Shown here piece by piece: positions 1 to 54,435 of a stretch of 54,435 nucleotides of DNA (position 1 is its first letter; every line of letters begins with the position of its first letter). The notes beneath the pieces are model-generated. The model did no database searches, was not told where the DNA came from, and was given only the letters and a program-made list of their open reading frames with translations. The DNA comes from Candidatus Methanoperedens sp. (GTDB lineage: Archaea > Halobacteriota > Methanosarcinia > Methanosarcinales > Methanoperedenaceae), in the NCBI GenBank assembly GCA_028715885.1, contig JAQUQX010000005.1, positions 12,226-66,660 of the forward strand, read 5' to 3'. The position numbers and the translations under genes are program-made.

Positions 1-153
1 TGCCATCCAGGATGATGCATCCCGGGGTCTGGTTGGGTTTTGTCTGTAAGATGTGTGGTTGGGGAATCTTATAAAAAACGTACAAAAGGTAAAAGAAGTT
101 ATGAAAGAGGAAATTATTTCAGGAAATAATAACTTTGAAGGTTAGTAGAAAAG

Positions 154-177
154 TATATAAAAGATAAAATTATCTTT
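154..177 (+). promoter_or_regulatory. TATA box and inverted-repeat operator of the first vapBC-like pair
   Basis: An archaeal TATA box (tatataaa, 154-161) lies 30 nt upstream of the ATG at 184, so the transcript should be leaderless or nearly so. Directly after it is an inverted repeat with 7-nt arms (aaagata at 160-166, tatcttt at 171-177). Its place between TATA box and start fits an autorepressor site, as is common for toxin-antitoxin operons. The operator role is inferred. Confidence 0.5.
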
Positions 178-183
178 ACCAGC

Positions 184-462
184 ATGAGTGAAAATATCAA
201 AATCCACGAAAAAGATAAATACGTATTCGATATGCTTCAGGCTGAATTAACTCTCAAGACAGGTAAGAAAATAACCCAGCAGGAGTTATTCTCGCAACTC
301 ATCGAATTTGTGAGGGCGAAAAAAGATAACTTCTTTGGCAGGGTTTCTAAACTACCATTATCAGAGAAACAAAAGAAGAAAATAAGAAGTCTTTCAAGCG
401 ATTGGGGCGTTGAGACAAGCGAAGAAGAAATTGACCTGGTAGTTTACGGAGCCAAAAGATGA
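184..462 (+). CDS. VapB-like antitoxin (hypothetical, paired with a PIN protein)
   Basis: A 92-residue, highly charged protein just upstream of a PIN-domain gene and overlapping it by 4 nt (ATGA), the usual arrangement of an antitoxin followed by its toxin. The N-terminal half (residues about 1-45) looks helical and could be a small DNA-binding domain; the rest is Lys/Glu-rich and could wrap the toxin. I do not recognise a named antitoxin family, so the assignment rests on size, charge and position. A TATA box with an inverted repeat immediately upstream suggests autoregulation. Confidence 0.6.
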   Translation: MSENIKIHEKDKYVFDMLQAELTLKTGKKITQQELFSQLIEFVRAKKDNFFGRVSKLPLSEKQKKKIRSLSSDWGVETSEEEIDLVVYGAKR

Positions 463-887
463 GTATATTCATAGATACCGGCATCTTTATCGGGCATGTC
501 AACAAGGATGATAAACACCACGCAGCAGCTTCCGGTCTTGTTGAAGAGATCATGGATAACAAATATGGTATAGCATTTACCTCGAATGCGGTTTTTGATG
601 AAGCTGTTACTTTTACACTTTACAAAACTGGAAATGTCAAGAAGGCTTTTGAAATAAGGGATTTGATATTTGAAAATGAGAAAGAAGATGTCCCGCAGTT
701 CATGAACTTGCTTTTTGTGGATAAAGAAGTGCTTAACAAAGGATGGAATATTTTTGTGAAATATGCCAATAAGAAGCTGAGTTTTACAGACTGCACAACA
801 ATAGAACTGATGAAAAGCAGGGATATTGAATATTTAGCAAGTTTTGATGGCGGGTTTGACGGGATTGTTTCGAGGCTTGGGGAGTGA
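459..887 (+). CDS. PIN-domain ribonuclease, VapC-like toxin
   Basis: A 142-residue PIN-fold protein. It opens with the first acidic motif (IFIDTGIFI, Asp6), has a middle acidic residue in NAVFDEAVT, and ends with the conserved C-terminal PIN acids (LSFTDCTTIELM and ASFDGGFDGI). PIN proteins of this size are Mg-dependent ribonucleases that cleave tRNA or other RNAs and are neutralised by a cognate antitoxin. Its start codon overlaps the stop of the upstream candidate antitoxin, so the two are translationally coupled. Length is normal for VapC and no damage is seen. The target is unknown. Confidence 0.8.
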   Translation: MSIFIDTGIFIGHVNKDDKHHAAASGLVEEIMDNKYGIAFTSNAVFDEAVTFTLYKTGNVKKAFEIRDLIFENEKEDVPQFMNLLFVDKEVLNKGWNIFVKYANKKLSFTDCTTIELMKSRDIEYLASFDGGFDGIVSRLGE

Positions 888-899
888 CTTCAGGCTCAC

Positions 900-1004
900 T
901 CAGGCAGGCTCGATTACTATTTTCTTTTCCCTGACAGCCAGTCTTACCTCGGCGCCTTCTTTTAGTGTAGGCGTTTCTAAAACCGATATATACAGATATG
1001 CCAT
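900..1004 (-). pseudogene. Possible AbrB-like C-terminal fragment
   Basis: On the minus strand a 34-codon frame (ATG at 1004, stop at 900) ends in LKEGAEVRLAV and KKIVIEPA. This pattern resembles the second half of AbrB/MazE swapped-hairpin antitoxin domains (LKxGDEVxx...GKIVIEP). The N-terminal half is missing: a stop codon lies directly before the ATG. It could be a relic of an antitoxin gene beside the existing TA pair, or chance. The call rests on a short motif only. Confidence 0.25.
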
Positions 1005-1051
1005 TCAAAAATCACTTATACAATAACCACCTCTAAGCCATTGTGATAATT

Positions 1052-1480
1052 ATGCCAAACAGAACTGCAGTCATAGAAACAGCTAAAGGAACGATAAAAA
1101 TCGAACTTAAGGAAGCGGAAGCTCCGATAACAACCCAGAACTTCATCAAACTTACGCAGAAGGGGTTCTATGACGGGCTTACTTTCCACAGGGTCATACG
1201 CGGTTTTATGATACAGGGTGGATGCCCTAAGGGAAATGGAACAGGCGGCCCCGGTTATGCAATAAAAGACGAATTTCATCCAAAACTAAAACACACAAAA
1301 GGGGCATTATCAATGGCAAATGCAGGTCCCAACACCGGAGGGAGCCAGTTCTTTATAACCGAAGAACCACAGCCCCATCTTGATGGACACCACTCTGTGT
1401 TCGGACAGGTAATTGTTGGTCAGGACGTAGTGGAAAAAATCAAACAGGGCGATAAGATTATAAAAGTCACAATACAATAA
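1052..1480 (+). CDS. Peptidyl-prolyl cis-trans isomerase, cyclophilin type
   Basis: A single-domain cytoplasmic cyclophilin of 142 residues that catalyses cis-trans isomerisation of proline peptide bonds during folding. The family signatures are present: the catalytic Arg region [13 protein letters not shown], the [19 protein letters not shown] block, and [11 protein letters not shown] near the C-terminus. No signal peptide is visible. I take the ATG at 1052 as start; a GTG 9 nt upstream at 1043 is also in frame and would add three residues. It appears to be monocistronic. Confidence 0.93.
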
Positions 1481-1508
1481 TCTTAATATCGTAGAAGCCC
1501 GATGAACA

Positions 1509-1540
1509 AATCTGCGTTCATCCGTGTTTATCTGCGGTTA
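1509..1540. repeat. Short dispersed repeat, TCTGCGTTCATCC type
   Basis: The spacer between the cyclophilin and flavoprotein genes holds TCTGCGTTCATCCGTG followed by TTTATCTGCGG, so the TCTGCG word occurs twice, 20 nt apart. A related copy lies in inverted orientation at 48781-48807. I infer a dispersed intergenic element; its function is unknown. Confidence 0.4.
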
Positions 1541-1548
1541 TTTAAAGT

Positions 1549-2106
1549 ATGACTCTAAGAATCGCATGGGGAATCACAGGCTGCGGGGACTACCTCAAAG
1601 AAAGCCTTGATATAATGAAAGAGCTCGCAAGAGAACACAACCTCGACGTCAAGGTATTCCTCTCGCAGTCAGGCGAGATGGTAATAAAATGGTACAGGCT
1701 CTTCAATGACCTGAAAACCTATTTCCCAAAAACCTATATCGAAAAATCCCCGAACGTCCCGTTTTTAGTAGGCGATTTACAGCTTGGTAAATACGATTTT
1801 CTTTTGATAACCCCATCAACTTCAAACACTGTTGCGAAGATTGCAGTTGGAATTTCAGATACATTGCTCACGAATGCAGTGGCGCAGGCGATGAAAGGAA
1901 AAGTGCCGGTGTATATTTTCCCGGCTGACCAGAAAAGGGGCGAAATAACCACCGACTTGCCAGGCGGGAAGAAGCTCACTCTCACGATGCGGGATGTGGA
2001 TATCGAAGCTGTGGAGAAACTCAGGAAAATGCCTGGCATCACGGTTCTGGGGCATCCCGATGAGATGAGGGAGATTGTAAAAAAATGCCTCAAGAGCAGG
2101 AAATAA
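1549..2106 (+). CDS. Archaeoflavoprotein AfpA / DmrB-like flavin reductase
   Basis: A 185-residue flavoprotein of the FMN-binding flavoprotein (PpcA/Dfp-like) fold. It begins with RIAWGITGCGDYL, has a TPSTSNTVAKIA phosphate-binding-type loop in the middle and a PVYIFPADQ segment, all typical of the archaeal AfpA/DmrB group. Relatives accept electrons from ferredoxin or reduce dihydromethanopterin to tetrahydromethanopterin (DmrB). This sequence alone does not tell these roles apart. It stands as a single gene, convergent with the phosphoesterase gene that follows. Start ATG at 1549 is the only sensible choice. Confidence 0.82.
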   Translation: MTLRIAWGITGCGDYLKESLDIMKELAREHNLDVKVFLSQSGEMVIKWYRLFNDLKTYFPKTYIEKSPNVPFLVGDLQLGKYDFLLITPSTSNTVAKIAVGISDTLLTNAVAQAMKGKVPVYIFPADQKRGEITTDLPGGKKLTLTMRDVDIEAVEKLRKMPGITVLGHPDEMREIVKKCLKSRK

Positions 2107-2107
2107 C

Positions 2108-2638
2108 TCAAGGCTTTTCATATTCGAAATAAGTGCATACATTGTCTTTGCATCTGATTATTTTCCCTTTAACTGTATTTTTTATTATTTCAAGTTCGAC
2201 CGCGCTGGGTTCCGCTATCCCAGGCACTGTTGCGCTCCCCGGCGAGAGAAGCAGCACATCTGTTTTTTGCACTATGGGATGATGGAAATGCCCGAAAATC
2301 AGGACATCCACACCCATCTCTTTTGCAAGGTAGCGCAGACCATCCGTATGCTCTGAAGTGAGCTGCCCTTTGTGGATTATTCCGATTTTCACACCCTCCA
2401 CCACGATGACCTTGCGCTCGGGAAGGAGCCTTATCAGTTCAGGAACGTCGGTATCTCCGTGAACAGCTACGAGCTTTCCCAAATATCGGAGTTCATTATA
2501 GCATTCAAGCGATTCAAAATCTCCGGCGTGGATTATGATATCCGAGCTTTTGATTATGGAAATCAGGTCATCGGGAAGACGCGCAAGCAGTGATTGCCCC
2601 TTCTTAATATGAGTATCTGATAAGATGATGAGCTTCAT
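2108..2638 (-). CDS. Metallophosphoesterase, YfcE/MJ0936 family
   Basis: A 176-residue calcineurin-like phosphoesterase. The metal-binding motifs are clear: SDTHIKKG (Asp8, His10), HAGDFES, VHGDTD in place of the usual GNCD, and the C-terminal GHFHHP. The short, single-domain form matches the YfcE/MJ0936 group, whose members hydrolyse phosphodiesters in vitro; the physiological substrate is generally unknown. It ends 1 nt past the convergent flavoprotein gene and lies 10 nt downstream of the P-type ATPase gene in the same direction, so it may be co-transcribed with that gene. Confidence 0.87.
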   Translation of the reverse strand: MKLIILSDTHIKKGQSLLARLPDDLISIIKSSDIIIHAGDFESLECYNELRYLGKLVAVHGDTDVPELIRLLPERKVIVVEGVKIGIIHKGQLTSEHTDGLRYLAKEMGVDVLIFGHFHHPIVQKTDVLLLSPGSATVPGIAEPSAVELEIIKNTVKGKIIRCKDNVCTYFEYEKP

Positions 2639-2648
2639 AAAGAGAGCC

Positions 2649-4793
2649 TTACACCTTCAACACCGACAATCGCATCGCATTCACTATCACAAGTAGAGAA
2701 AGACCCATATCCCCGAACGCAACAGCCATCCAGAGCGTCACAATGCCAGGAAAAACAAGAACAGCAAAGCTTCCTTTTACTGCGATTGAAGAAAAGATGT
2801 TTTGCTTAACTATCCCAAATGTCTTTTTGCTAAGTTCAAATAAATAAGGAAGTTTGGATATATCATCATGCATTAAAGCTATATCGGCGGTTTCAAGTGC
2901 AACATCGCTGCCTATAGCCCCCATCGCAATACCGACGCTTGACTTTGCCAGCGCAGGTGCATCGTTCACACCATCCCCTACCATGACCACCTTACCATAT
3001 TTCTGGTTTAGTTCCCCGATCATCCTGACCTTATCTTCAGGAAGAAGACCCGCATGGTATTCATTAATCCCAAGCTTGTTTGCTATCGCCTTTGCAATTC
3101 TTTCATTGTCCCCTGTCAGCATCACCACACGCATGTCCTTTTTCTTTAGCAAGCGTATGGTTTCAAGCGCAGCGTCCCTGACTTTATCCATTATTGCAAT
3201 AATTCCCATGCATTCCTGATTCCCTACAAGTATTGCTGTCTTCCCTTCCTCTTCAAGCTCCTTGACTTTTGCCTGCGGGAAAGGAATCGATAGCTCTGAA
3301 AACATAGCAGGACTGCCGATATAATAGGTCTTTCCATCTATGTTTCCTTTTACACCCTTACCTGGAATTGCCTTAAATTCGCTGGCAGGTTTTAAATGCA
3401 CGTTCTCAGACTCAGCTTTTGCAACCACCGCCTTTGCAAGCGGATGTTCGGATAATGATTCTATGGATGCAGCTATCTCCATAATTTCCTTAGCTGGATA
3501 ATTATTAACCTCTAATGTATCCGTGACCACTGGTCTTCCTTCGGTCAGGGTGCCGGTCTTGTCAAAAACAAAAACCTTTGCCTTAGCCATCTCCTCTATG
3601 TAATTTCCGCCTTTTATTAAGACTCCATTTCTGGCAGCGCCTGTTATTCCTGAAACCATTGATACAGGCGTGGAAATTGCAAGAGCACAGGGGCAGGAAA
3701 TAACCAGAAGAACCAGGGCTTTGTAAAGCCATTCATCAAAGGGCTGACCGAAAACAATGCTTGGAACAGTCGCCACACCCACTGCAAGGAATATCACCAG
3801 AGGGGTATAATAGCGGGCAAATTTATCAACGAACTTTTCGGTCGGAGATTTTTTTCTTTCAGCCTCCTCAACCAGCCTGACAATTTTTGAAAGCACTGTG
3901 TCTTGCGACCTTTTTGTGACTTTTATTTCAAGATAGCCGTGTTCATTCAGCGTTCCTGCATAGACCGTATCGCCTATCTTTTTATGGACAGGCATTGATT
4001 CTCCGGTGATAGCGGCTTGATTTACGCTTGACTCTCCTTTGATCACAATACCATCAAGGGGTATTTTCTCCCCCGGTCTGACAACCGTAATATCATTGAT
4101 ATTCGCATCATGAACATGTACGTTGACTTCTTTTTCGTCCCTTATTACAGTGGCAGTTTCAGGTGCAAGCTTAACGAGCGAGCCAATAGATTTCCTCGCC
4201 CTTTCGCCTGCATAATCTTCTAAAAACTCGGCAATAAAGAACAGATAAAGCACGGATGCTCCCTCTTCCCCGTAGCCAATGGAGAAAGCACCCACGGCAG
4301 CAATTATCATCAGGAAATTCATATCAAGGCGTTTTTTCAGGAGAGAAGATATGCCCTTTTTAGCTATGCTGTATCCTGAAATTACTCCGGCGAACAGGAA
4401 GAGAATGTGAGATAAAGCTGTTGTTCCCGTTACGTATTCTATGGAAAGCCCAAGAACCAGTAACACGGACGAAAGTGCTATAATACGTATATTCCGTTGT
4501 TTCCAGAGAGGATGTTTTTCCTCAAAAATATCAGTTGCACATGAAGAACAGCTTACTTCGTGATCATCCTTCCCATCTTCAAGAGCGGTATACCCTGCTT
4601 TTTCAATCGCCTCTCTGATTTCTGATGTGTTGGTGTGGGACGGGTCATACTTTATCGCTGCTTTACCAACAATGAAATCCACGTTTATCTCAGCGATACC
4701 GTTCAGTTTCCTGACCGCATTTTCCACGTTCATGGCACAGGAAGGACAGTCCATGCCTTTTACTTTTAATTCACATTCTTTAAGCTCAACCAT
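2649..4793 (-). CDS. P1B-type heavy-metal-transporting ATPase (Zn/Cd/Pb class)
   Basis: A 714-residue membrane ATPase that should export soft divalent metals at the cost of ATP. Visible elements in order: an N-terminal HMA domain with GMDCPSC (Cys16, Cys19), an extra CxxC (Cys82/Cys85), TGES at 263-266, the transmembrane CPC motif at 367-369, the phosphorylated Asp411 in DKTGT, SEHP at 448-451, and GDGVND at 605-610. The last helix pair (AFGDMGLSLLVIVNAMRL) has the Asp typical of the Zn/Cd/Pb subclass rather than the Cu class. A NikR-like regulator gene, frameshifted, lies 65 nt upstream on the same strand, suggesting a metal-responsive export operon. Confidence 0.93.
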   Translation of the reverse strand: MVELKECELKVKGMDCPSCAMNVENAVRKLNGIAEINVDFIVGKAAIKYDPSHTNTSEIREAIEKAGYTALEDGKDDHEVSCSSCATDIFEEKHPLWKQRNIRIIALSSVLLVLGLSIEYVTGTTALSHILFLFAGVISGYSIAKKGISSLLKKRLDMNFLMIIAAVGAFSIGYGEEGASVLYLFFIAEFLEDYAGERARKSIGSLVKLAPETATVIRDEKEVNVHVHDANINDITVVRPGEKIPLDGIVIKGESSVNQAAITGESMPVHKKIGDTVYAGTLNEHGYLEIKVTKRSQDTVLSKIVRLVEEAERKKSPTEKFVDKFARYYTPLVIFLAVGVATVPSIVFGQPFDEWLYKALVLLVISCPCALAISTPVSMVSGITGAARNGVLIKGGNYIEEMAKAKVFVFDKTGTLTEGRPVVTDTLEVNNYPAKEIMEIAASIESLSEHPLAKAVVAKAESENVHLKPASEFKAIPGKGVKGNIDGKTYYIGSPAMFSELSIPFPQAKVKELEEEGKTAILVGNQECMGIIAIMDKVRDAALETIRLLKKKDMRVVMLTGDNERIAKAIANKLGINEYHAGLLPEDKVRMIGELNQKYGKVVMVGDGVNDAPALAKSSVGIAMGAIGSDVALETADIALMHDDISKLPYLFELSKKTFGIVKQNIFSSIAVKGSFAVLVFPGIVTLWMAVAFGDMGLSLLVIVNAMRLSVLKV

Positions 4794-4858
4794 GCAGACC
4801 TGTATTACATGCTTTTAAAAGTAGATTGTGCTAAGAAATCGGCTGAAAGTTAATAAAA

Positions 4859-5235
4859 TTAGACGGAACAGCGGCAGATCACGACATCTTTTACTGAAGA
4901 TATGCGTTCTACAAACTGTTTTATGCTCTCACCATCTCCCTGAAGAATCACCCACTCAGCGCACCTATCCCCAAAATGCGTATGGGTTGCAGACGTGACT
5001 ATATTTTTGAAATCATGGATTATGCTGTTCACCGGCTGTTCTCTTTTATCATCATAAACAATGGTTGCGATGAATGGAGTACCATTTCAATATGCTCTAT
5101 CCATTTATTCTGAGCCACGAATCTATGAAGGGCTTCACGTACTGCATCCGAACGGCTGGAGAAACCCATTTTATTCGTGATATTATCGAACTCTTTTAAC
5201 TCTGCGCCTGAGAGTGATATGCTTATAACTACCAT
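4859..5235 (-). pseudogene. NikR-like nickel/metal-responsive regulator, frameshifted
   Basis: The gene is split between two frames. The first 53 or so residues (start ATG at 5235) form a ribbon-helix-helix domain with ISISLSGAEL and SRSDAVREALHRF. Near 5076-5085 the frame changes and continues to the stop at 4859 with the NikR C-terminal domain: PFIATIVYDDKR, then SIIHDF, THTHFGDRCAEWVIL, then VKDVVICRC. The His, HxH and Cys positions match the NikR metal ligands, with an 11-residue spacing between the first two His and the Cys one residue closer. Adding one base (atggtactcc to atgggtactcc) restores one 126-residue protein. It may be a real null allele or a sequencing indel. It lies between the cDPGS-like gene and the P1B ATPase, both on the same strand. 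Confidence 0.75.
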
Positions 5236-5250
5236 TAACAACCTGTATGA

Positions 5251-6588
5251 TTAATGACATGAAATAGCTATCTTTCTGGACTTCAGCCATTTATCAATCA
5301 CATCTTCCAGCCTGACATCCACTTCCTCAATCCTGTAACTCACCCTCACGACGGGCTTGTTGAGCTTCAAGAGGCTTCCAAGGTTGATGGGCGTTCCCGC
5401 AATCACAGAATCGCATTGCGCAGCATTTATGGTTATTTCAAGCTCTTTCATCTGGGCTTCGCTATAACCCATGGCAGGCAACACTCTGACAATATGGGGA
5501 TAATCTTTGTAAACTTTCAATATAGAACCAACCGCATGTGCCCTCGGGTCAACGATTTCTTTTGCCTCATAGTTTTTTGCAGCGATAATGCCTGCGCCGT
5601 AGCTCATCCCGCCGTGGGTCAGGGTGGGTCCGTCTTCCACGACCAGAACGCGCTTTCCTTTTATCATCTCCTGCCTGTCAACACTTATCACGGAATTGGC
5701 TTTTATGATAGTTGCTTTTTTATTTATTGACCTGACATTCTTGATAACCAGTTCTACATCCTCTTTCCTAGCTGAATTTACCTTGTTCACAATAACCACG
5801 TCCGCAAGAAGCACATTCACTTCCCCCGGATAATAGGTCAGCTCATGCCCGGGTCTGTGGGGGTCTGCGATAACAATGTGCAGGTCGGGTTTGTAGAAGG
5901 GGATGTCGTTGTTTCCCCCGTCCCATATGATAATATCCGCCTCAGTTTCAGCAGCGTCAAGGATTTTCCAGTAATCGACGCCGCTGTAAACCACGCTCCC
6001 GCAGCAGATATACTGCTCGTACTCCTCCCGCTCTTCTATTGTGCACTCATTGCGAATGCAGTCCTCCATCGATGCAAACCTCTGGCATTCCTGCTTGCGC
6101 AAATCGCCGTAAGGCATGGGATGGCGCACAACAACTACTCTCCACCCTTTTTCCTTCAATATTTCCACAAGCTTGCGAGAAGTAGGGCTTTTGCCTGCGC
6201 CGGTTCTCACGGCGCATACTGAGATTACAGGCTTTTTTGACCGGAGCATTGTGCTTTCAGTCCCCATAAGCCAAAAATCTGCTCCAGCCGCTAAAACCTG
6301 CGATGCTTTTTGCATAACCGCGTCATGCGATAAATCCGAATAAGCCAGAACCACCTGTTCGATACCCTTCTCTTTTATGAGCCGTGCCAATTCTTCTTCG
6401 GGATAAATCGGAATATCTTTTTCATACAGCGAGCCTGCCAGTTCCGCAGGATAAACCCGTCCTGCGATTCCCGGAATCTGGGTGGCTGTAAAGGCTACTA
6501 CCTCATAATTTCCGTTATCCCTGAAAAATACATTGAAATTATGAAAATCCCGCCCGGCAGCGCCCATTATCAGAACTTTTGTTTTCAT
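5251..6588 (-). CDS. Cyclic 2,3-diphosphoglycerate synthetase-like P-loop protein
   Basis: A 445-residue cytoplasmic protein. The N-terminus (KVLIMGAAGRDFHNFN) and the Walker-A-like loop CAVRTGAGKSPTSRK near residue 130 are typical of the family annotated as cyclic 2,3-diphosphoglycerate synthetase. Downstream the segments IIIWDGGNNDIPFYKPDLHI, VVIVNKVNSA and DGPTLTHGGMSYGAG also match that family. The founding enzyme makes the thermoprotectant cDPG from 2,3-diphosphoglycerate; many homologues occur in organisms without known cDPG, so substrate identity here is uncertain. It is the first of three same-strand genes leading into the NikR-like gene (15 nt apart) and the ATPase. Confidence 0.75.
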   Translation of the reverse strand: MKTKVLIMGAAGRDFHNFNVFFRDNGNYEVVAFTATQIPGIAGRVYPAELAGSLYEKDIPIYPEEELARLIKEKGIEQVVLAYSDLSHDAVMQKASQVLAAGADFWLMGTESTMLRSKKPVISVCAVRTGAGKSPTSRKLVEILKEKGWRVVVVRHPMPYGDLRKQECQRFASMEDCIRNECTIEEREEYEQYICCGSVVYSGVDYWKILDAAETEADIIIWDGGNNDIPFYKPDLHIVIADPHRPGHELTYYPGEVNVLLADVVIVNKVNSARKEDVELVIKNVRSINKKATIIKANSVISVDRQEMIKGKRVLVVEDGPTLTHGGMSYGAGIIAAKNYEAKEIVDPRAHAVGSILKVYKDYPHIVRVLPAMGYSEAQMKELEITINAAQCDSVIAGTPINLGSLLKLNKPVVRVSYRIEEVDVRLEDVIDKWLKSRKIAISCH

Positions 6589-6650
6589 GAACTAACCTCA
6601 ATTAAGGATTAGTTCTTCAATCATTTAATGGTATGCTTATTGCGTTCAGG

Positions 6651-8336
6651 TTAATCCTCATCGACAAACTTTCTATCGGGCTCTTCTACAAGCATGCCCT
6701 GTATTATAACAGCGTATGCTGGTCTTGCTATGAAGACCCCGATAAGCACGCCTGCTATTGTAATCTCAGCAAAACCCCGCAGAGCGTTTGAATCCATGAA
6801 TAATATGAGGGGCAACATTGCTACAAGTACAGTAGCAGCGGCAGCGAAAATAATGGCAAACGCTTTCGAGATGCGGGATTTGTACACTTTATCGGGCGGC
6901 AGGGCGCCTCCTGCAAGGACTTCATCCGTTATTATTATGAGATGGTCAACACCCGTTCCAATAACAGCAATGATGCCCGCAATAGTTGCAAGGTCAAGCT
7001 GCAACCCGAATAGAACTGCAAAACCCAGTATTATTATGACTTCGCTGAAGGATGTTGAAAGCATCGGGATGACAATATTGGGCTGCTTATACCTGAGAGC
7101 CACAACGATGGCTACCAGTATCAGGGCGATCAGCCCCGCAATTGCGACCTGTTCTTTGAACTTTTGACCGAGCGGCGCAGGTACTTCTCCCGAACCAACC
7201 TCTTTCACATGAACGGGCAGTGCGCCGGCTCTCAAATGAAGCTGGAGTTCTTTTGCTTTCTCCTGTCCAACATTACCTGCACCTGTAGTTGCTACCATGT
7301 TTTTCACAGGTATATTCTGTATGTTCTTTGCAAGATCAGAAGCCAGAGGCGCATCGAACACAAGTTTATCGTCAAGATACATGCTCAGGTAATGCGCGCC
7401 CGGATTGGTCACAGCTCCATACTGTATCGCTGCATCACGGAGCGCTTTAGCTCCCTCATCATTCAGTTCAAAAGACACACCCCATGCATCTCCTTTTTCT
7501 TTCTGCGGTACCCCAACACCAACGATCTGGTCACCGTAGAGAACGTGGTCAGTCTCGTTACCTTTAACCTGTATCCGTATTTCGAATTTTCCTGGTGTCA
7601 GAGAGAGCTTTCTTGCTTCCTCTATCGAAACTCCCGGCAGGTCGATAAGTAAGTAATTATCGCCGATCGGCGTAATGGTTATCTGTTTAAAGGATATCGG
7701 GTTAAGTTTGTCAGCCAGTCTCTTTGCGGTCTCATCCCTGGTCTCCGGGGTCACACGTTCCTCAAAAGTTTTTGGGAGCACTTTTCCATCAACGGGTTTT
7801 AAGATATCATTCAAAGAATCCTCGGTCACAGCTTTTCTTATTTCATACGTTGGAGGTCTGCCCGGGCTGCCGAGAATCAGTTTTACATCCGCATTCAGGC
7901 TGTCCCTAAGATATTTCTGGATCAAAAAATACTTGTTTGTTTGCAGCTTTACTCTGGTACCGCCATCGGGTGCGCTCGATACGGTGGATGTCCCGAATCC
8001 AAATGAATCAATTGTTTTTTGTGTGGTCGCTTTGGATGTCATAAAACTGACAGAGCCAGCAGATACTTCCTCGATTTTAACGTTCGGGTCATCAAGTAAT
8101 TTTGAGAATCCTATCTGGACTATTTTTCCGGGGTCTGCATCTATCTGGGTCACCGCTCCCTGAAGCTGCACCTGAAGCCAGGAGCCGCCGTCAAGGTCAA
8201 GACCGTATTTTAAATTGCTCCCGATATTGAATTGACCGTTTGAGTAGGATACCGTTATGGCTGCGATGGAACCGAGAATGGCAAATACTAGCAATAAGAC
8301 GCGCCAGTTGTGATAAAAAGGTTCTTCCTCGTTCAT
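6651..8336 (-). CDS. secD: Protein-export membrane protein SecD
   Basis: A 561-residue subunit of the SecDF complex, which helps SecYE-dependent translocation using the ion gradient. The N-terminal transmembrane helix is followed by YGLDLDGGSWLQVQLQG, the SecD D1 signature. A large extracytoplasmic domain precedes five C-terminal helices that include IAGIIAVIGTGVDHLIIITDE, the conserved RND-like segment. Its ATG overlaps the stop of secF by 4 nt, so the order is secF-secD, as in other euryarchaea. Length and topology are normal. Confidence 0.95.
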   Translation of the reverse strand: MNEEEPFYHNWRVLLLVFAILGSIAAITVSYSNGQFNIGSNLKYGLDLDGGSWLQVQLQGAVTQIDADPGKIVQIGFSKLLDDPNVKIEEVSAGSVSFMTSKATTQKTIDSFGFGTSTVSSAPDGGTRVKLQTNKYFLIQKYLRDSLNADVKLILGSPGRPPTYEIRKAVTEDSLNDILKPVDGKVLPKTFEERVTPETRDETAKRLADKLNPISFKQITITPIGDNYLLIDLPGVSIEEARKLSLTPGKFEIRIQVKGNETDHVLYGDQIVGVGVPQKEKGDAWGVSFELNDEGAKALRDAAIQYGAVTNPGAHYLSMYLDDKLVFDAPLASDLAKNIQNIPVKNMVATTGAGNVGQEKAKELQLHLRAGALPVHVKEVGSGEVPAPLGQKFKEQVAIAGLIALILVAIVVALRYKQPNIVIPMLSTSFSEVIIILGFAVLFGLQLDLATIAGIIAVIGTGVDHLIIITDEVLAGGALPPDKVYKSRISKAFAIIFAAAATVLVAMLPLILFMDSNALRGFAEITIAGVLIGVFIARPAYAVIIQGMLVEEPDRKFVDED

Positions 8337-9262
8337 GCTCTCTGCCCCTTCTTCTTTGGCTTTTCAATTCGTTTCTCAGCCTGCTGTGTTTTCCCTATAT
8401 ACCATCTTAAAATCCCCACGTTGGTCATCCATGTATTTATCATGTCCGCAATCAAGCCAAAAATAAGAACCACAGAAATATCTCTTATTATGTCGATGCG
8501 GGTGAATGATGTAACAAGACCTGATGATACGAAGAACATAGCAACAAGGGCAGCGAGTGCGGTTGTTGTCATAGTCAGTCCTGTTACCATTGCGTCCTTT
8601 GTCTTGGTGATTAAATCGCCCTTACGCCTGAGCAGCCGTGTCGTTAGAAGTATATCCGTATCCACGGAATAACCAATAAGCATCAGAAGGGCTGCCACAG
8701 TTCCAAGAGAAAGATATATCCCGAATACATCGGTCATCGCAGCAGCAAAGGCAATGTCAGCAAAAGCTGAAATCACCACAGCTATGGATGGGACAAAGGT
8801 TCTGTAGATAATGAATATCACAATTGCCATAAAAACGAATGAAATGACTATGGCACGAAGCGCCTGCCTCTGCAGGGATTTACTGAATTGTTCACCCATG
8901 TCTCTAATTTCAACATTAGTAAATTCAGATTTTACTTTATTGACCAGCTCATCTTTTAAAGATGGATCCATCGGGCTGAATTCCAGTATTTTACGGTCCC
9001 CAACACTGTATTGTCTTACCTCAACCCCCGGATACTTCTGATATTCCTCTTTTAACTGGTCCGGTGTTTTTGCACTGTCGAAGATTATCGCCGTACCGCC
9101 CTTGAATTCCATTCCAAGTTCCACCGGGGCACCGGTTGTAATGGTTGTATAAACCAGAATAGAAAGCGATAACAATAGCAATATTGCAGGAAGAATCAGC
9201 ATCTGTTTGAATGTAAAGTTTTTAACATAGGTTTCTATAACCTTTTCATTAATCAAGTTCAT
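8333..9262 (-). CDS. secF: Protein-export membrane protein SecF
   Basis: A 309-residue membrane protein and partner of SecD. It shows the expected first helix, the ELGMEFKGGTAIIFDS signature after it, a soluble loop, and a C-terminal bundle with ALLMLIGYSVDTDILLTTRL, the SecF counterpart of the RND proton-relay segment. It is translationally coupled to secD. About 80 nt separate it from the upstream PflX-like gene on the same strand, so it probably has its own promoter there. Confidence 0.95.
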   Translation of the reverse strand: MNLINEKVIETYVKNFTFKQMLILPAILLLLSLSILVYTTITTGAPVELGMEFKGGTAIIFDSAKTPDQLKEEYQKYPGVEVRQYSVGDRKILEFSPMDPSLKDELVNKVKSEFTNVEIRDMGEQFSKSLQRQALRAIVISFVFMAIVIFIIYRTFVPSIAVVISAFADIAFAAAMTDVFGIYLSLGTVAALLMLIGYSVDTDILLTTRLLRRKGDLITKTKDAMVTGLTMTTTALAALVAMFFVSSGLVTSFTRIDIIRDISVVLIFGLIADMINTWMTNVGILRWYIGKTQQAEKRIEKPKKKGQRA

Positions 9263-9341
9263 TGGGATTCTCCGTTAGGCGAAGATTCGCTTAGATTAGA
9301 ACACAACATATTTACCTTTTGCTATTTACCGTGCGACTGGA

Positions 9342-10376
9342 CTATACCAGCACGTCTTCAAGTCCCGACTCTCTCACAATGTCAAGCGCTTTCTGGATTT
9401 CAGCCGGAGTTAGACCGCGGTTAATCTCTGGATGTTCATATGCCCTGTAATCAGGGCGGTACTGGAACATCAGGTTAAACCTCACCTTCGGGATATTTTC
9501 TTTTGTCCACTTCACAATCGGTATTGTACAGCATTCAAGATGCCCCGGAAGGACAAGCTGCCTCAGGAGAATTTCCCCGCTCACATAAGCCTGCCTGAAA
9601 TTCCTGGTTACAACCTGCCAGTAATCAGGCGCGTTTGAATATTTCCTCGCGCAATCATCATTACCATACCTGAAATCCCCGAGATGCACATCCACAATGC
9701 CCTCAAGCAATCGTGCAATCTCGGAAGAATAGTACATGTTGGTATTCCATACAACCGGAACATTTACCTTCAGAGCATTCAGGATTTTCAGTATGGTATG
9801 GGTATGCGGGGTAGGGGTCACAAAATTCACATTCCTTGCGCCGTATACGCGCCGCAGCGTGATTATTCTGGCAAGTTCTTCAGGCAGGATGGGAATACCG
9901 CTTTGTGGACATGTCGAAATCTGCCAGTTCTGGCAGTAAACGCAGGCAAAGTTACAGCCTGTGAAGAAAATCGTATGCGAGGGCACAAGTTCAGGCTCCT
10001 CGCCATGATGCAGGAACTCGGCTGAATAGCGCGAGACAGCATCCAGCCTGCAATAACCTGTTTCTTTCTTTTTACGGTTTATCCCGCATCGTCTCTCGCA
10101 AAAATGGCAGTTCTGGAGTATTTTACCGGCGATAGCGACTTTCAGGTCAAGAAGCGATGATGCCGCCCGTTCCGGCAGTTTTTCCATAGAGCTAATGCTA
10201 TCTAATTTTTCCCGATAAGACCCCATAGCTTCCCTGTGCAAATTCCAGAGCTCACCAAGACTTGAATCCTTACTAAAATCCACATTAATAGACCGGGAAA
10301 TAAGAAACTGTGAAGGAAGTTTATCCTTCATTACATCAAAATATCTTGGAAGAAAACGCGGGCTGTCAGAGGTCAT
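9342..10376 (-). CDS. Radical SAM protein, PflX / pyruvate-formate-lyase-activating-like
   Basis: A 344-residue radical SAM protein of the PflX type (COG1313-like). An N-terminal cysteine set (CHFCERRCGINR and GYCRLD) precedes the SAM-cluster motif GCNFACVYCQNWQ, and the LGDFRYGND and RQLVLPGH segments are typical. The family resembles glycyl-radical enzyme activases, but no partner glycyl-radical enzyme is nearby, and the substrate is unknown. It starts 6 nt downstream of the Tes-like radical SAM gene, so the two are probably one transcript. Confidence 0.85.
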   Translation of the reverse strand: MTSDSPRFLPRYFDVMKDKLPSQFLISRSINVDFSKDSSLGELWNLHREAMGSYREKLDSISSMEKLPERAASSLLDLKVAIAGKILQNCHFCERRCGINRKKKETGYCRLDAVSRYSAEFLHHGEEPELVPSHTIFFTGCNFACVYCQNWQISTCPQSGIPILPEELARIITLRRVYGARNVNFVTPTPHTHTILKILNALKVNVPVVWNTNMYYSSEIARLLEGIVDVHLGDFRYGNDDCARKYSNAPDYWQVVTRNFRQAYVSGEILLRQLVLPGHLECCTIPIVKWTKENIPKVRFNLMFQYRPDYRAYEHPEINRGLTPAEIQKALDIVRESGLEDVLV

Positions 10377-10382
10377 CTTGCC

Positions 10383-11870
10383 TTAATGCGCTCTTGCCTT
10401 TATTAAAGGTGTTGAGAATTTTTTCTCAACCTCAACCCTGTGTATCGTGTTATACGTACAGAACGGTATAATCCTGCCGTCGGGAGTGGCATAATGGACC
10501 CCGCATCGTTTAATCCTCTCAAGGTCCATATTATATAAATCCATAAAATGCATGGCGCCTATAAAGAGAGTATGGCGGTGGAATTCTTTGGTGGCTTCTC
10601 CTGTCCCTTCCTTGAGAACGTCAATGAAAAGTTTTTTCACATCCACGGATTTAGGCGCTTTTGCGGTATCGATATACTTTGGCAATGATGAAATCAGGCT
10701 GCCCATTCTTTTTATATTTCCAAGGGACTTCCCAAGCCATTTTTCGCCGTTTATTGCCAGGTCATCTATATGCTCAAGAAGCCCTTCCACATCTATAAAA
10801 CGGGTTATAGGTATCATTTTGCCATTCTCGACATAGACATACGTGCCCGTGCCGCAATGCGGATGAACCGTGAATTCAATATTGGGAAGACCCTCTTCCG
10901 CAGCAACGAAATGTGATATTGGCACAACAAAAGGAACTGGATAAAAATCATCTGCCGTAATAGCTCCGTTTGTCTGTGCTTCTATCAAATTAAATAAATC
11001 CGGGATAGTTATTCTTTTTTCCAGTCGTTCTTTCTTATTTATCCTTCCCGCAAAAGAAATAGGCTGGAAATTGATGCCTTTTACCGTGTCCATGTTCTTA
11101 ACAGCAAACCTGATGATATCCCCTACCTGCATATCATTCACGCCTTTTGCAAGCGTGGGAACGAGGGAAACGCTTGTCAAACCACCCATCCTGCAATTCT
11201 CAACAGCCTTGAGTTTAAGCGGGAGGGCATTATAACCCCTGTTTATAAGATACGGTTCTGCGGTTACCCCGTCAAACTGCAAATAAACAGTGTGGAGACC
11301 CGCAGCGTCAAGGTCCTTACATAATGCCAAGCTCTTTGCAAGTTTTATTCCGTTGGTTGCCATCTGTATCTGGGTGAATTTAAATTCATGAGCCATTTTA
11401 ACAATCTGGACGATGTCATCGCGCATCGTTGGTTCGCCGCCCGCAAACTGAACTGCGGGACATGGCACAGGTTTTTCATTCCGGAGCATCTGCATCATTG
11501 CCCTTATTTGCACAAGGGATGGTTCGTACAGATATCCGGAAGCTGAGGCATTCGCAAAGCATACGGGGCATACCTGGTTGCACCTGTTGGTGACATCAAT
11601 ATTAGCAAGAATAGTACTTGTTTTATGAGAAGAACATATCCCGCATGAATGAGGACAATTTCCATCTAAACCGATCGGATTTGATATTCCATACCCGTCA
11701 TGCAAGAACTTTTCAAAACGTTTAAACTGCTTTGAACTTGACCAGTAAATATCTTTGAAATACCCGTGCTTGCTGCATGTTTTTTCAAGAATGGTCTTCC
11801 CATTCTCTTCAAGTATTGAAGCATCGATAGTAGCAAGGCATTCAGGGCACAACGATTTCGTTGATTTCAT
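10383..11870 (-). CDS. Radical SAM enzyme, tetraether lipid synthase (Tes/MJ0619)-like
   Basis: A 495-residue radical SAM protein. Cysteine motifs come in order: CPEC near residue 8, CSKHGYF, CPHSCGICSSH, the SAM-cluster motif CNQVCPVC near residue 97, then QFAGGEPTMRDD. A C-terminal part contains HPHCGTGTYVYV and a final CGVHYATPDGRIIPFCTYN. This layout, with auxiliary Fe-S sites and about 500 residues, matches the archaeal MJ0619/Tes family, which couples biphytanyl chains to make GDGT tetraether lipids. Archaeal genomes often hold paralogues, so exact substrate is not certain. It heads a two-gene unit with the PflX-like gene. Confidence 0.8.
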   Translation of the reverse strand: MKSTKSLCPECLATIDASILEENGKTILEKTCSKHGYFKDIYWSSSKQFKRFEKFLHDGYGISNPIGLDGNCPHSCGICSSHKTSTILANIDVTNRCNQVCPVCFANASASGYLYEPSLVQIRAMMQMLRNEKPVPCPAVQFAGGEPTMRDDIVQIVKMAHEFKFTQIQMATNGIKLAKSLALCKDLDAAGLHTVYLQFDGVTAEPYLINRGYNALPLKLKAVENCRMGGLTSVSLVPTLAKGVNDMQVGDIIRFAVKNMDTVKGINFQPISFAGRINKKERLEKRITIPDLFNLIEAQTNGAITADDFYPVPFVVPISHFVAAEEGLPNIEFTVHPHCGTGTYVYVENGKMIPITRFIDVEGLLEHIDDLAINGEKWLGKSLGNIKRMGSLISSLPKYIDTAKAPKSVDVKKLFIDVLKEGTGEATKEFHRHTLFIGAMHFMDLYNMDLERIKRCGVHYATPDGRIIPFCTYNTIHRVEVEKKFSTPLIKARAH

Positions 11871-12028
11871 TGATAATCACCCTCGATTTCCTGGAAGGGA
11901 CATATTATTTATTGTATTTGAGGTTTTCCTTGATTGTAATAAATCCAAAAACCCCGCCATATACAAAGCTTTTTTAGTACTTAAAGTATATCACTATGAG
12001 AAGAAATTAAAAGGATTGGTGATTTGAA

Positions 12029-12259
12029 TTGGTAATTGGAGTAACACTTGTGAATGTTGTGCCGGGACAGGAAAAAGCGGCTTATAACGAGCTTGTGAAA
12101 GTAAAAGGAATTAAGGATGTCTATCACGTTTTCGGAGAATATGATTTTGTAGTGATAAGCAATGTTGACGGGTTGAGCGCGCTGAATAAACTGGTAGATA
12201 CCATCAGGGAAAGCGAGAATGTAACAGCTACGCAGACAATAGTGGGGGCGGAGCTTTAA
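12029..12259 (+). CDS. Stand-alone Lrp/AsnC-type ligand-binding (RAM) domain protein
   Basis: A 76-residue alpha/beta protein consisting only of the Lrp/AsnC C-terminal ligand-binding domain: [33 protein letters not shown], and a final [10 protein letters not shown]. No helix-turn-helix is present. Such single-domain members oligomerise and bind amino acids or partner full-length Lrp proteins. The start is a TTG at 12029 preceded by a GGTGA ribosome-binding site; no ATG fits the conserved first strand. It ends 4 nt before the topoisomerase VI B gene and is likely co-transcribed with it. Confidence 0.85.
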
Positions 12260-12263
12260 CTTA

Positions 12264-14114
12264 ATGGTCATTGCGGAAGAGCTTGCCAAAAAGCAAAAAG
12301 CCATAAGTATCGCCGAATTTTTTGAGAAAAACCGACAAATACTGGGTTTTGATTCAAGTACCCGCAGCCTGTTAACATCTGTAAAAGAAGCGGTGGATAA
12401 TTCCCTCGATGCCTGCGAAGAGGCGGGCATACTGCCGGATATTTTTATTAAACTCGAAAGCAAGTCCAGAGAAAACTTAACCCTTATTGTGGAGGATAAC
12501 GGTCCCGGTATCGTAAAAGAACAGATCCCGCGGGTTTTCGCAAAATTGCTCTATGGCTCGCGTTTCCATGCAGTAAAACAAAGCCGCGGGCAGCAGGGCA
12601 TCGGCATCTCAGCCACTGTGTTATACTCCCAACTGACATCGGGACGCCCTGCAAAAATCGTATCAAAAATAGACAAGGACGCACCGGCACACTATTTTGA
12701 ACTTCTCATAAACACACAGACCAACGAGCCGGAAATCATTGTCGATAAGATAACCGAATGGGACAGGCTGCGGGGCACGCGCATCGAGCTTGAGATGGAA
12801 GCCTCGTATGTAAAGGGAAGGAGGCAGTCCGTTTATGAATATCTCAAGGATACCGCAATCGTAAACCCACATGCTCGTATTACTCTCATCGAACCGGATA
12901 ATAACCAGATTATATTTGAAAGGGCAACCGACAAGCAGCCGGTGCAGGCGGTGGAGATTCTGCCCCATCCCCACGGCATTGAACTCGGGACGCTTATGAA
13001 GATGCTGCGGTATTCCGAAACCGATAAACTTGATTCTTTTTTGCGTGAATCGTTTTCAAGAATAGGCGCACAAACTGCAAAAGAAATTTGCAAGAAAGCA
13101 GGCATTGACCCTGAAACCGACCCCAAGGCGATAACGCTTGATGAGGCAAAAAGGCTGCATGAGGCGTTCAAAAAGGCAAAGATACTGGCGCCATCAACCG
13201 ATTGCCTTTCTCCCATAACAGAGGAGCTTATCCGCAAAGGCATGGGGAAAGAGCATATCGTGGATTTTATCGAGACGACCACGCGTCCTGCGGCGGTGCA
13301 TAACGGTCACCCGTTCCAGGTGGAAGCTGGCATAGCATACGGTGGCAATCTCCCCAGGGAAGAGAAGGTGGAGATACTCAGGTTTGCAAACCGCGTGCCT
13401 CTTCTCTACCAGCAGGGAGCCTGCGCAATAACCCATGCTGTCGAGAATATCAACTGGAGAAATTATTCACTTGACCAGCCGGGAGGCTCGCTTCCCATCG
13501 GACCTGCCATAGTTTTAGTCCATGTGGCGTCCACGCATATCCCTTTCACCTCCGAATCCAAGGAAGCGATTGCCGATGTTCCTGAAATCATAGGAGAGGT
13601 GGAACTTGCGCTCAAGGATGTGGCGCGGCGGCTCAAGCTCTATCTGTCAAGGCAGGACAATCTTGAGAAAAGGCGGGAAAAAGAGGAAATCATCTATTCC
13701 ATCCTGCCCCGCATAGCTAAGAAGGTGGGCGAAATTCTTGAGCGCCCCACGCCTGATATTACACCCATAGTTGCGAAAATCATGGGGAATGTATTTTGCC
13801 AGCGAGTGGTGAAGCAGAACGGGAATGGATGCGATGTAGAGATACGCTTTAAGAATCATGGTGATTCGGTGCATCATTTCAATCTCCATGAGACGCTGCC
13901 GTATTCTATCGAATCGCCAAGCCCCGAGCCCAAGAAAATCCCTGTGGGAAAGCAGGTCGATTATGTGTGGAAAATCTCGCTTAAGCCTGATGAGCAGAAA
14001 GCCATCATTTACAGACTGGATATTTCACCGGATGAGGCTTCCAAACTTCCCCAGCTTGTGGTTGAGGGCATCGAGAGCGAACTTATAACAGGAGCAAAAG
14101 CGGTGAATGTATGA
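12264..14114 (+). CDS. top6B: DNA topoisomerase VI subunit B
   Basis: A 616-residue GHKL-type ATPase subunit of type IIB topoisomerase, which passes DNA duplexes to relax supercoils and decatenate. The ATP-binding motifs are clear: [25 protein letters not shown] and [11 protein letters not shown], followed by a transducer domain containing the ATP-contacting Lys segment [13 protein letters not shown]. The C-terminal extension is the usual euryarchaeal one. Its last codons overlap the start of top6A by 4 nt (ATGA), giving translational coupling of the two subunits. Confidence 0.97.
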
Positions 14115-15262
14115 CTTTGATGAACCCGTCTAAAAAGGATGAATCTAATGGGGTTCATCAAACCGAGAAAAGCAATAAGGAGATACGTGATTCCCTCTCA
14201 AAGACCACGCTTAAGAAGCTCATACAGGATTTCTACGAGCAGTTCGAGAGCGAGACAATACCTCATATCGTCCTGCCTTCGCGCACCAAAAAGAACATCG
14301 AACTGAACGAGGACAGCGATGTATGGGTTTACGGAGACAGCGAGAGCCTGCGCAGCGCGAAAACTGTGAAGGGTGCAACCCAGTTACTCAAAACATCGCA
14401 TGTTGTGGAACTTTTGATGAAAGGGCATCTTGACCAGAACAAAAGCTCAACCCTGAGAGAACTGTATTATATCAGCGAGAACTGGGATATCGCAAAATTC
14501 CATGAACAGTCTGAAAGCGACCGGCTGATTGAAGACCTTGAGATAATAACAGGCTTGCAGCGCGAGGATTTCCATGTGCGCCCCGAGGAGAACGGCGCGA
14601 CGCTTTACGGTCCTATTAAAATAAAGGAATTAACAAAGCGCGGCGACCGCACCATGCACTGCCAGGATGATGTTGGCGAGGCGGGCTACCAGATTCCTTA
14701 CAACGTGGAAACCATAAAGTTCGTGGAGCATGACGCGAAGTTCATTATCGCAATCGAGACAGGCGGTATGCAGGACAGGCTTATCGAGAACGGGTTTGAC
14801 GAGAAATTCGATGCCATCCTTGTGCACTTAAAAGGACAGCCCGCCCGCAGCACGCGGCGCATCATCAAGCGCATGAACGAGGAGCTGAAGCTACCTGTGG
14901 TTGTGTTCACGGACGGCGACCCCTGGAGCTTCCGCATATACGCAAGCGTGGCATACGGCGCCATCAAGAGCGCACATCTCTCCGAGTTCATGGCTACGCC
15001 TGCCGCCAAGTTCATCGGCGTACAGTCCTCGGATATAGTGGAGTACGAGCTTTCCACGGACAAGCTGAACGAGCAGGACGTGAAGGCGCTTCAGAGCGAG
15101 CTTACAGACCCGAGATTTGATACGCCTTACTGGAAGGAGCAGATAAACATGATGCTGAAGCTGGGGAAGAAGTCTGAGCAGCAGGCTTTTGCGGGGAAAG
15201 GGCTGGATTATGTGACTGATGTTTATTTGCCTGAGAGGCTGGGGGAGATGGGGGTGGTTTGA
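14111..15262 (+). CDS. top6A: DNA topoisomerase VI subunit A
   Basis: A 383-residue Spo11-like cleavage subunit. The winged-helix domain carries the catalytic tyrosine within [13 protein letters not shown] (Tyr119-Tyr120), and the Toprim domain has IAIETGGM and the metal-binding [13 protein letters not shown]. It forms the A2B2 enzyme with the upstream B subunit. Gyrase is also encoded in this window, so the cell has two type II topoisomerases, as in Methanosarcinales and Archaeoglobales. Confidence 0.97.
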
Positions 15263-15305
15263 GGATGAGTATTAAAAATATGTCTATCAAATTAAGAGGG
15301 GTTGG

Positions 15306-15527
15306 ATGAAAAAAGAACTCGCTATTCTTTTCGGTTTTATAGGTTCGGCATTCGGTGTCATATATTTTCTTGCTAACGAAATGTATTTCAATGAAGCAAT
15401 TCAAATTCTCGACATTATAAAATATGTTATAATTATTTTTATTGTTATTGCGATTGGAGCAGCTTTAAGCTATATAATTAAATCACCGCTAAAAATGTTT
15501 CCTTCAAAATCGCGCCGAAAAAGGTAG
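15306..15527 (+). CDS. Small two-helix membrane protein
   Basis: A 73-residue hypothetical protein with two predicted membrane helices (about residues 5-23 and 38-60) and a basic tail (KSRRKR). A possible ribosome-binding site (aagaggggttgg) sits just before the ATG at 15306. I recognise no family. Base composition is more AT-rich than the top6 genes upstream, and it marks the left edge of the accessory island. Confidence 0.55.
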   Translation: MKKELAILFGFIGSAFGVIYFLANEMYFNEAIQILDIIKYVIIIFIVIAIGAALSYIIKSPLKMFPSKSRRKR

Positions 15528-15596
15528 AGATAATTTCTTATTTGTCGAGACTTACCCCCCAATCAAAGGTTCCCCCGCGTAGCTAAAATAGGCTCT

Positions 15597-16589
15597 TCAT
15601 CTCTCGATTCTAACGTCATACCCATCAATAGAGAATCTAATTTCGCTTGAAGTTGTTGAAATTTTCTCCATAGGGAGACAAAAATGCATCATTACATGAT
15701 GATTTGGGCATAATGTTACTAGATTTGAACTGTTATCCTTTCCCCCTTTAGATAATGGTATTATATGATGAGTTTCGATGTAAAAACTACCGTCTATTTT
15801 TGGAATTTTCTTACCACATACTTGACATTTATATTCTCTCCATTGTTTAATAAGCTCAGCAAGTTTCTGGTTTCTTGAATATGCATTAACATTTGTATTC
15901 CTTTTTTGTGGCAATGAGACGGTTTTCTTATCTTCTTCTGATATTTGAGCCATAATGTCGAAATTTTCATCTACGTCTATTTTTATATCGTTAGATATAT
16001 TCTCATGGTAATGTAACTCAAGTTCTTCAAGTGTCTTTTCAGGGATTTTTACACGGAGAAACTCTATCTTGTCTGGGAAAGTCTTTAGTAGATTATGCAG
16101 TCGTTTAAAATCCTTTTTCTCTATGATTTTATCAGTGGATTTTTTAGCAAGTATAGCTTGAAAAATATCATCTGCTTCATATTTTTCATCTAAGGCTTTG
16201 TTGAACATGTCCAACACCAGATCAAGACAATATCTATCTAGAATTTCGAATTTGGTCTTTCCTCTTTCAAGTACCATATTGCCTATCATATTCTGCCCAT
16301 CATCTTTTATTAATTTCTTTAGGGGCGGATGAATATTTAGTAAATTTATTATTGCTCTCTTTGTTTCTAGAAACCGAGCACTATAAGGAGTTCTGCATTT
16401 ATGAAGAATACTTTCAAAAAGCCATAGGGCAGGAATTATAGCCTCCTTCCTGTAATGCTTCTCTAAAAATTTCAGTTTATTCCATTGCGAATTTAGTTCT
16501 TCAAAAGAATGGAATTTATCTTTTGCAAGTTCAGAGTAAAGTATCTCGTCTACACCCATTTTTTCACCAAAATTTTTCCTTTTTATCAC
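15597..16589 (-). CDS. HNH endonuclease-domain protein
   Basis: A 330-residue protein with a C-terminal HNH nuclease domain: zinc-binding CQVCGKKIP, the catalytic ETHHIIPLSKGGKDN, then LVTLCPNHHVMMH, so both CxxC-type pairs and the HH motif are intact. The N-terminal 230 residues are helical and unrecognised; they may bind a target or partner. The first ATG (16589) gives 330 residues; a second ATG at 16559 begins MGVDEIL and is an equally good start. The gene is AT-rich and lies alone among accessory genes, fitting a restriction or defence role, but no methylase or partner is next to it. Confidence 0.78.
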   Translation of the reverse strand: MIKRKNFGEKMGVDEILYSELAKDKFHSFEELNSQWNKLKFLEKHYRKEAIIPALWLFESILHKCRTPYSARFLETKRAIINLLNIHPPLKKLIKDDGQNMIGNMVLERGKTKFEILDRYCLDLVLDMFNKALDEKYEADDIFQAILAKKSTDKIIEKKDFKRLHNLLKTFPDKIEFLRVKIPEKTLEELELHYHENISNDIKIDVDENFDIMAQISEEDKKTVSLPQKRNTNVNAYSRNQKLAELIKQWREYKCQVCGKKIPKIDGSFYIETHHIIPLSKGGKDNSSNLVTLCPNHHVMMHFCLPMEKISTTSSEIRFSIDGYDVRIER

Positions 16590-16790
16590 ATATAATTGAA
16601 ATTTTCACTATTTATATTTTTATAAATTCTAAAACTCTAATTTTTGCCGCTCATTTTTTAGATAAGACCCGGCAGCATTTCCTACCACAATCTAGACCAG
16701 CGCATCCCCTCGCTTAACCAAGGGGGAGGTAGCCGAGCTTCCCCGCCATCCCTGCATCCAATCCACATCATCCCGCCACAAAACTTAAGA

Positions 16791-16850
16791 ACGGCGCCGA
16801 ACAGTCTAAAATAATTCAGCCATCCTATTCCCAGACCCCGGCGCCGCCGC
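16791..16850. repeat. GC-rich ggcgccg repeat elements, copy E
   Basis: Two GC-rich pieces lie here. The first, gcgccgaacagtctaaaat (16794-16812), recurs almost exactly at 18358-18375. The second, ccccggcgccgccg, shares its core with the elements near 18.45, 19.3, 20.05 and 21.0 kb. They stand out against AT-rich surroundings. Confidence 0.5.
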
Positions 16851-17068
16851 AAAATGCGATAATGCGCCCCAAAATCTTCGCGCCCGCTGCATCATTCGCG
16901 GTGATTCATCGACCCAAACCGCAAAGCGCGCAAAGCACGGTTTGCCACTCCACAGATAAAACGCCGTCATATGCGCAATCATGAAATGATAAGCCGAAGC
17001 ACCATAACATAGATTGGCGAACGATACATATATAATACCATACGCTGCAATGCTGTTATTGAAACATA

Positions 17069-17088
17069 GTGTATACACTTTTATACTT
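17069..17088 (+). promoter_or_regulatory. Palindrome and TATA box of the MNT-HEPN-like gene
   Basis: A perfect 12-nt palindrome (agtgtatacact, 17069-17080) abuts a TATA-like tttatactt (17080-17088), 21-29 nt before the ATG at 17109. This suggests a leaderless transcript with an operator directly upstream of the TATA box. The regulatory role is inferred. Confidence 0.45.
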
Positions 17089-17108
17089 AAAAAGCGTAAT
17101 TATCTTCG

Positions 17109-18038
17109 ATGAGAAAAGGCAATTACAGATTCAGGCGCCCGCGCTGTTGCGGCTCTATGATGGTTTCTGCATACGTCAGGCATGGAAGCCACAGCACAGC
17201 GCCGGGTATAGAAAAGATAGGACTGTACTGCACCCGATGCAGGCGGTTTGAAATAGAAAGACCTCTGCAGCCCGTTTTCAACATGTACACCGAAAAATAT
17301 CCTGTACTCAAGTATGTAACTGTCGCCTTGAAGCCCTATATGAATACAGTTAGAGGACTCTATTTTCATGGAAGCAGGGTGAAAGGAAACCACAGAGAGG
17401 ACTCTGATTATGACCTTGTGCTTATCACCAGGGACAAAATAGACGGCAGGCTGAAAACCGAACTGAAAGAACATAATATTCAGGTAGAAGTTTTTTCACT
17501 GAAGCAGGCAAAAAGGCAGCTTGATCTGACACCATCGTACCTGTTGACGGTTCTCGGTGAGGGGGTTTCTTTGATTGGTGAAGATTTGAGAGAGAAGCTT
17601 GTCAGGAAGAAAGTCAATGATATCGCTCTTCAGGTAGAACTCAAAGACTGCATAAAACAGCTCGAATATCTAAAAAAGATGCTGAACAATGAACCAGATG
17701 ATATTATTAAAGCCAGAATAGTTCATTCAGCAATACTCCGCCTGAGACAGGCATACTCTATCAAGCGGCTATATCATAAAGATGTGCCGGAGCTGGCTAT
17801 GGAATTCAGGGGATATTCCAGAGGTAATTTTAATGAGCTTTATGAGTTATACAGGGTTGTAAGAGACCAGGTACATGATAAAGGATTGAATGATGACGAA
17901 ATACCCGCTGGGGTCAGAACACTAACGAGAAACGAGCTTAAAAGGCTTGTTAGTTCCGTGGATTCTTATGTAAAGGACGTATATAAAAAATTGATAGGAG
18001 ATTATCTGGAGAAACAAAAACGTATGGAAAAAATATGA
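17109..18038 (+). CDS. Zinc-ribbon / minimal nucleotidyltransferase / HEPN-like fusion protein
   Basis: A 309-residue protein with three visible parts. Residues 13-44 carry a CC...CxxC set (Cys13, Cys14, Cys41, Cys44), possibly a zinc ribbon. Residues 85-107 are a minimal nucleotidyltransferase core with FHGSRVKGN and DSDYDLVLI. The helical C-terminal half (about 165-300) has an RVVRDQVH segment that fits the HEPN RNase pattern R-x6-H (Arg249, His256). In MNT-HEPN toxin-antitoxin systems these domains sit on separate genes, the MNT partner AMPylating the HEPN toxin; here both may be in one chain. The HEPN call is an inference from motif spacing and helix content. TATA placement implies a leaderless transcript starting at 17109. 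Confidence 0.68.
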   Translation: MRKGNYRFRRPRCCGSMMVSAYVRHGSHSTAPGIEKIGLYCTRCRRFEIERPLQPVFNMYTEKYPVLKYVTVALKPYMNTVRGLYFHGSRVKGNHREDSDYDLVLITRDKIDGRLKTELKEHNIQVEVFSLKQAKRQLDLTPSYLLTVLGEGVSLIGEDLREKLVRKKVNDIALQVELKDCIKQLEYLKKMLNNEPDDIIKARIVHSAILRLRQAYSIKRLYHKDVPELAMEFRGYSRGNFNELYELYRVVRDQVHDKGLNDDEIPAGVRTLTRNELKRLVSSVDSYVKDVYKKLIGDYLEKQKRMEKI

Positions 18039-18198
18039 TCATTTTCTTTTTTTCGATTTCCTGTTCAAATTTCCGTATCTCATTTACCCAGTATTCTTTC
18101 AGATTTTCATCTTTTGTTTGACTGAGCTTTTCTTCGTGTATTTTATGCTGTTCTTCAAGGCTTTTTATGCCTTTTTCCAGTTTCTTTTTCCTGCCCAT
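17950..18198 (-). CDS. Small basic coiled-coil protein overlapping the MNT gene
   Basis: An 82-residue frame whose first 53 residues form a charged coiled coil (starting MGRKKKLEKGIKSLEEQ, with KFEQEIEKKKM at the end), a pattern seen in small archaeal proteins of unknown function. The remaining 29 residues are hydrophobic and run antisense through the end of the MNT-HEPN-like gene, an 89-nt convergent overlap. Either the tail is real or the protein originally ended near residue 53 and lost its stop. No name can be given. Confidence 0.5.
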   Translation of the reverse strand: MGRKKKLEKGIKSLEEQHKIHEEKLSQTKDENLKEYWVNEIRKFEQEIEKKKMIIFFPYVFVSPDNLLSIFYIRPLHKNPRN

Positions 18199-18482
18199 TG
18201 GGGGTATTTCTCCGCTGAAGGCTTTTTACATAACGAAAAGTAAAAAGGTTTTCTATTCGATTTGCTATTAGCGTATTCTACCCCGGCGCAGGTCAAGGAG
18301 ATTATAGTTATCCTTGTACCAAATCCGCAACATTCAGGCTGCAGATCTCAAAATCAAGCGCCGAACAGTCAAAATCAATATCTTATGTCAACAACTTAGC
18401 CCACGCCCTCTCGCTCCAAACTCACCTCCAGCCCCCTCATCCGAATGCCCGGCGCCGTCCTACAAAAATATAGATGATGTGT
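18199..18482. other. Gene-free spacer with repeat pieces
   Basis: No gene seen. The spacer holds gcgccgaacagtcaaaat (18358-18375), nearly the same as 16794-16812, and a second piece at 18431-18461 (cccctc...ccgaatgcccggcgccgtcct) that matches 19302-19334. Both belong to the GC-rich repeat set of this island. Confidence 0.5.
18431..18461. repeat. GC-rich ggcgccg repeat element, copy D
   Basis: The order cccctc, ccgaatgccc, ggcgccgtcct is shared with copy A at 19302-19334, with small insertions. It lies just after the stop of the minus-strand HTH gene, so it could also act as a transcription end or processing structure. Confidence 0.5.
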
Positions 18483-18848
18483 TTACAGCGAGGCTAATTC
18501 CACCGCATCAGCCGGCGCGCCAATAAATTTGGAAACTGCGCCGGGTTTTTCTTTTTCGACAAGTTTCCCAAGTCGTTCTGAAACAATAAATCTCTCCAGC
18601 ATCAAAACAATCTTTGCTTTCGGATTATCATTATTAAGCTGGTAAAGCTGTGTTTTACCAACCTTTCTAACTTTTCTGATAATATCTTCTTTTAACAGTT
18701 TATTGATATGGGCATAAACCGTTGCCTTTGTCACTCCAGTCATTCGTGCAATATCCGGACCTGATAACGTGTCATCATAGTTCTCTGCAAAAGTTTCAAC
18801 TATTTTAACCTGCGGGCAGTTTCCAAATAATTCAGATAATACGTACAT
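18483..18848 (-). CDS. Winged-helix transcriptional regulator
   Basis: A 121-residue protein with an N-terminal winged helix: LSGPDIARMTGVTKATVYAHINKLL forms helix-turn-helix (residues about 28-52) and VRKVGKTQLYQL is the wing. A short C-terminal helical part (LMLERFIVSERLGKLVEKE) may dimerise. The type resembles small archaeal ArsR/MarR-like regulators with no visible metal site. It is divergent from the next HTH gene with about 100 nt between, so they may share a control region. Confidence 0.75.
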   Translation of the reverse strand: MYVLSELFGNCPQVKIVETFAENYDDTLSGPDIARMTGVTKATVYAHINKLLKEDIIRKVRKVGKTQLYQLNNDNPKAKIVLMLERFIVSERLGKLVEKEKPGAVSKFIGAPADAVELASL

Positions 18849-18917
18849 AGTGCACCTATAGTTTAATATCTATTCTTCAAGTTTAGTTTTTATACTATTT
18901 AACTCTTTTGCGCTGGA

Positions 18918-18926
18918 TTTATAAAG
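18918..18926 (+). promoter_or_regulatory. TATA box of the 18950 HTH gene
   Basis: tttataaag at 18918-18926 is 24-32 nt before the ATG at 18950, the correct distance for a leaderless archaeal transcript. This decides the start: a longer frame beginning with TTG at 18908 would include the TATA box in the coding sequence. Confidence 0.55.
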
Positions 18927-18949
18927 TCCATTGCTCTTTTGAGCCTCGA

Positions 18950-19249
18950 ATGGGCGACATTGATTTTGATCTAACACATGATGAACGTAAGGTACTTGAG
19001 CTACTTGGTAAGCTGCATGTATCACAGAATAAAAACATCAATGAAGCAACCATACGTAAAAAGTTACCTTCCAAATATCATGGCAACCTGCATGAGACCA
19101 TTAAAAGCCTGCACAGTAAAGGGCTTTTAAGGTATTATCGCTCACAAAATTACTGTTTGACAGATGAGGGCAAAAAGATTGCCGAGAAACTGGCAGCCGA
19201 GCTTTTTAAGAAAACATACGGCGACCTTAGAATTCTGGTAATATTTTAA
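18950..19249 (+). CDS. Small winged-helix DNA-binding protein
   Basis: A 99-residue protein that looks like a single winged helix: DLTHDERKVLELLGKL (helix 1), the NEATIRKKLPSKYHGNLHET region (helices 2-3), and the wing GLLRYYRSQNYCLTDEGKKI. These features are typical of small archaeal transcription regulators. The start at 18950 is set by the TATA box at 18918. It is divergent from the HTH gene on its left and upstream of a vapBC pair by about 210 nt. Target genes are unknown. Confidence 0.7.
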   Translation: MGDIDFDLTHDERKVLELLGKLHVSQNKNINEATIRKKLPSKYHGNLHETIKSLHSKGLLRYYRSQNYCLTDEGKKIAEKLAAELFKKTYGDLRILVIF

Positions 19250-19301
19250 GGCAAGTTAAATATCTTCACTTACACATTTCAATCCGCATTTAATGGTAAT
19301 T

Positions 19302-19357
19302 CCCCCCTCCTCTCCGATGCCCCGGCGCCGTCCTGCTATCGAATCGGAGGGATGCCG
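19302..19357. repeat. GC-rich ggcgccg repeat element, copy A
   Basis: The left part (cccctcc...tccgatgccccggcgccgtcct) matches copy D. The right part (ggcgccgtcctgctatcga then tcggaggg) matches copies B and C near 20.05 and 21.0 kb. Arms tccgat and atcgga can pair around the ggcgccg core, so the element may fold as a stem-loop. It lies between the HTH and vapBC genes. Confidence 0.55.
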
Positions 19358-19435
19358 GCTTGATGAATGCGGCTCGATCGAAAAATTTCTGATTATGTTT
19401 CACAAAAAAGAAAATCCTATGGAATATAATTAAAT

Positions 19436-19451
19436 ATATGTTTAAACATAT
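19436..19451 (+). promoter_or_regulatory. Perfect 16-nt palindrome upstream of vapB (operator)
   Basis: ATATGTTTAAACATAT at 19436-19451 is its own reverse complement and ends 9 nt before the vapB ATG at 19461. It follows an AT-rich stretch (ataattaaatata) that should hold the TATA box. Position and symmetry fit a binding site for a dimeric VapB repressor; binding itself is inferred. Confidence 0.6.
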
Positions 19452-19460
19452 GTTATATTG

Positions 19461-19676
19461 ATGACATTCAAGACGATAACAATAAAAGAAGATATTTATA
19501 ATATGCTCCTCTCTATAAAAGGAACAAACGAGAGCTTCAGCAATTTTTTTGAGCGCCTTGTAAAATCCAGAAGCAATATCGATAAACTCAGGGAACTGAG
19601 CGGCTCTTTCGAATTCAGGAACAAGGAAGCTCTTTTAAGAGAGCTATCAAAGAAAAGAGAGGAGATTAGATATTGA
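19461..19676 (+). CDS. vapB: VapB-type antitoxin
   Basis: A 71-residue antitoxin that starts TFKTITIKEDIYNMLLSIK and continues with SFSNFFERLVKS, the pattern of the archaeal VapB (DUF217-like) family; a close relative is encoded at 47110. The N-terminal strand and helices should form the DNA-binding dimer; the Lys/Glu-rich tail (LLRELSKKREEI) binds the toxin. It overlaps vapC by 4 nt. I chose ATG 19461 over the TTG just before it because of spacing from the palindrome. Confidence 0.85.
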   Translation: MTFKTITIKEDIYNMLLSIKGTNESFSNFFERLVKSRSNIDKLRELSGSFEFRNKEALLRELSKKREEIRY

Positions 19677-20050
19677 TACTTGTTGATACGGATGTCCTGA
19701 TTGAAATCCTTGATAAGAACTCAAATAAAGGGGAGGGCGCTTTGAGGATAATCGAGCGGGCAGGGGAAGACATCACCCTTACTTCCTTAAACCTGCACGA
19801 GATTTTGTTTGGTCTGTATAAATATGCCGATAATAAAAAAATAGATAAAGTAAAACTGCTTGACGTTGTTGATTTCACGAAAGATGATGCTGCGCTCTCT
19901 GCAAAACTTGAGGTAAAGGCAGAGAAAAGGGGTGAAAAGGTGCCAAGATTAGATGCGATGATTGCAGCGGTTGCGATAAACAGGGGTTTTAAGCTGTTTA
20001 CTTTTAATAAAAATCACTTTGAAGGGTTTGAGGGGCTGACTTTGTTTTAG
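19673..20050 (+). CDS. vapC: VapC-type PIN ribonuclease toxin
   Basis: A 125-residue PIN domain with all the acidic positions: LVDTDVLIEIL (Asp5), LNLHEILFGL (Glu), RLDAMIAAVAI (Asp) and the terminal FTFNKNHFEGFEGL. It should be a Mg-dependent RNase held inactive by the upstream VapB. The TTG start at 19673 overlaps the vapB stop. Length is normal, and both partners look intact. Confidence 0.88.
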   Translation: MILVDTDVLIEILDKNSNKGEGALRIIERAGEDITLTSLNLHEILFGLYKYADNKKIDKVKLLDVVDFTKDDAALSAKLEVKAEKRGEKVPRLDAMIAAVAINRGFKLFTFNKNHFEGFEGLTLF

Positions 20051-20052
20051 GA

Positions 20053-20098
20053 GCGGCGCCGCGCCCTGTCATCGAGCCGGAGGGGGCGGCGCAGGTTG
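20053..20098. repeat. GC-rich ggcgccg repeat element, copy B
   Basis: Begins 3 nt after the vapC stop: gcggcgccgcgccctgtc, atcgagccggaggggg, then cggcgcaggttg. Copy C at 20993-21055 has nearly the same sequence apart from an extra piece of about 20 nt near the end. Confidence 0.65.
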
Positions 20099-20131
20099 TG
20101 GATTTTTCCTATAACTTCGACTCACTATGCT

Positions 20132-20619
20132 TTAATCAGCAAAAATCCGTTCTTTTCTCGTTATTCTTGTCCTGTCAGTTTCTTCAATATCCCTTATAAT
20201 CGTCTCAATTTCTTTTTTATCAAGCATGTGCTTCACATAGCATAACCTGAGTATATCCACAATATCAAGCCACTCAACACCATTCTCTTTGCAGAATCTC
20301 TTTGCTCTGCTATCGTTGGTGGCAAAATCCAACCCATCTCTTTTACACAGCAGAATAGATGTTAGTTCACCTGCATGGAGATTTTTTAGTCCCTCTTTCT
20401 TCTGTTCATATTCTTTGATCATATCCGGGTACAAATGCACCACTTTGAATTCTTGCTTTAAAACGTCATCAACAAATCATATCCTGTTTCTTTTGCCCTT
20501 AAAAGCTCGTTATAGACCTCAAAAGTGATTATAAGGCTCGATTCCGGGAACAATTTCCTGAGTAAATCAACTTTGCCTATTTTGCCCAGCATGCTCAATA
20601 TATCGGTATCGAATATCAT
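20132..20619 (-). pseudogene. PIN-domain toxin (DUF3368-like), frameshifted
   Basis: Two frames together make one PIN protein. The N-terminal part (ATG at 20619) reads MIFDTDILSMLGKIG and continues to KETGYD, then runs out of frame into a stop at 20458. The rest, in another frame, reads on through DDVLKQEFKVVHLYP, LHAGELTSILLCK, LDFATNDSRAKRF and VDILRLCYVK to the stop at 20132. One missing T near 20474-20480 explains the break. The intact protein would be about 162 residues. It follows the UPF0175 gene with one base between, a known antitoxin-toxin pairing. Real inactivation or a base-calling error are both possible. Confidence 0.75.
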
Positions 20620-20620
20620 A

Positions 20621-20926
20621 TTACAGGTATTTTTTGAGCTTTTTATCCATTTCGGCTGCCGGTCTTGCTTCTATTTCCCTTGTGAATCCTCTTCTTGCTA
20701 AAATCTCTTTAAATTCGATTGTTGTTACCCCAGCGATTTCCGCCGCTTTGCTCAGGGATACTTCCCCTTTCTTGTAAAGTTCTATCGCTGCGTTGAGATT
20801 TAACTCTGCATTCTCTCGAAACAGGCTTTTTACGGCGTCTTTTATTACATCGAGCTTGCTTGGATAATAGCCGCCGCTCACTAATGCTTTCACTTTTCTT
20901 TCAAGGTCAACAGATAAGGTTTCCAT
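20621..20926 (-). CDS. UPF0175-family antitoxin
   Basis: A 101-residue protein with an N-terminal region that may be ribbon-helix-helix-like (SVDLERKVKALVSGG), then the UPF0175 core with AAIELYKKGEVSLSKAAEIAGVT, where SLSKAAEIAGV forms a helix-turn-helix, and LARRGFTREI. UPF0175 proteins are the usual partners of DUF3368 PIN toxins, and the gene next downstream is such a toxin, one base away but frameshifted. The antitoxin itself is intact. Confidence 0.85.
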   Translation of the reverse strand: METLSVDLERKVKALVSGGYYPSKLDVIKDAVKSLFRENAELNLNAAIELYKKGEVSLSKAAEIAGVTTIEFKEILARRGFTREIEARPAAEMDKKLKKYL

Positions 20927-20992
20927 TTTACTCGTAATATAATAGGGTTATAGCATCATATAATAATATCCTTTCTTTCGCCTATACCAATG

Positions 20993-21055
20993 GCGGCGCC
21001 GCCCTGTCCATCGAGCCGGAGGGGGAGACGGCAAGAGGGCGGGCGGCGCAGATTG
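20993..21055. repeat. GC-rich ggcgccg repeat element, copy C
   Basis: gcggcgccgccctgtcc, atcgagccggaggggg, an extra agacggcaagagggcgg, then gcggcgcagattg. The outer parts match copy B at 20053-20098. It lies between the UPF0175 gene and the TIR gene. Confidence 0.65.
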
Positions 21056-21083
21056 AGGGGCTTTCTTACCAAGGTCGCAGTTT

Positions 21084-21812
21084 TTATCTGATTCTATTTT
21101 TTAAATTACTCACCTTTTGAATGGTTATCTCCGCTAGTTTCTCAACAGAAACTTCTCGTATATCTATGTAGCCAATTGTTGGTGGGATACCCGTAATCTC
21201 TGTATCATCTAATTTCACTGGAAGTACATACTCCCTATTTTCTTTCTGTGCGCGAGCTTGAGCAGATTTACGTTCATGGTTTGTCCATACTTTCGCTGCA
21301 TAATACTTTGAAATAAAAAGCACACAAAATAGAGCCTTGTTCTGATAAATTTCGTCGAGCTTGTCATAAAGATTTTTCCCCCAAAGGTCAACCTGCTCGT
21401 ATTCGTCATAGAATACCCTTAATCCTTTTGAAGATAAAATACGGCAATAGGGTTCAACTATTCTTCGATCTTCACCAGCGAAAGAGACTGCGATATCGTA
21501 GTTATAGGAGCGATATGCCTGTTGAATTATGATTTCACTTTTTTCAGCCGTTTGATTTCCGACTGTTGGTCTTTCATTGAACCCTCTACCTTTGCATACA
21601 GGGCAAAGGTCTGGTTTCTGGCCTAAAATTGGAAGAAAAGGTCTGAGGATACCATTTCCGTTACAATATCTACAAGAAATTATTTTCTCTGGAGGTAAAT
21701 TAATCTCAAACTCCCCTGCTCCCTTACATACAGGACATATCATCGCATTATTAAATGGAGTCTGAAGGCCGAAGCGCCCATATCCATCACAAGTTTTACA
21801 TTTGATTATCAT
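21084..21812 (-). CDS. DnaJ-type zinc finger fused to a TIR domain
   Basis: A 242-residue protein. Residues 5-77 hold four CxxCxGxG-type motifs (Cys5/8, 26/29, 47/50, 70/73), the pattern of the DnaJ cysteine-rich domain, which would bind two zinc ions. Residues 104-220 are a TIR domain: YDIAVSFAGEDRR, LRVFYDEYEQVDLWG, LFCVLFISKYYAAKVW and the conserved Glu180 in WTNHERKSA. Prokaryotic TIR domains often cleave NAD+ or make cyclic ADP-ribose signals in anti-phage defence. No known sensor or effector gene is adjacent, so this protein may act alone. It lies 58 nt downstream of gyrA on the same strand. Confidence 0.85.
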   Translation of the reverse strand: MIIKCKTCDGYGRFGLQTPFNNAMICPVCKGAGEFEINLPPEKIISCRYCNGNGILRPFLPILGQKPDLCPVCKGRGFNERPTVGNQTAEKSEIIIQQAYRSYNYDIAVSFAGEDRRIVEPYCRILSSKGLRVFYDEYEQVDLWGKNLYDKLDEIYQNKALFCVLFISKYYAAKVWTNHERKSAQARAQKENREYVLPVKLDDTEITGIPPTIGYIDIREVSVEKLAEITIQKVSNLKNRIR

Positions 21813-21870
21813 TGACGCACCTGACTAACATGTTTTTCATGTTCTAAAGATGGAGAAAGATTTCCCAGCT

Positions 21871-24369
21871 TCAAGTCACCCCTTCAATCTTCCTCTGCTC
21901 CTGCCCTTCCCCATTCTCCTCCTCCTTCGCAAGCGTCGCCACCCCTACCACCCTGTCCTTCTCCCCGACATTCATTATCTTCACACCCTGCGTATTCCTT
22001 CCCTGCACGCGAATCCCGCTCGCAGGCACGCGGATGATGATGCCGTTCGATGTAGTCACCATAATCTCATCGTCCTCGCGCACGCTCCTGATATCCACCA
22101 CGTTTCCGTTCCTCACGTTCACGTCAATGGTAATCACGCCCTGCCCGCCTCTGTTCGAAGTGCGGTATTCCTCAAATTCCGTGCGCTTCCCGAAACCGTT
22201 CTCCGTAACCGTGAGAAGCGTGGCGCCTTCCTCCACAACAGCCATGCTCACCACTTCATCCTCGCCCACAAGTCTCATGCCCCGAACTCCGTATGCGCTG
22301 CGCCCCATGTCGCGGACATCGTTCTCCTCGAATCTGATGGCCTTTCCATGTTTTGTGCCAATTATCATTTCCTTAGTTCCATCTGTGAGCTTTACGGAAA
22401 CAAGTTTATCCCCCTCATCAAGAGAGATGGCAATTATCCCTGTTTTCCTGGGATTTGAGAAATCAGTAAGCTGCGTCTTCTTAGCTGTGCCTTTCTTCGT
22501 GACCATCAACAGGAAGTGATTCTCATCAAACTTGCTGATGGGTATGTACGCGTTGATCTTTTCACCCGGTTCAAGCTGCAGCAGGTTGACTATGGCAGTG
22601 CCCCGCGCCTGCCTTCCTGCCTCGGGTACCCCATATACCTTTAACCAGTAAACCTTTCCTTTGTCGGTGAAGAATAGGAGGTAATCGTGGGTGTTCCCAA
22701 TAAAGAGGTCGCTTACGAAATCCTCTTCCTTGGTCTCCATGCCCATGACCCCCTTCCCGCCACGGCGCTGCTGCTTGTAAGCATCCACAGCGATGCGTTT
22801 GATGTAGCCGCTGTTGGTGATTGTGATGACGTCGTCCTCTTTCGGAATGAGGTCCTCTGTGACCAGGTCGCCTGTACTTTCAATGATTTCGGTCCGCCTT
22901 TTATCAGCAAAGCGGGCCTTGAGGTCTGCAAGTTCTGTTTTTATGACAGCAAGTATTTTTATCTCGCTTGCCAGGAGTTCTTTGAGCCATGCAATCGTCT
23001 TCAAAAGCTCGGCGTACTCAGCATCGATCTTCTCACGCTCAAGACCCGTGAGCCTCTGAAGCCTCATGTCAAGTATAGCCTTTGCCTGTTCAATGCTGAG
23101 TTTGAACTTTGCCATAAGACCATCGCGCGCTTCATCCGGCATCTTTGAAGCTTTTATGAGTTTGATGACTTCATCGATATTATCAAGCGCAATTATCAAA
23201 CCTTCGAGGATATGGGCACGCTGCTGTGCTTTTTTCAGCTCGAACTGGCTTCTTCTTATTATTACATTCTTCCTGTGGGAAATATATTGGACGATTATTT
23301 CTTTTAATGTGAGAACCAGCGGCCGCCCGTCAACAAGTGCAAGGTTGATAACGCCAAAAGTGGTCTCAAGCTGGGTGTGCGAGTACAGCTGGTTCAAAAT
23401 GATGTTCGCCTGCGCCTGTCTTGATACCTCCATTACGATACGGATTCCATCCTTATCTGATTCATCACGCAGGTCTGTTATCCCCGCGATTTTCTTGTCC
23501 CTTACAAGACCTGCAATATCTTCTATCAATTTTGCCTTATTCACTTGGTAGGGGAGCTCATTAACGATTATTGTTTCCTTGTTCTTTACTTCCTCTATTA
23601 TTGCCCTGGCACGCATCTTTACTGAGCCGCGGCCTGTCGAGTACGCATCCCGGATCCCCTGCCGTCCGTATATAAATCCGGCTGTGGGGAAATCAGGCCC
23701 TTTGACTACGGTCATGAGTTCATTCCATTCGACTGCGGGATTATCTATGACCATATTAATTCCGTCAATAACTTCCCCGAGATTGTGTGGCGGCATGTTG
23801 GTCGCCATACCGACGGCGATGCCTGTCGAACCGTTGATAAGGAGGTTGGGAAGCTTGCATGGGAGAACCGAAGGTTCTTTTAATGAATCATCGTAGTTGG
23901 GTACGAAATCAACGGTTTCTTTGTCGATGTCGCCCAGTATTTCATCTGCTATTTTCCCGAGCCGCACTTCTGTATATCGCATTGCAGCGGCGCTATCGCC
24001 GTCGATTGAGCCGAAGTTCCCCTGCCCGTCGATAAGCGGATAACGAAGCGAGAACTCCTGTACCATCCTTACGAGAGAATCGTAAACAGCAATATCGCCG
24101 TGCGGGTGGTATTTACCGAGAACATCTCCCACTATCCTTGCTGATTTCTTGTATGGCTTGTCGTGGGTCATACCCTGCTCGTTCATCGCATACAAAATGC
24201 GGCGGTGAACGGGTTTCAAGCCGTCCCTGACATCAGGGAGAGCGCGCCCAACGATGACGCTCATGGCGTAGTCGATGTATGAGCGTTTCATTTCAACTTC
24301 GATGTTAACATCTGTGATTTTTTCAACTACGAGCTTTTGCTGCGGATTCTTGGGTTCTGGGTCGGTCAT
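21871..24369 (-). CDS. gyrA: DNA gyrase subunit A
   Basis: An 832-residue bacterial-type gyrase subunit that breaks and rejoins DNA. The catalytic tyrosine is Tyr132 in [12 protein letters not shown]. The C-terminal beta-pinwheel contains the GyrA box (QRRGGKG), which marks gyrase rather than topoisomerase IV and is needed for wrapping and negative supercoiling. In the quinolone-resistance region the motif is [10 protein letters not shown]: Ile93 replaces the Ser83 of E. coli, while the acidic residue (Asp97) is kept. It starts 3 nt after gyrB ends, in a gyrB-gyrA operon. Confidence 0.97.
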
Positions 24370-24372
24370 GAT

Positions 24373-26319
<1,947 letters not shown>

Positions 26320-26556
26320 CTAAAATTTACTTTTTCAACTAAATCCAATCCTGAATTCGTGCCTTCAGTCTATTAATACCTTCGGAGTCTAATTGTTTTC
26401 AAAGCATATATACCTTATCGTCGCAACGCATATCGATTTTAATTTTTATTAAAAAACAAGAAATTAAATCTATTTCTTTCATGGATTTTGCGTTATTTTT
26501 CAGGGTTATTGGAGATATGGCGAATAATATTTAACAATAGCGCATAATTACTAATC

Positions 26557-27696
26557 ATGGTATATGTTACAGGTTTCAAATGTTTCAGGTGCGGGAGGAA
26601 ACATAAACCCCATGAGATAGAAAGGCTGCCCATACCGCGATGCGAATGCGGCTCTGCAGTTGATGCGGAATATGATTACAAATCCATAAAAAAAGTCATT
26701 CTCCGCGATGAATTCATGCGAACCCCGCCAACTCACTGGAAATACTGGGCATTCATGCCTGTAAAAGACCTGTCCAAGTGCATCACGATGGGAGAAGGGG
26801 CGACACCGCTGCTTGGGAACAAAAGGCTTTCAAAAACGGGGCGTGTGCTCATAAAATATGAAGCCACAAACCCAACAGGGTCGTTTAAAGACAGGGGTTC
26901 TTCACTGGAAATAACCAAAGCGCTTGAGTTTAAAAAACACAGGGTAGCGGTTGCATCCACTGGCAACATGGGCGCCTCAATGGCAGCTTATGCGGCTTTT
27001 GCCGGTCTTGAGTGCAAAGTATTTATCCCGGATATAACAGGTAAAGAAAAAATCGCGCAGATAAAAGCCCATGGCGCCAAAATTATAGCGGTAAAAGGGG
27101 ATTACGCCGCTGCAATAAAGCAGGCTGAGGATTATGTTCTTTCCAACAGCGACTCATTTTTAACAGGCGACTATCCGTGGCGCAGTGAGGGCACAAAGAC
27201 CGTGGGTTTTGAGATTGCAGACCAGCTTTACTGGCATGTCCCCGATTATGTTGTGGTGCCGGTGGGCAACGGCACGCTGATATACAGTATTTATGAAGCT
27301 TTCAGGGAGCTTTCGCTTGTCGGGATTACAGATAAAATACCGCGTATCATCGGCGTCCAGGTCGAGAACTGCGCTCCTGTGGTTAATGCGTGGGAGAACG
27401 GGCTTTCGGAAATAATACCGGTTCCGGACCCGGATACGATAGCCACAGCCATAGCATGCGGCGACCCGATAGACGGTCTTGCTGCGCTTCGGGCTATCAG
27501 GGATTCAGGCGGATGTGCCGTCAGGGTCAGCGACAGCGAGGCGCTTTCTGCCCGCGACATTCTTGCCAGAAATGGCATTTTTGTCGAGCCAAGCGGCGCA
27601 GTTGCTTATGCTGGATTCATGAAAAAGGAACTATCTGGAACGGTTGTGTGCCTTGCGACCGGGCACGGGTTAAAGGATATGTACGGGATTGTGTGA
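26557..27696 (+). CDS. thrC: Threonine synthase
   Basis: A 379-residue PLP enzyme that converts O-phosphohomoserine to threonine. The N-terminal zinc-ribbon (CFRCGRKHKP, then CECGSAVD) is typical of archaeal threonine synthases. The PLP lysine is in NPTGSFKDRGS, and the phosphate-cradle loop is in STGNMGASMAAYAA. The C-terminus has EPSGAVAYAGF and LATGHGLKDM. It is monocistronic, divergent from gyrB. Confidence 0.92.
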   Translation: MVYVTGFKCFRCGRKHKPHEIERLPIPRCECGSAVDAEYDYKSIKKVILRDEFMRTPPTHWKYWAFMPVKDLSKCITMGEGATPLLGNKRLSKTGRVLIKYEATNPTGSFKDRGSSLEITKALEFKKHRVAVASTGNMGASMAAYAAFAGLECKVFIPDITGKEKIAQIKAHGAKIIAVKGDYAAAIKQAEDYVLSNSDSFLTGDYPWRSEGTKTVGFEIADQLYWHVPDYVVVPVGNGTLIYSIYEAFRELSLVGITDKIPRIIGVQVENCAPVVNAWENGLSEIIPVPDPDTIATAIACGDPIDGLAALRAIRDSGGCAVRVSDSEALSARDILARNGIFVEPSGAVAYAGFMKKELSGTVVCLATGHGLKDMYGIV

Positions 27697-27799
27697 AGCT
27701 GCAAGGTGTTTGAGCCTCGGGTAAATCCATGAAACGTAAGTTTAATAATTTAAATACTTAGTTTTTCGATTTTCAGTTTTTCTGTGGTTGCAACGGTCT

Positions 27800-28573
27800 C
27801 TACCTGCTCAAATCCACGACCTCATAACTCAACCCCTCGGACTCAAGCCTGTTAAGCAGCGAGGGAACCTCCTCGTCCACAGAAACCACAAGCGAGGAAA
27901 GCCCATGAAAAGCCGCCTCAACAACGGATTCCTTGGCGCCGAAAAGAATGTTGGGCTGGACATTAATCTTCCTGAGGGAGACCAGCGCCTCCACGCCAAG
28001 CGCCGCAATATAAGGCTTATTCGCCGCATATTTTCTCAGCATCTCGTAATCCACGCTGCGCGAGCCCCCCCTCTCAACACGCGGCACTTTACAGATAGTT
28101 ATATTGACAGGAGGAAAAGTTATCATCCCCTTCAAATCCGTAACCCCGACCTCCTCACCCTCTTGCGCCCCTGATATTGTAATACCCGTGACCTCGCCCT
28201 CTCTGCCTGCGTACAGCAAACCCTTCTCCATCCAGAGCGAAACCTTCTGTCCTTTATCAAGTCTTTCCCTGGCAATTGCAGTCGCGACAGAGATATGACT
28301 GACAACATCTTCCATGACAAAACGCGCGTATTTTTTCAATTCCTGAGCCCGCTCAAGAACCCACTCAACCCCTTTTTTAGTAACGCGATAGCGGACGCGA
28401 CCGTCGGCGAATAAAAGCCCCTCAGAAACAAGTTCTTTGATATATTCTGAGACCGCCTGCGGAGTTATGCCGATTGTATCAGCGATTTCCTTCTGCATCA
28501 CATCAGGCTGGTGCGCGGCAATCTCAACAAGTATCTGGAATTTTGTAATTTCTTTTTTACTCCGCAGTATCAT
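27800..28573 (-). CDS. Predicted HTH transcriptional regulator, COG1497-like
   Basis: A 257-residue regulator. Residues 14-60 are a winged helix (MQKEIADTIGITPQAVSEYIKEL as helix-turn-helix, then a wing with FADGRVRYRVTKKG). The rest is a long domain containing ISGAQEGEEVG, KVPRVERGGSRSVD and ILFGAKESVVEA, as in an archaeal family of predicted regulators without known ligand. Its ATG (28571-28573) is the first triplet of a 9-bp hairpin, the first of nine in the adjacent spacer, which could affect initiation. Confidence 0.8.
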   Translation of the reverse strand: MILRSKKEITKFQILVEIAAHQPDVMQKEIADTIGITPQAVSEYIKELVSEGLLFADGRVRYRVTKKGVEWVLERAQELKKYARFVMEDVVSHISVATAIARERLDKGQKVSLWMEKGLLYAGREGEVTGITISGAQEGEEVGVTDLKGMITFPPVNITICKVPRVERGGSRSVDYEMLRKYAANKPYIAALGVEALVSLRKINVQPNILFGAKESVVEAAFHGLSSLVVSVDEEVPSLLNRLESEGLSYEVVDLSR

Positions 28574-28805
28574 AAAGGGTTACGCCCCTTTATGGCGCAT
28601 AGGGTATGCAAAGCATACCCTTCCGACTCACGCCTCGGGAGGGCGTGTCCACGTAAACCGATACCCCGGTTTACGTGGTGTTCAGGTATGCGAAGCATAC
28701 CTGTCGTTTGATAAACCTTTCTTAAAGGTTTACGTATGGCTTCGCCATATGTGTGCGCGGTGTAAACTGACACAACAGTTTTTGATAAAACTTTCTTAAA
28801 GTTTT
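28571..28805. repeat. Block of nine consecutive hairpins
   Basis: Nearly the whole gap between two minus-strand regulator genes is made of short inverted repeats: 28571-28594 (9-bp stem), 28602-28620 (8), 28629-28647 (6), 28649-28678 (12), 28683-28703 (9), 28712-28732 (9), 28735-28749 (6), 28764-28781 (6) and 28787-28805 (8). Loops are 3-7 nt. Some units are related: gggtatgcaaagcataccc with caggtatgcgaagcatacctg, and taaacctttcttaaaggttta with aaaactttcttaaagtttt. The last abuts the stop codon of the gene at 28806; the first contains the start codon of the gene ending at 28573. Function unknown. Confidence 0.85.
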
Positions 28806-29315
28806 TCATTCGGTTTCCCCGAGCAATTCAATCCTCTGTCCTTTTACCGACAGGATTGATGAACGTCTCGCCACTGCGCGGATAAACATGATGCTTTTAT
28901 CTACTACCCTCTGGAGACCGTTCATTGACTGGTTGCCGCCCTTAACCTCTTTCTCGATTGCTTCAATATAACTTCTTAATTCGCTGTCGCTCTTGAAGGT
29001 GACCATTATCATGTCGCTTAAATCCTCAACTGAGCACTGGAAGTTGACCTGTACCCTGGAATAGGACGACTGGTATTCTTTTTCCGGTGTTTTCCCGGGC
29101 TGCGGCATTCTCCATTTACTCTCCACAAACCCGCTCTTTTTTAAAATATCTATACTTTCACGCGGTTCAAACCCCACCGTTTTCTCTATCTCCTCTTCAG
29201 TTTTCCAGCCATTTTGCAGGCAGTCAAAAACTTTCTTGTGGGTGTCCGAGCCAAAGGCGCGCAGAAGCGGAACGATATCCGATGGTTCATTAATAATACG
29301 TGTTCTTTTGCCCAT
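28806..29315 (-). CDS. ArsR-like winged-helix transcriptional regulator
   Basis: A 169-residue protein. The N-terminal 70 residues look like a winged helix (IVPLLRAFGSDTHKKVFDCL, EEEIEKTVGFEPRESIDILKKSGFVE). The remainder contains VQVNFQCSVEDLSDMIMVTF, a segment seen in a group of archaeal ArsR-type regulators of unknown signal. The stop codon touches the hairpin block. The gene upstream on this strand is only a fragment, so it has its own promoter, probably near 29320-29400. Confidence 0.72.
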   Translation of the reverse strand: MGKRTRIINEPSDIVPLLRAFGSDTHKKVFDCLQNGWKTEEEIEKTVGFEPRESIDILKKSGFVESKWRMPQPGKTPEKEYQSSYSRVQVNFQCSVEDLSDMIMVTFKSDSELRSYIEAIEKEVKGGNQSMNGLQRVVDKSIMFIRAVARRSSILSVKGQRIELLGETE

Positions 29316-29406
29316 GAATGAATAACCTCTCTCAATTAGATGCCATATACTCTCTGAATTATCATGCTGTATATTGCGTTATAAATGGATAAATGTTTTG
29401 AGAAAA

Positions 29407-29544
29407 CTATATTCCATTAAATATTTTTATCCCGATTGTTAAGAGAGTCATTATTGTTCCGGCTATTATTACACCGGCAAATATTGCAAGAAGTGCATTC
29501 TTGAATTTGAAACCAAAAACACAGAATACGCAAAAATTAATATG
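29407..29544 (-). pseudogene. C-terminal remnant of a COG2426-like membrane protein
   Basis: A frame open from a stop at about 29545 to the stop at 29407 encodes [20 protein letters not shown] followed by [13 protein letters not shown]. This resembles the last helix of small-multidrug-export (COG2426-like) membrane proteins. No start codon and no N-terminal part exist upstream, where the DedA gene begins on the other strand. It is probably the residue of a deleted gene. Confidence 0.45.
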
Positions 29545-29583
29545 TTACCCATACATCTTACTAATTCGTGTCTCTGGCGTATT

Positions 29584-30222
29584 ATGGAAATGCTTACTAA
29601 TTTCATTCAAATTTTACTTCATCTTGACGATAATCTGAAACTTGTTATCCAAAATTACGGAGCCTGGACATATCTTATCCTTTTCTTAATAATTTTTTGT
29701 GAAACAGGTCTTGTGGTGACGCCGTTTTTTCCTGGTGATTCGCTTCTTTTTGTCGTGGGCGCATTTGCTGCCGCCGGTACTCTTGAGGTCTGGTGGTTAT
29801 TAGGACTTCTGGGTATCGCTGCTGTGGCAGGAGACTCAGTGAATTACTGGATCGGGAAGTATCTTGGAATAAGATTCAACAATAAAAGTATTTTTTTTGT
29901 GAAAAGGGAATACATGGAACGAACGCACAGGTTCTATGAAAAATATGGGGGAAAAACCATAATCATAGCCAGATTTGTTCCAATAATCCGGACATACGCT
30001 CCTTTTTTAGCAGGTGTTGGAAGAATGAGCTACTGGGGTTTTGCTACTTATAACATCATGGGGGGGATTGCCTGGGTCTCTACATTTATTCTGGGGGGGT
30101 ATTTTTTTGGTAATATCCCATTTGTCAAAGAGAACTTTACCATGTTTATCTTCGCCATTATCATTATCTCGTTACTGCCACCAGTGATCGAATACCTGAA
30201 ACATCGCAGCCAGCCTTCATAA
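29584..30222 (+). CDS. DedA-family membrane protein
   Basis: A membrane protein of the DedA/VTT (SNARE-associated) family, 212 residues from the ATG at 29584. Family signatures: [35 protein letters not shown], then [30 protein letters not shown], including the conserved Arg residues. DedA proteins are proposed lipid or undecaprenyl-phosphate-type flippases with a proton-coupled mechanism; the archaeal substrate is unknown. An in-frame ATG at 29542 is possible, but it lies in the remnant gene and gives an atypical N-terminus. Confidence 0.9.
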
Positions 30223-30261
30223 CCTTAAAATTTAGAAAAGAAAGGAGGAAGGCTTCAGGCG

Positions 30262-31227
30262 TCATTTCTTATTCGCACCGCAGAGTATAAAATGGGCAAT
30301 CAGAGCCTCAAGCTGAATCCGCTCATTTGCCCCCTCCGCCATCCTGAAATCGATTTCTCCTATGCGGTCAATAAGATCAACTTTCAGCCTGTCAGGAATG
30401 GTCATGTCCAGCATGGCACGGTATATCTGCCCTATAATATCCTCGCCTGAAAGCCCCTGCTCTATCAAAAGATTGTCCAGTTTCGCCCGTGCTTTCATGA
30501 AATTGCCATCAAGTGCGAGTTTAACCAGTTCCACAACTTCTTCGGGTTTTGCAGTGGCTGTTGTCTTGTAGATTGCATCCATGTTAACGGTCTTATCAAG
30601 CATAGCCGCCGCCTGGAGGGCATTGATGGCGCGCCTCATATCGCCTGTAGCAACGTATTTTACAGCCTCCATCCCGTCATCAGTAAGGTTTACACCTTCA
30701 ACTTTTGCGATGTGCTTTATTCTTTCTTCCACTGCCGCTGTAGAGATTGGTTTGAACCTGTAAACCGCGCACCGTGACTGGATAGGTTCGATTATTTTTG
30801 AAGAATAATTGCATGAGAGGATAAAACGGCATGTTGCTGTGTATTTTTCCATCGTCCTCCGAAGCGCAGATTGGGCATCCGATGTAAGAGCGTCGGCTTC
30901 GTCAAGGAATATTATCTTGAACTCCGCCTCTCCAAGCGGGGATGTCCTGGCAAAGTTCTTAATCTTGTTCCTGACAACGTCGATTCCACGCTCGTCGCTG
31001 GCATTCAACTCCGTGAAATTATTAGTCCACGTTTCACCGAAAAGCTCGCGGGCTATGCATATTGCTGAGGCGGTTTTCCCCACGCCCGGAGGTCCTGAGA
31101 AAAGAAGGTGCGGCAGGTTTCTTGAATGAACATAGGATTTGAGGCGCTTTATGACCTCGACCTGCCCCACAACATCATCGAGTTTTTTGGGGCGGTATTT
31201 CTCTATCCAGATTTCTTCTTTGAGCAT
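30262..31227 (-). CDS. rfcS: Replication factor C small subunit
   Basis: A 321-residue AAA+ clamp-loader subunit that, with RfcL, loads PCNA onto primed DNA. Motifs: WIEKYRPKKLDDVVGQ at the N-terminus, Walker A GPPGVGKTAS, Walker B IIFLDEADALT, sensor 1 FILSCNYSSK and the arginine-finger SRC motif IQSRCAVYRF, then GDMRRAINALQAAA. No intein interrupts it, unlike some archaeal homologues. Monocistronic by position. Confidence 0.97.
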   Translation of the reverse strand: MLKEEIWIEKYRPKKLDDVVGQVEVIKRLKSYVHSRNLPHLLFSGPPGVGKTASAICIARELFGETWTNNFTELNASDERGIDVVRNKIKNFARTSPLGEAEFKIIFLDEADALTSDAQSALRRTMEKYTATCRFILSCNYSSKIIEPIQSRCAVYRFKPISTAAVEERIKHIAKVEGVNLTDDGMEAVKYVATGDMRRAINALQAAAMLDKTVNMDAIYKTTATAKPEEVVELVKLALDGNFMKARAKLDNLLIEQGLSGEDIIGQIYRAMLDMTIPDRLKVDLIDRIGEIDFRMAEGANERIQLEALIAHFILCGANKK

Positions 31228-31354
31228 GCAAGACTTATTAAGAAGCAGGTATTATTTAAGTTTCCTCCCAATAGAAGAGATGGATATAATATGTATTGCA
31301 TATATAAACAAAATGTGTAAAAGAAATCAAACAACTTAAATTTTATCCTTAAAA

Positions 31355-32047
31355 ATGAATACTAAAGAACTCCTATCAACTGCGATTAGACAAGTAATCG
31401 AAAGTAATAATTTTACAGTAGAAGAGTTAAAATCATGGTTTGATGATGAATTAGAATACCTTGTTAAATATGGAAAAATTTCTTATAAAGACGATAGGTA
31501 TTTAGGTGGAATTGCATTAGAAATTAGAATTAGAAATATTTTTGAAAGTTTGGGCTTTTCTGTAACCAAAGGAAAAGAAGGACTTTATGATGCTATTATT
31601 TATCCCCAAAAAAATTTAGAACCAACAAAGCCAATTGTGCTTGAAATTAAATCCGGAAAAGATATTTCACCAACAAGGTCGGATTTAAGACAGTTAGATG
31701 ATTGGGTTTTTGAACTATCAGGCGAAGAAAAAGCTAGAAAGTATGGTTTAGGTGGAGAAATAGATGCTATCGCATTAGCCACAGATGGTTTAATATTACC
31801 AAAATATGATCATCCAAGCCCTCACAAAGGGGTTATGATATACAATAATACTGCAGGCGTACATTTTACCTCAAAAGTTGATAACTGGCTAGGAAAGAAT
31901 GAAGAAGATTTTTCTATTAAAAGAAATTTCTGTGTTATGACTTTTAAGACTCTGTTGAGTTGGTATAATGAAATTCATAAAGGGAACAAAAAAGTAGCAA
32001 CCTTTTGGGAAAAAATACATTCAACACAGGGAAAATTAGATAATTAA
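31355..32047 (+). CDS. Orphan restriction-like (PD-(D/E)XK) nuclease
   Basis: A 230-residue AT-rich gene. The PD-(D/E)XK nuclease pattern is visible: Glu56 in ALEIRIRNIFESLGF, Asp79 in GLYDAII, and Glu97-x-Lys99 in IVLEIKSGKD. The spacing between Asp79 and the ExK strand (18 residues) fits. The first 50 residues are helical. No methyltransferase is next to it, so it may be a defence nuclease, repair nuclease or degraded restriction unit. Assignment is by motif only. Upstream AT-rich DNA (31228-31354) contains TATA-like atatataaac at 31299-31308. Confidence 0.6.
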   Translation: MNTKELLSTAIRQVIESNNFTVEELKSWFDDELEYLVKYGKISYKDDRYLGGIALEIRIRNIFESLGFSVTKGKEGLYDAIIYPQKNLEPTKPIVLEIKSGKDISPTRSDLRQLDDWVFELSGEEKARKYGLGGEIDAIALATDGLILPKYDHPSPHKGVMIYNNTAGVHFTSKVDNWLGKNEEDFSIKRNFCVMTFKTLLSWYNEIHKGNKKVATFWEKIHSTQGKLDN

Positions 32048-32087
32048 TATTGAAAAATTGTTGTGATGCTCTTCATATAAGATAGAT

Positions 32088-33026
32088 ATGTCTGAAAAAA
32101 GACCTCTTGGAAAAATAAATACAAAAAACCACGCTCATTATCGCCTCACTAAAAAAATCAACTTCTTCATCACCTCCACTCTTTTCCCTTCGCTCTCGAT
32201 TACAGGAAGCTCCTGCTCCCTCATGTGCAAGCACTGTGAAGGAAAATTGCTTGAAGCCCTCATTCCCGCAACAACCTGCGATGAGCTTGAAAAGAAGGCG
32301 CTGTCGCTTTACAAACATGGAGCAAAAGGCATACTAATTACAGGCGGCTGCGATAAGCGCGGGCGCGTGCAAATAAACAGTTTAATTCCTGCAATAAAAA
32401 AGCTCAAGGAAACAACCGGGCTAATCATAATCGCGCATACTGGTTTTATCTCAAGCGACGAGGCTGCCCTGCTGAAAGATTCCGGGCTTGACGGCATTGG
32501 TTTTGACGTAATCGGGGATATGACCACAGCCAGGGAAGTTTACGGGCTTGAGGTTTCGGAAAAAGAATACACGGACAGCCTTCTTGCCATTAAGAATTCG
32601 GGGTTAATGATATTCCCTCATGTGTGTGTGGGTATTCATTTCGGTAAATTGGGCGGCGAATTTCACGCCCTTGAAATGATACGCGCGATTAACCCTCTTA
32701 CTATAATAATAACAGGACTGATGCCTGTTGCGGGGACGCCCATGGCGCACATCAAGCCAGTTCCCTGCGATTTTGAAAATGTCATAAAGAAAGCGGTAAC
32801 AATGTTCCCGAATGCCTCTATTGTGCTGGGATGCGCCCATTCAACCGGGAAAGACCGGGATGAAATAGAAAAAATCGCGCTCAGAAGCGGAGTAAGCGGA
32901 ATTGCGGCGCCGACTATGCGAACGATTGGTTTTGCAAAAGAAAACGGATATGAGATAAATTATTATGGCGCTTGCTGCGGGCTTGTTCCTGGTGAGAAAA
33001 CGAGGATTGAAACTGTTCCTCTATAA
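32088..33026 (+). CDS. Radical SAM protein, biotin-synthase-like (COG1856 type)
   Basis: A 312-residue radical SAM protein with the cluster motif CSLMCKHCEG near residue 43 and LITGGCDKRGRV, DGIGFDVIGD and CVGIHFGKLGGE downstream. The C-terminal conserved cysteines are in VLGCAHSTGKDRDE and YGACCGLVPG. It belongs to the archaeal group described as uncharacterised homologues of biotin synthase. Related archaeal radical SAM proteins have been linked to lipoate synthesis, but I cannot tell from sequence whether this is one of them. The first ATG at 32088 is used. Confidence 0.8.
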   Translation: MSEKRPLGKINTKNHAHYRLTKKINFFITSTLFPSLSITGSSCSLMCKHCEGKLLEALIPATTCDELEKKALSLYKHGAKGILITGGCDKRGRVQINSLIPAIKKLKETTGLIIIAHTGFISSDEAALLKDSGLDGIGFDVIGDMTTAREVYGLEVSEKEYTDSLLAIKNSGLMIFPHVCVGIHFGKLGGEFHALEMIRAINPLTIIITGLMPVAGTPMAHIKPVPCDFENVIKKAVTMFPNASIVLGCAHSTGKDRDEIEKIALRSGVSGIAAPTMRTIGFAKENGYEINYYGACCGLVPGEKTRIETVPL

Positions 33027-33028
33027 TT

Positions 33029-33436
33029 TCACTCCTCTCTCGCCGCTTCCCTTACGATGTCGCTCGCGCTCAGTATCCCGATAGGTCTCTGCGATGCTCC
33101 AACGCCGCGCTCTGAGAAAATAAGCAGCCTGTGAATGTGCTTTTCTCTCATTATCTTTGCTGCCTCGCCAAGGGTTGATGTGGGTTTGACGGTTTCCATG
33201 TGTGAAGTCATTATAGATTCAGCCGGCAGGTTCTCCCAGTCATCTTTACCTATCACTTTCAGTATGTCCATGTCCGAGATGACACCCATGGCTCCGCCTT
33301 CATGGCTGATTACAGCCACCGCGGAAAGCCCCTGCTTGCTCAGCATGGTAACAATCTGTTTGACCGTAGCGTCCATCGGCACTGTCACTACGCCCCTTGT
33401 CATTACGTCCCTTAACGGTTTATTTTCAAGTCTCAA
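33029..33436 (-). CDS. Tandem CBS-domain protein
   Basis: A 135-residue protein made of one CBS pair. The first domain starts PLRDVMTRGVVTVPMDATVKQ and contains GAMGVISDMDIL; the second has AESIMTSHMETVKPTSTLGEAA and RPIGILSASDIV. Such Bateman modules bind adenine nucleotides or SAM and act as regulators. No catalytic domain is attached. It is convergent with the radical SAM gene, whose stop lies 2 nt away. Confidence 0.9.
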   Translation of the reverse strand: MRLENKPLRDVMTRGVVTVPMDATVKQIVTMLSKQGLSAVAVISHEGGAMGVISDMDILKVIGKDDWENLPAESIMTSHMETVKPTSTLGEAAKIMREKHIHRLLIFSERGVGASQRPIGILSASDIVREAAREE

Positions 33437-33758
33437 ATAGTATCCCTCATTCTAATAATACTATTATACCTTTTTGTTATATAATTAATCGCTAATGATT
33501 AATAATAATTATTGCCTGTATAAATAAGTTAATTGCAAGTGCCACTATTGCCATAAATAATGCAACCGTATGGTCTCTATGACTATAATTGCTTCTTATA
33601 AATAATATGGATATTTTTAGTTTAATGGTATAACATTATTTGATTCGCCTAAGGTTATAACTGATTACTAATAAATAATATTAGAGTGCAAACACCTATA
33701 TCGTAAATCATTATTTTCCCGATGGGGATTGGATTTCGTAACTAGGAGGATTCAAACA
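33437..33758. promoter_or_regulatory. AT-rich regulatory region upstream of the Cys/His-rich gene
   Basis: This stretch of about 320 bases contains no gene. It is very AT-rich with TATA-like ttataaataata around 33597-33608 and ends in a strong Shine-Dalgarno sequence (AGGAGG, 33744-33749) 9 nt before the ATG at 33759. Such a strong ribosome-binding site is unusual among the largely leaderless or weak starts in this window. Confidence 0.5.
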
Positions 33759-34604
33759 ATGACCAGACTTGAAGCTTGGGCAACCAAAATTAGTGATGTT
33801 GCAGACCATACATATGTGTACTGTCCACAAAACGGACAATATTTCAATTGCTGGGGAGGGCATGACGGGCCTGACCAAAGGATGATATGTGCAGGAGAAG
33901 GGATATACGAGGTCGCCAATTGTTACAGGAAACCCGCTTTCGGTCACGATGATACTGCGGGAATCGGCGCATACGGTGTCAATGGCGTTTGCCATCAAAC
34001 TGCCAATTTATTCATGTACTCCTCCCGCCAGGTTCTTGACCTGCGTGTAAGGGGATACATATTTTCCGTCGCAGCATATGGCATATATGGTACTGCATTC
34101 CCATTTGGAAAAATTACAGAAGGCATTTTCTTTGGGTCATGGCTTCTGGCTGTCTATAATCCATGTTACCAGAGGTACAAGGACAGCAATATTGCAAAGT
34201 CGGCAACGCCGAAGATGAACCTTGGTGAGGGGAGTGAGCTATTCAAAAAGATCCAAAAATGCCATAATGTGATGTTGACTGGAATGCCTCCCGAACACCC
34301 TCACGATGTAACAGTTCAGGAGTTTGCGACATTGGTCCGGCACATAGCTCCGGGAATTGATATCGGTATTTTCGATGATCTTCAAAGGGATCTGCTGAAA
34401 GAACGGGACGCACTTCTGAAAACCGGTATTCAGGGAAAACAGCTTGCTGATAAGATGAACGACCTGGTAAAAGAGTTCCAGAAAGGTTTATCTGATCGGG
34501 TCGGACCCGGTTTGTACCAGAAGTTGACGGGTCTGGAAGCTGGTGAAACCATCAACATAATTGACCCGGAAATCGCAGCGTCTGTTGCGAAAAACACTTC
34601 CTAA
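33759..34604 (+). CDS. Unrecognised Cys/His-rich protein
   Basis: A 281-residue protein I cannot name. The N-terminal half has possible catalytic or metal residues in conserved-looking contexts: HTYVYCP (His17, Cys22), FNCWGGHDG (Cys31, His35), MICAGEG (Cys44), NCYRKPAFGHDD (Cys55, His63) and GVNGVCHQTAN (Cys78, His79), then RVRGYIFSVAAYGIYG. The C-terminal third is a charged helical segment (about 205-255). No signal peptide is seen. The start at 33759 is chosen because of the perfect AGGAGG before it; the longer frame from TTG 33729 has none. A cysteine-peptidase-like fold is possible but only a guess. Confidence 0.7.
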   Translation: MTRLEAWATKISDVADHTYVYCPQNGQYFNCWGGHDGPDQRMICAGEGIYEVANCYRKPAFGHDDTAGIGAYGVNGVCHQTANLFMYSSRQVLDLRVRGYIFSVAAYGIYGTAFPFGKITEGIFFGSWLLAVYNPCYQRYKDSNIAKSATPKMNLGEGSELFKKIQKCHNVMLTGMPPEHPHDVTVQEFATLVRHIAPGIDIGIFDDLQRDLLKERDALLKTGIQGKQLADKMNDLVKEFQKGLSDRVGPGLYQKLTGLEAGETINIIDPEIAASVAKNTS

Positions 34605-34659
34605 AAAGCATGTGGTTAGATAATGTCAAAAATCTCAACCTGATAGTAAATGAGACGTT

Positions 34660-35964
34660 TCATGGTTTTTGAACTTTTTTGATTTTATCAAACTCATCCA
34701 GAAGTTCCTTCGCCCTGTCTGCCCTTACCTTCCTTTCCCTGACCATTATCTCTGCTATCTTATCCACCAGCTCTCCTGTCGCGCCCGCCTGTATCGCAAC
34801 ATTCCTTGAGTGAAGCCCCATGTGCCCCCTCTGTATGCCCTCTGTTGCAAGCGCACGAAGCGCCGCGAAATTCTGCGCAAGTCCCAGCGCTGCAAATACC
34901 TCTCCCAACTCTGTCGCTGTTTTAACACCCAGGATTTTAACAGCCGCACGTGCGATGGGGTTTGTTTTCGTGGCGCCGCCCAAAAGACCCACAGCCATGG
35001 GCATCTCTATTGTAGCAACGAGGTCGCCATTCGCATTTTTCTCGTATATTGATAAGGGGCGGTATGTCCCGCTTCGAGCCGCATAGACGTGCGCTCCCGC
35101 TTCGATGGCTCTTGTGTCGTTGCCAGTAGCAAGCACCGCCGCTGACACGCCGTTCATTATGCCTTTGTTATGCGTTGCAGCGCGGTACGGGTCTCCTGCT
35201 GCAAAGTGGTAAGCTGCCAGGATGCCGTCCACTGCCTCTTCGCCTCCGATGGCTTCTTTTTTGAACACTGCCCTGGCTCTCATGATGCGCTTATCCGCAA
35301 AATTCGAGATTATTCTCAGGTACACCCTGCCGCCTGTCAATTCTTCGATATAGGGCGCCACGGTTTCAGCCATGGTATTCACAGCATTTGCTCCCATGGC
35401 ATCCCTGCAGTCAACGATAAGATGGGTGATGACCATTTTCCCGCCCGGGGTGTCGATAACTCTTGCCTCCACATCCTTTGCGCCTCCGCCGAACTTGACA
35501 AGTATCGGGTCAACTTCGTTTGCGCGCCTGAGTATTTCATCTCTTTTCTCAAGGATGTTCATCTTTGCGCCGTTGGGGTCTGCGATTCCCACAGCCTGTA
35601 TCTGCCCTATCATAACAGGACCCGTGCTGCTTGTTGTGAAACCGCCGCCTTCGCGCACCATCTTTGCGGCATTGCTGGCTGCGGCTATGACCGAGGGCTC
35701 TTCGATTGCCATGGGGATGAGATAATCCCTGCCGTTAATCAGGAAATTGACCGCCACGCCCATGGGCACTTCCATGACTCCGATGACGTTTTCTACCATG
35801 CGGTCTGCCGCGTCAAGCGAGAGCGCGCCCGTGGCGCTGATGCATGAAGCCTCTTCTTCCGTGAGACCTGAGAATTCGGATACTGCTTTGAGCCTGTCTT
35901 TTGGGCTCAGTTTATAGAAACCTGAGAGCTTTGATGTTCTTGCCATGAATTTTTCCACCTGCAA
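34660..35964 (-). CDS. HMG-CoA reductase, class II type
   Basis: A 434-residue reductase that makes mevalonate for isoprenoid lipids. The substrate-loop segment [34 protein letters not shown] and [15 protein letters not shown] are characteristic, and the C-terminal [17 protein letters not shown] with [11 protein letters not shown] contains the catalytic His. The size and these motifs match class II (Pseudomonas/Archaeoglobus-type) enzymes rather than the class I enzymes usual in archaea, suggesting transfer from bacteria in this lineage's past. A second ATG 18 nt downstream (MARTSK) is an alternative start. Confidence 0.93.
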
Positions 35965-36054
35965 GAGGATTTTAGAGGGCGGAAGGGTATAAATAGATTA
36001 TCGCATGATATAGCAGTAATTGTATCTATCTAATTTGATAAATAGGGAGTTTAA

Positions 36055-36306
36055 ATGAAACAGTTCCTATTACATGCATGGGAAGATATAAAAGAAATAA
36101 TTTTACATTTATTTACTTCGGCAATTGTAATAATTTGCGTCAGTTTCGTGTTTTACTTAATCGACTTCGTTGTTAAACATCTTTTTTCTGAGGAAAATTA
36201 TTCGATATTGTTGTTGGAAACAGCTTCGCAGGGTACTATTTTGGCTCTATTTTTAGTATATGTTTATAAAAGTTTAATACGAGCAATTAAAAATATAAAT
36301 AGATAA
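36055..36306 (+). CDS. Small two-helix membrane protein, partner of the PRTase-like gene
   Basis: An 83-residue protein with two predicted membrane helices (about residues 18-42 and 54-72) and a basic C-terminus. A ribosome-binding-like gggag lies 7 nt before the ATG. It ends 1 nt before the ATG of the large membrane protein that follows, so the two should be co-transcribed. No known family is recognised. Composition is much more AT-rich than the flanking housekeeping genes. Confidence 0.65.
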   Translation: MKQFLLHAWEDIKEIILHLFTSAIVIICVSFVFYLIDFVVKHLFSEENYSILLLETASQGTILALFLVYVYKSLIRAIKNINR

Positions 36307-36307
36307 T

Positions 36308-37729
36308 ATGACAGATATTAAAATAAAATTAAGAAAAAATGCATTCATAAAGACGATGGTTCTTAGAGTTGTACTTTACACAATGCTTTTGCTCTGCTCC
36401 ATTGCTGCATTATATCTATTGAATACATTTGCTAGCCAATACAATATTAAATATGTTATATATGTACTGATATTGGTTCCTTTAGCTTTTTTTTTCCAAT
36501 ATCTTATATATTCTTTTTCTATGGAGAAAAAAATTTCATTTAACAATTTTAAAGATACTTTAATGGAACTTGAATCTGCTGATAATATCAGAACAGGTGT
36601 ACTGGATCATCCTGTAAAATTCCTATTCCCGGAATTTGAGCTATTTTATAAATTGGAAGATTCAGTTAACGATAAAATAAATTTCCAGAAATTGGGTGAA
36701 ATAAATTACATAAATAAAGAGAAGGCTTTACAAATAGAAAAAGAATTCAAGAATTTTATTTCTGATAATTTGCAACAATTTCTCGAATATGATTTAGTTA
36801 TTAAGATGAAAAGAAAAGGCAAAGCGATTTTTGATGACTTAATTGAACAATTTCCGCCGCTCGAAAAATTAGTTCCATTTACAGATCCTGCTGTAATATA
36901 TAACATGCAAAAAATTAAAGATCGTAAAATATTGATTTTTGATGATTCAATTCATCATAGTAATAGCGCACGTAATATTATTGATTTAATAAAAAAGATT
37001 GGTTATGAAAAAATTCTATTTTTAACAGTTGTGGCTCAAAAAGATTCATTGGAATCATTGAAAAGAGAGTATCCTGATGTTGTATTTCTCCAATATGAAA
37101 TAAAAGACGAGGAAGAATATAAAAAATTTTATGCTGAATATATGATTGGATATTTAGATCATGTGAATAGATCACTGGAAAATGATCATGCACTGATTAA
37201 ATTAAAGATTGATACCTTAATTAAGAAGGAAGATTTCATAGATATATTTGAGGATAACAGAAATTATATTTATGAAGTTGAACGAATTGTTGAAAAAGAA
37301 AACGAGTATAAAATATCATTGGAATGTCCATGGATATATGATAAAATGAAGAATTCTATTTTCGATAATATTAAAATGGATATGGTAAAAGTTAGGTTTT
37401 TCATAAAATTAAATCAACCAACTGATACTATTGGTACAACTGATATTAATCTTTCTCCAGCCCTAATACCTCGAGAGTTTGATCAAGATTTTTGTAATAA
37501 ACGAAAAACAAAGGATTTTTGTTTATTATATAAATTAAATATACTCGGAGTCAACGAAGAAATTAATAACCTGGTTTGTATAAACTGCGTAATAAATAAT
37601 CTCACAAGCGATTTTATAAATGAATTTATGAAATACTTTGAAATGAAGTTGAGGGAGAAAAAGAGGGCAAACATCATTGAAAAAAATATATCTTTTCCAT
37701 TCCCACAAGAGCTATACAGAGGGAAATAA
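36308..37729 (+). CDS. Membrane-anchored phosphoribosyltransferase-like protein
   Basis: A 473-residue protein with two N-terminal membrane helices (about 17-40 and 48-70). The cytoplasmic part has DLVIKMKRKGKAIFDD (162-177) and a type I PRTase PRPP-loop-like motif ILIFDDSIHHSNSARNII (208-225), in which the usual DD-x(3)-TG-x-T pattern has become DDSIHHSNSA. A C-terminal region holds FCNKRKTKDFC and VCINC cysteines. Similar modified PRTase domains (PRTase-CE) are predicted in prokaryotic conflict systems. No biosynthetic genes are adjacent; neighbours are a small membrane protein and a convergent HTH gene. The defence role is an inference. Confidence 0.6.
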   Translation: MTDIKIKLRKNAFIKTMVLRVVLYTMLLLCSIAALYLLNTFASQYNIKYVIYVLILVPLAFFFQYLIYSFSMEKKISFNNFKDTLMELESADNIRTGVLDHPVKFLFPEFELFYKLEDSVNDKINFQKLGEINYINKEKALQIEKEFKNFISDNLQQFLEYDLVIKMKRKGKAIFDDLIEQFPPLEKLVPFTDPAVIYNMQKIKDRKILIFDDSIHHSNSARNIIDLIKKIGYEKILFLTVVAQKDSLESLKREYPDVVFLQYEIKDEEEYKKFYAEYMIGYLDHVNRSLENDHALIKLKIDTLIKKEDFIDIFEDNRNYIYEVERIVEKENEYKISLECPWIYDKMKNSIFDNIKMDMVKVRFFIKLNQPTDTIGTTDINLSPALIPREFDQDFCNKRKTKDFCLLYKLNILGVNEEINNLVCINCVINNLTSDFINEFMKYFEMKLREKKRANIIEKNISFPFPQELYRGK

Positions 37730-37741
37730 ATATATTAAAAA

Positions 37742-38026
37742 TTAACTTTTAAGCACTTGATTATAAATGTCTTCAAGTAAACCTTCTGCTTCTCCTGAAA
37801 CATGGTAAACTCTAGCCCATTTTTTATTTATCTTTTTGAATTCAGCAGTTAAAATACCGTCGTCGAATAGTCTATCCAATGCTTGACTGATTCTATTTCT
37901 GCTAATCCTACCATCAAGAATTTGAACCAACTTGGAAAAATATATTTCTTCTCCGTTTTTTGAGCTGTCGTGTATTTGCAAAGCTACTTCTAAATCTTTA
38001 CCAAGTATATCTCTTTTTATGGGCAT
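37742..38026 (-). CDS. Small winged-helix protein
   Basis: A 94-residue protein: IYFSKLVQILDGRISRNRISQALDRLFDDGIL forms a helix-turn-helix with following wing (AEFKKINKKWARVYHV). It probably binds DNA and may regulate the neighbouring AT-rich membrane genes, whose last stop is 12 nt away in the opposite direction. The upstream gap (38027-38299) is AT-rich and also serves the ribosomal genes. No family name is certain. Confidence 0.7.
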   Translation of the reverse strand: MPIKRDILGKDLEVALQIHDSSKNGEEIYFSKLVQILDGRISRNRISQALDRLFDDGILTAEFKKINKKWARVYHVSGEAEGLLEDIYNQVLKS

Positions 38027-38192
38027 TATATTTGGTGCCTCCTTTCATTATAGTATTATAAATAGAATATAATAATATAATGCTCTTATCCCTCTGTAAC
38101 GTCTGCCCTATATAAACTTTGTCATTCAATATAAAATATCCCCTCGTTTATAAATTTCATATCGAATCCCAAATATCACACATCAGTATGAT

Positions 38193-38213
38193 ATTTATAC
38201 TGGATGTATAAAT
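38193..38213 (+). promoter_or_regulatory. Symmetric TATA region upstream of the L39e gene
   Basis: An inverted repeat (atttatac, tggat, gtataaat) presents a TATA-like box on both strands. The plus-strand box would start the ribosomal-protein transcript with a leader of roughly 65 nt before rpl39e; the minus-strand box faces the winged-helix gene. Bidirectional use is a guess. Confidence 0.35.
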
Positions 38214-38299
38214 ACTTTTCGAAATTAGCCTCCAAAAGCTTTATCAATAGCTCAATACCTTATGGATAATCCCGTTCAAGATTATTCGGTGAGTTTTTT

Positions 38300-38452
38300 A
38301 TGACTATAAAGACCAAAGGTAAGAAGAAACGATTGGCAAAGGCGCAAAACCAGAACCAGCGCGTCCCCTCATGGGTTATTGTAAAGACAAAAAGAAATGT
38401 AATGACCCATCCCCAGAGACGCCACTGGAGACGCAGCACGCTCAAGGTTTAA
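38300..38452 (+). CDS. rpl39e: Ribosomal protein L39e
   Basis: A 50-residue, very basic large-subunit protein lining the exit tunnel. The sequence runs from [19 protein letters not shown] through [14 protein letters not shown] to [14 protein letters not shown], the full and nearly invariant L39e. It is followed 11 nt later by rpl31e and then aIF6, the standard archaeal cluster order. Confidence 0.97.
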
Positions 38453-38463
38453 AGTGATTTAAT

Positions 38464-38727
38464 ATGGCAGACATTGAAAGAATTTATACCATTCCCCTTA
38501 GAGATGCAAGGAAAGTACCCAGATGGAAGAGGGCAGAAAGCGCAGCACGAAAGGTAAGAGCCTATCTTGGAAAACACCTGAAAACAGACCTGAAAGAAGT
38601 CAAGATAGACAAGACCATTAATGAGAAACTCTGGGAAAGAGGCTCCATGAAGCCGCCATTGAAAGTAAGGGTAAGGGCTGTCAAATTCGAGGCTGGCGGC
38701 GTGGAAGCTGAATTAGCCCAGGAATAA
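38464..38727 (+). CDS. rpl31e: Ribosomal protein L31e
   Basis: An 87-residue large-subunit protein. [20 protein letters not shown] and [17 protein letters not shown] are standard L31e motifs, and length is normal. It lies between rpl39e and eif6 in the usual operon. Confidence 0.97.
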
Positions 38728-38733
38728 ATTTTT

Positions 38734-39408
38734 TTGGGGAACAGGGGTTTGAAGCGCAAGCTGAATATTTCAGGAAGCCCAGTACTCGGTGTATTTGCAA
38801 CGTGTACTGAAGAGCTGGTTTTTGTTCCGTATGATACTTCAGCCGAAACCATGGCGGAATTGGAAAAATCCCTTGGCGTAATCGCCCTCCGTTCCTCCGT
38901 GGGTGGAAGTTCCATCATCGGCTCACTGCTGCGGGGAAATAGCCGCGGCGTATTAGTAGCTGGTTTTGTCCTTGATAAAGAGATGCGGCAAATCAGAAAA
39001 CATACCAAAGCCGCAAAACTGGCAGGAGAATTGAACACTGCAGGAAATCTCATACTTGCCAACGATACAGCAGCTCTGGTGCATCCTGACCTCAGTGAGA
39101 AATCCGTCGGTATAATTAAAAAAACTCTTGGAGTGGATGTAAAACGCGGTACTTTGGGGGGCTTAAAGACTGTGGGGATGGCAGGCATTGCAACGAACAA
39201 AGGCGTGCTGGTGCACCCGAAATCCAGTTCAACCGAGATTGGCGCAATAGAGGAGCTCTTCAATCTGCCCGTGGACATCGGGACTGTTAATTTTGGTTCC
39301 CCGCTTGTAGGTTCCGGACTTCTTGCCAACAGCAGAGGCTACGTGACAGGCGAGGAGACAACGGGTCCTGAAATCAGCAGAATTGAAGATACGCTTGGTT
39401 ACCTGTAA
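38734..39408 (+). CDS. eif6: Translation initiation factor 6 (aIF6)
   Basis: A 224-residue anti-association factor that binds the large subunit near L14 and blocks joining of subunits. The pseudo-fivefold repeat is seen in repeats of the NSRGVL kind (GNSRGVLVAGF, TNKGVLVHP, ANSRGYVTG). The start is a TTG: either 38734, with an AGGA site (38720-38723) 10 nt before it, or the TTG at 38749 beginning KRKLNISGSP, which is closer to the usual archaeal N-terminus. I keep 38734 because only it has good ribosome-site spacing. Confidence 0.93.
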   Translation: MGNRGLKRKLNISGSPVLGVFATCTEELVFVPYDTSAETMAELEKSLGVIALRSSVGGSSIIGSLLRGNSRGVLVAGFVLDKEMRQIRKHTKAAKLAGELNTAGNLILANDTAALVHPDLSEKSVGIIKKTLGVDVKRGTLGGLKTVGMAGIATNKGVLVHPKSSSTEIGAIEELFNLPVDIGTVNFGSPLVGSGLLANSRGYVTGEETTGPEISRIEDTLGYL

Positions 39409-39483
39409 AAATCGGTTTTTTATAACGTTTCATGCTTTTTGAAATCATAAAATCTTTATGCAATCACTTTTATTGGAGTGTGC

Positions 39484-40476
39484 ATGGCTTTAACCTATGC
39501 AAAAGCAGGCGTCGATATCGAGAAGGAGAACAGGGCGATAGCTGCCCTTGCAAAGCAGCTTACCTATAAACGCAAAGGGCTGGGCGCTCCCCTGACTGAT
39601 GTGGGTCATTATGCAGGACTTATTGATTTTGGCGAATACGCCCTTGCGCTTACCACGGACGGCGTTGGCTCGAAGGTCTTAATTGCAAACGAGATGAAAA
39701 AATGGAACACGGTAGGGATTGATTGCATCGCCATGAACGTGAACGACCTTCTTGCAATGGGCATCGAGCCTCTTGCATTCGTTGATTATATCGCCATACA
39801 TGAACCCAATGACGAAATAATGAGGCAGCTCGGGGAGGGGCTGGCAAAAGGAGCGGAAATTTCAAGGATGACCATAGTGGGAGGCGAGACTGCAACGCTG
39901 CCGGACATCATTAACGGCTTTGACCTTGCGGGCACGTGCCTCGGGATGGTGAAAAAGGACAGGATTATCACTGGCGAGCGTATTGAAATCGGGGATGCCA
40001 TAGTCGGTCTTCCCTCAAACGGTGTTCACAGCAACGGATATTCCCTCGTTCGCAGAATCATTAATGAATCTGGCTATTCCTATCATGATTTATTCCCCTA
40101 TAATAAAAAGACAACTATAGGGGATGAGCTGCTAATTCCTACAAAGATCTACATGGAAATACTGGATGCTGCCGACAAGTTCGATATTCACGGGCTGGCG
40201 CACATAACAGGCAGCGGGCTAATGAAACTTCACCGCATCACTAAATACGGGTTTGACATAAGTGACCCGCTTCCGCCGCAGCCGATATTCAGGTTCCTGC
40301 AGGAGGAGGGTGAAGTCGAGGACGTTGAGATGTACAAGACCTTTAATATGGGCATGGGTTTTGCTGTCGTGCTTCCCGGAAGCGAGGCTCATGATGCTTC
40401 TAAGATGATGGGCGGGAAGATTGTGGGAGAGATTGTGGAAAAGGGCATCTTTGTTGACGGGCTGGAGATACAGTAA
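39484..40476 (+). CDS. purM: Phosphoribosylformylglycinamidine cyclo-ligase (AIR synthetase)
   Basis: A 330-residue enzyme of purine synthesis that closes FGAM to AIR with ATP. Signatures: TTDGVGSKVLIANEMKKW, CIAMNVNDLLAMGIEPLAFVDY, IVGGETATLPDI, GLPSNGVHSNGYSLVR and GLAHITGSGLMKLHR. ATG at 39484 gives the canonical MALTYAKAGVD start; the GTG 6 nt earlier was not chosen. No other purine genes are adjacent. Confidence 0.96.
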   Translation: MALTYAKAGVDIEKENRAIAALAKQLTYKRKGLGAPLTDVGHYAGLIDFGEYALALTTDGVGSKVLIANEMKKWNTVGIDCIAMNVNDLLAMGIEPLAFVDYIAIHEPNDEIMRQLGEGLAKGAEISRMTIVGGETATLPDIINGFDLAGTCLGMVKKDRIITGERIEIGDAIVGLPSNGVHSNGYSLVRRIINESGYSYHDLFPYNKKTTIGDELLIPTKIYMEILDAADKFDIHGLAHITGSGLMKLHRITKYGFDISDPLPPQPIFRFLQEEGEVEDVEMYKTFNMGMGFAVVLPGSEAHDASKMMGGKIVGEIVEKGIFVDGLEIQ

Positions 40477-40523
40477 GTATGCCAATCCTTAAATAAGAAC
40501 AGAGCAGAGAATTGTTGATAATT

Positions 40524-40934
40524 ATGGCGGATGAATTGCTGGAATTACTAAATAAAGCGATTGCAAGGGAAATCGGGGTCAGCGTACAGTATATGTGGCA
40601 GCATGTTATGGCAATGGGTATGAAAAGCCCTGAAATAAAGGATATCTTTGAAGACATTGCCATTGCGGAGATGAAGCATGCCGAGAAAATTGCCGAGCGG
40701 CTTTTTTATCTCGGCGGGGTTCCCACAACCAAACCCACGCCCATAAAAGTAGGCGGTTCCCTGAAAGAGATGATTGAGATTGACCTTGGGGCGGAAAACG
40801 ATGCCATCGAGATGTACGGGAAAATCATCGCTCTTGCCTCTGAGAAAGGAGATTCAACCACACGACTGCTGTTTGAGGAAATCCTGACCGAAGAGGAAGA
40901 ACACCAATATACATTTTCGATATTGCTGAAATAA
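40524..40934 (+). CDS. Ferritin-like diiron protein (bacterioferritin type)
   Basis: A 136-residue four-helix protein. The diiron pattern is visible: Glu in IAREIGVSVQYMWQH, ExxH in AIAEMKHAEKIAERL, Glu in DLGAENDAIEMYGK, and EEILTEEEEHQYTF at the C-terminus. It could store iron or act as a peroxide-consuming ferroxidase. I chose the ATG at 40524 (MADELLEL) over the upstream TTG. Its closest type is the bacterioferritin-like group of anaerobes. Confidence 0.82.
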   Translation: MADELLELLNKAIAREIGVSVQYMWQHVMAMGMKSPEIKDIFEDIAIAEMKHAEKIAERLFYLGGVPTTKPTPIKVGGSLKEMIEIDLGAENDAIEMYGKIIALASEKGDSTTRLLFEEILTEEEEHQYTFSILLK

Positions 40935-41205
40935 TAGTTTCGTGAATAATTTTATTATTATTTAACCCCTTTATTTCTTCTGGAAAAATTAAATACTGCA
41001 TTCATGATGATGAGGGGGCATTATTAAAAAATTCGTTCGTCATCACCCGATTTAATTCTCAATTGTGGTCTGGATATTTATATTTTAAACCTCCTGTAAT
41101 GACAGCGCTGGTGCCCTTACCTCTGTTTCTACTGGAAACTGTTATCAAGCTGTTCTGCACTCTAACAGAAACCCTTACATCTTTGCGGATTATTTTATAT
41201 CCATC
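40935..41205. other. Gene-free spacer upstream of larE
   Basis: No gene recognised in 271 bases. An AT-rich left part is followed by a mixed region with a gtttctactggaaactgtt segment that can fold on itself, and a TATA-like attttatat at 41189-41197. That TATA box is too near the ATG at 41206 and would suit the internal ATG at 41224 of larE better. Confidence 0.4.
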
Positions 41206-42003
41206 ATGCCAACCGAACATAAGATGCAGTCAATTCTAAAGGCGCTGGCGGAAAAGGGCAGCGTTTTCGTTGCTTTCTCAGGCGGCGTGGACAGCTCTGT
41301 GCTTTCGGCGCTGGCATACAGGGCGCTTGGGAACAATGCGGTTGCAGTGACTGCGGATTCACAGACGCTTGCGCCCGGCGAGCTTGAGTGCGCGAAAGAG
41401 GTTGCAAAAGAGATAGGAATCAGGCACGTTGTTATTTCCTATGATGAACTCAATGAACCGGAATTTGCAAAAAACCCCGTGGACAGGTGTTATTACTGCA
41501 AGAAGGGGCTGTTCCGCGAATTAAAAAAACTTGCAGCGCAGTATGGCTTGAAAAGCATTGTTGAGGGGACAAATGTTTCGGAGATGAAAGCGCATAGACC
41601 GGGTCACCGGGCTGTCGTGGAAGAAGGCGTTAATAATCCCTTTGTGGATTTCAAAGTCACAAAGGAGGAGATACGGGAAATGGCGCGCCGGCTGGGTCTT
41701 TCGGTATCGGATAAACCCTCCATGGCATGTCTTTCCTCGCGTTTCCCATACGGGCAGGCGATAACCACAGAGGGATTAAAGCGCGTGGGTTATGCAGAAG
41801 ATTTTCTCAGGAAAAAAGGGTTTGAAGTGGTGCGGGTGCGCGACCATGCAGGCATCGCGCGCATAGAGATTGTGCCCGATGAGATGGCGCGATTTATGGA
41901 GATGCGCGAGGAGGTTGCTGTTGAATTAAAGAGGCTTGGGTTTTCCTATGTTACACTTGACCTTATGGGGTTCAGGAGTGGCAGCATGGATGAGGCGTTA
42001 TAG
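41206..42003 (+). CDS. larE: ATP-dependent sacrificial sulfur transferase LarE-like
   Basis: A 265-residue PP-loop ATPase. The N-terminal loop is FVAFSGGVDSSVLSALA; further motifs are DRCYYCKKGLF, SIVEGTNVSEMKAHRPG and KPSMACLSSRFPYGQ. In bacterial LarE the protein gives the sulfur of a cysteine in the last motif to build the nickel-pincer cofactor of lactate racemase. No LarB or LarC is in this window, so the archaeal role may be different. Alternative start ATG at 41224 would remove six residues and fits the TATA box better. It is convergent with nifB, 3 nt apart. Confidence 0.88.
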   Translation: MPTEHKMQSILKALAEKGSVFVAFSGGVDSSVLSALAYRALGNNAVAVTADSQTLAPGELECAKEVAKEIGIRHVVISYDELNEPEFAKNPVDRCYYCKKGLFRELKKLAAQYGLKSIVEGTNVSEMKAHRPGHRAVVEEGVNNPFVDFKVTKEEIREMARRLGLSVSDKPSMACLSSRFPYGQAITTEGLKRVGYAEDFLRKKGFEVVRVRDHAGIARIEIVPDEMARFMEMREEVAVELKRLGFSYVTLDLMGFRSGSMDEAL

Positions 42004-42006
42004 CCC

Positions 42007-42897
42007 TCATGCGTGGTAGTATTCACCCGTCGCACGCTGCTGCACAGGCGAGCCGCACGGTTCGAATCCCGGCACACCTATCGCATCAGCCCTGCACTGC
42101 CGACACAGCCTGAACTGGGGCAGGAACTCTTCAGCAATCGTTCTTGCCATGGTGAGTTCATCGCAATCCGGGGCTCTTTCTTTATCTAACTTGTGAAGCG
42201 GTATCAATGGGATTATGTTCATCAGCATAGCGCCGTTCTCTGCCGAGCGCTTTGCTATTTCCTTTATCTGCTCGAAGTTGATTTCAGGTATGAGCACTGT
42301 GTTTACCTTTACGTTCAGCCCTGCTTCGCTTGCTTTCTTAACTCCGAGGAACTGGTTCTCAATCAGCAACTTTGCCCCTTCAACGCCTTTATACGTCTTG
42401 TCATGGTAGCGCACGAAGGAGTAAATCTTTGCGCCAACTTCGGGGTTGATTGCGTTTATGGTTACCGTGACGCTTGTTACTCCCACCTCAATGAGACTAT
42501 CAACTTTTTCAGCAAGCAGAAGACCGTTACTTGCCACGCATTTTATTAATTGGGGATATTTTTCATGGACTAACTTAAGGGTCTCAAAAGTTTCCTCGTT
42601 TGCCAGCGATTCGCCTGGTCCTGCGATTCCCACCACGCGCAGGTTGGGCATCTCCTTCACGTATTTGTTAACCCTGACAAGAGCCTCCTGCGGATTCAGG
42701 ATAACACCAGACACGCCGGGTCTGTGCTCGCATTTATCCAGTTTTCTTATGCAATAGTTGCATTGGATATTACAGCGCGGCGCCACAGGTAAGTGAATTC
42801 TCGCTGTAGTGAAGTGCGCTTTTTCATTATAACAGGGGTGCACACTGGTAAGGTGCGCGAACTTTGAGCCGATGTTTCCCCAGCGTTCCTGTTTCAT
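42007..42897 (-). CDS. nifB: NifB, FeMo-cofactor precursor radical SAM enzyme (short archaeal type)
   Basis: A 296-residue radical SAM enzyme that builds the 8Fe-9S-C NifB-co core for nitrogenase cofactors. Signatures: HPCYNEKAHFTTARIHLPVA, the SAM-cluster CNIQCNYCIRKLDKCEHRPG, VVGIAGPGESLAN and FRLCRQCRADAIGVPG. It ends without the NifX-like C-terminal domain, as is normal in archaea. No nif structural genes occur in this window; some methanogens carry nifB without nitrogenase, so nitrogen fixation cannot be concluded. Confidence 0.93.
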   Translation of the reverse strand: MKQERWGNIGSKFAHLTSVHPCYNEKAHFTTARIHLPVAPRCNIQCNYCIRKLDKCEHRPGVSGVILNPQEALVRVNKYVKEMPNLRVVGIAGPGESLANEETFETLKLVHEKYPQLIKCVASNGLLLAEKVDSLIEVGVTSVTVTINAINPEVGAKIYSFVRYHDKTYKGVEGAKLLIENQFLGVKKASEAGLNVKVNTVLIPEINFEQIKEIAKRSAENGAMLMNIIPLIPLHKLDKERAPDCDELTMARTIAEEFLPQFRLCRQCRADAIGVPGFEPCGSPVQQRATGEYYHA

Positions 42898-43019
42898 GGT
42901 GTCCTCATTTATTCGTGGCTTTACGAACGATAATTGGCGTTGATACTATATAGGTATTTTCCCAATTGCCTGCCTACACAATTCTTAATTAAATAAATCT
43001 ACCGATGCGCTATTTGGCT

Positions 43020-43175
43020 TCACATTTTTTCAAACATGTCCTTGCCCACGCCGCACTGGGGGCATACCCAGTCGTCGGGGAGCGCTTCAAACGCTGTTCC
43101 CGGTTTTATCCTGGGAGCGTCTCCCACTTCGGGGTCGTAGATATAACCGCAGACAGTACACCGATATTTTATCAT
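43020..43175 (-). CDS. Rubredoxin
   Basis: A 51-residue iron protein: [16 protein letters not shown] gives the first Cys pair, [13 protein letters not shown] the second, with the typical aromatic residues. It shuttles electrons, often to flavodiiron proteins or peroxide-removing enzymes. Start is ATG at 43175. It is divergent from fprA with about 100 nt between, suggesting a functional link in oxygen or NO removal. Confidence 0.95.
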
Positions 43176-43278
43176 ATTTTACCTCGTTTTAATAAAGCCC
43201 ATAAGGTGAAAGTCATACTCACGCACCTACCGAAAGCTATTATCCCTTTAAGATAAATAACTATTGTGGGAAATGCAT

Positions 43279-44535
43279 ATGACAAAAATACAACTAACTG
43301 ACGGGGTTTACTGGGTGGGCGTGGTGGACTGGAACCTGCGCGATTTTCACGGTTATACAACCCCGCGGGGAGGGACATACAACGCATACCTTATCATAGA
43401 TGAAAAAATTGCGCTTGTGGATACCGTAAAACACACTTTTGCTGGCGAGATGATAGACAGGATAAAGGAGATAATAGACCCGTCGATAATTGATTATATT
43501 GTTTCAAACCATGTTGAAGCCGACCATTCAGGCTCGCTGCCCGAGATTCTGAAAATCGCAACAAATGCCAGGGTTATCTGCACTGAAAAAGGAAAGGAAG
43601 GATTGTTCAGATACTACAGGGGCGACTGGAATTTCAGGACTGTTAAGACCGGGGATGAACTAAGCCTTGGCAAAAAGACGCTGTTCTTTATTACCGCGCC
43701 CATGCTCCACTGGCCAGACAGCATGTTTACGTATCTGAAGGAGGATCAAATACTCCTCTCAAACGATGCATTCGGGCAACATCTTGCCTCATCGTTCCGG
43801 TTTGATGAGGATGTGTGCAGCCTTATCGGTTTGATGAGCATGTCCAAAAAGGAAGGGGATCTCAAAGTTCATCAAAGATACGAATGCGACACCATCATGG
43901 ACGAGGCTGCAAAGTATTATGCCAATATCCTGATGCCTTTTGGCGGGATTATTTTTAAGAAAATAGAGGAACTAAAGACGCTGGGCATCGAAATGAAGAT
44001 GATAGCGCCCTCGCACGGGATGATATGGAAAAACCCGGAAAAAATAATCGGCGCGTATCTAGCCTGGTCAGGGGGCACATCAAAGCAGAAAGTGCTTGTC
44101 ATCTACGACACCATGTGGAACAGCACCGAGATAATGGCAGGAGAAATCGTTCGGGGAATCGTGGATTCCGGCGTTGAAGTATCGTTATTTCACCTGCGTA
44201 AAACCGAATGGAGCGAGATAGTAAAAGAAGTGCTTGAAGCCAGGGCGATTCTCATAGGCACGCCCACGCTGAATAACAGCATGTTCCCCACCGTAGGCGG
44301 ATTCCTGACATATCTTCTGGGCTTGAAGCCAAAGAACAAGCTCTGGGCTACCTTTGGCTCTTACGGGTGGGCAGGGGGAGGCGTTAAGGGAGTCAATGAA
44401 AAATTAAGCTCGTCGGGATATGAGCCTGTTGATTCGCTGGAGGTCAATTTCAGACCTGACGAGGCTGATATGGCAAAGTGCTATGCGCTGGGGCAGAAAA
44501 TAGCGTCCCTGGTTAAAACTAACGTAACTGCATAA
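43279..44535 (+). CDS. fprA: Flavodiiron protein, F420H2 oxidase (FprA) type
   Basis: A 418-residue A-type flavoprotein. The metallo-beta-lactamase-like diiron domain has VSNHVEADHSGSLPE, LLSNDAFGQH and IAPSHGMIW; the C-terminal flavodoxin domain has VIYDTMWNSTEIMAGEI, IGTPTLNNSMFPTVGGF and FGSYGWAGGGVKG. In methanogens FprA reduces O2 to water with F420H2. ATG at 43279 (MTKIQLTD) is chosen with GGGA upstream; ATG 43273 and a TTG at 43264 are possible. The divergent rubredoxin gene may serve the same process. Confidence 0.95.
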   Translation: MTKIQLTDGVYWVGVVDWNLRDFHGYTTPRGGTYNAYLIIDEKIALVDTVKHTFAGEMIDRIKEIIDPSIIDYIVSNHVEADHSGSLPEILKIATNARVICTEKGKEGLFRYYRGDWNFRTVKTGDELSLGKKTLFFITAPMLHWPDSMFTYLKEDQILLSNDAFGQHLASSFRFDEDVCSLIGLMSMSKKEGDLKVHQRYECDTIMDEAAKYYANILMPFGGIIFKKIEELKTLGIEMKMIAPSHGMIWKNPEKIIGAYLAWSGGTSKQKVLVIYDTMWNSTEIMAGEIVRGIVDSGVEVSLFHLRKTEWSEIVKEVLEARAILIGTPTLNNSMFPTVGGFLTYLLGLKPKNKLWATFGSYGWAGGGVKGVNEKLSSSGYEPVDSLEVNFRPDEADMAKCYALGQKIASLVKTNVTA

Positions 44536-44665
44536 CCTGCGGTCTTATGAAATAGAGGCGGTAGCGGAGGCATTCCTTGACGTTGTCTCCCTCAAAGTCG
44601 CAGGGCTCAAGGTTTGCTGCCGTGCATTTTTCTCCTGAGCGGAAGGTGCATTTTTCAGAGGGCAT
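44519..44665 (-). CDS. Small four-cysteine protein overlapping fprA
   Basis: A 48-residue frame on the minus strand, ATG at 44665: MPSEKCTFRSGEKCTAANLE, then PCDFEGDNVKECLRYRL. Four cysteines are evenly placed and the sequence looks coding, resembling small archaeal Cys-rich proteins of unknown role. It ends inside the last 17 nt of fprA, convergent. It was found by reading the fprA-pyrF gap. It could bind a metal. Confidence 0.5.
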   Translation of the reverse strand: MPSEKCTFRSGEKCTAANLEPCDFEGDNVKECLRYRLYFIRPQVMQLR

Positions 44666-44770
44666 GATTGGATTTTGAATATATTATGGATGGGTATTAT
44701 GTGTTTCGGTTGCGGAACTTTGCCTCAGTACTCATAGGGCTCATCACGTTTTCAGCCTTGTTTTGTCTCA

Positions 44771-45442
44771 TCATCGGCATTTTTCAATATCTTTCGCTAT
44801 TTTTTCAGCTTCTCTCCCCGGCGTCTTTGAATTGTAAATACTACGCCCAACAATAACATAATCCGCGCCCGCCCTTATCGCATCCGCCGCACTTCCTCCC
44901 TGCGCGCCCACGCCCGGCGAGATTATGGTCAGGTTGCCGACAATCTTTCGGATTTGTTTCACCCTGTCAGGGCGAGTCGCCGGCGCCACCACGCCCTGCG
45001 CTTTGCATTCAACTGCAAGGGCGGCAAGCTCCAGAGCCTTTGGCGCCATGAACTCAACGGCTCCGGGATGGCTCATTTCCGTGACAACAAATATCCCGCC
45101 TTTATATTCTTGCGCCGTTTTAACGCATTCAAAAAGGCTGTCGCTTCCTGTAAAGCCATGCACGATAACAGCACTGGCGCCGGCTTCAAACGCCTGGCTG
45201 CAAATCAATTTATTGGTATTCGGGATGTCAGCCACCTTAAAATCCGCAATCACAGGCGCATATTCGCATATCTTTTTAATTATTCCCAGTCCCGCGCCCA
45301 GAACAAGCGGGTAGCCTATCTTGATGGCATCCACATGCTCTGCCGTCTCTTTTGATATTGTGACTGCAACGTTCTTGTCTGTAACATCAAGGGCAAGGAT
45401 GAGGCGCGTGTTCTTACGCATATAAGCCATAAAGTATCTCAA
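44771..45442 (-). CDS. pyrF: Orotidine 5'-phosphate decarboxylase
   Basis: A TIM-barrel enzyme, last step of UMP synthesis. Motifs: [21 protein letters not shown], the catalytic [15 protein letters not shown] (Asp-x-Lys-x-x-Asp), [10 protein letters not shown] and [14 protein letters not shown]. The first start gives 223 residues; the internal ATG at 45421 ([13 protein letters not shown]) gives 216 and resembles relatives more. No other pyrimidine genes are near. Confidence 0.95.
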
Positions 45443-45508
45443 TCCCCTTTAATATTGCCCTGAAGTCAGAAAACAATTTAAGCAATAGGATAATGTTTGA
45501 GCCAGAAC

Positions 45509-46417
45509 ATGGATGAAGCTAACAGGATAAAACAACTGAAAAAAGAGAGGAACGCAATCATCCTCGCCCATAACTACCAGCGCGGGGATGTACAGGATAT
45601 TGCAGATTTCGTCGGGGACTCTTTTGGTTTGAGCAAGAGCGCAGTTTCAAGCGGCGCAGACGTAATCGTTTTTTGCGGCGTGGATTTCATGGCTGAGAGC
45701 GCCGCAGTACTCAACCCTGATAAGACCGTGCTCATGCCAGAGCTTTCCGCGCAGTGCCCCATGGCTGCGATGATAACCCCTGAATCCCTGAAGCTTGAAA
45801 AGAATAAATACCCAGATGCTGCGGTTGTGTGTTACGTGAACACACCTGCTTCCGTAAAGGCGGAAAGCGATATCTGCTGCACATCCGCAAACGCTGTTAA
45901 AGTGGTGAACGCGCTGCCCGAAGAGGAAATAATCTTTGTGCCTGACCGGAATCTTGCCCTGTTTGTTTCAGCCCGCACGAAAAAGAAAATCATCCCCTGG
46001 AACGGGTACTGTCCCACCCACCACCTGATACTGCCCGGCGATATACTGCTTGAAAAAGAGGAGCATCCCCGTGCAGAGGTGCTGGTTCATCCCGAATGCA
46101 GACCAGATGTGGTAGCTCTTGCTGATAAGGTCCTGAGCACCGAAGGTATGTTAAATTATGCAAGGCAATCGAATTCAAAAGAGTTTATTATAGGCACCGA
46201 GGTCGGGCTTTTGCACCGCCTGGGTAAAGAAAATCCTGGCAAGACCTTTATTCCCGCAACACGGTACGCAGTTTGCCCCAACATGAAAATGAACACGCTG
46301 GGAGGCATTGTCAGGGCGCTTGAGAGAAACGAGCACGAGATAAAAGTCCCGGAGAATATAAGGGTAAAAGCAAAGCTTTCGCTTGACAGGATGCTTGAAG
46401 TGGGGCGCGGCGATTAA
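45509..46417 (+). CDS. nadA: Quinolinate synthase
   Basis: A 302-residue Fe-S enzyme of NAD synthesis that condenses iminoaspartate with DHAP to quinolinate. Signatures: ILAHNYQRGDVQDIADFVGDS, VIVFCGVDFMAESA, three Fe-S cysteines in AQCPMA, HPECRPDVV and AVCPNMKMNTLG. I take ATG 45509 (MDEANRIKQ); the TTG at 45497 is in frame and a few codons longer. NadB and NadC are not in the window. Confidence 0.95.
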   Translation: MDEANRIKQLKKERNAIILAHNYQRGDVQDIADFVGDSFGLSKSAVSSGADVIVFCGVDFMAESAAVLNPDKTVLMPELSAQCPMAAMITPESLKLEKNKYPDAAVVCYVNTPASVKAESDICCTSANAVKVVNALPEEEIIFVPDRNLALFVSARTKKKIIPWNGYCPTHHLILPGDILLEKEEHPRAEVLVHPECRPDVVALADKVLSTEGMLNYARQSNSKEFIIGTEVGLLHRLGKENPGKTFIPATRYAVCPNMKMNTLGGIVRALERNEHEIKVPENIRVKAKLSLDRMLEVGRGD

Positions 46418-46429
46418 AGTCTAATAAAC

Positions 46430-47005
46430 CTATAAAACGCCCTTGGTACTGGGAACGCCTGTGCCGCTTATCCTGATTGCTCTTTTTAATGCAATCCCGA
46501 AGGCTTTGAAGAGCGCCTCGGCTTTATGATGGTCGTTCTCGCCCGTAACAGACAGGTGCGCATTAATGCCTGCGTTGCTGACCAGCGATTCAAAGAAATG
46601 CCGCGTATTCTGGGGATTGAAACCTCCTATTTTCTGGCTTGCAAAGGTTGCATTAAAGGCGAGGAAACTTCGTCCGCTGATATCGACTGCCACAACTGCA
46701 AGCGCCTCGTCCATGGGAACGCGGGCTTCCCCGAAGCGCTCGATGCCTTTTTTGTCACCCAGCGCCTTCTGTAGCGCGCTGCCCAGCGTTATGCCCACAT
46801 CTTCCACGGTATGGTGGTCATCCACGCTCAGGTCGCCCTGTGCTTTTACAGCGAGGTCGAAGGAGCCGTGTTTTGCAAAGGAGTTGAGCATGTGGTCAAA
46901 GAACGCTATGCCTGTGTTGATGTCTGTATTGCCTGAACCGTCAAGGGTGATTTTTACTTCTATATCGGTTTCGTTTGTTTTCCGGATTATTTTTGATGAG
47001 CGCAT
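46430..47005 (-). CDS. hisB: Imidazoleglycerol-phosphate dehydratase
   Basis: A 191-residue single-domain dehydratase of histidine synthesis. The metal-binding motifs are [24 protein letters not shown], the [13 protein letters not shown] segment and a final [18 protein letters not shown]. It lacks the fused phosphatase domain of enterobacterial HisB, as is usual. It is convergent with nadA. hisF is 1.9 kb away, on the other strand. Confidence 0.96.
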
Positions 47006-47077
47006 GATGGGGATTATATTAGTGAGTTGGAATATAAAGGTGTTGGAAAAGTCTTGTGGTGTTTGAAGGGCAAATTG

Positions 47078-47105
47078 TTTTATATATCTGTGTATGCATA
47101 CACAG
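47078..47105 (+). promoter_or_regulatory. TATA box and perfect 18-nt palindrome upstream of the second vapB
   Basis: ttttatata (47078-47086) is followed immediately by CTGTGTATGCATACACAG (47088-47105), an exact palindrome, and then the ATG at 47110. The layout suggests a leaderless or near-leaderless transcript with an operator over its start, for autoregulation by the antitoxin. Confidence 0.6.
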
Positions 47106-47109
47106 TACT

Positions 47110-47328
47110 ATGTCAACTAAAACAATATCGATAAGAGAAGAAGTATATGACATCCTCAAAAGCCTGAAAAGAGAGAATGAGAGCTTCAGCGATGTTATAG
47201 GAAAACTTGCAAAGAAAAGAAAATCTGATTTAAGCCAGTATTTTGGAGTTTTGAAGGACAGCAGGGTACTGAACGAAATAGAAGAGGATTACAAGAAAAT
47301 AAGAGCGTCTGCGAGGCAGAGAATATGA
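47110..47328 (+). CDS. vapB: VapB-type antitoxin
   Basis: A 72-residue antitoxin of the same archaeal family as the one at 19461: TKTISIREEVYDILKSLK and NESFSDVIGKLAKKRK, then a charged tail with LNEIEEDYKKIRAS. The start at ATG 47110 lies just after the palindromic operator. It overlaps the vapC gene by 4 nt. Confidence 0.87.
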   Translation: MSTKTISIREEVYDILKSLKRENESFSDVIGKLAKKRKSDLSQYFGVLKDSRVLNEIEEDYKKIRASARQRI

Positions 47329-47711
47329 TTGTTCTCGATACCAGTGTTCTTATCGATTACTTTAGAGGAAAAAACAGCTCTTTTGATTTTGTATCGAATT
47401 CCGATGCTACAACGACTGTAATAACATATCATGAAATCCTATCGGGAATAAAACACAGGAAAGCTAAAAAAGAAGAGGCGTTTTACAGGAGATTCTTCTC
47501 TGATATCAAGATTTTGGATCTCGATTTGAAGGCAGTAGAAGAGTCAAGCGACATCATGGCAAGACTTTTGAGCCAGGGGAGGGTCGTTAATACTCTCGAT
47601 GTCCTCATATCAGGTATCGCCATGACAAACGGAGCCGATAAAATCGTTTCAAGAGACAAAGACTTCCTCGAAATATCAAAGGTAACTGGACTGGAAATTG
47701 AAATCTATTAA
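47325..47711 (+). CDS. vapC: VapC-type PIN ribonuclease toxin
   Basis: A 128-residue PIN domain with VLDTSVLIDYFRG (Asp5), TYHEILSGIKH (Glu), VNTLDVLISGIAMTNG (Asp) and IVSRDKDFLEI (Asp). It should be an RNase inhibited by the upstream VapB. The gene is intact and of usual length. The next gene, also a PIN-type protein, begins 57 nt later but belongs to a different family. Confidence 0.9.
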   Translation: MIVLDTSVLIDYFRGKNSSFDFVSNSDATTTVITYHEILSGIKHRKAKKEEAFYRRFFSDIKILDLDLKAVEESSDIMARLLSQGRVVNTLDVLISGIAMTNGADKIVSRDKDFLEISKVTGLEIEIY

Positions 47712-47768
47712 AATCCGATTCCAAACAACAGAAAGTTTCTTAACTCGATAAACATAATTATCATTTAT

Positions 47769-48464
47769 ATGATTCGCCAGAGATTCGTTCTTGATACCAG
47801 CGCCCTGACAGACACGCAGACAAGGGAACTTGAGGGGGGAACGCTCTGCGTTGCCATGGGCGGCATACTCGATATCGCTGCCGAGGCGCGCCTGCATCTC
47901 GGGATAAGCTGCTACATCCCCTATCCCTCGGTGTATAACGAAATGAGGGACTTTGCAAAGAACAACGGCTGCAATGAGGAGACGCTTGCTAAAATAGATA
48001 CGTGGCTTGTCAAAAAAACACCTGACAGGTATGAGGTGAAAATCCCCTCCAAGATTTTCTACGACTATGTGGACTTCATGCGCGGGCGCATAAATAAGGG
48101 GATGAACGTGGCAGAGGATGCGATATGGGAGTCCGCAACTGAGTGCCTGTTCCGCACTACCAAAGCCAAATCAAAGCATGAGATTGAACCTGAGATTGAA
48201 CGCAACGTGATTGGGGGAATCATCAACGGCTTCAGGGACAAATACAGGAATGCGCTGCGGTACGGGATTCTGGACAGCGCGCCTGATATTGACGTGCTGC
48301 TGCTTGCAAAGGAGCTTGACGCCGCTGTTGTCGCAAGTGATGTCGGTATCCAGAAATGGGCTGAACAGCTCGGGCTTCGTTTCGTTGAGGCAAAATCCTT
48401 TCCCGCCATGATGAAGGAATACTTAAAACGCATAAAACCCGAAAAAGTAGCCAGTATGATTTAG
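47769..48464 (+). CDS. RNA-free ribonuclease P (HARP family, PIN-type)
   Basis: A 231-residue protein of the UPF0278 family, first annotated as RNA ligase partner and now known as HARP, the protein-only RNase P of Aquifex type. It starts [10 protein letters not shown] (Asp9) and the active-site acids appear as [17 protein letters not shown] and [10 protein letters not shown]. Asp169, Asp173 and Asp191 have the 4- and 18-residue spacing I recall for Aquifex. HARP matures tRNA 5' ends; archaea that have it generally also carry the RNA-based enzyme, so its cellular role there is unclear. Its stop codon directly precedes the next ATG. Confidence 0.9.
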
Positions 48465-48779
48465 ATGATATACGAATCCATCGCAGCATTTGGTTTTGTG
48501 GTTATTATTTTCCTGACCTTGCGGGATATCCGCATCTACCACCGCACCAGGATAGAATCGTATAGAAAAGGCGCCCTGCGTGGAATGATTGCGGGCGCTC
48601 TGGCGCTGGTTGGCATGGGCGTTACTGCGGCAAATCCTGAAAATCCGTCTATCGGGCTTACTATAGTGTTTGTCGCCATTTATGTTAACGCAAAAGGCTC
48701 GCGAGAGGATGTGTTCGGGGATGCGCCTTTGATTAAGAGGGTGCTGGGGAAAACAACGGTTAAAAAGAAGGGCCCATAA
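48465..48779 (+). CDS. Small membrane protein downstream of HARP
   Basis: A 104-residue protein with three hydrophobic segments (about 5-20, 42-58 and 64-77) separated by a basic loop (RDIRIYHRTRIESYRKG). It starts directly at the end of the HARP gene without any spacer, so translation is coupled. No family is recognised. Co-transcription with HARP suggests but does not prove a shared function. Confidence 0.7.
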   Translation: MIYESIAAFGFVVIIFLTLRDIRIYHRTRIESYRKGALRGMIAGALALVGMGVTAANPENPSIGLTIVFVAIYVNAKGSREDVFGDAPLIKRVLGKTTVKKKGP

Positions 48780-48780
48780 A

Positions 48781-48807
48781 TTAACTGCGGATGAACGCAG
48801 ACAAACG
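48781..48807. repeat. Short dispersed repeat, inverted copy of the 1.5-kb element
   Basis: Read on the minus strand this gives TTTGTCTGCGTTCATCCG, matching TCTGCGTTCATCCG at 1511-1524. It lies 2 nt after the small membrane gene. Same type as the element between the cyclophilin and flavoprotein genes. Confidence 0.4.
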
Positions 48808-48853
48808 TATATGCACAAAAACTATTTCATTTCATAACAACTAAAACAGGGCA

Positions 48854-49687
48854 ATGCTTACCAAACGAATCATCCCCTGCCTCGATGTGACACTTGACAG
48901 GGAAGGGGGCTGCGTGGTCAAGGGAATTGAATTTGTCCACTTGCGAGAAGCGGGCGACCCTGTGGAGCTTGCCAAAAGATACAACGAACAGGGAGCTGAC
49001 GAGCTTGTGTTCCTTGATATCACTGCCTCGCATGAACGCAGGCGAACGATGATAGATGTGATAGAGAGAACGGCAGACGAGGTTTTTATTCCTCTCACTG
49101 TTGGGGGTGGAATAAGCAGCACAGAGGCTATAAAGAAAATCCTGCGCGCAGGGGCGGACAAGGTATCCATAAATACGGCTGCGGTTAAGAATCCTGATTT
49201 TGTTCGCGAGTCTTCCGAGATTTTCGGTTCGCAGTGCATCGTCACTGCCATTGACTGCCGGCGCAATTTTGATATTAAGACCCCGCATTTAAATGCGGGG
49301 AATAAGACCATAATCGGGCTTGAGGACGGAAGAAAAGCATGGTACGAGGTTGTAATCTACGGGGGCAGGACGCCTACAGGTTTGGACGCTGTGCTGTGGG
49401 CAGAGAAGGTGGAAAAGCTGGGCTCGGGTGAGATTTTGCTCACAAGCATGGACAGGGACGGCACGAAGGACGGATATGATTTGCCTATCACAAGAACGCT
49501 CTCGGAGAGGCTGGATATTCCCATAATAGCATCAGGAGGGGCGGGGAATCTCGAACACATATACGAGGCTTTCACCCAAGGAAAAGCGGATGCGGCGCTT
49601 GCAGCGAGTATTTTCCATTTCGGTGAATATACGATTGGAGAGGCGAAGGAGTATCTGGGGAAAAGGGGTGTGGCTGTGCGTGCGTAA
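48854..49687 (+). CDS. hisF: Imidazole glycerol phosphate synthase, cyclase subunit
   Basis: A 277-residue TIM-barrel cyclase that, with the glutaminase HisH, makes imidazole glycerol phosphate and AICAR. Signatures: [50 protein letters not shown] and [14 protein letters not shown], with Asp at both catalytic places. Length is a little above 255 because of an insertion after ITAIDCR ([14 protein letters not shown]), a common variation. HisH is not adjacent. It ends 2 nt from the convergent transporter gene. Confidence 0.96.
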
Positions 49688-49689
49688 CA

Positions 49690-50682
49690 CTATTCGATTT
49701 GTTTGATTTCGCCCACGATATTTTCAAGCAGTAATCCCAGCGTTACAAGACCAAGGGGTTTCCCTTCCTCACTTGTCACAAAGCACATGCTTGACTGGCT
49801 GCCTTTTATTAAGTCCACAAGTTCAAGTAAAGATGCATCAGGAGCTGCAAAGAGCGCGGGTCTGGCTATTTCTTTTATTGTTTTTTTCCTGTCAGCCAGA
49901 TTATTAAGAGCGTCTTTTATATGCACAAATCCCAGTATTTTTCCTTCGTTGACAACAGGAATTCTTGCATATTTCTTTTTTCGCACAAGCTCCACAGCGT
50001 CACCGAGCGTTGCCCCTGCATCAATGCATGTTACTTTTTCAAACGGAATCATTATATCCCCCGCTTTTATTCCTGAAAAGTCAAGCGCTGATTTGAGAAG
50101 GTGTTTCTCTTGTTTCTGAATTACTCCCTCCTCTTCACCCATTTCAATCATATAACCCAAGTCCTCGCGCATGAAAATCGGTTGCTTTATGGAGGTCTTC
50201 ACGCCAAAAAGGCGCAGTATGATATTCGTCAATCCTGTAAAGAAAACGATGGGGGGCTTTAGTATCGTTATAAGAAATTTCATCAGGGGCGCAAGTTTAT
50301 AGGCTATATCGGGATTCCTTGCAGCATACGCTTTCGGTGTTATCTCAGCAAAAGCGATAATGAGCAGGGTGGCAACCACGGTTGCTATGGATATCGCATT
50401 CTGACCGAAATAATCAATTACTACTGCTGTTATCAGTACCGAGATGGTGATGTTGACAATGTTGTTGCCTATCAGGATGGCTGCGAGGAAATTCTCGGGA
50501 AGGTCGAGCATTTCTTTTATAACAGCGGCGTTTTTTCGACCTTTCGCCAGATAGCCTTTGAGACGAACCCTGTTCTGGGAGATTATCGAGGTTTCGGAGA
50601 GGCTGAAGAATATCGATGCCAGCATGAGGAGAATTATTGCTATTATAGTGAAGGAAATCTCGGTCGGGGACAATGAGTTCAC
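49690..50682 (-). CDS. CNNM/CorC-type membrane protein with CBS pair
   Basis: A 330-residue membrane protein: an N-terminal DUF21 (CNNM) domain with FFSLSETSIISQNRVRLKGY and ILIGNNIVNITISVLIT, then a CBS pair (VTCIDAGATLGDAVELVRKKK, KILGFVHIKDALNNL and GKPLGLVTLGLLL). This architecture is that of Mg or Na-linked transporters of the CorC/HlyC group, here without the C-terminal CorC_HlyC domain. The ion handled is unknown. It is monocistronic, with a 150-nt AT-rich gap upstream. Confidence 0.9.
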   Translation of the reverse strand: MNSLSPTEISFTIIAIILLMLASIFFSLSETSIISQNRVRLKGYLAKGRKNAAVIKEMLDLPENFLAAILIGNNIVNITISVLITAVVIDYFGQNAISIATVVATLLIIAFAEITPKAYAARNPDIAYKLAPLMKFLITILKPPIVFFTGLTNIILRLFGVKTSIKQPIFMREDLGYMIEMGEEEGVIQKQEKHLLKSALDFSGIKAGDIMIPFEKVTCIDAGATLGDAVELVRKKKYARIPVVNEGKILGFVHIKDALNNLADRKKTIKEIARPALFAAPDASLLELVDLIKGSQSSMCFVTSEEGKPLGLVTLGLLLENIVGEIKQIE

Positions 50683-50832
50683 CTGTTGAGATAGGTAAAT
50701 AGTAGATTAATGCTTAACAATTTGCATACTATTGATGGTCGAATTTTAAGAATTGTATATATGTAATTAAAAATGTCATGTAATTTGATTTCAAATGTCA
50801 GAAATTATGTGCTGAAAATTGGTTAGAATGGA

Positions 50833-52074
50833 TTAATCAAGTTTCAGCCGTTCCGCCACTTCCTCCACCGTCACCAGCTCCTGCTCCCCTGTCCTCATAT
50901 CCTTCAGCGCCACCTTCCCCGCGTCAAGCTCGTTCTTCCCCACAATCACCACATGACTTGCGCCAATCGTATTTGCATAGGAAATCTGGTCTTTGAACTT
51001 GCGCCCCATGACATCCACGTATGTCGGGACGTGCGCCCTGAGTTTATTCCCGATAACGACTGCCTCTTTTCGCGTGTCATCAAACGATACCACAACGATT
51101 CGCTTTGAAGCCTGCGGCGCCACCTCACATATCTCCATTATCCTGTCAAACCCGATAGCATATCCGGTTGATGGCGTATCCTCTCCCCCGAACAACTGCG
51201 CGAGGCGGTAGGAGCCGCCGCCGCACACCTGGTTCTGCGCCCCAAGACCTTCGCAGTATATCTCGAATACCATGCCCGTATAATAATCAAGCCCTCTTGC
51301 TATCCCTAAATCTACTGTATACTCCATCCCGTAAACATCCAGCAAACTAAGCAGCGTCTCGAACTGCGCGATGGCTTCGATATCCCCTGCAAGCTCGCGC
51401 GCCTCATGAACAGCATTAATGCCCCGAAGCCCGATGAGGCGGAACAATTTGCCGCGCATCTCATCAGGCGCCCGTATTTCATCAAGGAACTCCTCAAGCC
51501 CTTTATCATCCTTCTTATCCACAAGCCGCATAATTTTGCTCTGGTGCTCTGGCTGTATATCCTTAAACAAAGCCCGCACAATCCCCAGATGCCCCACATG
51601 CAGGTCTCCCTTAACGCCAGCACTGTTTAGCATTTCAACTGCAAGCGCTATAACTTCAGCCTCGGACTCGGGTCTTGCGCTTCCGATAATCTCAACGCCG
51701 AACTGGAAAAACTCCCGGAAGCGCCCTTTTTGCGGGCGTTCATACCTGAAACAGTTATCAAAATAATAGAATTTAAGGGGCTTTGGCGACCTCTGGAGTT
51801 CCTCCACATACATCCTCACCACAGGCGCCGTGAGTTCGGGACGCAGCGCAATCTCGCGCTCTCCTTTGTCCTTGAAGTTGTAAATCTCACCCAGAATCCC
51901 TTCTCCCGACTTTATCGTAAAAAGCTCGATATGTTCAAACGTCGGGGTCTTGATTTCGCCGTATCCCCAATGTTTTGCAACCTTGCGAAGCCTGTTCTCA
52001 ACATTTCTTCGCCTTGCCATCTCATAGGGCAGAAAATCACGCGTGCCGCGGGGTCTCTGTATTTCCATTACCAT
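50833..52074 (-). CDS. hisS: Histidyl-tRNA synthetase
   Basis: A 413-residue class II synthetase. Motif 1 region includes [13 protein letters not shown], motif 2 is [23 protein letters not shown], the histidine-binding loop is [13 protein letters not shown], and motif 3 is [27 protein letters not shown]. The C-terminal anticodon domain ends with [17 protein letters not shown]. The divergent signal peptidase gene shares the 96-nt spacer, with a TATA-like ctttataaacc in the middle usable from both sides. Confidence 0.97.
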
Positions 52075-52170
52075 ACTTCCTTTCGCCCCGATAACGGCTT
52101 AGTCCTTTATAAACCTGTTTGCTTTTCAAGGGCAAGACTTAATACTTCTTCCGATGTTACCTCCCTGCTT

Positions 52171-52746
52171 ATGAGCCTGAAAGAGAAAATAATCGAATTC
52201 AATGAGAGTGAAAATATATGGATAGGACTTTTACGGGATTTTCTCTTTGTCTTTTCGGTTGTGTTGATTTTCGCCTCGGTTTCACATATTGCTTTAGGAC
52301 TCTATGCGCCCATGGTTGCAGTGGAAAGCGGCAGCATGATTCCCCATATTCAAATAGGGGACATTGTCTTTGTTGAAAGCATAGACCGCACGGAAATAAT
52401 CACATACCTGAAAGGAAAAGAAACGGGCTATACGTCTTTTGGCGATTACGGCGACGTGATTTTATACAGACCTTACGGCAGGGAAGGCGTCACGCCCATC
52501 ATCCACCGTGCCATATATTATGTTGAAATGGGGGAACCCATGTGGATAGGCGGACCTCCCGCCCCTTATGCCGGCTATATCACAAAAGGAGACAACCTCA
52601 AAACGAACCTCGCATATGACCAGCAGGGAAGCATAAGCTACCTCCAGCCCGTGAAAAAAGAATGGGTAAAAGGCGTTGCGCGATTTTATCGTGTGCCTGT
52701 GCTGGGTTATGTTTCCTTAATTCCCAGGAAGATACTAAGCATATAA
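52171..52746 (+). CDS. Signal peptidase I, archaeal/ER (Sec11) type
   Basis: A 191-residue membrane-anchored peptidase that cleaves signal peptides of exported proteins. One N-terminal membrane helix (about residues 17-45) is followed by the catalytic Ser motif VESGSMIPHIQIGDIV, the HRAIYYV His motif and the GDNLKTN segment. His in place of the bacterial Lys places it in the S26B/Sec11 type. I start at ATG 52171 because the longer open frame upstream is only antisense to hisS. Its 3' end overlaps the convergent orc1/cdc6 gene by 12 nt. Confidence 0.9.
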   Translation: MSLKEKIIEFNESENIWIGLLRDFLFVFSVVLIFASVSHIALGLYAPMVAVESGSMIPHIQIGDIVFVESIDRTEIITYLKGKETGYTSFGDYGDVILYRPYGREGVTPIIHRAIYYVEMGEPMWIGGPPAPYAGYITKGDNLKTNLAYDQQGSISYLQPVKKEWVKGVARFYRVPVLGYVSLIPRKILSI

Positions 52747-53991
52747 CTTTGTCTGGTTGGGGGGTCTGTATTCTTCAAGCGGTTTTAACCTGTAATCCTC
52801 GAATAGCACCCTCCTGGTGTTACCCGGCGGAACACTGAGCGATATCTCTTTAGTCCTCCCGTACCTTCCCTTGCTTACCACGGTCGCATTCAGGATACCC
52901 ATCATATCAAGCTCGGATATCAAATCCGTCACTCTGCGCTGTGTAAGGACTTCAATTCCGATTATCCTGCACATCTGCTTGTAAATATTGTATGCTTCGC
53001 CTGTTGTTAAGCTGCTGTCGCCGTTATGACCGAGAAGGACCACGCTCAATAGAATGAGTTTGGACTGGCTCGGTAATGTCCTGACTACCTCGACTATCCT
53101 GTCTGTTTCTATTTTCTCCTGGGCATATTTAACATGTTTCTCCTGAACCCGGGGGGATTTTGCACGTTCTGCAAGTTCTCCTGAGACACGCAATAGATCA
53201 AGCGCTCGTCTTGCATCCCCGTGCTCCTGGGCTGCATAAGCTGCACACAAGGGAATTACCATTTCCTCAAGAACCGCGGGCTTGAATGCCATTTCAGCTC
53301 TCTGGCGAAGGATATCCCTTAACTGGTTGGCGTCGTAGGGAGGGAAGATTATCTCCTCCTCCCCGAGCGAGCTTTTCACTCTCGGATCGAGGAACTCCGT
53401 GAATTTCAAGTCGTTCGTGACGCCAATTAGGCTGACTTTTGTGTTTTTCAGATCGGAGTTAATCCGCGTGAGATTGTACAGCACGTCATCTCCTTTAATT
53501 ACAAGCTTGTCCACTTCGTCCAGTATTATTATCGCAATGCGTTTATCCGAGTCCAGCGCGTTTTTGAGTTCAGTATATACCTGGTCTGTGGGCCAGCCTG
53601 TCATGGGGATTTCCTTCTCAAAATGCCTGGCAATGGACGCCAGCAGCCGATACTGTGTGTCCACAACTTCACAGTTTATATAAACCACGACGCACGGGAC
53701 GCCGTGCAGTTCTCCCGTCCGCTCCAGTTCCTTACCAACATGTTTAGCTACAGCGGTTTTGCCTGTCCCTGTTTTTCCATATATCAGGATGTTAGAGGGT
53801 GTTTCACCCTTGAGAGCTGAAACCAGCACGCTCGCTAATTCCTTAACCTGCTCGCTTCTGTGAGGAAGGTAGTCTGGTGTATATGTAGATCGAAGGACTT
53901 CCCGGTTCCCAAATATATTCGCGTTTGTTAACATCTCCTCGAAAATACCGTTTATTGTTTTAGCTCCACTATCCAATCCTTCAACCTCCAA
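52735..53991 (-). CDS. Orc1/Cdc6 replication initiator
   Basis: A 418-residue AAA+ initiator that binds origin recognition boxes and loads MCM. Walker A is IYGKTGTGKTAVAK, Walker B is IAIIILDEVDKL, sensor 1 is VSLIGVTNDLKF, and the sensor 2 region is GDARRALDLLRVSGELAE. The C-terminal winged-helix domain (QRRVTDLISELDMMGIL) binds DNA. Next to its start is an AT-rich tract with ORB-like boxes, as is common for initiator genes near archaeal origins. Confidence 0.95.
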   Translation of the reverse strand: MEVEGLDSGAKTINGIFEEMLTNANIFGNREVLRSTYTPDYLPHRSEQVKELASVLVSALKGETPSNILIYGKTGTGKTAVAKHVGKELERTGELHGVPCVVVYINCEVVDTQYRLLASIARHFEKEIPMTGWPTDQVYTELKNALDSDKRIAIIILDEVDKLVIKGDDVLYNLTRINSDLKNTKVSLIGVTNDLKFTEFLDPRVKSSLGEEEIIFPPYDANQLRDILRQRAEMAFKPAVLEEMVIPLCAAYAAQEHGDARRALDLLRVSGELAERAKSPRVQEKHVKYAQEKIETDRIVEVVRTLPSQSKLILLSVVLLGHNGDSSLTTGEAYNIYKQMCRIIGIEVLTQRRVTDLISELDMMGILNATVVSKGRYGRTKEISLSVPPGNTRRVLFEDYRLKPLEEYRPPNQTKLYA

Positions 53992-54435
53992 GATACTGCA
54001 ATGGAAGGAAGGGTATTAAGACTTATGGTTCTGACCCCCTTGCTTCCATTGGAGATACAATAAACTGCTTATTTAATAAATATTCAAAATCTATCGCAGC
54101 TTGCTGTTTTTTTGTGTTGCGTTTCGAATCGACTCGGGCTGTAGTTTTGCTATCTGTCGTCAGAAGTCCCCCAGTTCCAGTGGAGTGAAGGAAAGACCCA
54201 CCCCTTAGTTTCGTCTGGAAACACATAAAAAACGATTTCTATATTAATAAATGATAAAATAAAAACCGATGTGTACTACTCCTAGCAGAACTGTATATTA
54301 ATCTTTCTCTTTTTGTTTAATATAAAACCAATGTTAATAAATTTTTAATAAATAAAGTCGAAAAAACACATCAAAATAAAGAATCAGACATCTCCAACGG
54401 AAACAACAGGGTAGGTACAATCCCAGTCAGTTAGA
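53992..54435. other. Probable replication origin next to orc1/cdc6
   Basis: No gene is found in these 444 bases. Imperfect origin-recognition-box-like motifs, with a TTCC-n-GGA core, are seen: cttccattggagat (54043-54056), gttccagtggagtgaag (54174-54190), tttcgtctggaaaca (54209-54223) and tctccaacggaaacaac (54391-54407), plus the weak gcaatggaagg (53998-54008). Between the third and fourth boxes lies a very AT-rich run (54236-54370) that could be the unwinding element. The pairing of initiator gene, boxes and AT-rich tract suggests an origin; the window ends within it. Confidence 0.6.

Follow-up and report, generated by a model that had tools for sequence, protein, structure and literature searches.

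An apparently mobile family of palindromic mosaic elements at ATGA start codons of Candidatus Methanoperedens, probably tolerated as coupled mini-cistrons

The hairpin block that separates the genes of an ArsR-type and a DUF7839 regulator in Candidatus Methanoperedens is one member of a dispersed element family that is confined to this genus in the collections searched. We consider it likely that the family is an apparently mobile mosaic of palindromes that enters at the ATGA of gene starts and is tolerated as what would be a translated, coupled mini-cistron. More tentatively, and short of what we would call probable, it may represent a new class of mobile element whose machinery targets ATGA starts and which, by posing as a coupled mini-cistron, could invade essential genes without loss of expression. 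We found no description of the element in the open-access literature searched. The window analysed is the whole stretch of 54,435 nt from contig JAQUQX010000005.1 (assembly GCA_028715885.1), to which all positions refer.

Seven near-perfect inverted repeats with stems of 8-12 bp and loops of 3-6 nt tile positions 28571-28805, and two weaker ones (28629-28648 and 28764-28781) bring the total to nine, the number given in the initial annotation (Table 1). The predicted fold of the minus-strand RNA also consists of nine consecutive hairpins, with -113.7 kcal/mol compared with -70.2 for dinucleotide shuffles (z = -8.65, 0 of 200 being as good). The two recurring unit types of that annotation, gggtatgc-type and taaacctttctt-type, correspond to families D1-D4, and it had correctly placed the downstream start codon in the first hairpin and the beginning of the last hairpin at the upstream stop codon. 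Its reading of the block as an untranslated spacer has to be abandoned: on the minus strand the block is a single uninterrupted ORF of 79 codons (28809-28570), inserted with an ATGA on each side; its ATG overlaps the ArsR-type stop codon, and its TGA overlaps the DUF7839 start codon. Neither this 79-aa peptide nor the 27-aa peptide of smaller elements matched a Pfam or NCBIfam family. An Rfam scan of the whole window detected no family at the block; its single match, elsewhere on the minus strand (44723-44778), was the C/D-box sRNA sR41, with a score just over the gathering cut-off.

Table 1 Features of the element and of its two flanking genes (positions in the window).
Feature	Positions	Strand	Evidence
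Mini-cistron of nine hairpins, 79 codons, MKNFKKVLSKTVVSVYTAHTYGEAIRKPLRKVYQTTGMLRIPEHHVNRGIGLRGHALPRRESEGYALHTLCAIKGRNPL and stop	28570..28809	-	Translation; same architecture in 58/73 elements
Left ATGA: TGA, ArsR-type stop; ATG, mini-cistron start	28806..28809	-	Sequence; single ATGA at congeners' empty sites
Right (second) ATGA: TGA, mini-cistron stop; ATG, DUF7839 regulator start	28570..28573	-	
Hairpin 9, left-end module (ATGAAAAACTTTAAGAAAGTTTTATCA)	28784..28809	-	Kept in nearly all copies, 71/77 elements
Hairpin 8, internal module (AAACTG-TTGTGT-CAGTTT)	28764..28781	-	
Hairpin 7, internal module (ACATATGGCGAAGCCATACGT)	28732..28752	-	
Hairpin 6, internal, similar to left-end hairpin (TAAACCTTTAAGAAAGGTTTA)	28712..28732	-	
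Hairpin 5 (CAGGTATGCTTCGCATACCTG)	28683..28703	-	
Hairpin 4 (CCACGTAAACCG-GGGTAT-CGGTTTACGTGG)	28649..28678	-	
Hairpin 3 (ACACGCCCTCCCGAGGCGTG), weaker stem	28629..28648	-	
Hairpin 2 (AGGGTATGCTTTGCATACCCT), middle hairpin of the 84-nt minimal element	28601..28621	-	
Hairpin 1, right-end module type 2 (CATAAAGGGGCGTAACCCTTTATG); start codon of next gene within stem	28571..28594	-	
Upstream gene, ArsR-type regulator (PF09824)	28806..29315	-	
Downstream gene, winged-helix regulator with DUF7839 (PF25211)	27800..28573	-	

BLASTN searches with the block returned 47 matches at about 30 places of its own 2.1-Mb genome and, in a first search, matches in 18 of 23 congeners, with match boundaries coinciding with hairpin boundaries; none of 16 genomes from other genera of the order was matched. 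One fixed hairpin (ATGAAAAACTTT..) forms the left end of each copy and another (CATAAAGsg..CTTTATGA) the right end, with one or more palindromic modules in between. The left end is the same across the printed copies (ATGAAAAACTTTANGAAAGTTTTATCA), and there are two main types of right end (CATAAAGCGAGGTGTCGCTTTATGA and CATAAAGGGGCGTAACCCTTTATGA). Across Methanoperedens both patterns were found repeatedly, with zero matches for reversed control patterns, and neither was found in viral contigs. An exact scan for the left end across about 85,000 prokaryote species matched 73 stretches, 72 of them from Candidatus Methanoperedens, counting otherwise-named assemblies whose contigs match the genomes searched from this genus; the lone match in Ruminococcus is probably due to chance. 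In the search for an autonomous parent in the genome that carries the block, left ends lay near a right end or other modules of the element, and no copy read carried a transposase gene. The genes downstream of the copies are unrelated, encoding RNA polymerase, ribosomal proteins, an isoprenoid synthase and a nucleotidyltransferase among others (names other than those of the two regulators were assigned by reading translations, not by family search).

The smallest common form of the element has 84 nt, three hairpins and 27 codons, and larger forms differ from it by extra whole hairpins. At the ArsR/DUF7839 junction the aligned blocks of four genomes (G022, 111 nt; G000, 240 nt; G005, 273 nt; G011, 83 nt) likewise differ by whole hairpins. 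Three of these lengths (111, 240 and 273 nt) are divisible by three. The modules have been added or lost as whole hairpins, with growth in frame as judged from these alignments; the initial annotation had suggested growth by duplication. The stems, in which a lack of covariation would have spoken against that annotation, covary strongly, with 58 double-changed cells versus 18.7 in shuffles and 0-15 when the pairing is slid. Together with the very stable fold, this covariation would be expected of a structured RNA (a riboswitch, an attenuator or a processing signal) acting between two co-transcribed regulators. This reading is largely refuted by the dispersal of the family and we regard it as very improbable: hairpin number and order vary freely, no Rfam family was matched, and most relatives have zero nucleotides between the two genes. 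Since the same family precedes unrelated genes, attenuation specific to the two regulators is also rejected, and of the three guesses in the initial annotation only the nest of tiny mobile palindromes came close, in that the block is a mosaic of palindromic modules, dispersed in the genome and variably present at conserved gene junctions.

The ArsR/DUF7839 junction has both empty and filled states. Fourteen of the 21 congeners having the gene pair lack the insert; that annotation would have taken relatives devoid of palindromes as evidence against its block, and such relatives do exist, yet their absence of insert points to insertion and not to an artefact. In 12 of these 14 the two genes meet within a base at one ATGA, and the other two hold scar-like remnants of 15-16 nt (ATGAAAAACTTTACTTTATGA in G016, L071; ATGAAATTTTTTCTTTATGA in G012, L074), which look like excision scars or internal deletions of a former element. 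Inserts of 78-268 nt are found in G000, G005, G015, G022, G011, G007 and G010. A tree of the two proteins implies a minimum of three changes to explain the filled state, as required by well-supported branches, so that the site was filled more than once or the insert was repeatedly lost. The same contrast was seen at six more loci, those of the Met-aminopeptidase-like, RpoA'', TfuA-like, eL19, uL14 and nucleotidyltransferase genes. At all seven loci a single ATGA at the empty site becomes ATGA-element-ATGA at the filled one, an arrangement that a target-site duplication would leave and that looks identical if the element brings its own ATGA to lie beside the target ATGA. For uL14, for example, G015 reads gaggtggcaaaATGAGAGGG and G009 reads gaggtggcaaaATGAaaaacttt...cgctttATGAAAGGA. 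Within the limits of sequence comparison, these junctions show insertion at the ATGA of a gene start that leaves an ATGA on both sides.

In the type strain Ca. M. nitroreducens (G014), the element near the uL14 start (L390) is shortened (ATGAAAAACTTTATGAACATAAAGCGAGGTGTCGCTTTATGA), which suggests an internal deletion with both ends kept. A duplication of 3 rather than 4 bp was considered for the copy C7, which ends in ATGC, and was rejected: the starts in relatives are ATGA, several TTGA and one ATAA, and because the relatives' start reads ATGA the ATGC is most simply a later substitution. Tandem copies (C35 and C36 of G022; C61 of G040) have one ATGA in common at their junction, as expected if the element's own end serves as target.

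The position and reading frame of the element were assessed in 73 complete copies that the two end patterns had located in six genomes, with the regions of relatives picked by end-pattern matches and not by gene context; the copies are related, and counts among them are therefore not counts of independent events. In 70 of the 73 an ORF of 45 codons or more starts at the terminal ATG, one more being cut by the end of the fetched stretch, where the random expectation, from a crude gene call in the window, is that about 22% of non-coding ATGA sites are possible start codons. In 37 copies the first ATGA also closes an upstream ORF of 60 codons or more; in the remainder the first ATG resembles the old start codon, with a Shine-Dalgarno-like motif upstream in more than half. 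In 58 of the 73 copies the frame that starts at the first ATG stays open as far as the TGA of the terminal ATGA. It closes at a TAA 6 nt ahead of the terminal ATG in 10, 16 nt ahead of it in two and 13 nt inside the downstream gene in one; in two tandem copies the first frame ends near the beginning of the second element. Of the two remaining forward frames, one is open in 0 and the other in about 3 of the 73; in short copies one of the reverse frames frequently stays open, since the palindromes mirror the frame. Every one of the 10 copies with a length of 1 mod 3 has the right-end type in which a TAA stands just ahead of the ATG (hypergeometric p about 8e-4, assuming independent copies).

Given that 58 of the 73 copies are open from start to stop, and that the frame of one copy (L100) continues into a protein, the mini-ORFs could encode genuine small proteins or leader peptides selected for a function such as attenuation of the downstream gene. 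We find this improbable: among 23 different 84-nt copies the variable columns fall almost equally on codon positions 1, 2 and 3 (14, 12 and 11), indicating that the frame rather than the peptide is kept, and the peptides differ widely between copies and match no Pfam or NCBIfam family. The downstream genes also have no functional connection with one another, and most relatives lack the insert at the junction in question. The open frame thus looks conserved and the peptide does not. The copy L100 lies in the type strain, where from position 1500 the frame of the element, which has the left-end motif three times, continues without a shift into that of a longer protein (200 residues within the 600 nt read), the element forming an N-terminal extension.

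Under the preferred reading of a coupled mini-cistron, the element would enter at an ATGA that is the start codon of a gene and often also the stop of the preceding one. A ribosome due at the original gene would then translate the mini-cistron instead (27 codons long in the 84-nt form and 79 at the ArsR/DUF7839 junction), stop on the new start codon and re-initiate there by termination-reinitiation. Overlapping gene pairs of prokaryotes commonly share an ATGA (PMC6728339), and in Haloferax termination-reinitiation needs an overlap or a very short distance, a gap of about 20 nt between stop and start nearly abolishing coupling (PMC10666635). With a frame opened at the old start and closed on the new one, downstream translation is plausibly preserved, and the invaded operon is probably still translatable; mimicry of a coupled cistron may thus be why the element is tolerated in operons and before essential genes. 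Coupling does not seem to be always maintained, since some copies are frameshifted, among them those of G011, G007, G010 and G015 at the ArsR/DUF7839 junction. Right-end type 1 contains a Shine-Dalgarno-like GAGGTG inside its hairpin, 7 nt before the ATG, so that downstream translation could start without coupling, and de novo initiation at this motif may offer a second route once a ribosome opens the hairpin. What is conserved in the hairpins would be their nucleic-acid structure, which probably serves mobility in the form of folded single-stranded DNA and may also hide the next start site. We infer translation of the mini-ORF, its coupling and an enzyme acting on folded single strands.

The element resembles REP/BIME sequences, Rickettsia palindromic elements (RPE), PARCELs and MITEs, and lacks at least one tested defining feature of each. 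With REP/BIME sequences and their RAYTs (Y1 transposases) it has in common short dispersed palindromes assembled in mosaics, many copies (about 30 places in its own genome, breaks at hairpin boundaries, 72 genus-restricted matches), a tetranucleotide beside a hairpin and no terminal inverted repeats. It could accordingly be a non-coding palindromic repeat of this kind moved by a RAYT, its frame a by-product of which insertions survived and the downstream gene using the Shine-Dalgarno motif of the right end, a reading that we consider unlikely. The GAGGTG of right-end type 1 fits it, as do Y1_Tnp genes in 29 of 31 congeners and ends that each have their own hairpin beside a fixed tetranucleotide, as in IS200/IS605-type recognition. 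However, in the genomes searched the presence of Y1_Tnp does not track the element, which argues against it as the mover: G015 (96% complete) has more than 30 right ends and no Y1_Tnp, G022 has only a Y1_Tnp remnant, and G043, with ten Y1_Tnp matches, has no elements. REPs occur mostly outside genes, flanked by convergent or unidirectional ones (PMC3733652), whereas nearly every copy of this archaeal element ends on a start codon in one orientation and 58 of 73 are a single ATGA-bounded, coupled-type open frame, which this reading leaves to be explained along with the association between right-end type 2 and the TAA.

RPEs are also palindromic, about 100-150 bp long and dispersed, and reading frames survive their insertion (PMC10969869; PMC3733652). 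They lie in frame inside genes and lengthen proteins, whereas the Methanoperedens element sits between genes, at start codons, with its own start-to-stop frame, L100 being the one fusion; RPEs were compared by description, and the end-pattern scan of about 85,000 species matched Methanoperedens and the one Ruminococcus stretch. PARCELs resemble it as modular, dyad-symmetric coding sequence mobile within genomes (PMC2996958) and differ in forming tandem domains of 25 residues with a conserved hydrophobic pattern in longer ORFs. The Methanoperedens copies, each a mini-cistron at ATGA junctions, show no visible constraint at the peptide level and no tandem amphipathic repeat of about 25 residues, as judged from codon-position variation and not with the PARCEL HMM. 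MITEs are likewise non-autonomous, short and dispersed, with a short direct repeat flanking each copy. Unlike theirs, the ends of the Methanoperedens element are two different hairpins, the left end (ATGAAAAACTTT..) and the complement of the right end (TCATAAAGsg..) not being inverted copies, and no parent transposon with such ends was found among the copies read. IS200/IS605-type elements, moved by HUH Y1 transposases, have hairpins at both ends, insert beside a fixed short target and lack terminal inverted repeats. The Methanoperedens element is alike in these three respects, and differs in having no internal transposase and in a distribution that does not follow that of Y1_Tnp.

Inside the operons of a gene-dense genome a mobile element would be expected to do harm, and insertion at a stop/start ATGA by an element itself acting as a coupled cistron would be a natural solution. 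Its sites include the start codons of essential genes (the uL14, eL19 and RpoA'' loci), which, if the proposal is true, could be invaded and yet keep their expression. There are dozens of natural insertions ahead of known genes, with empty sites in close relatives, and these could be used for tests of archaeal termination-reinitiation. Some small hypothetical proteins and "leader ORFs" annotated in Methanoperedens may be element-borne, and the element may provide a route for the origin of new small genes or N-terminal extensions.

About 9 of the 30 places in its own genome hold partial modules in other contexts. Partial modules that lack both ends and lie outside start-codon contexts were seen in four stretches (L010, L020 at 5722-5766, L034 and L035). 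In another stretch of the same genome (L026, C46), ARAGORN with introns allowed assigned positions 1981-2151 of the minus strand to a tRNA-Tyr(GTA) with a 96-nt intron in the anticodon loop, and this intron holds two hairpin modules of the Methanoperedens element family.
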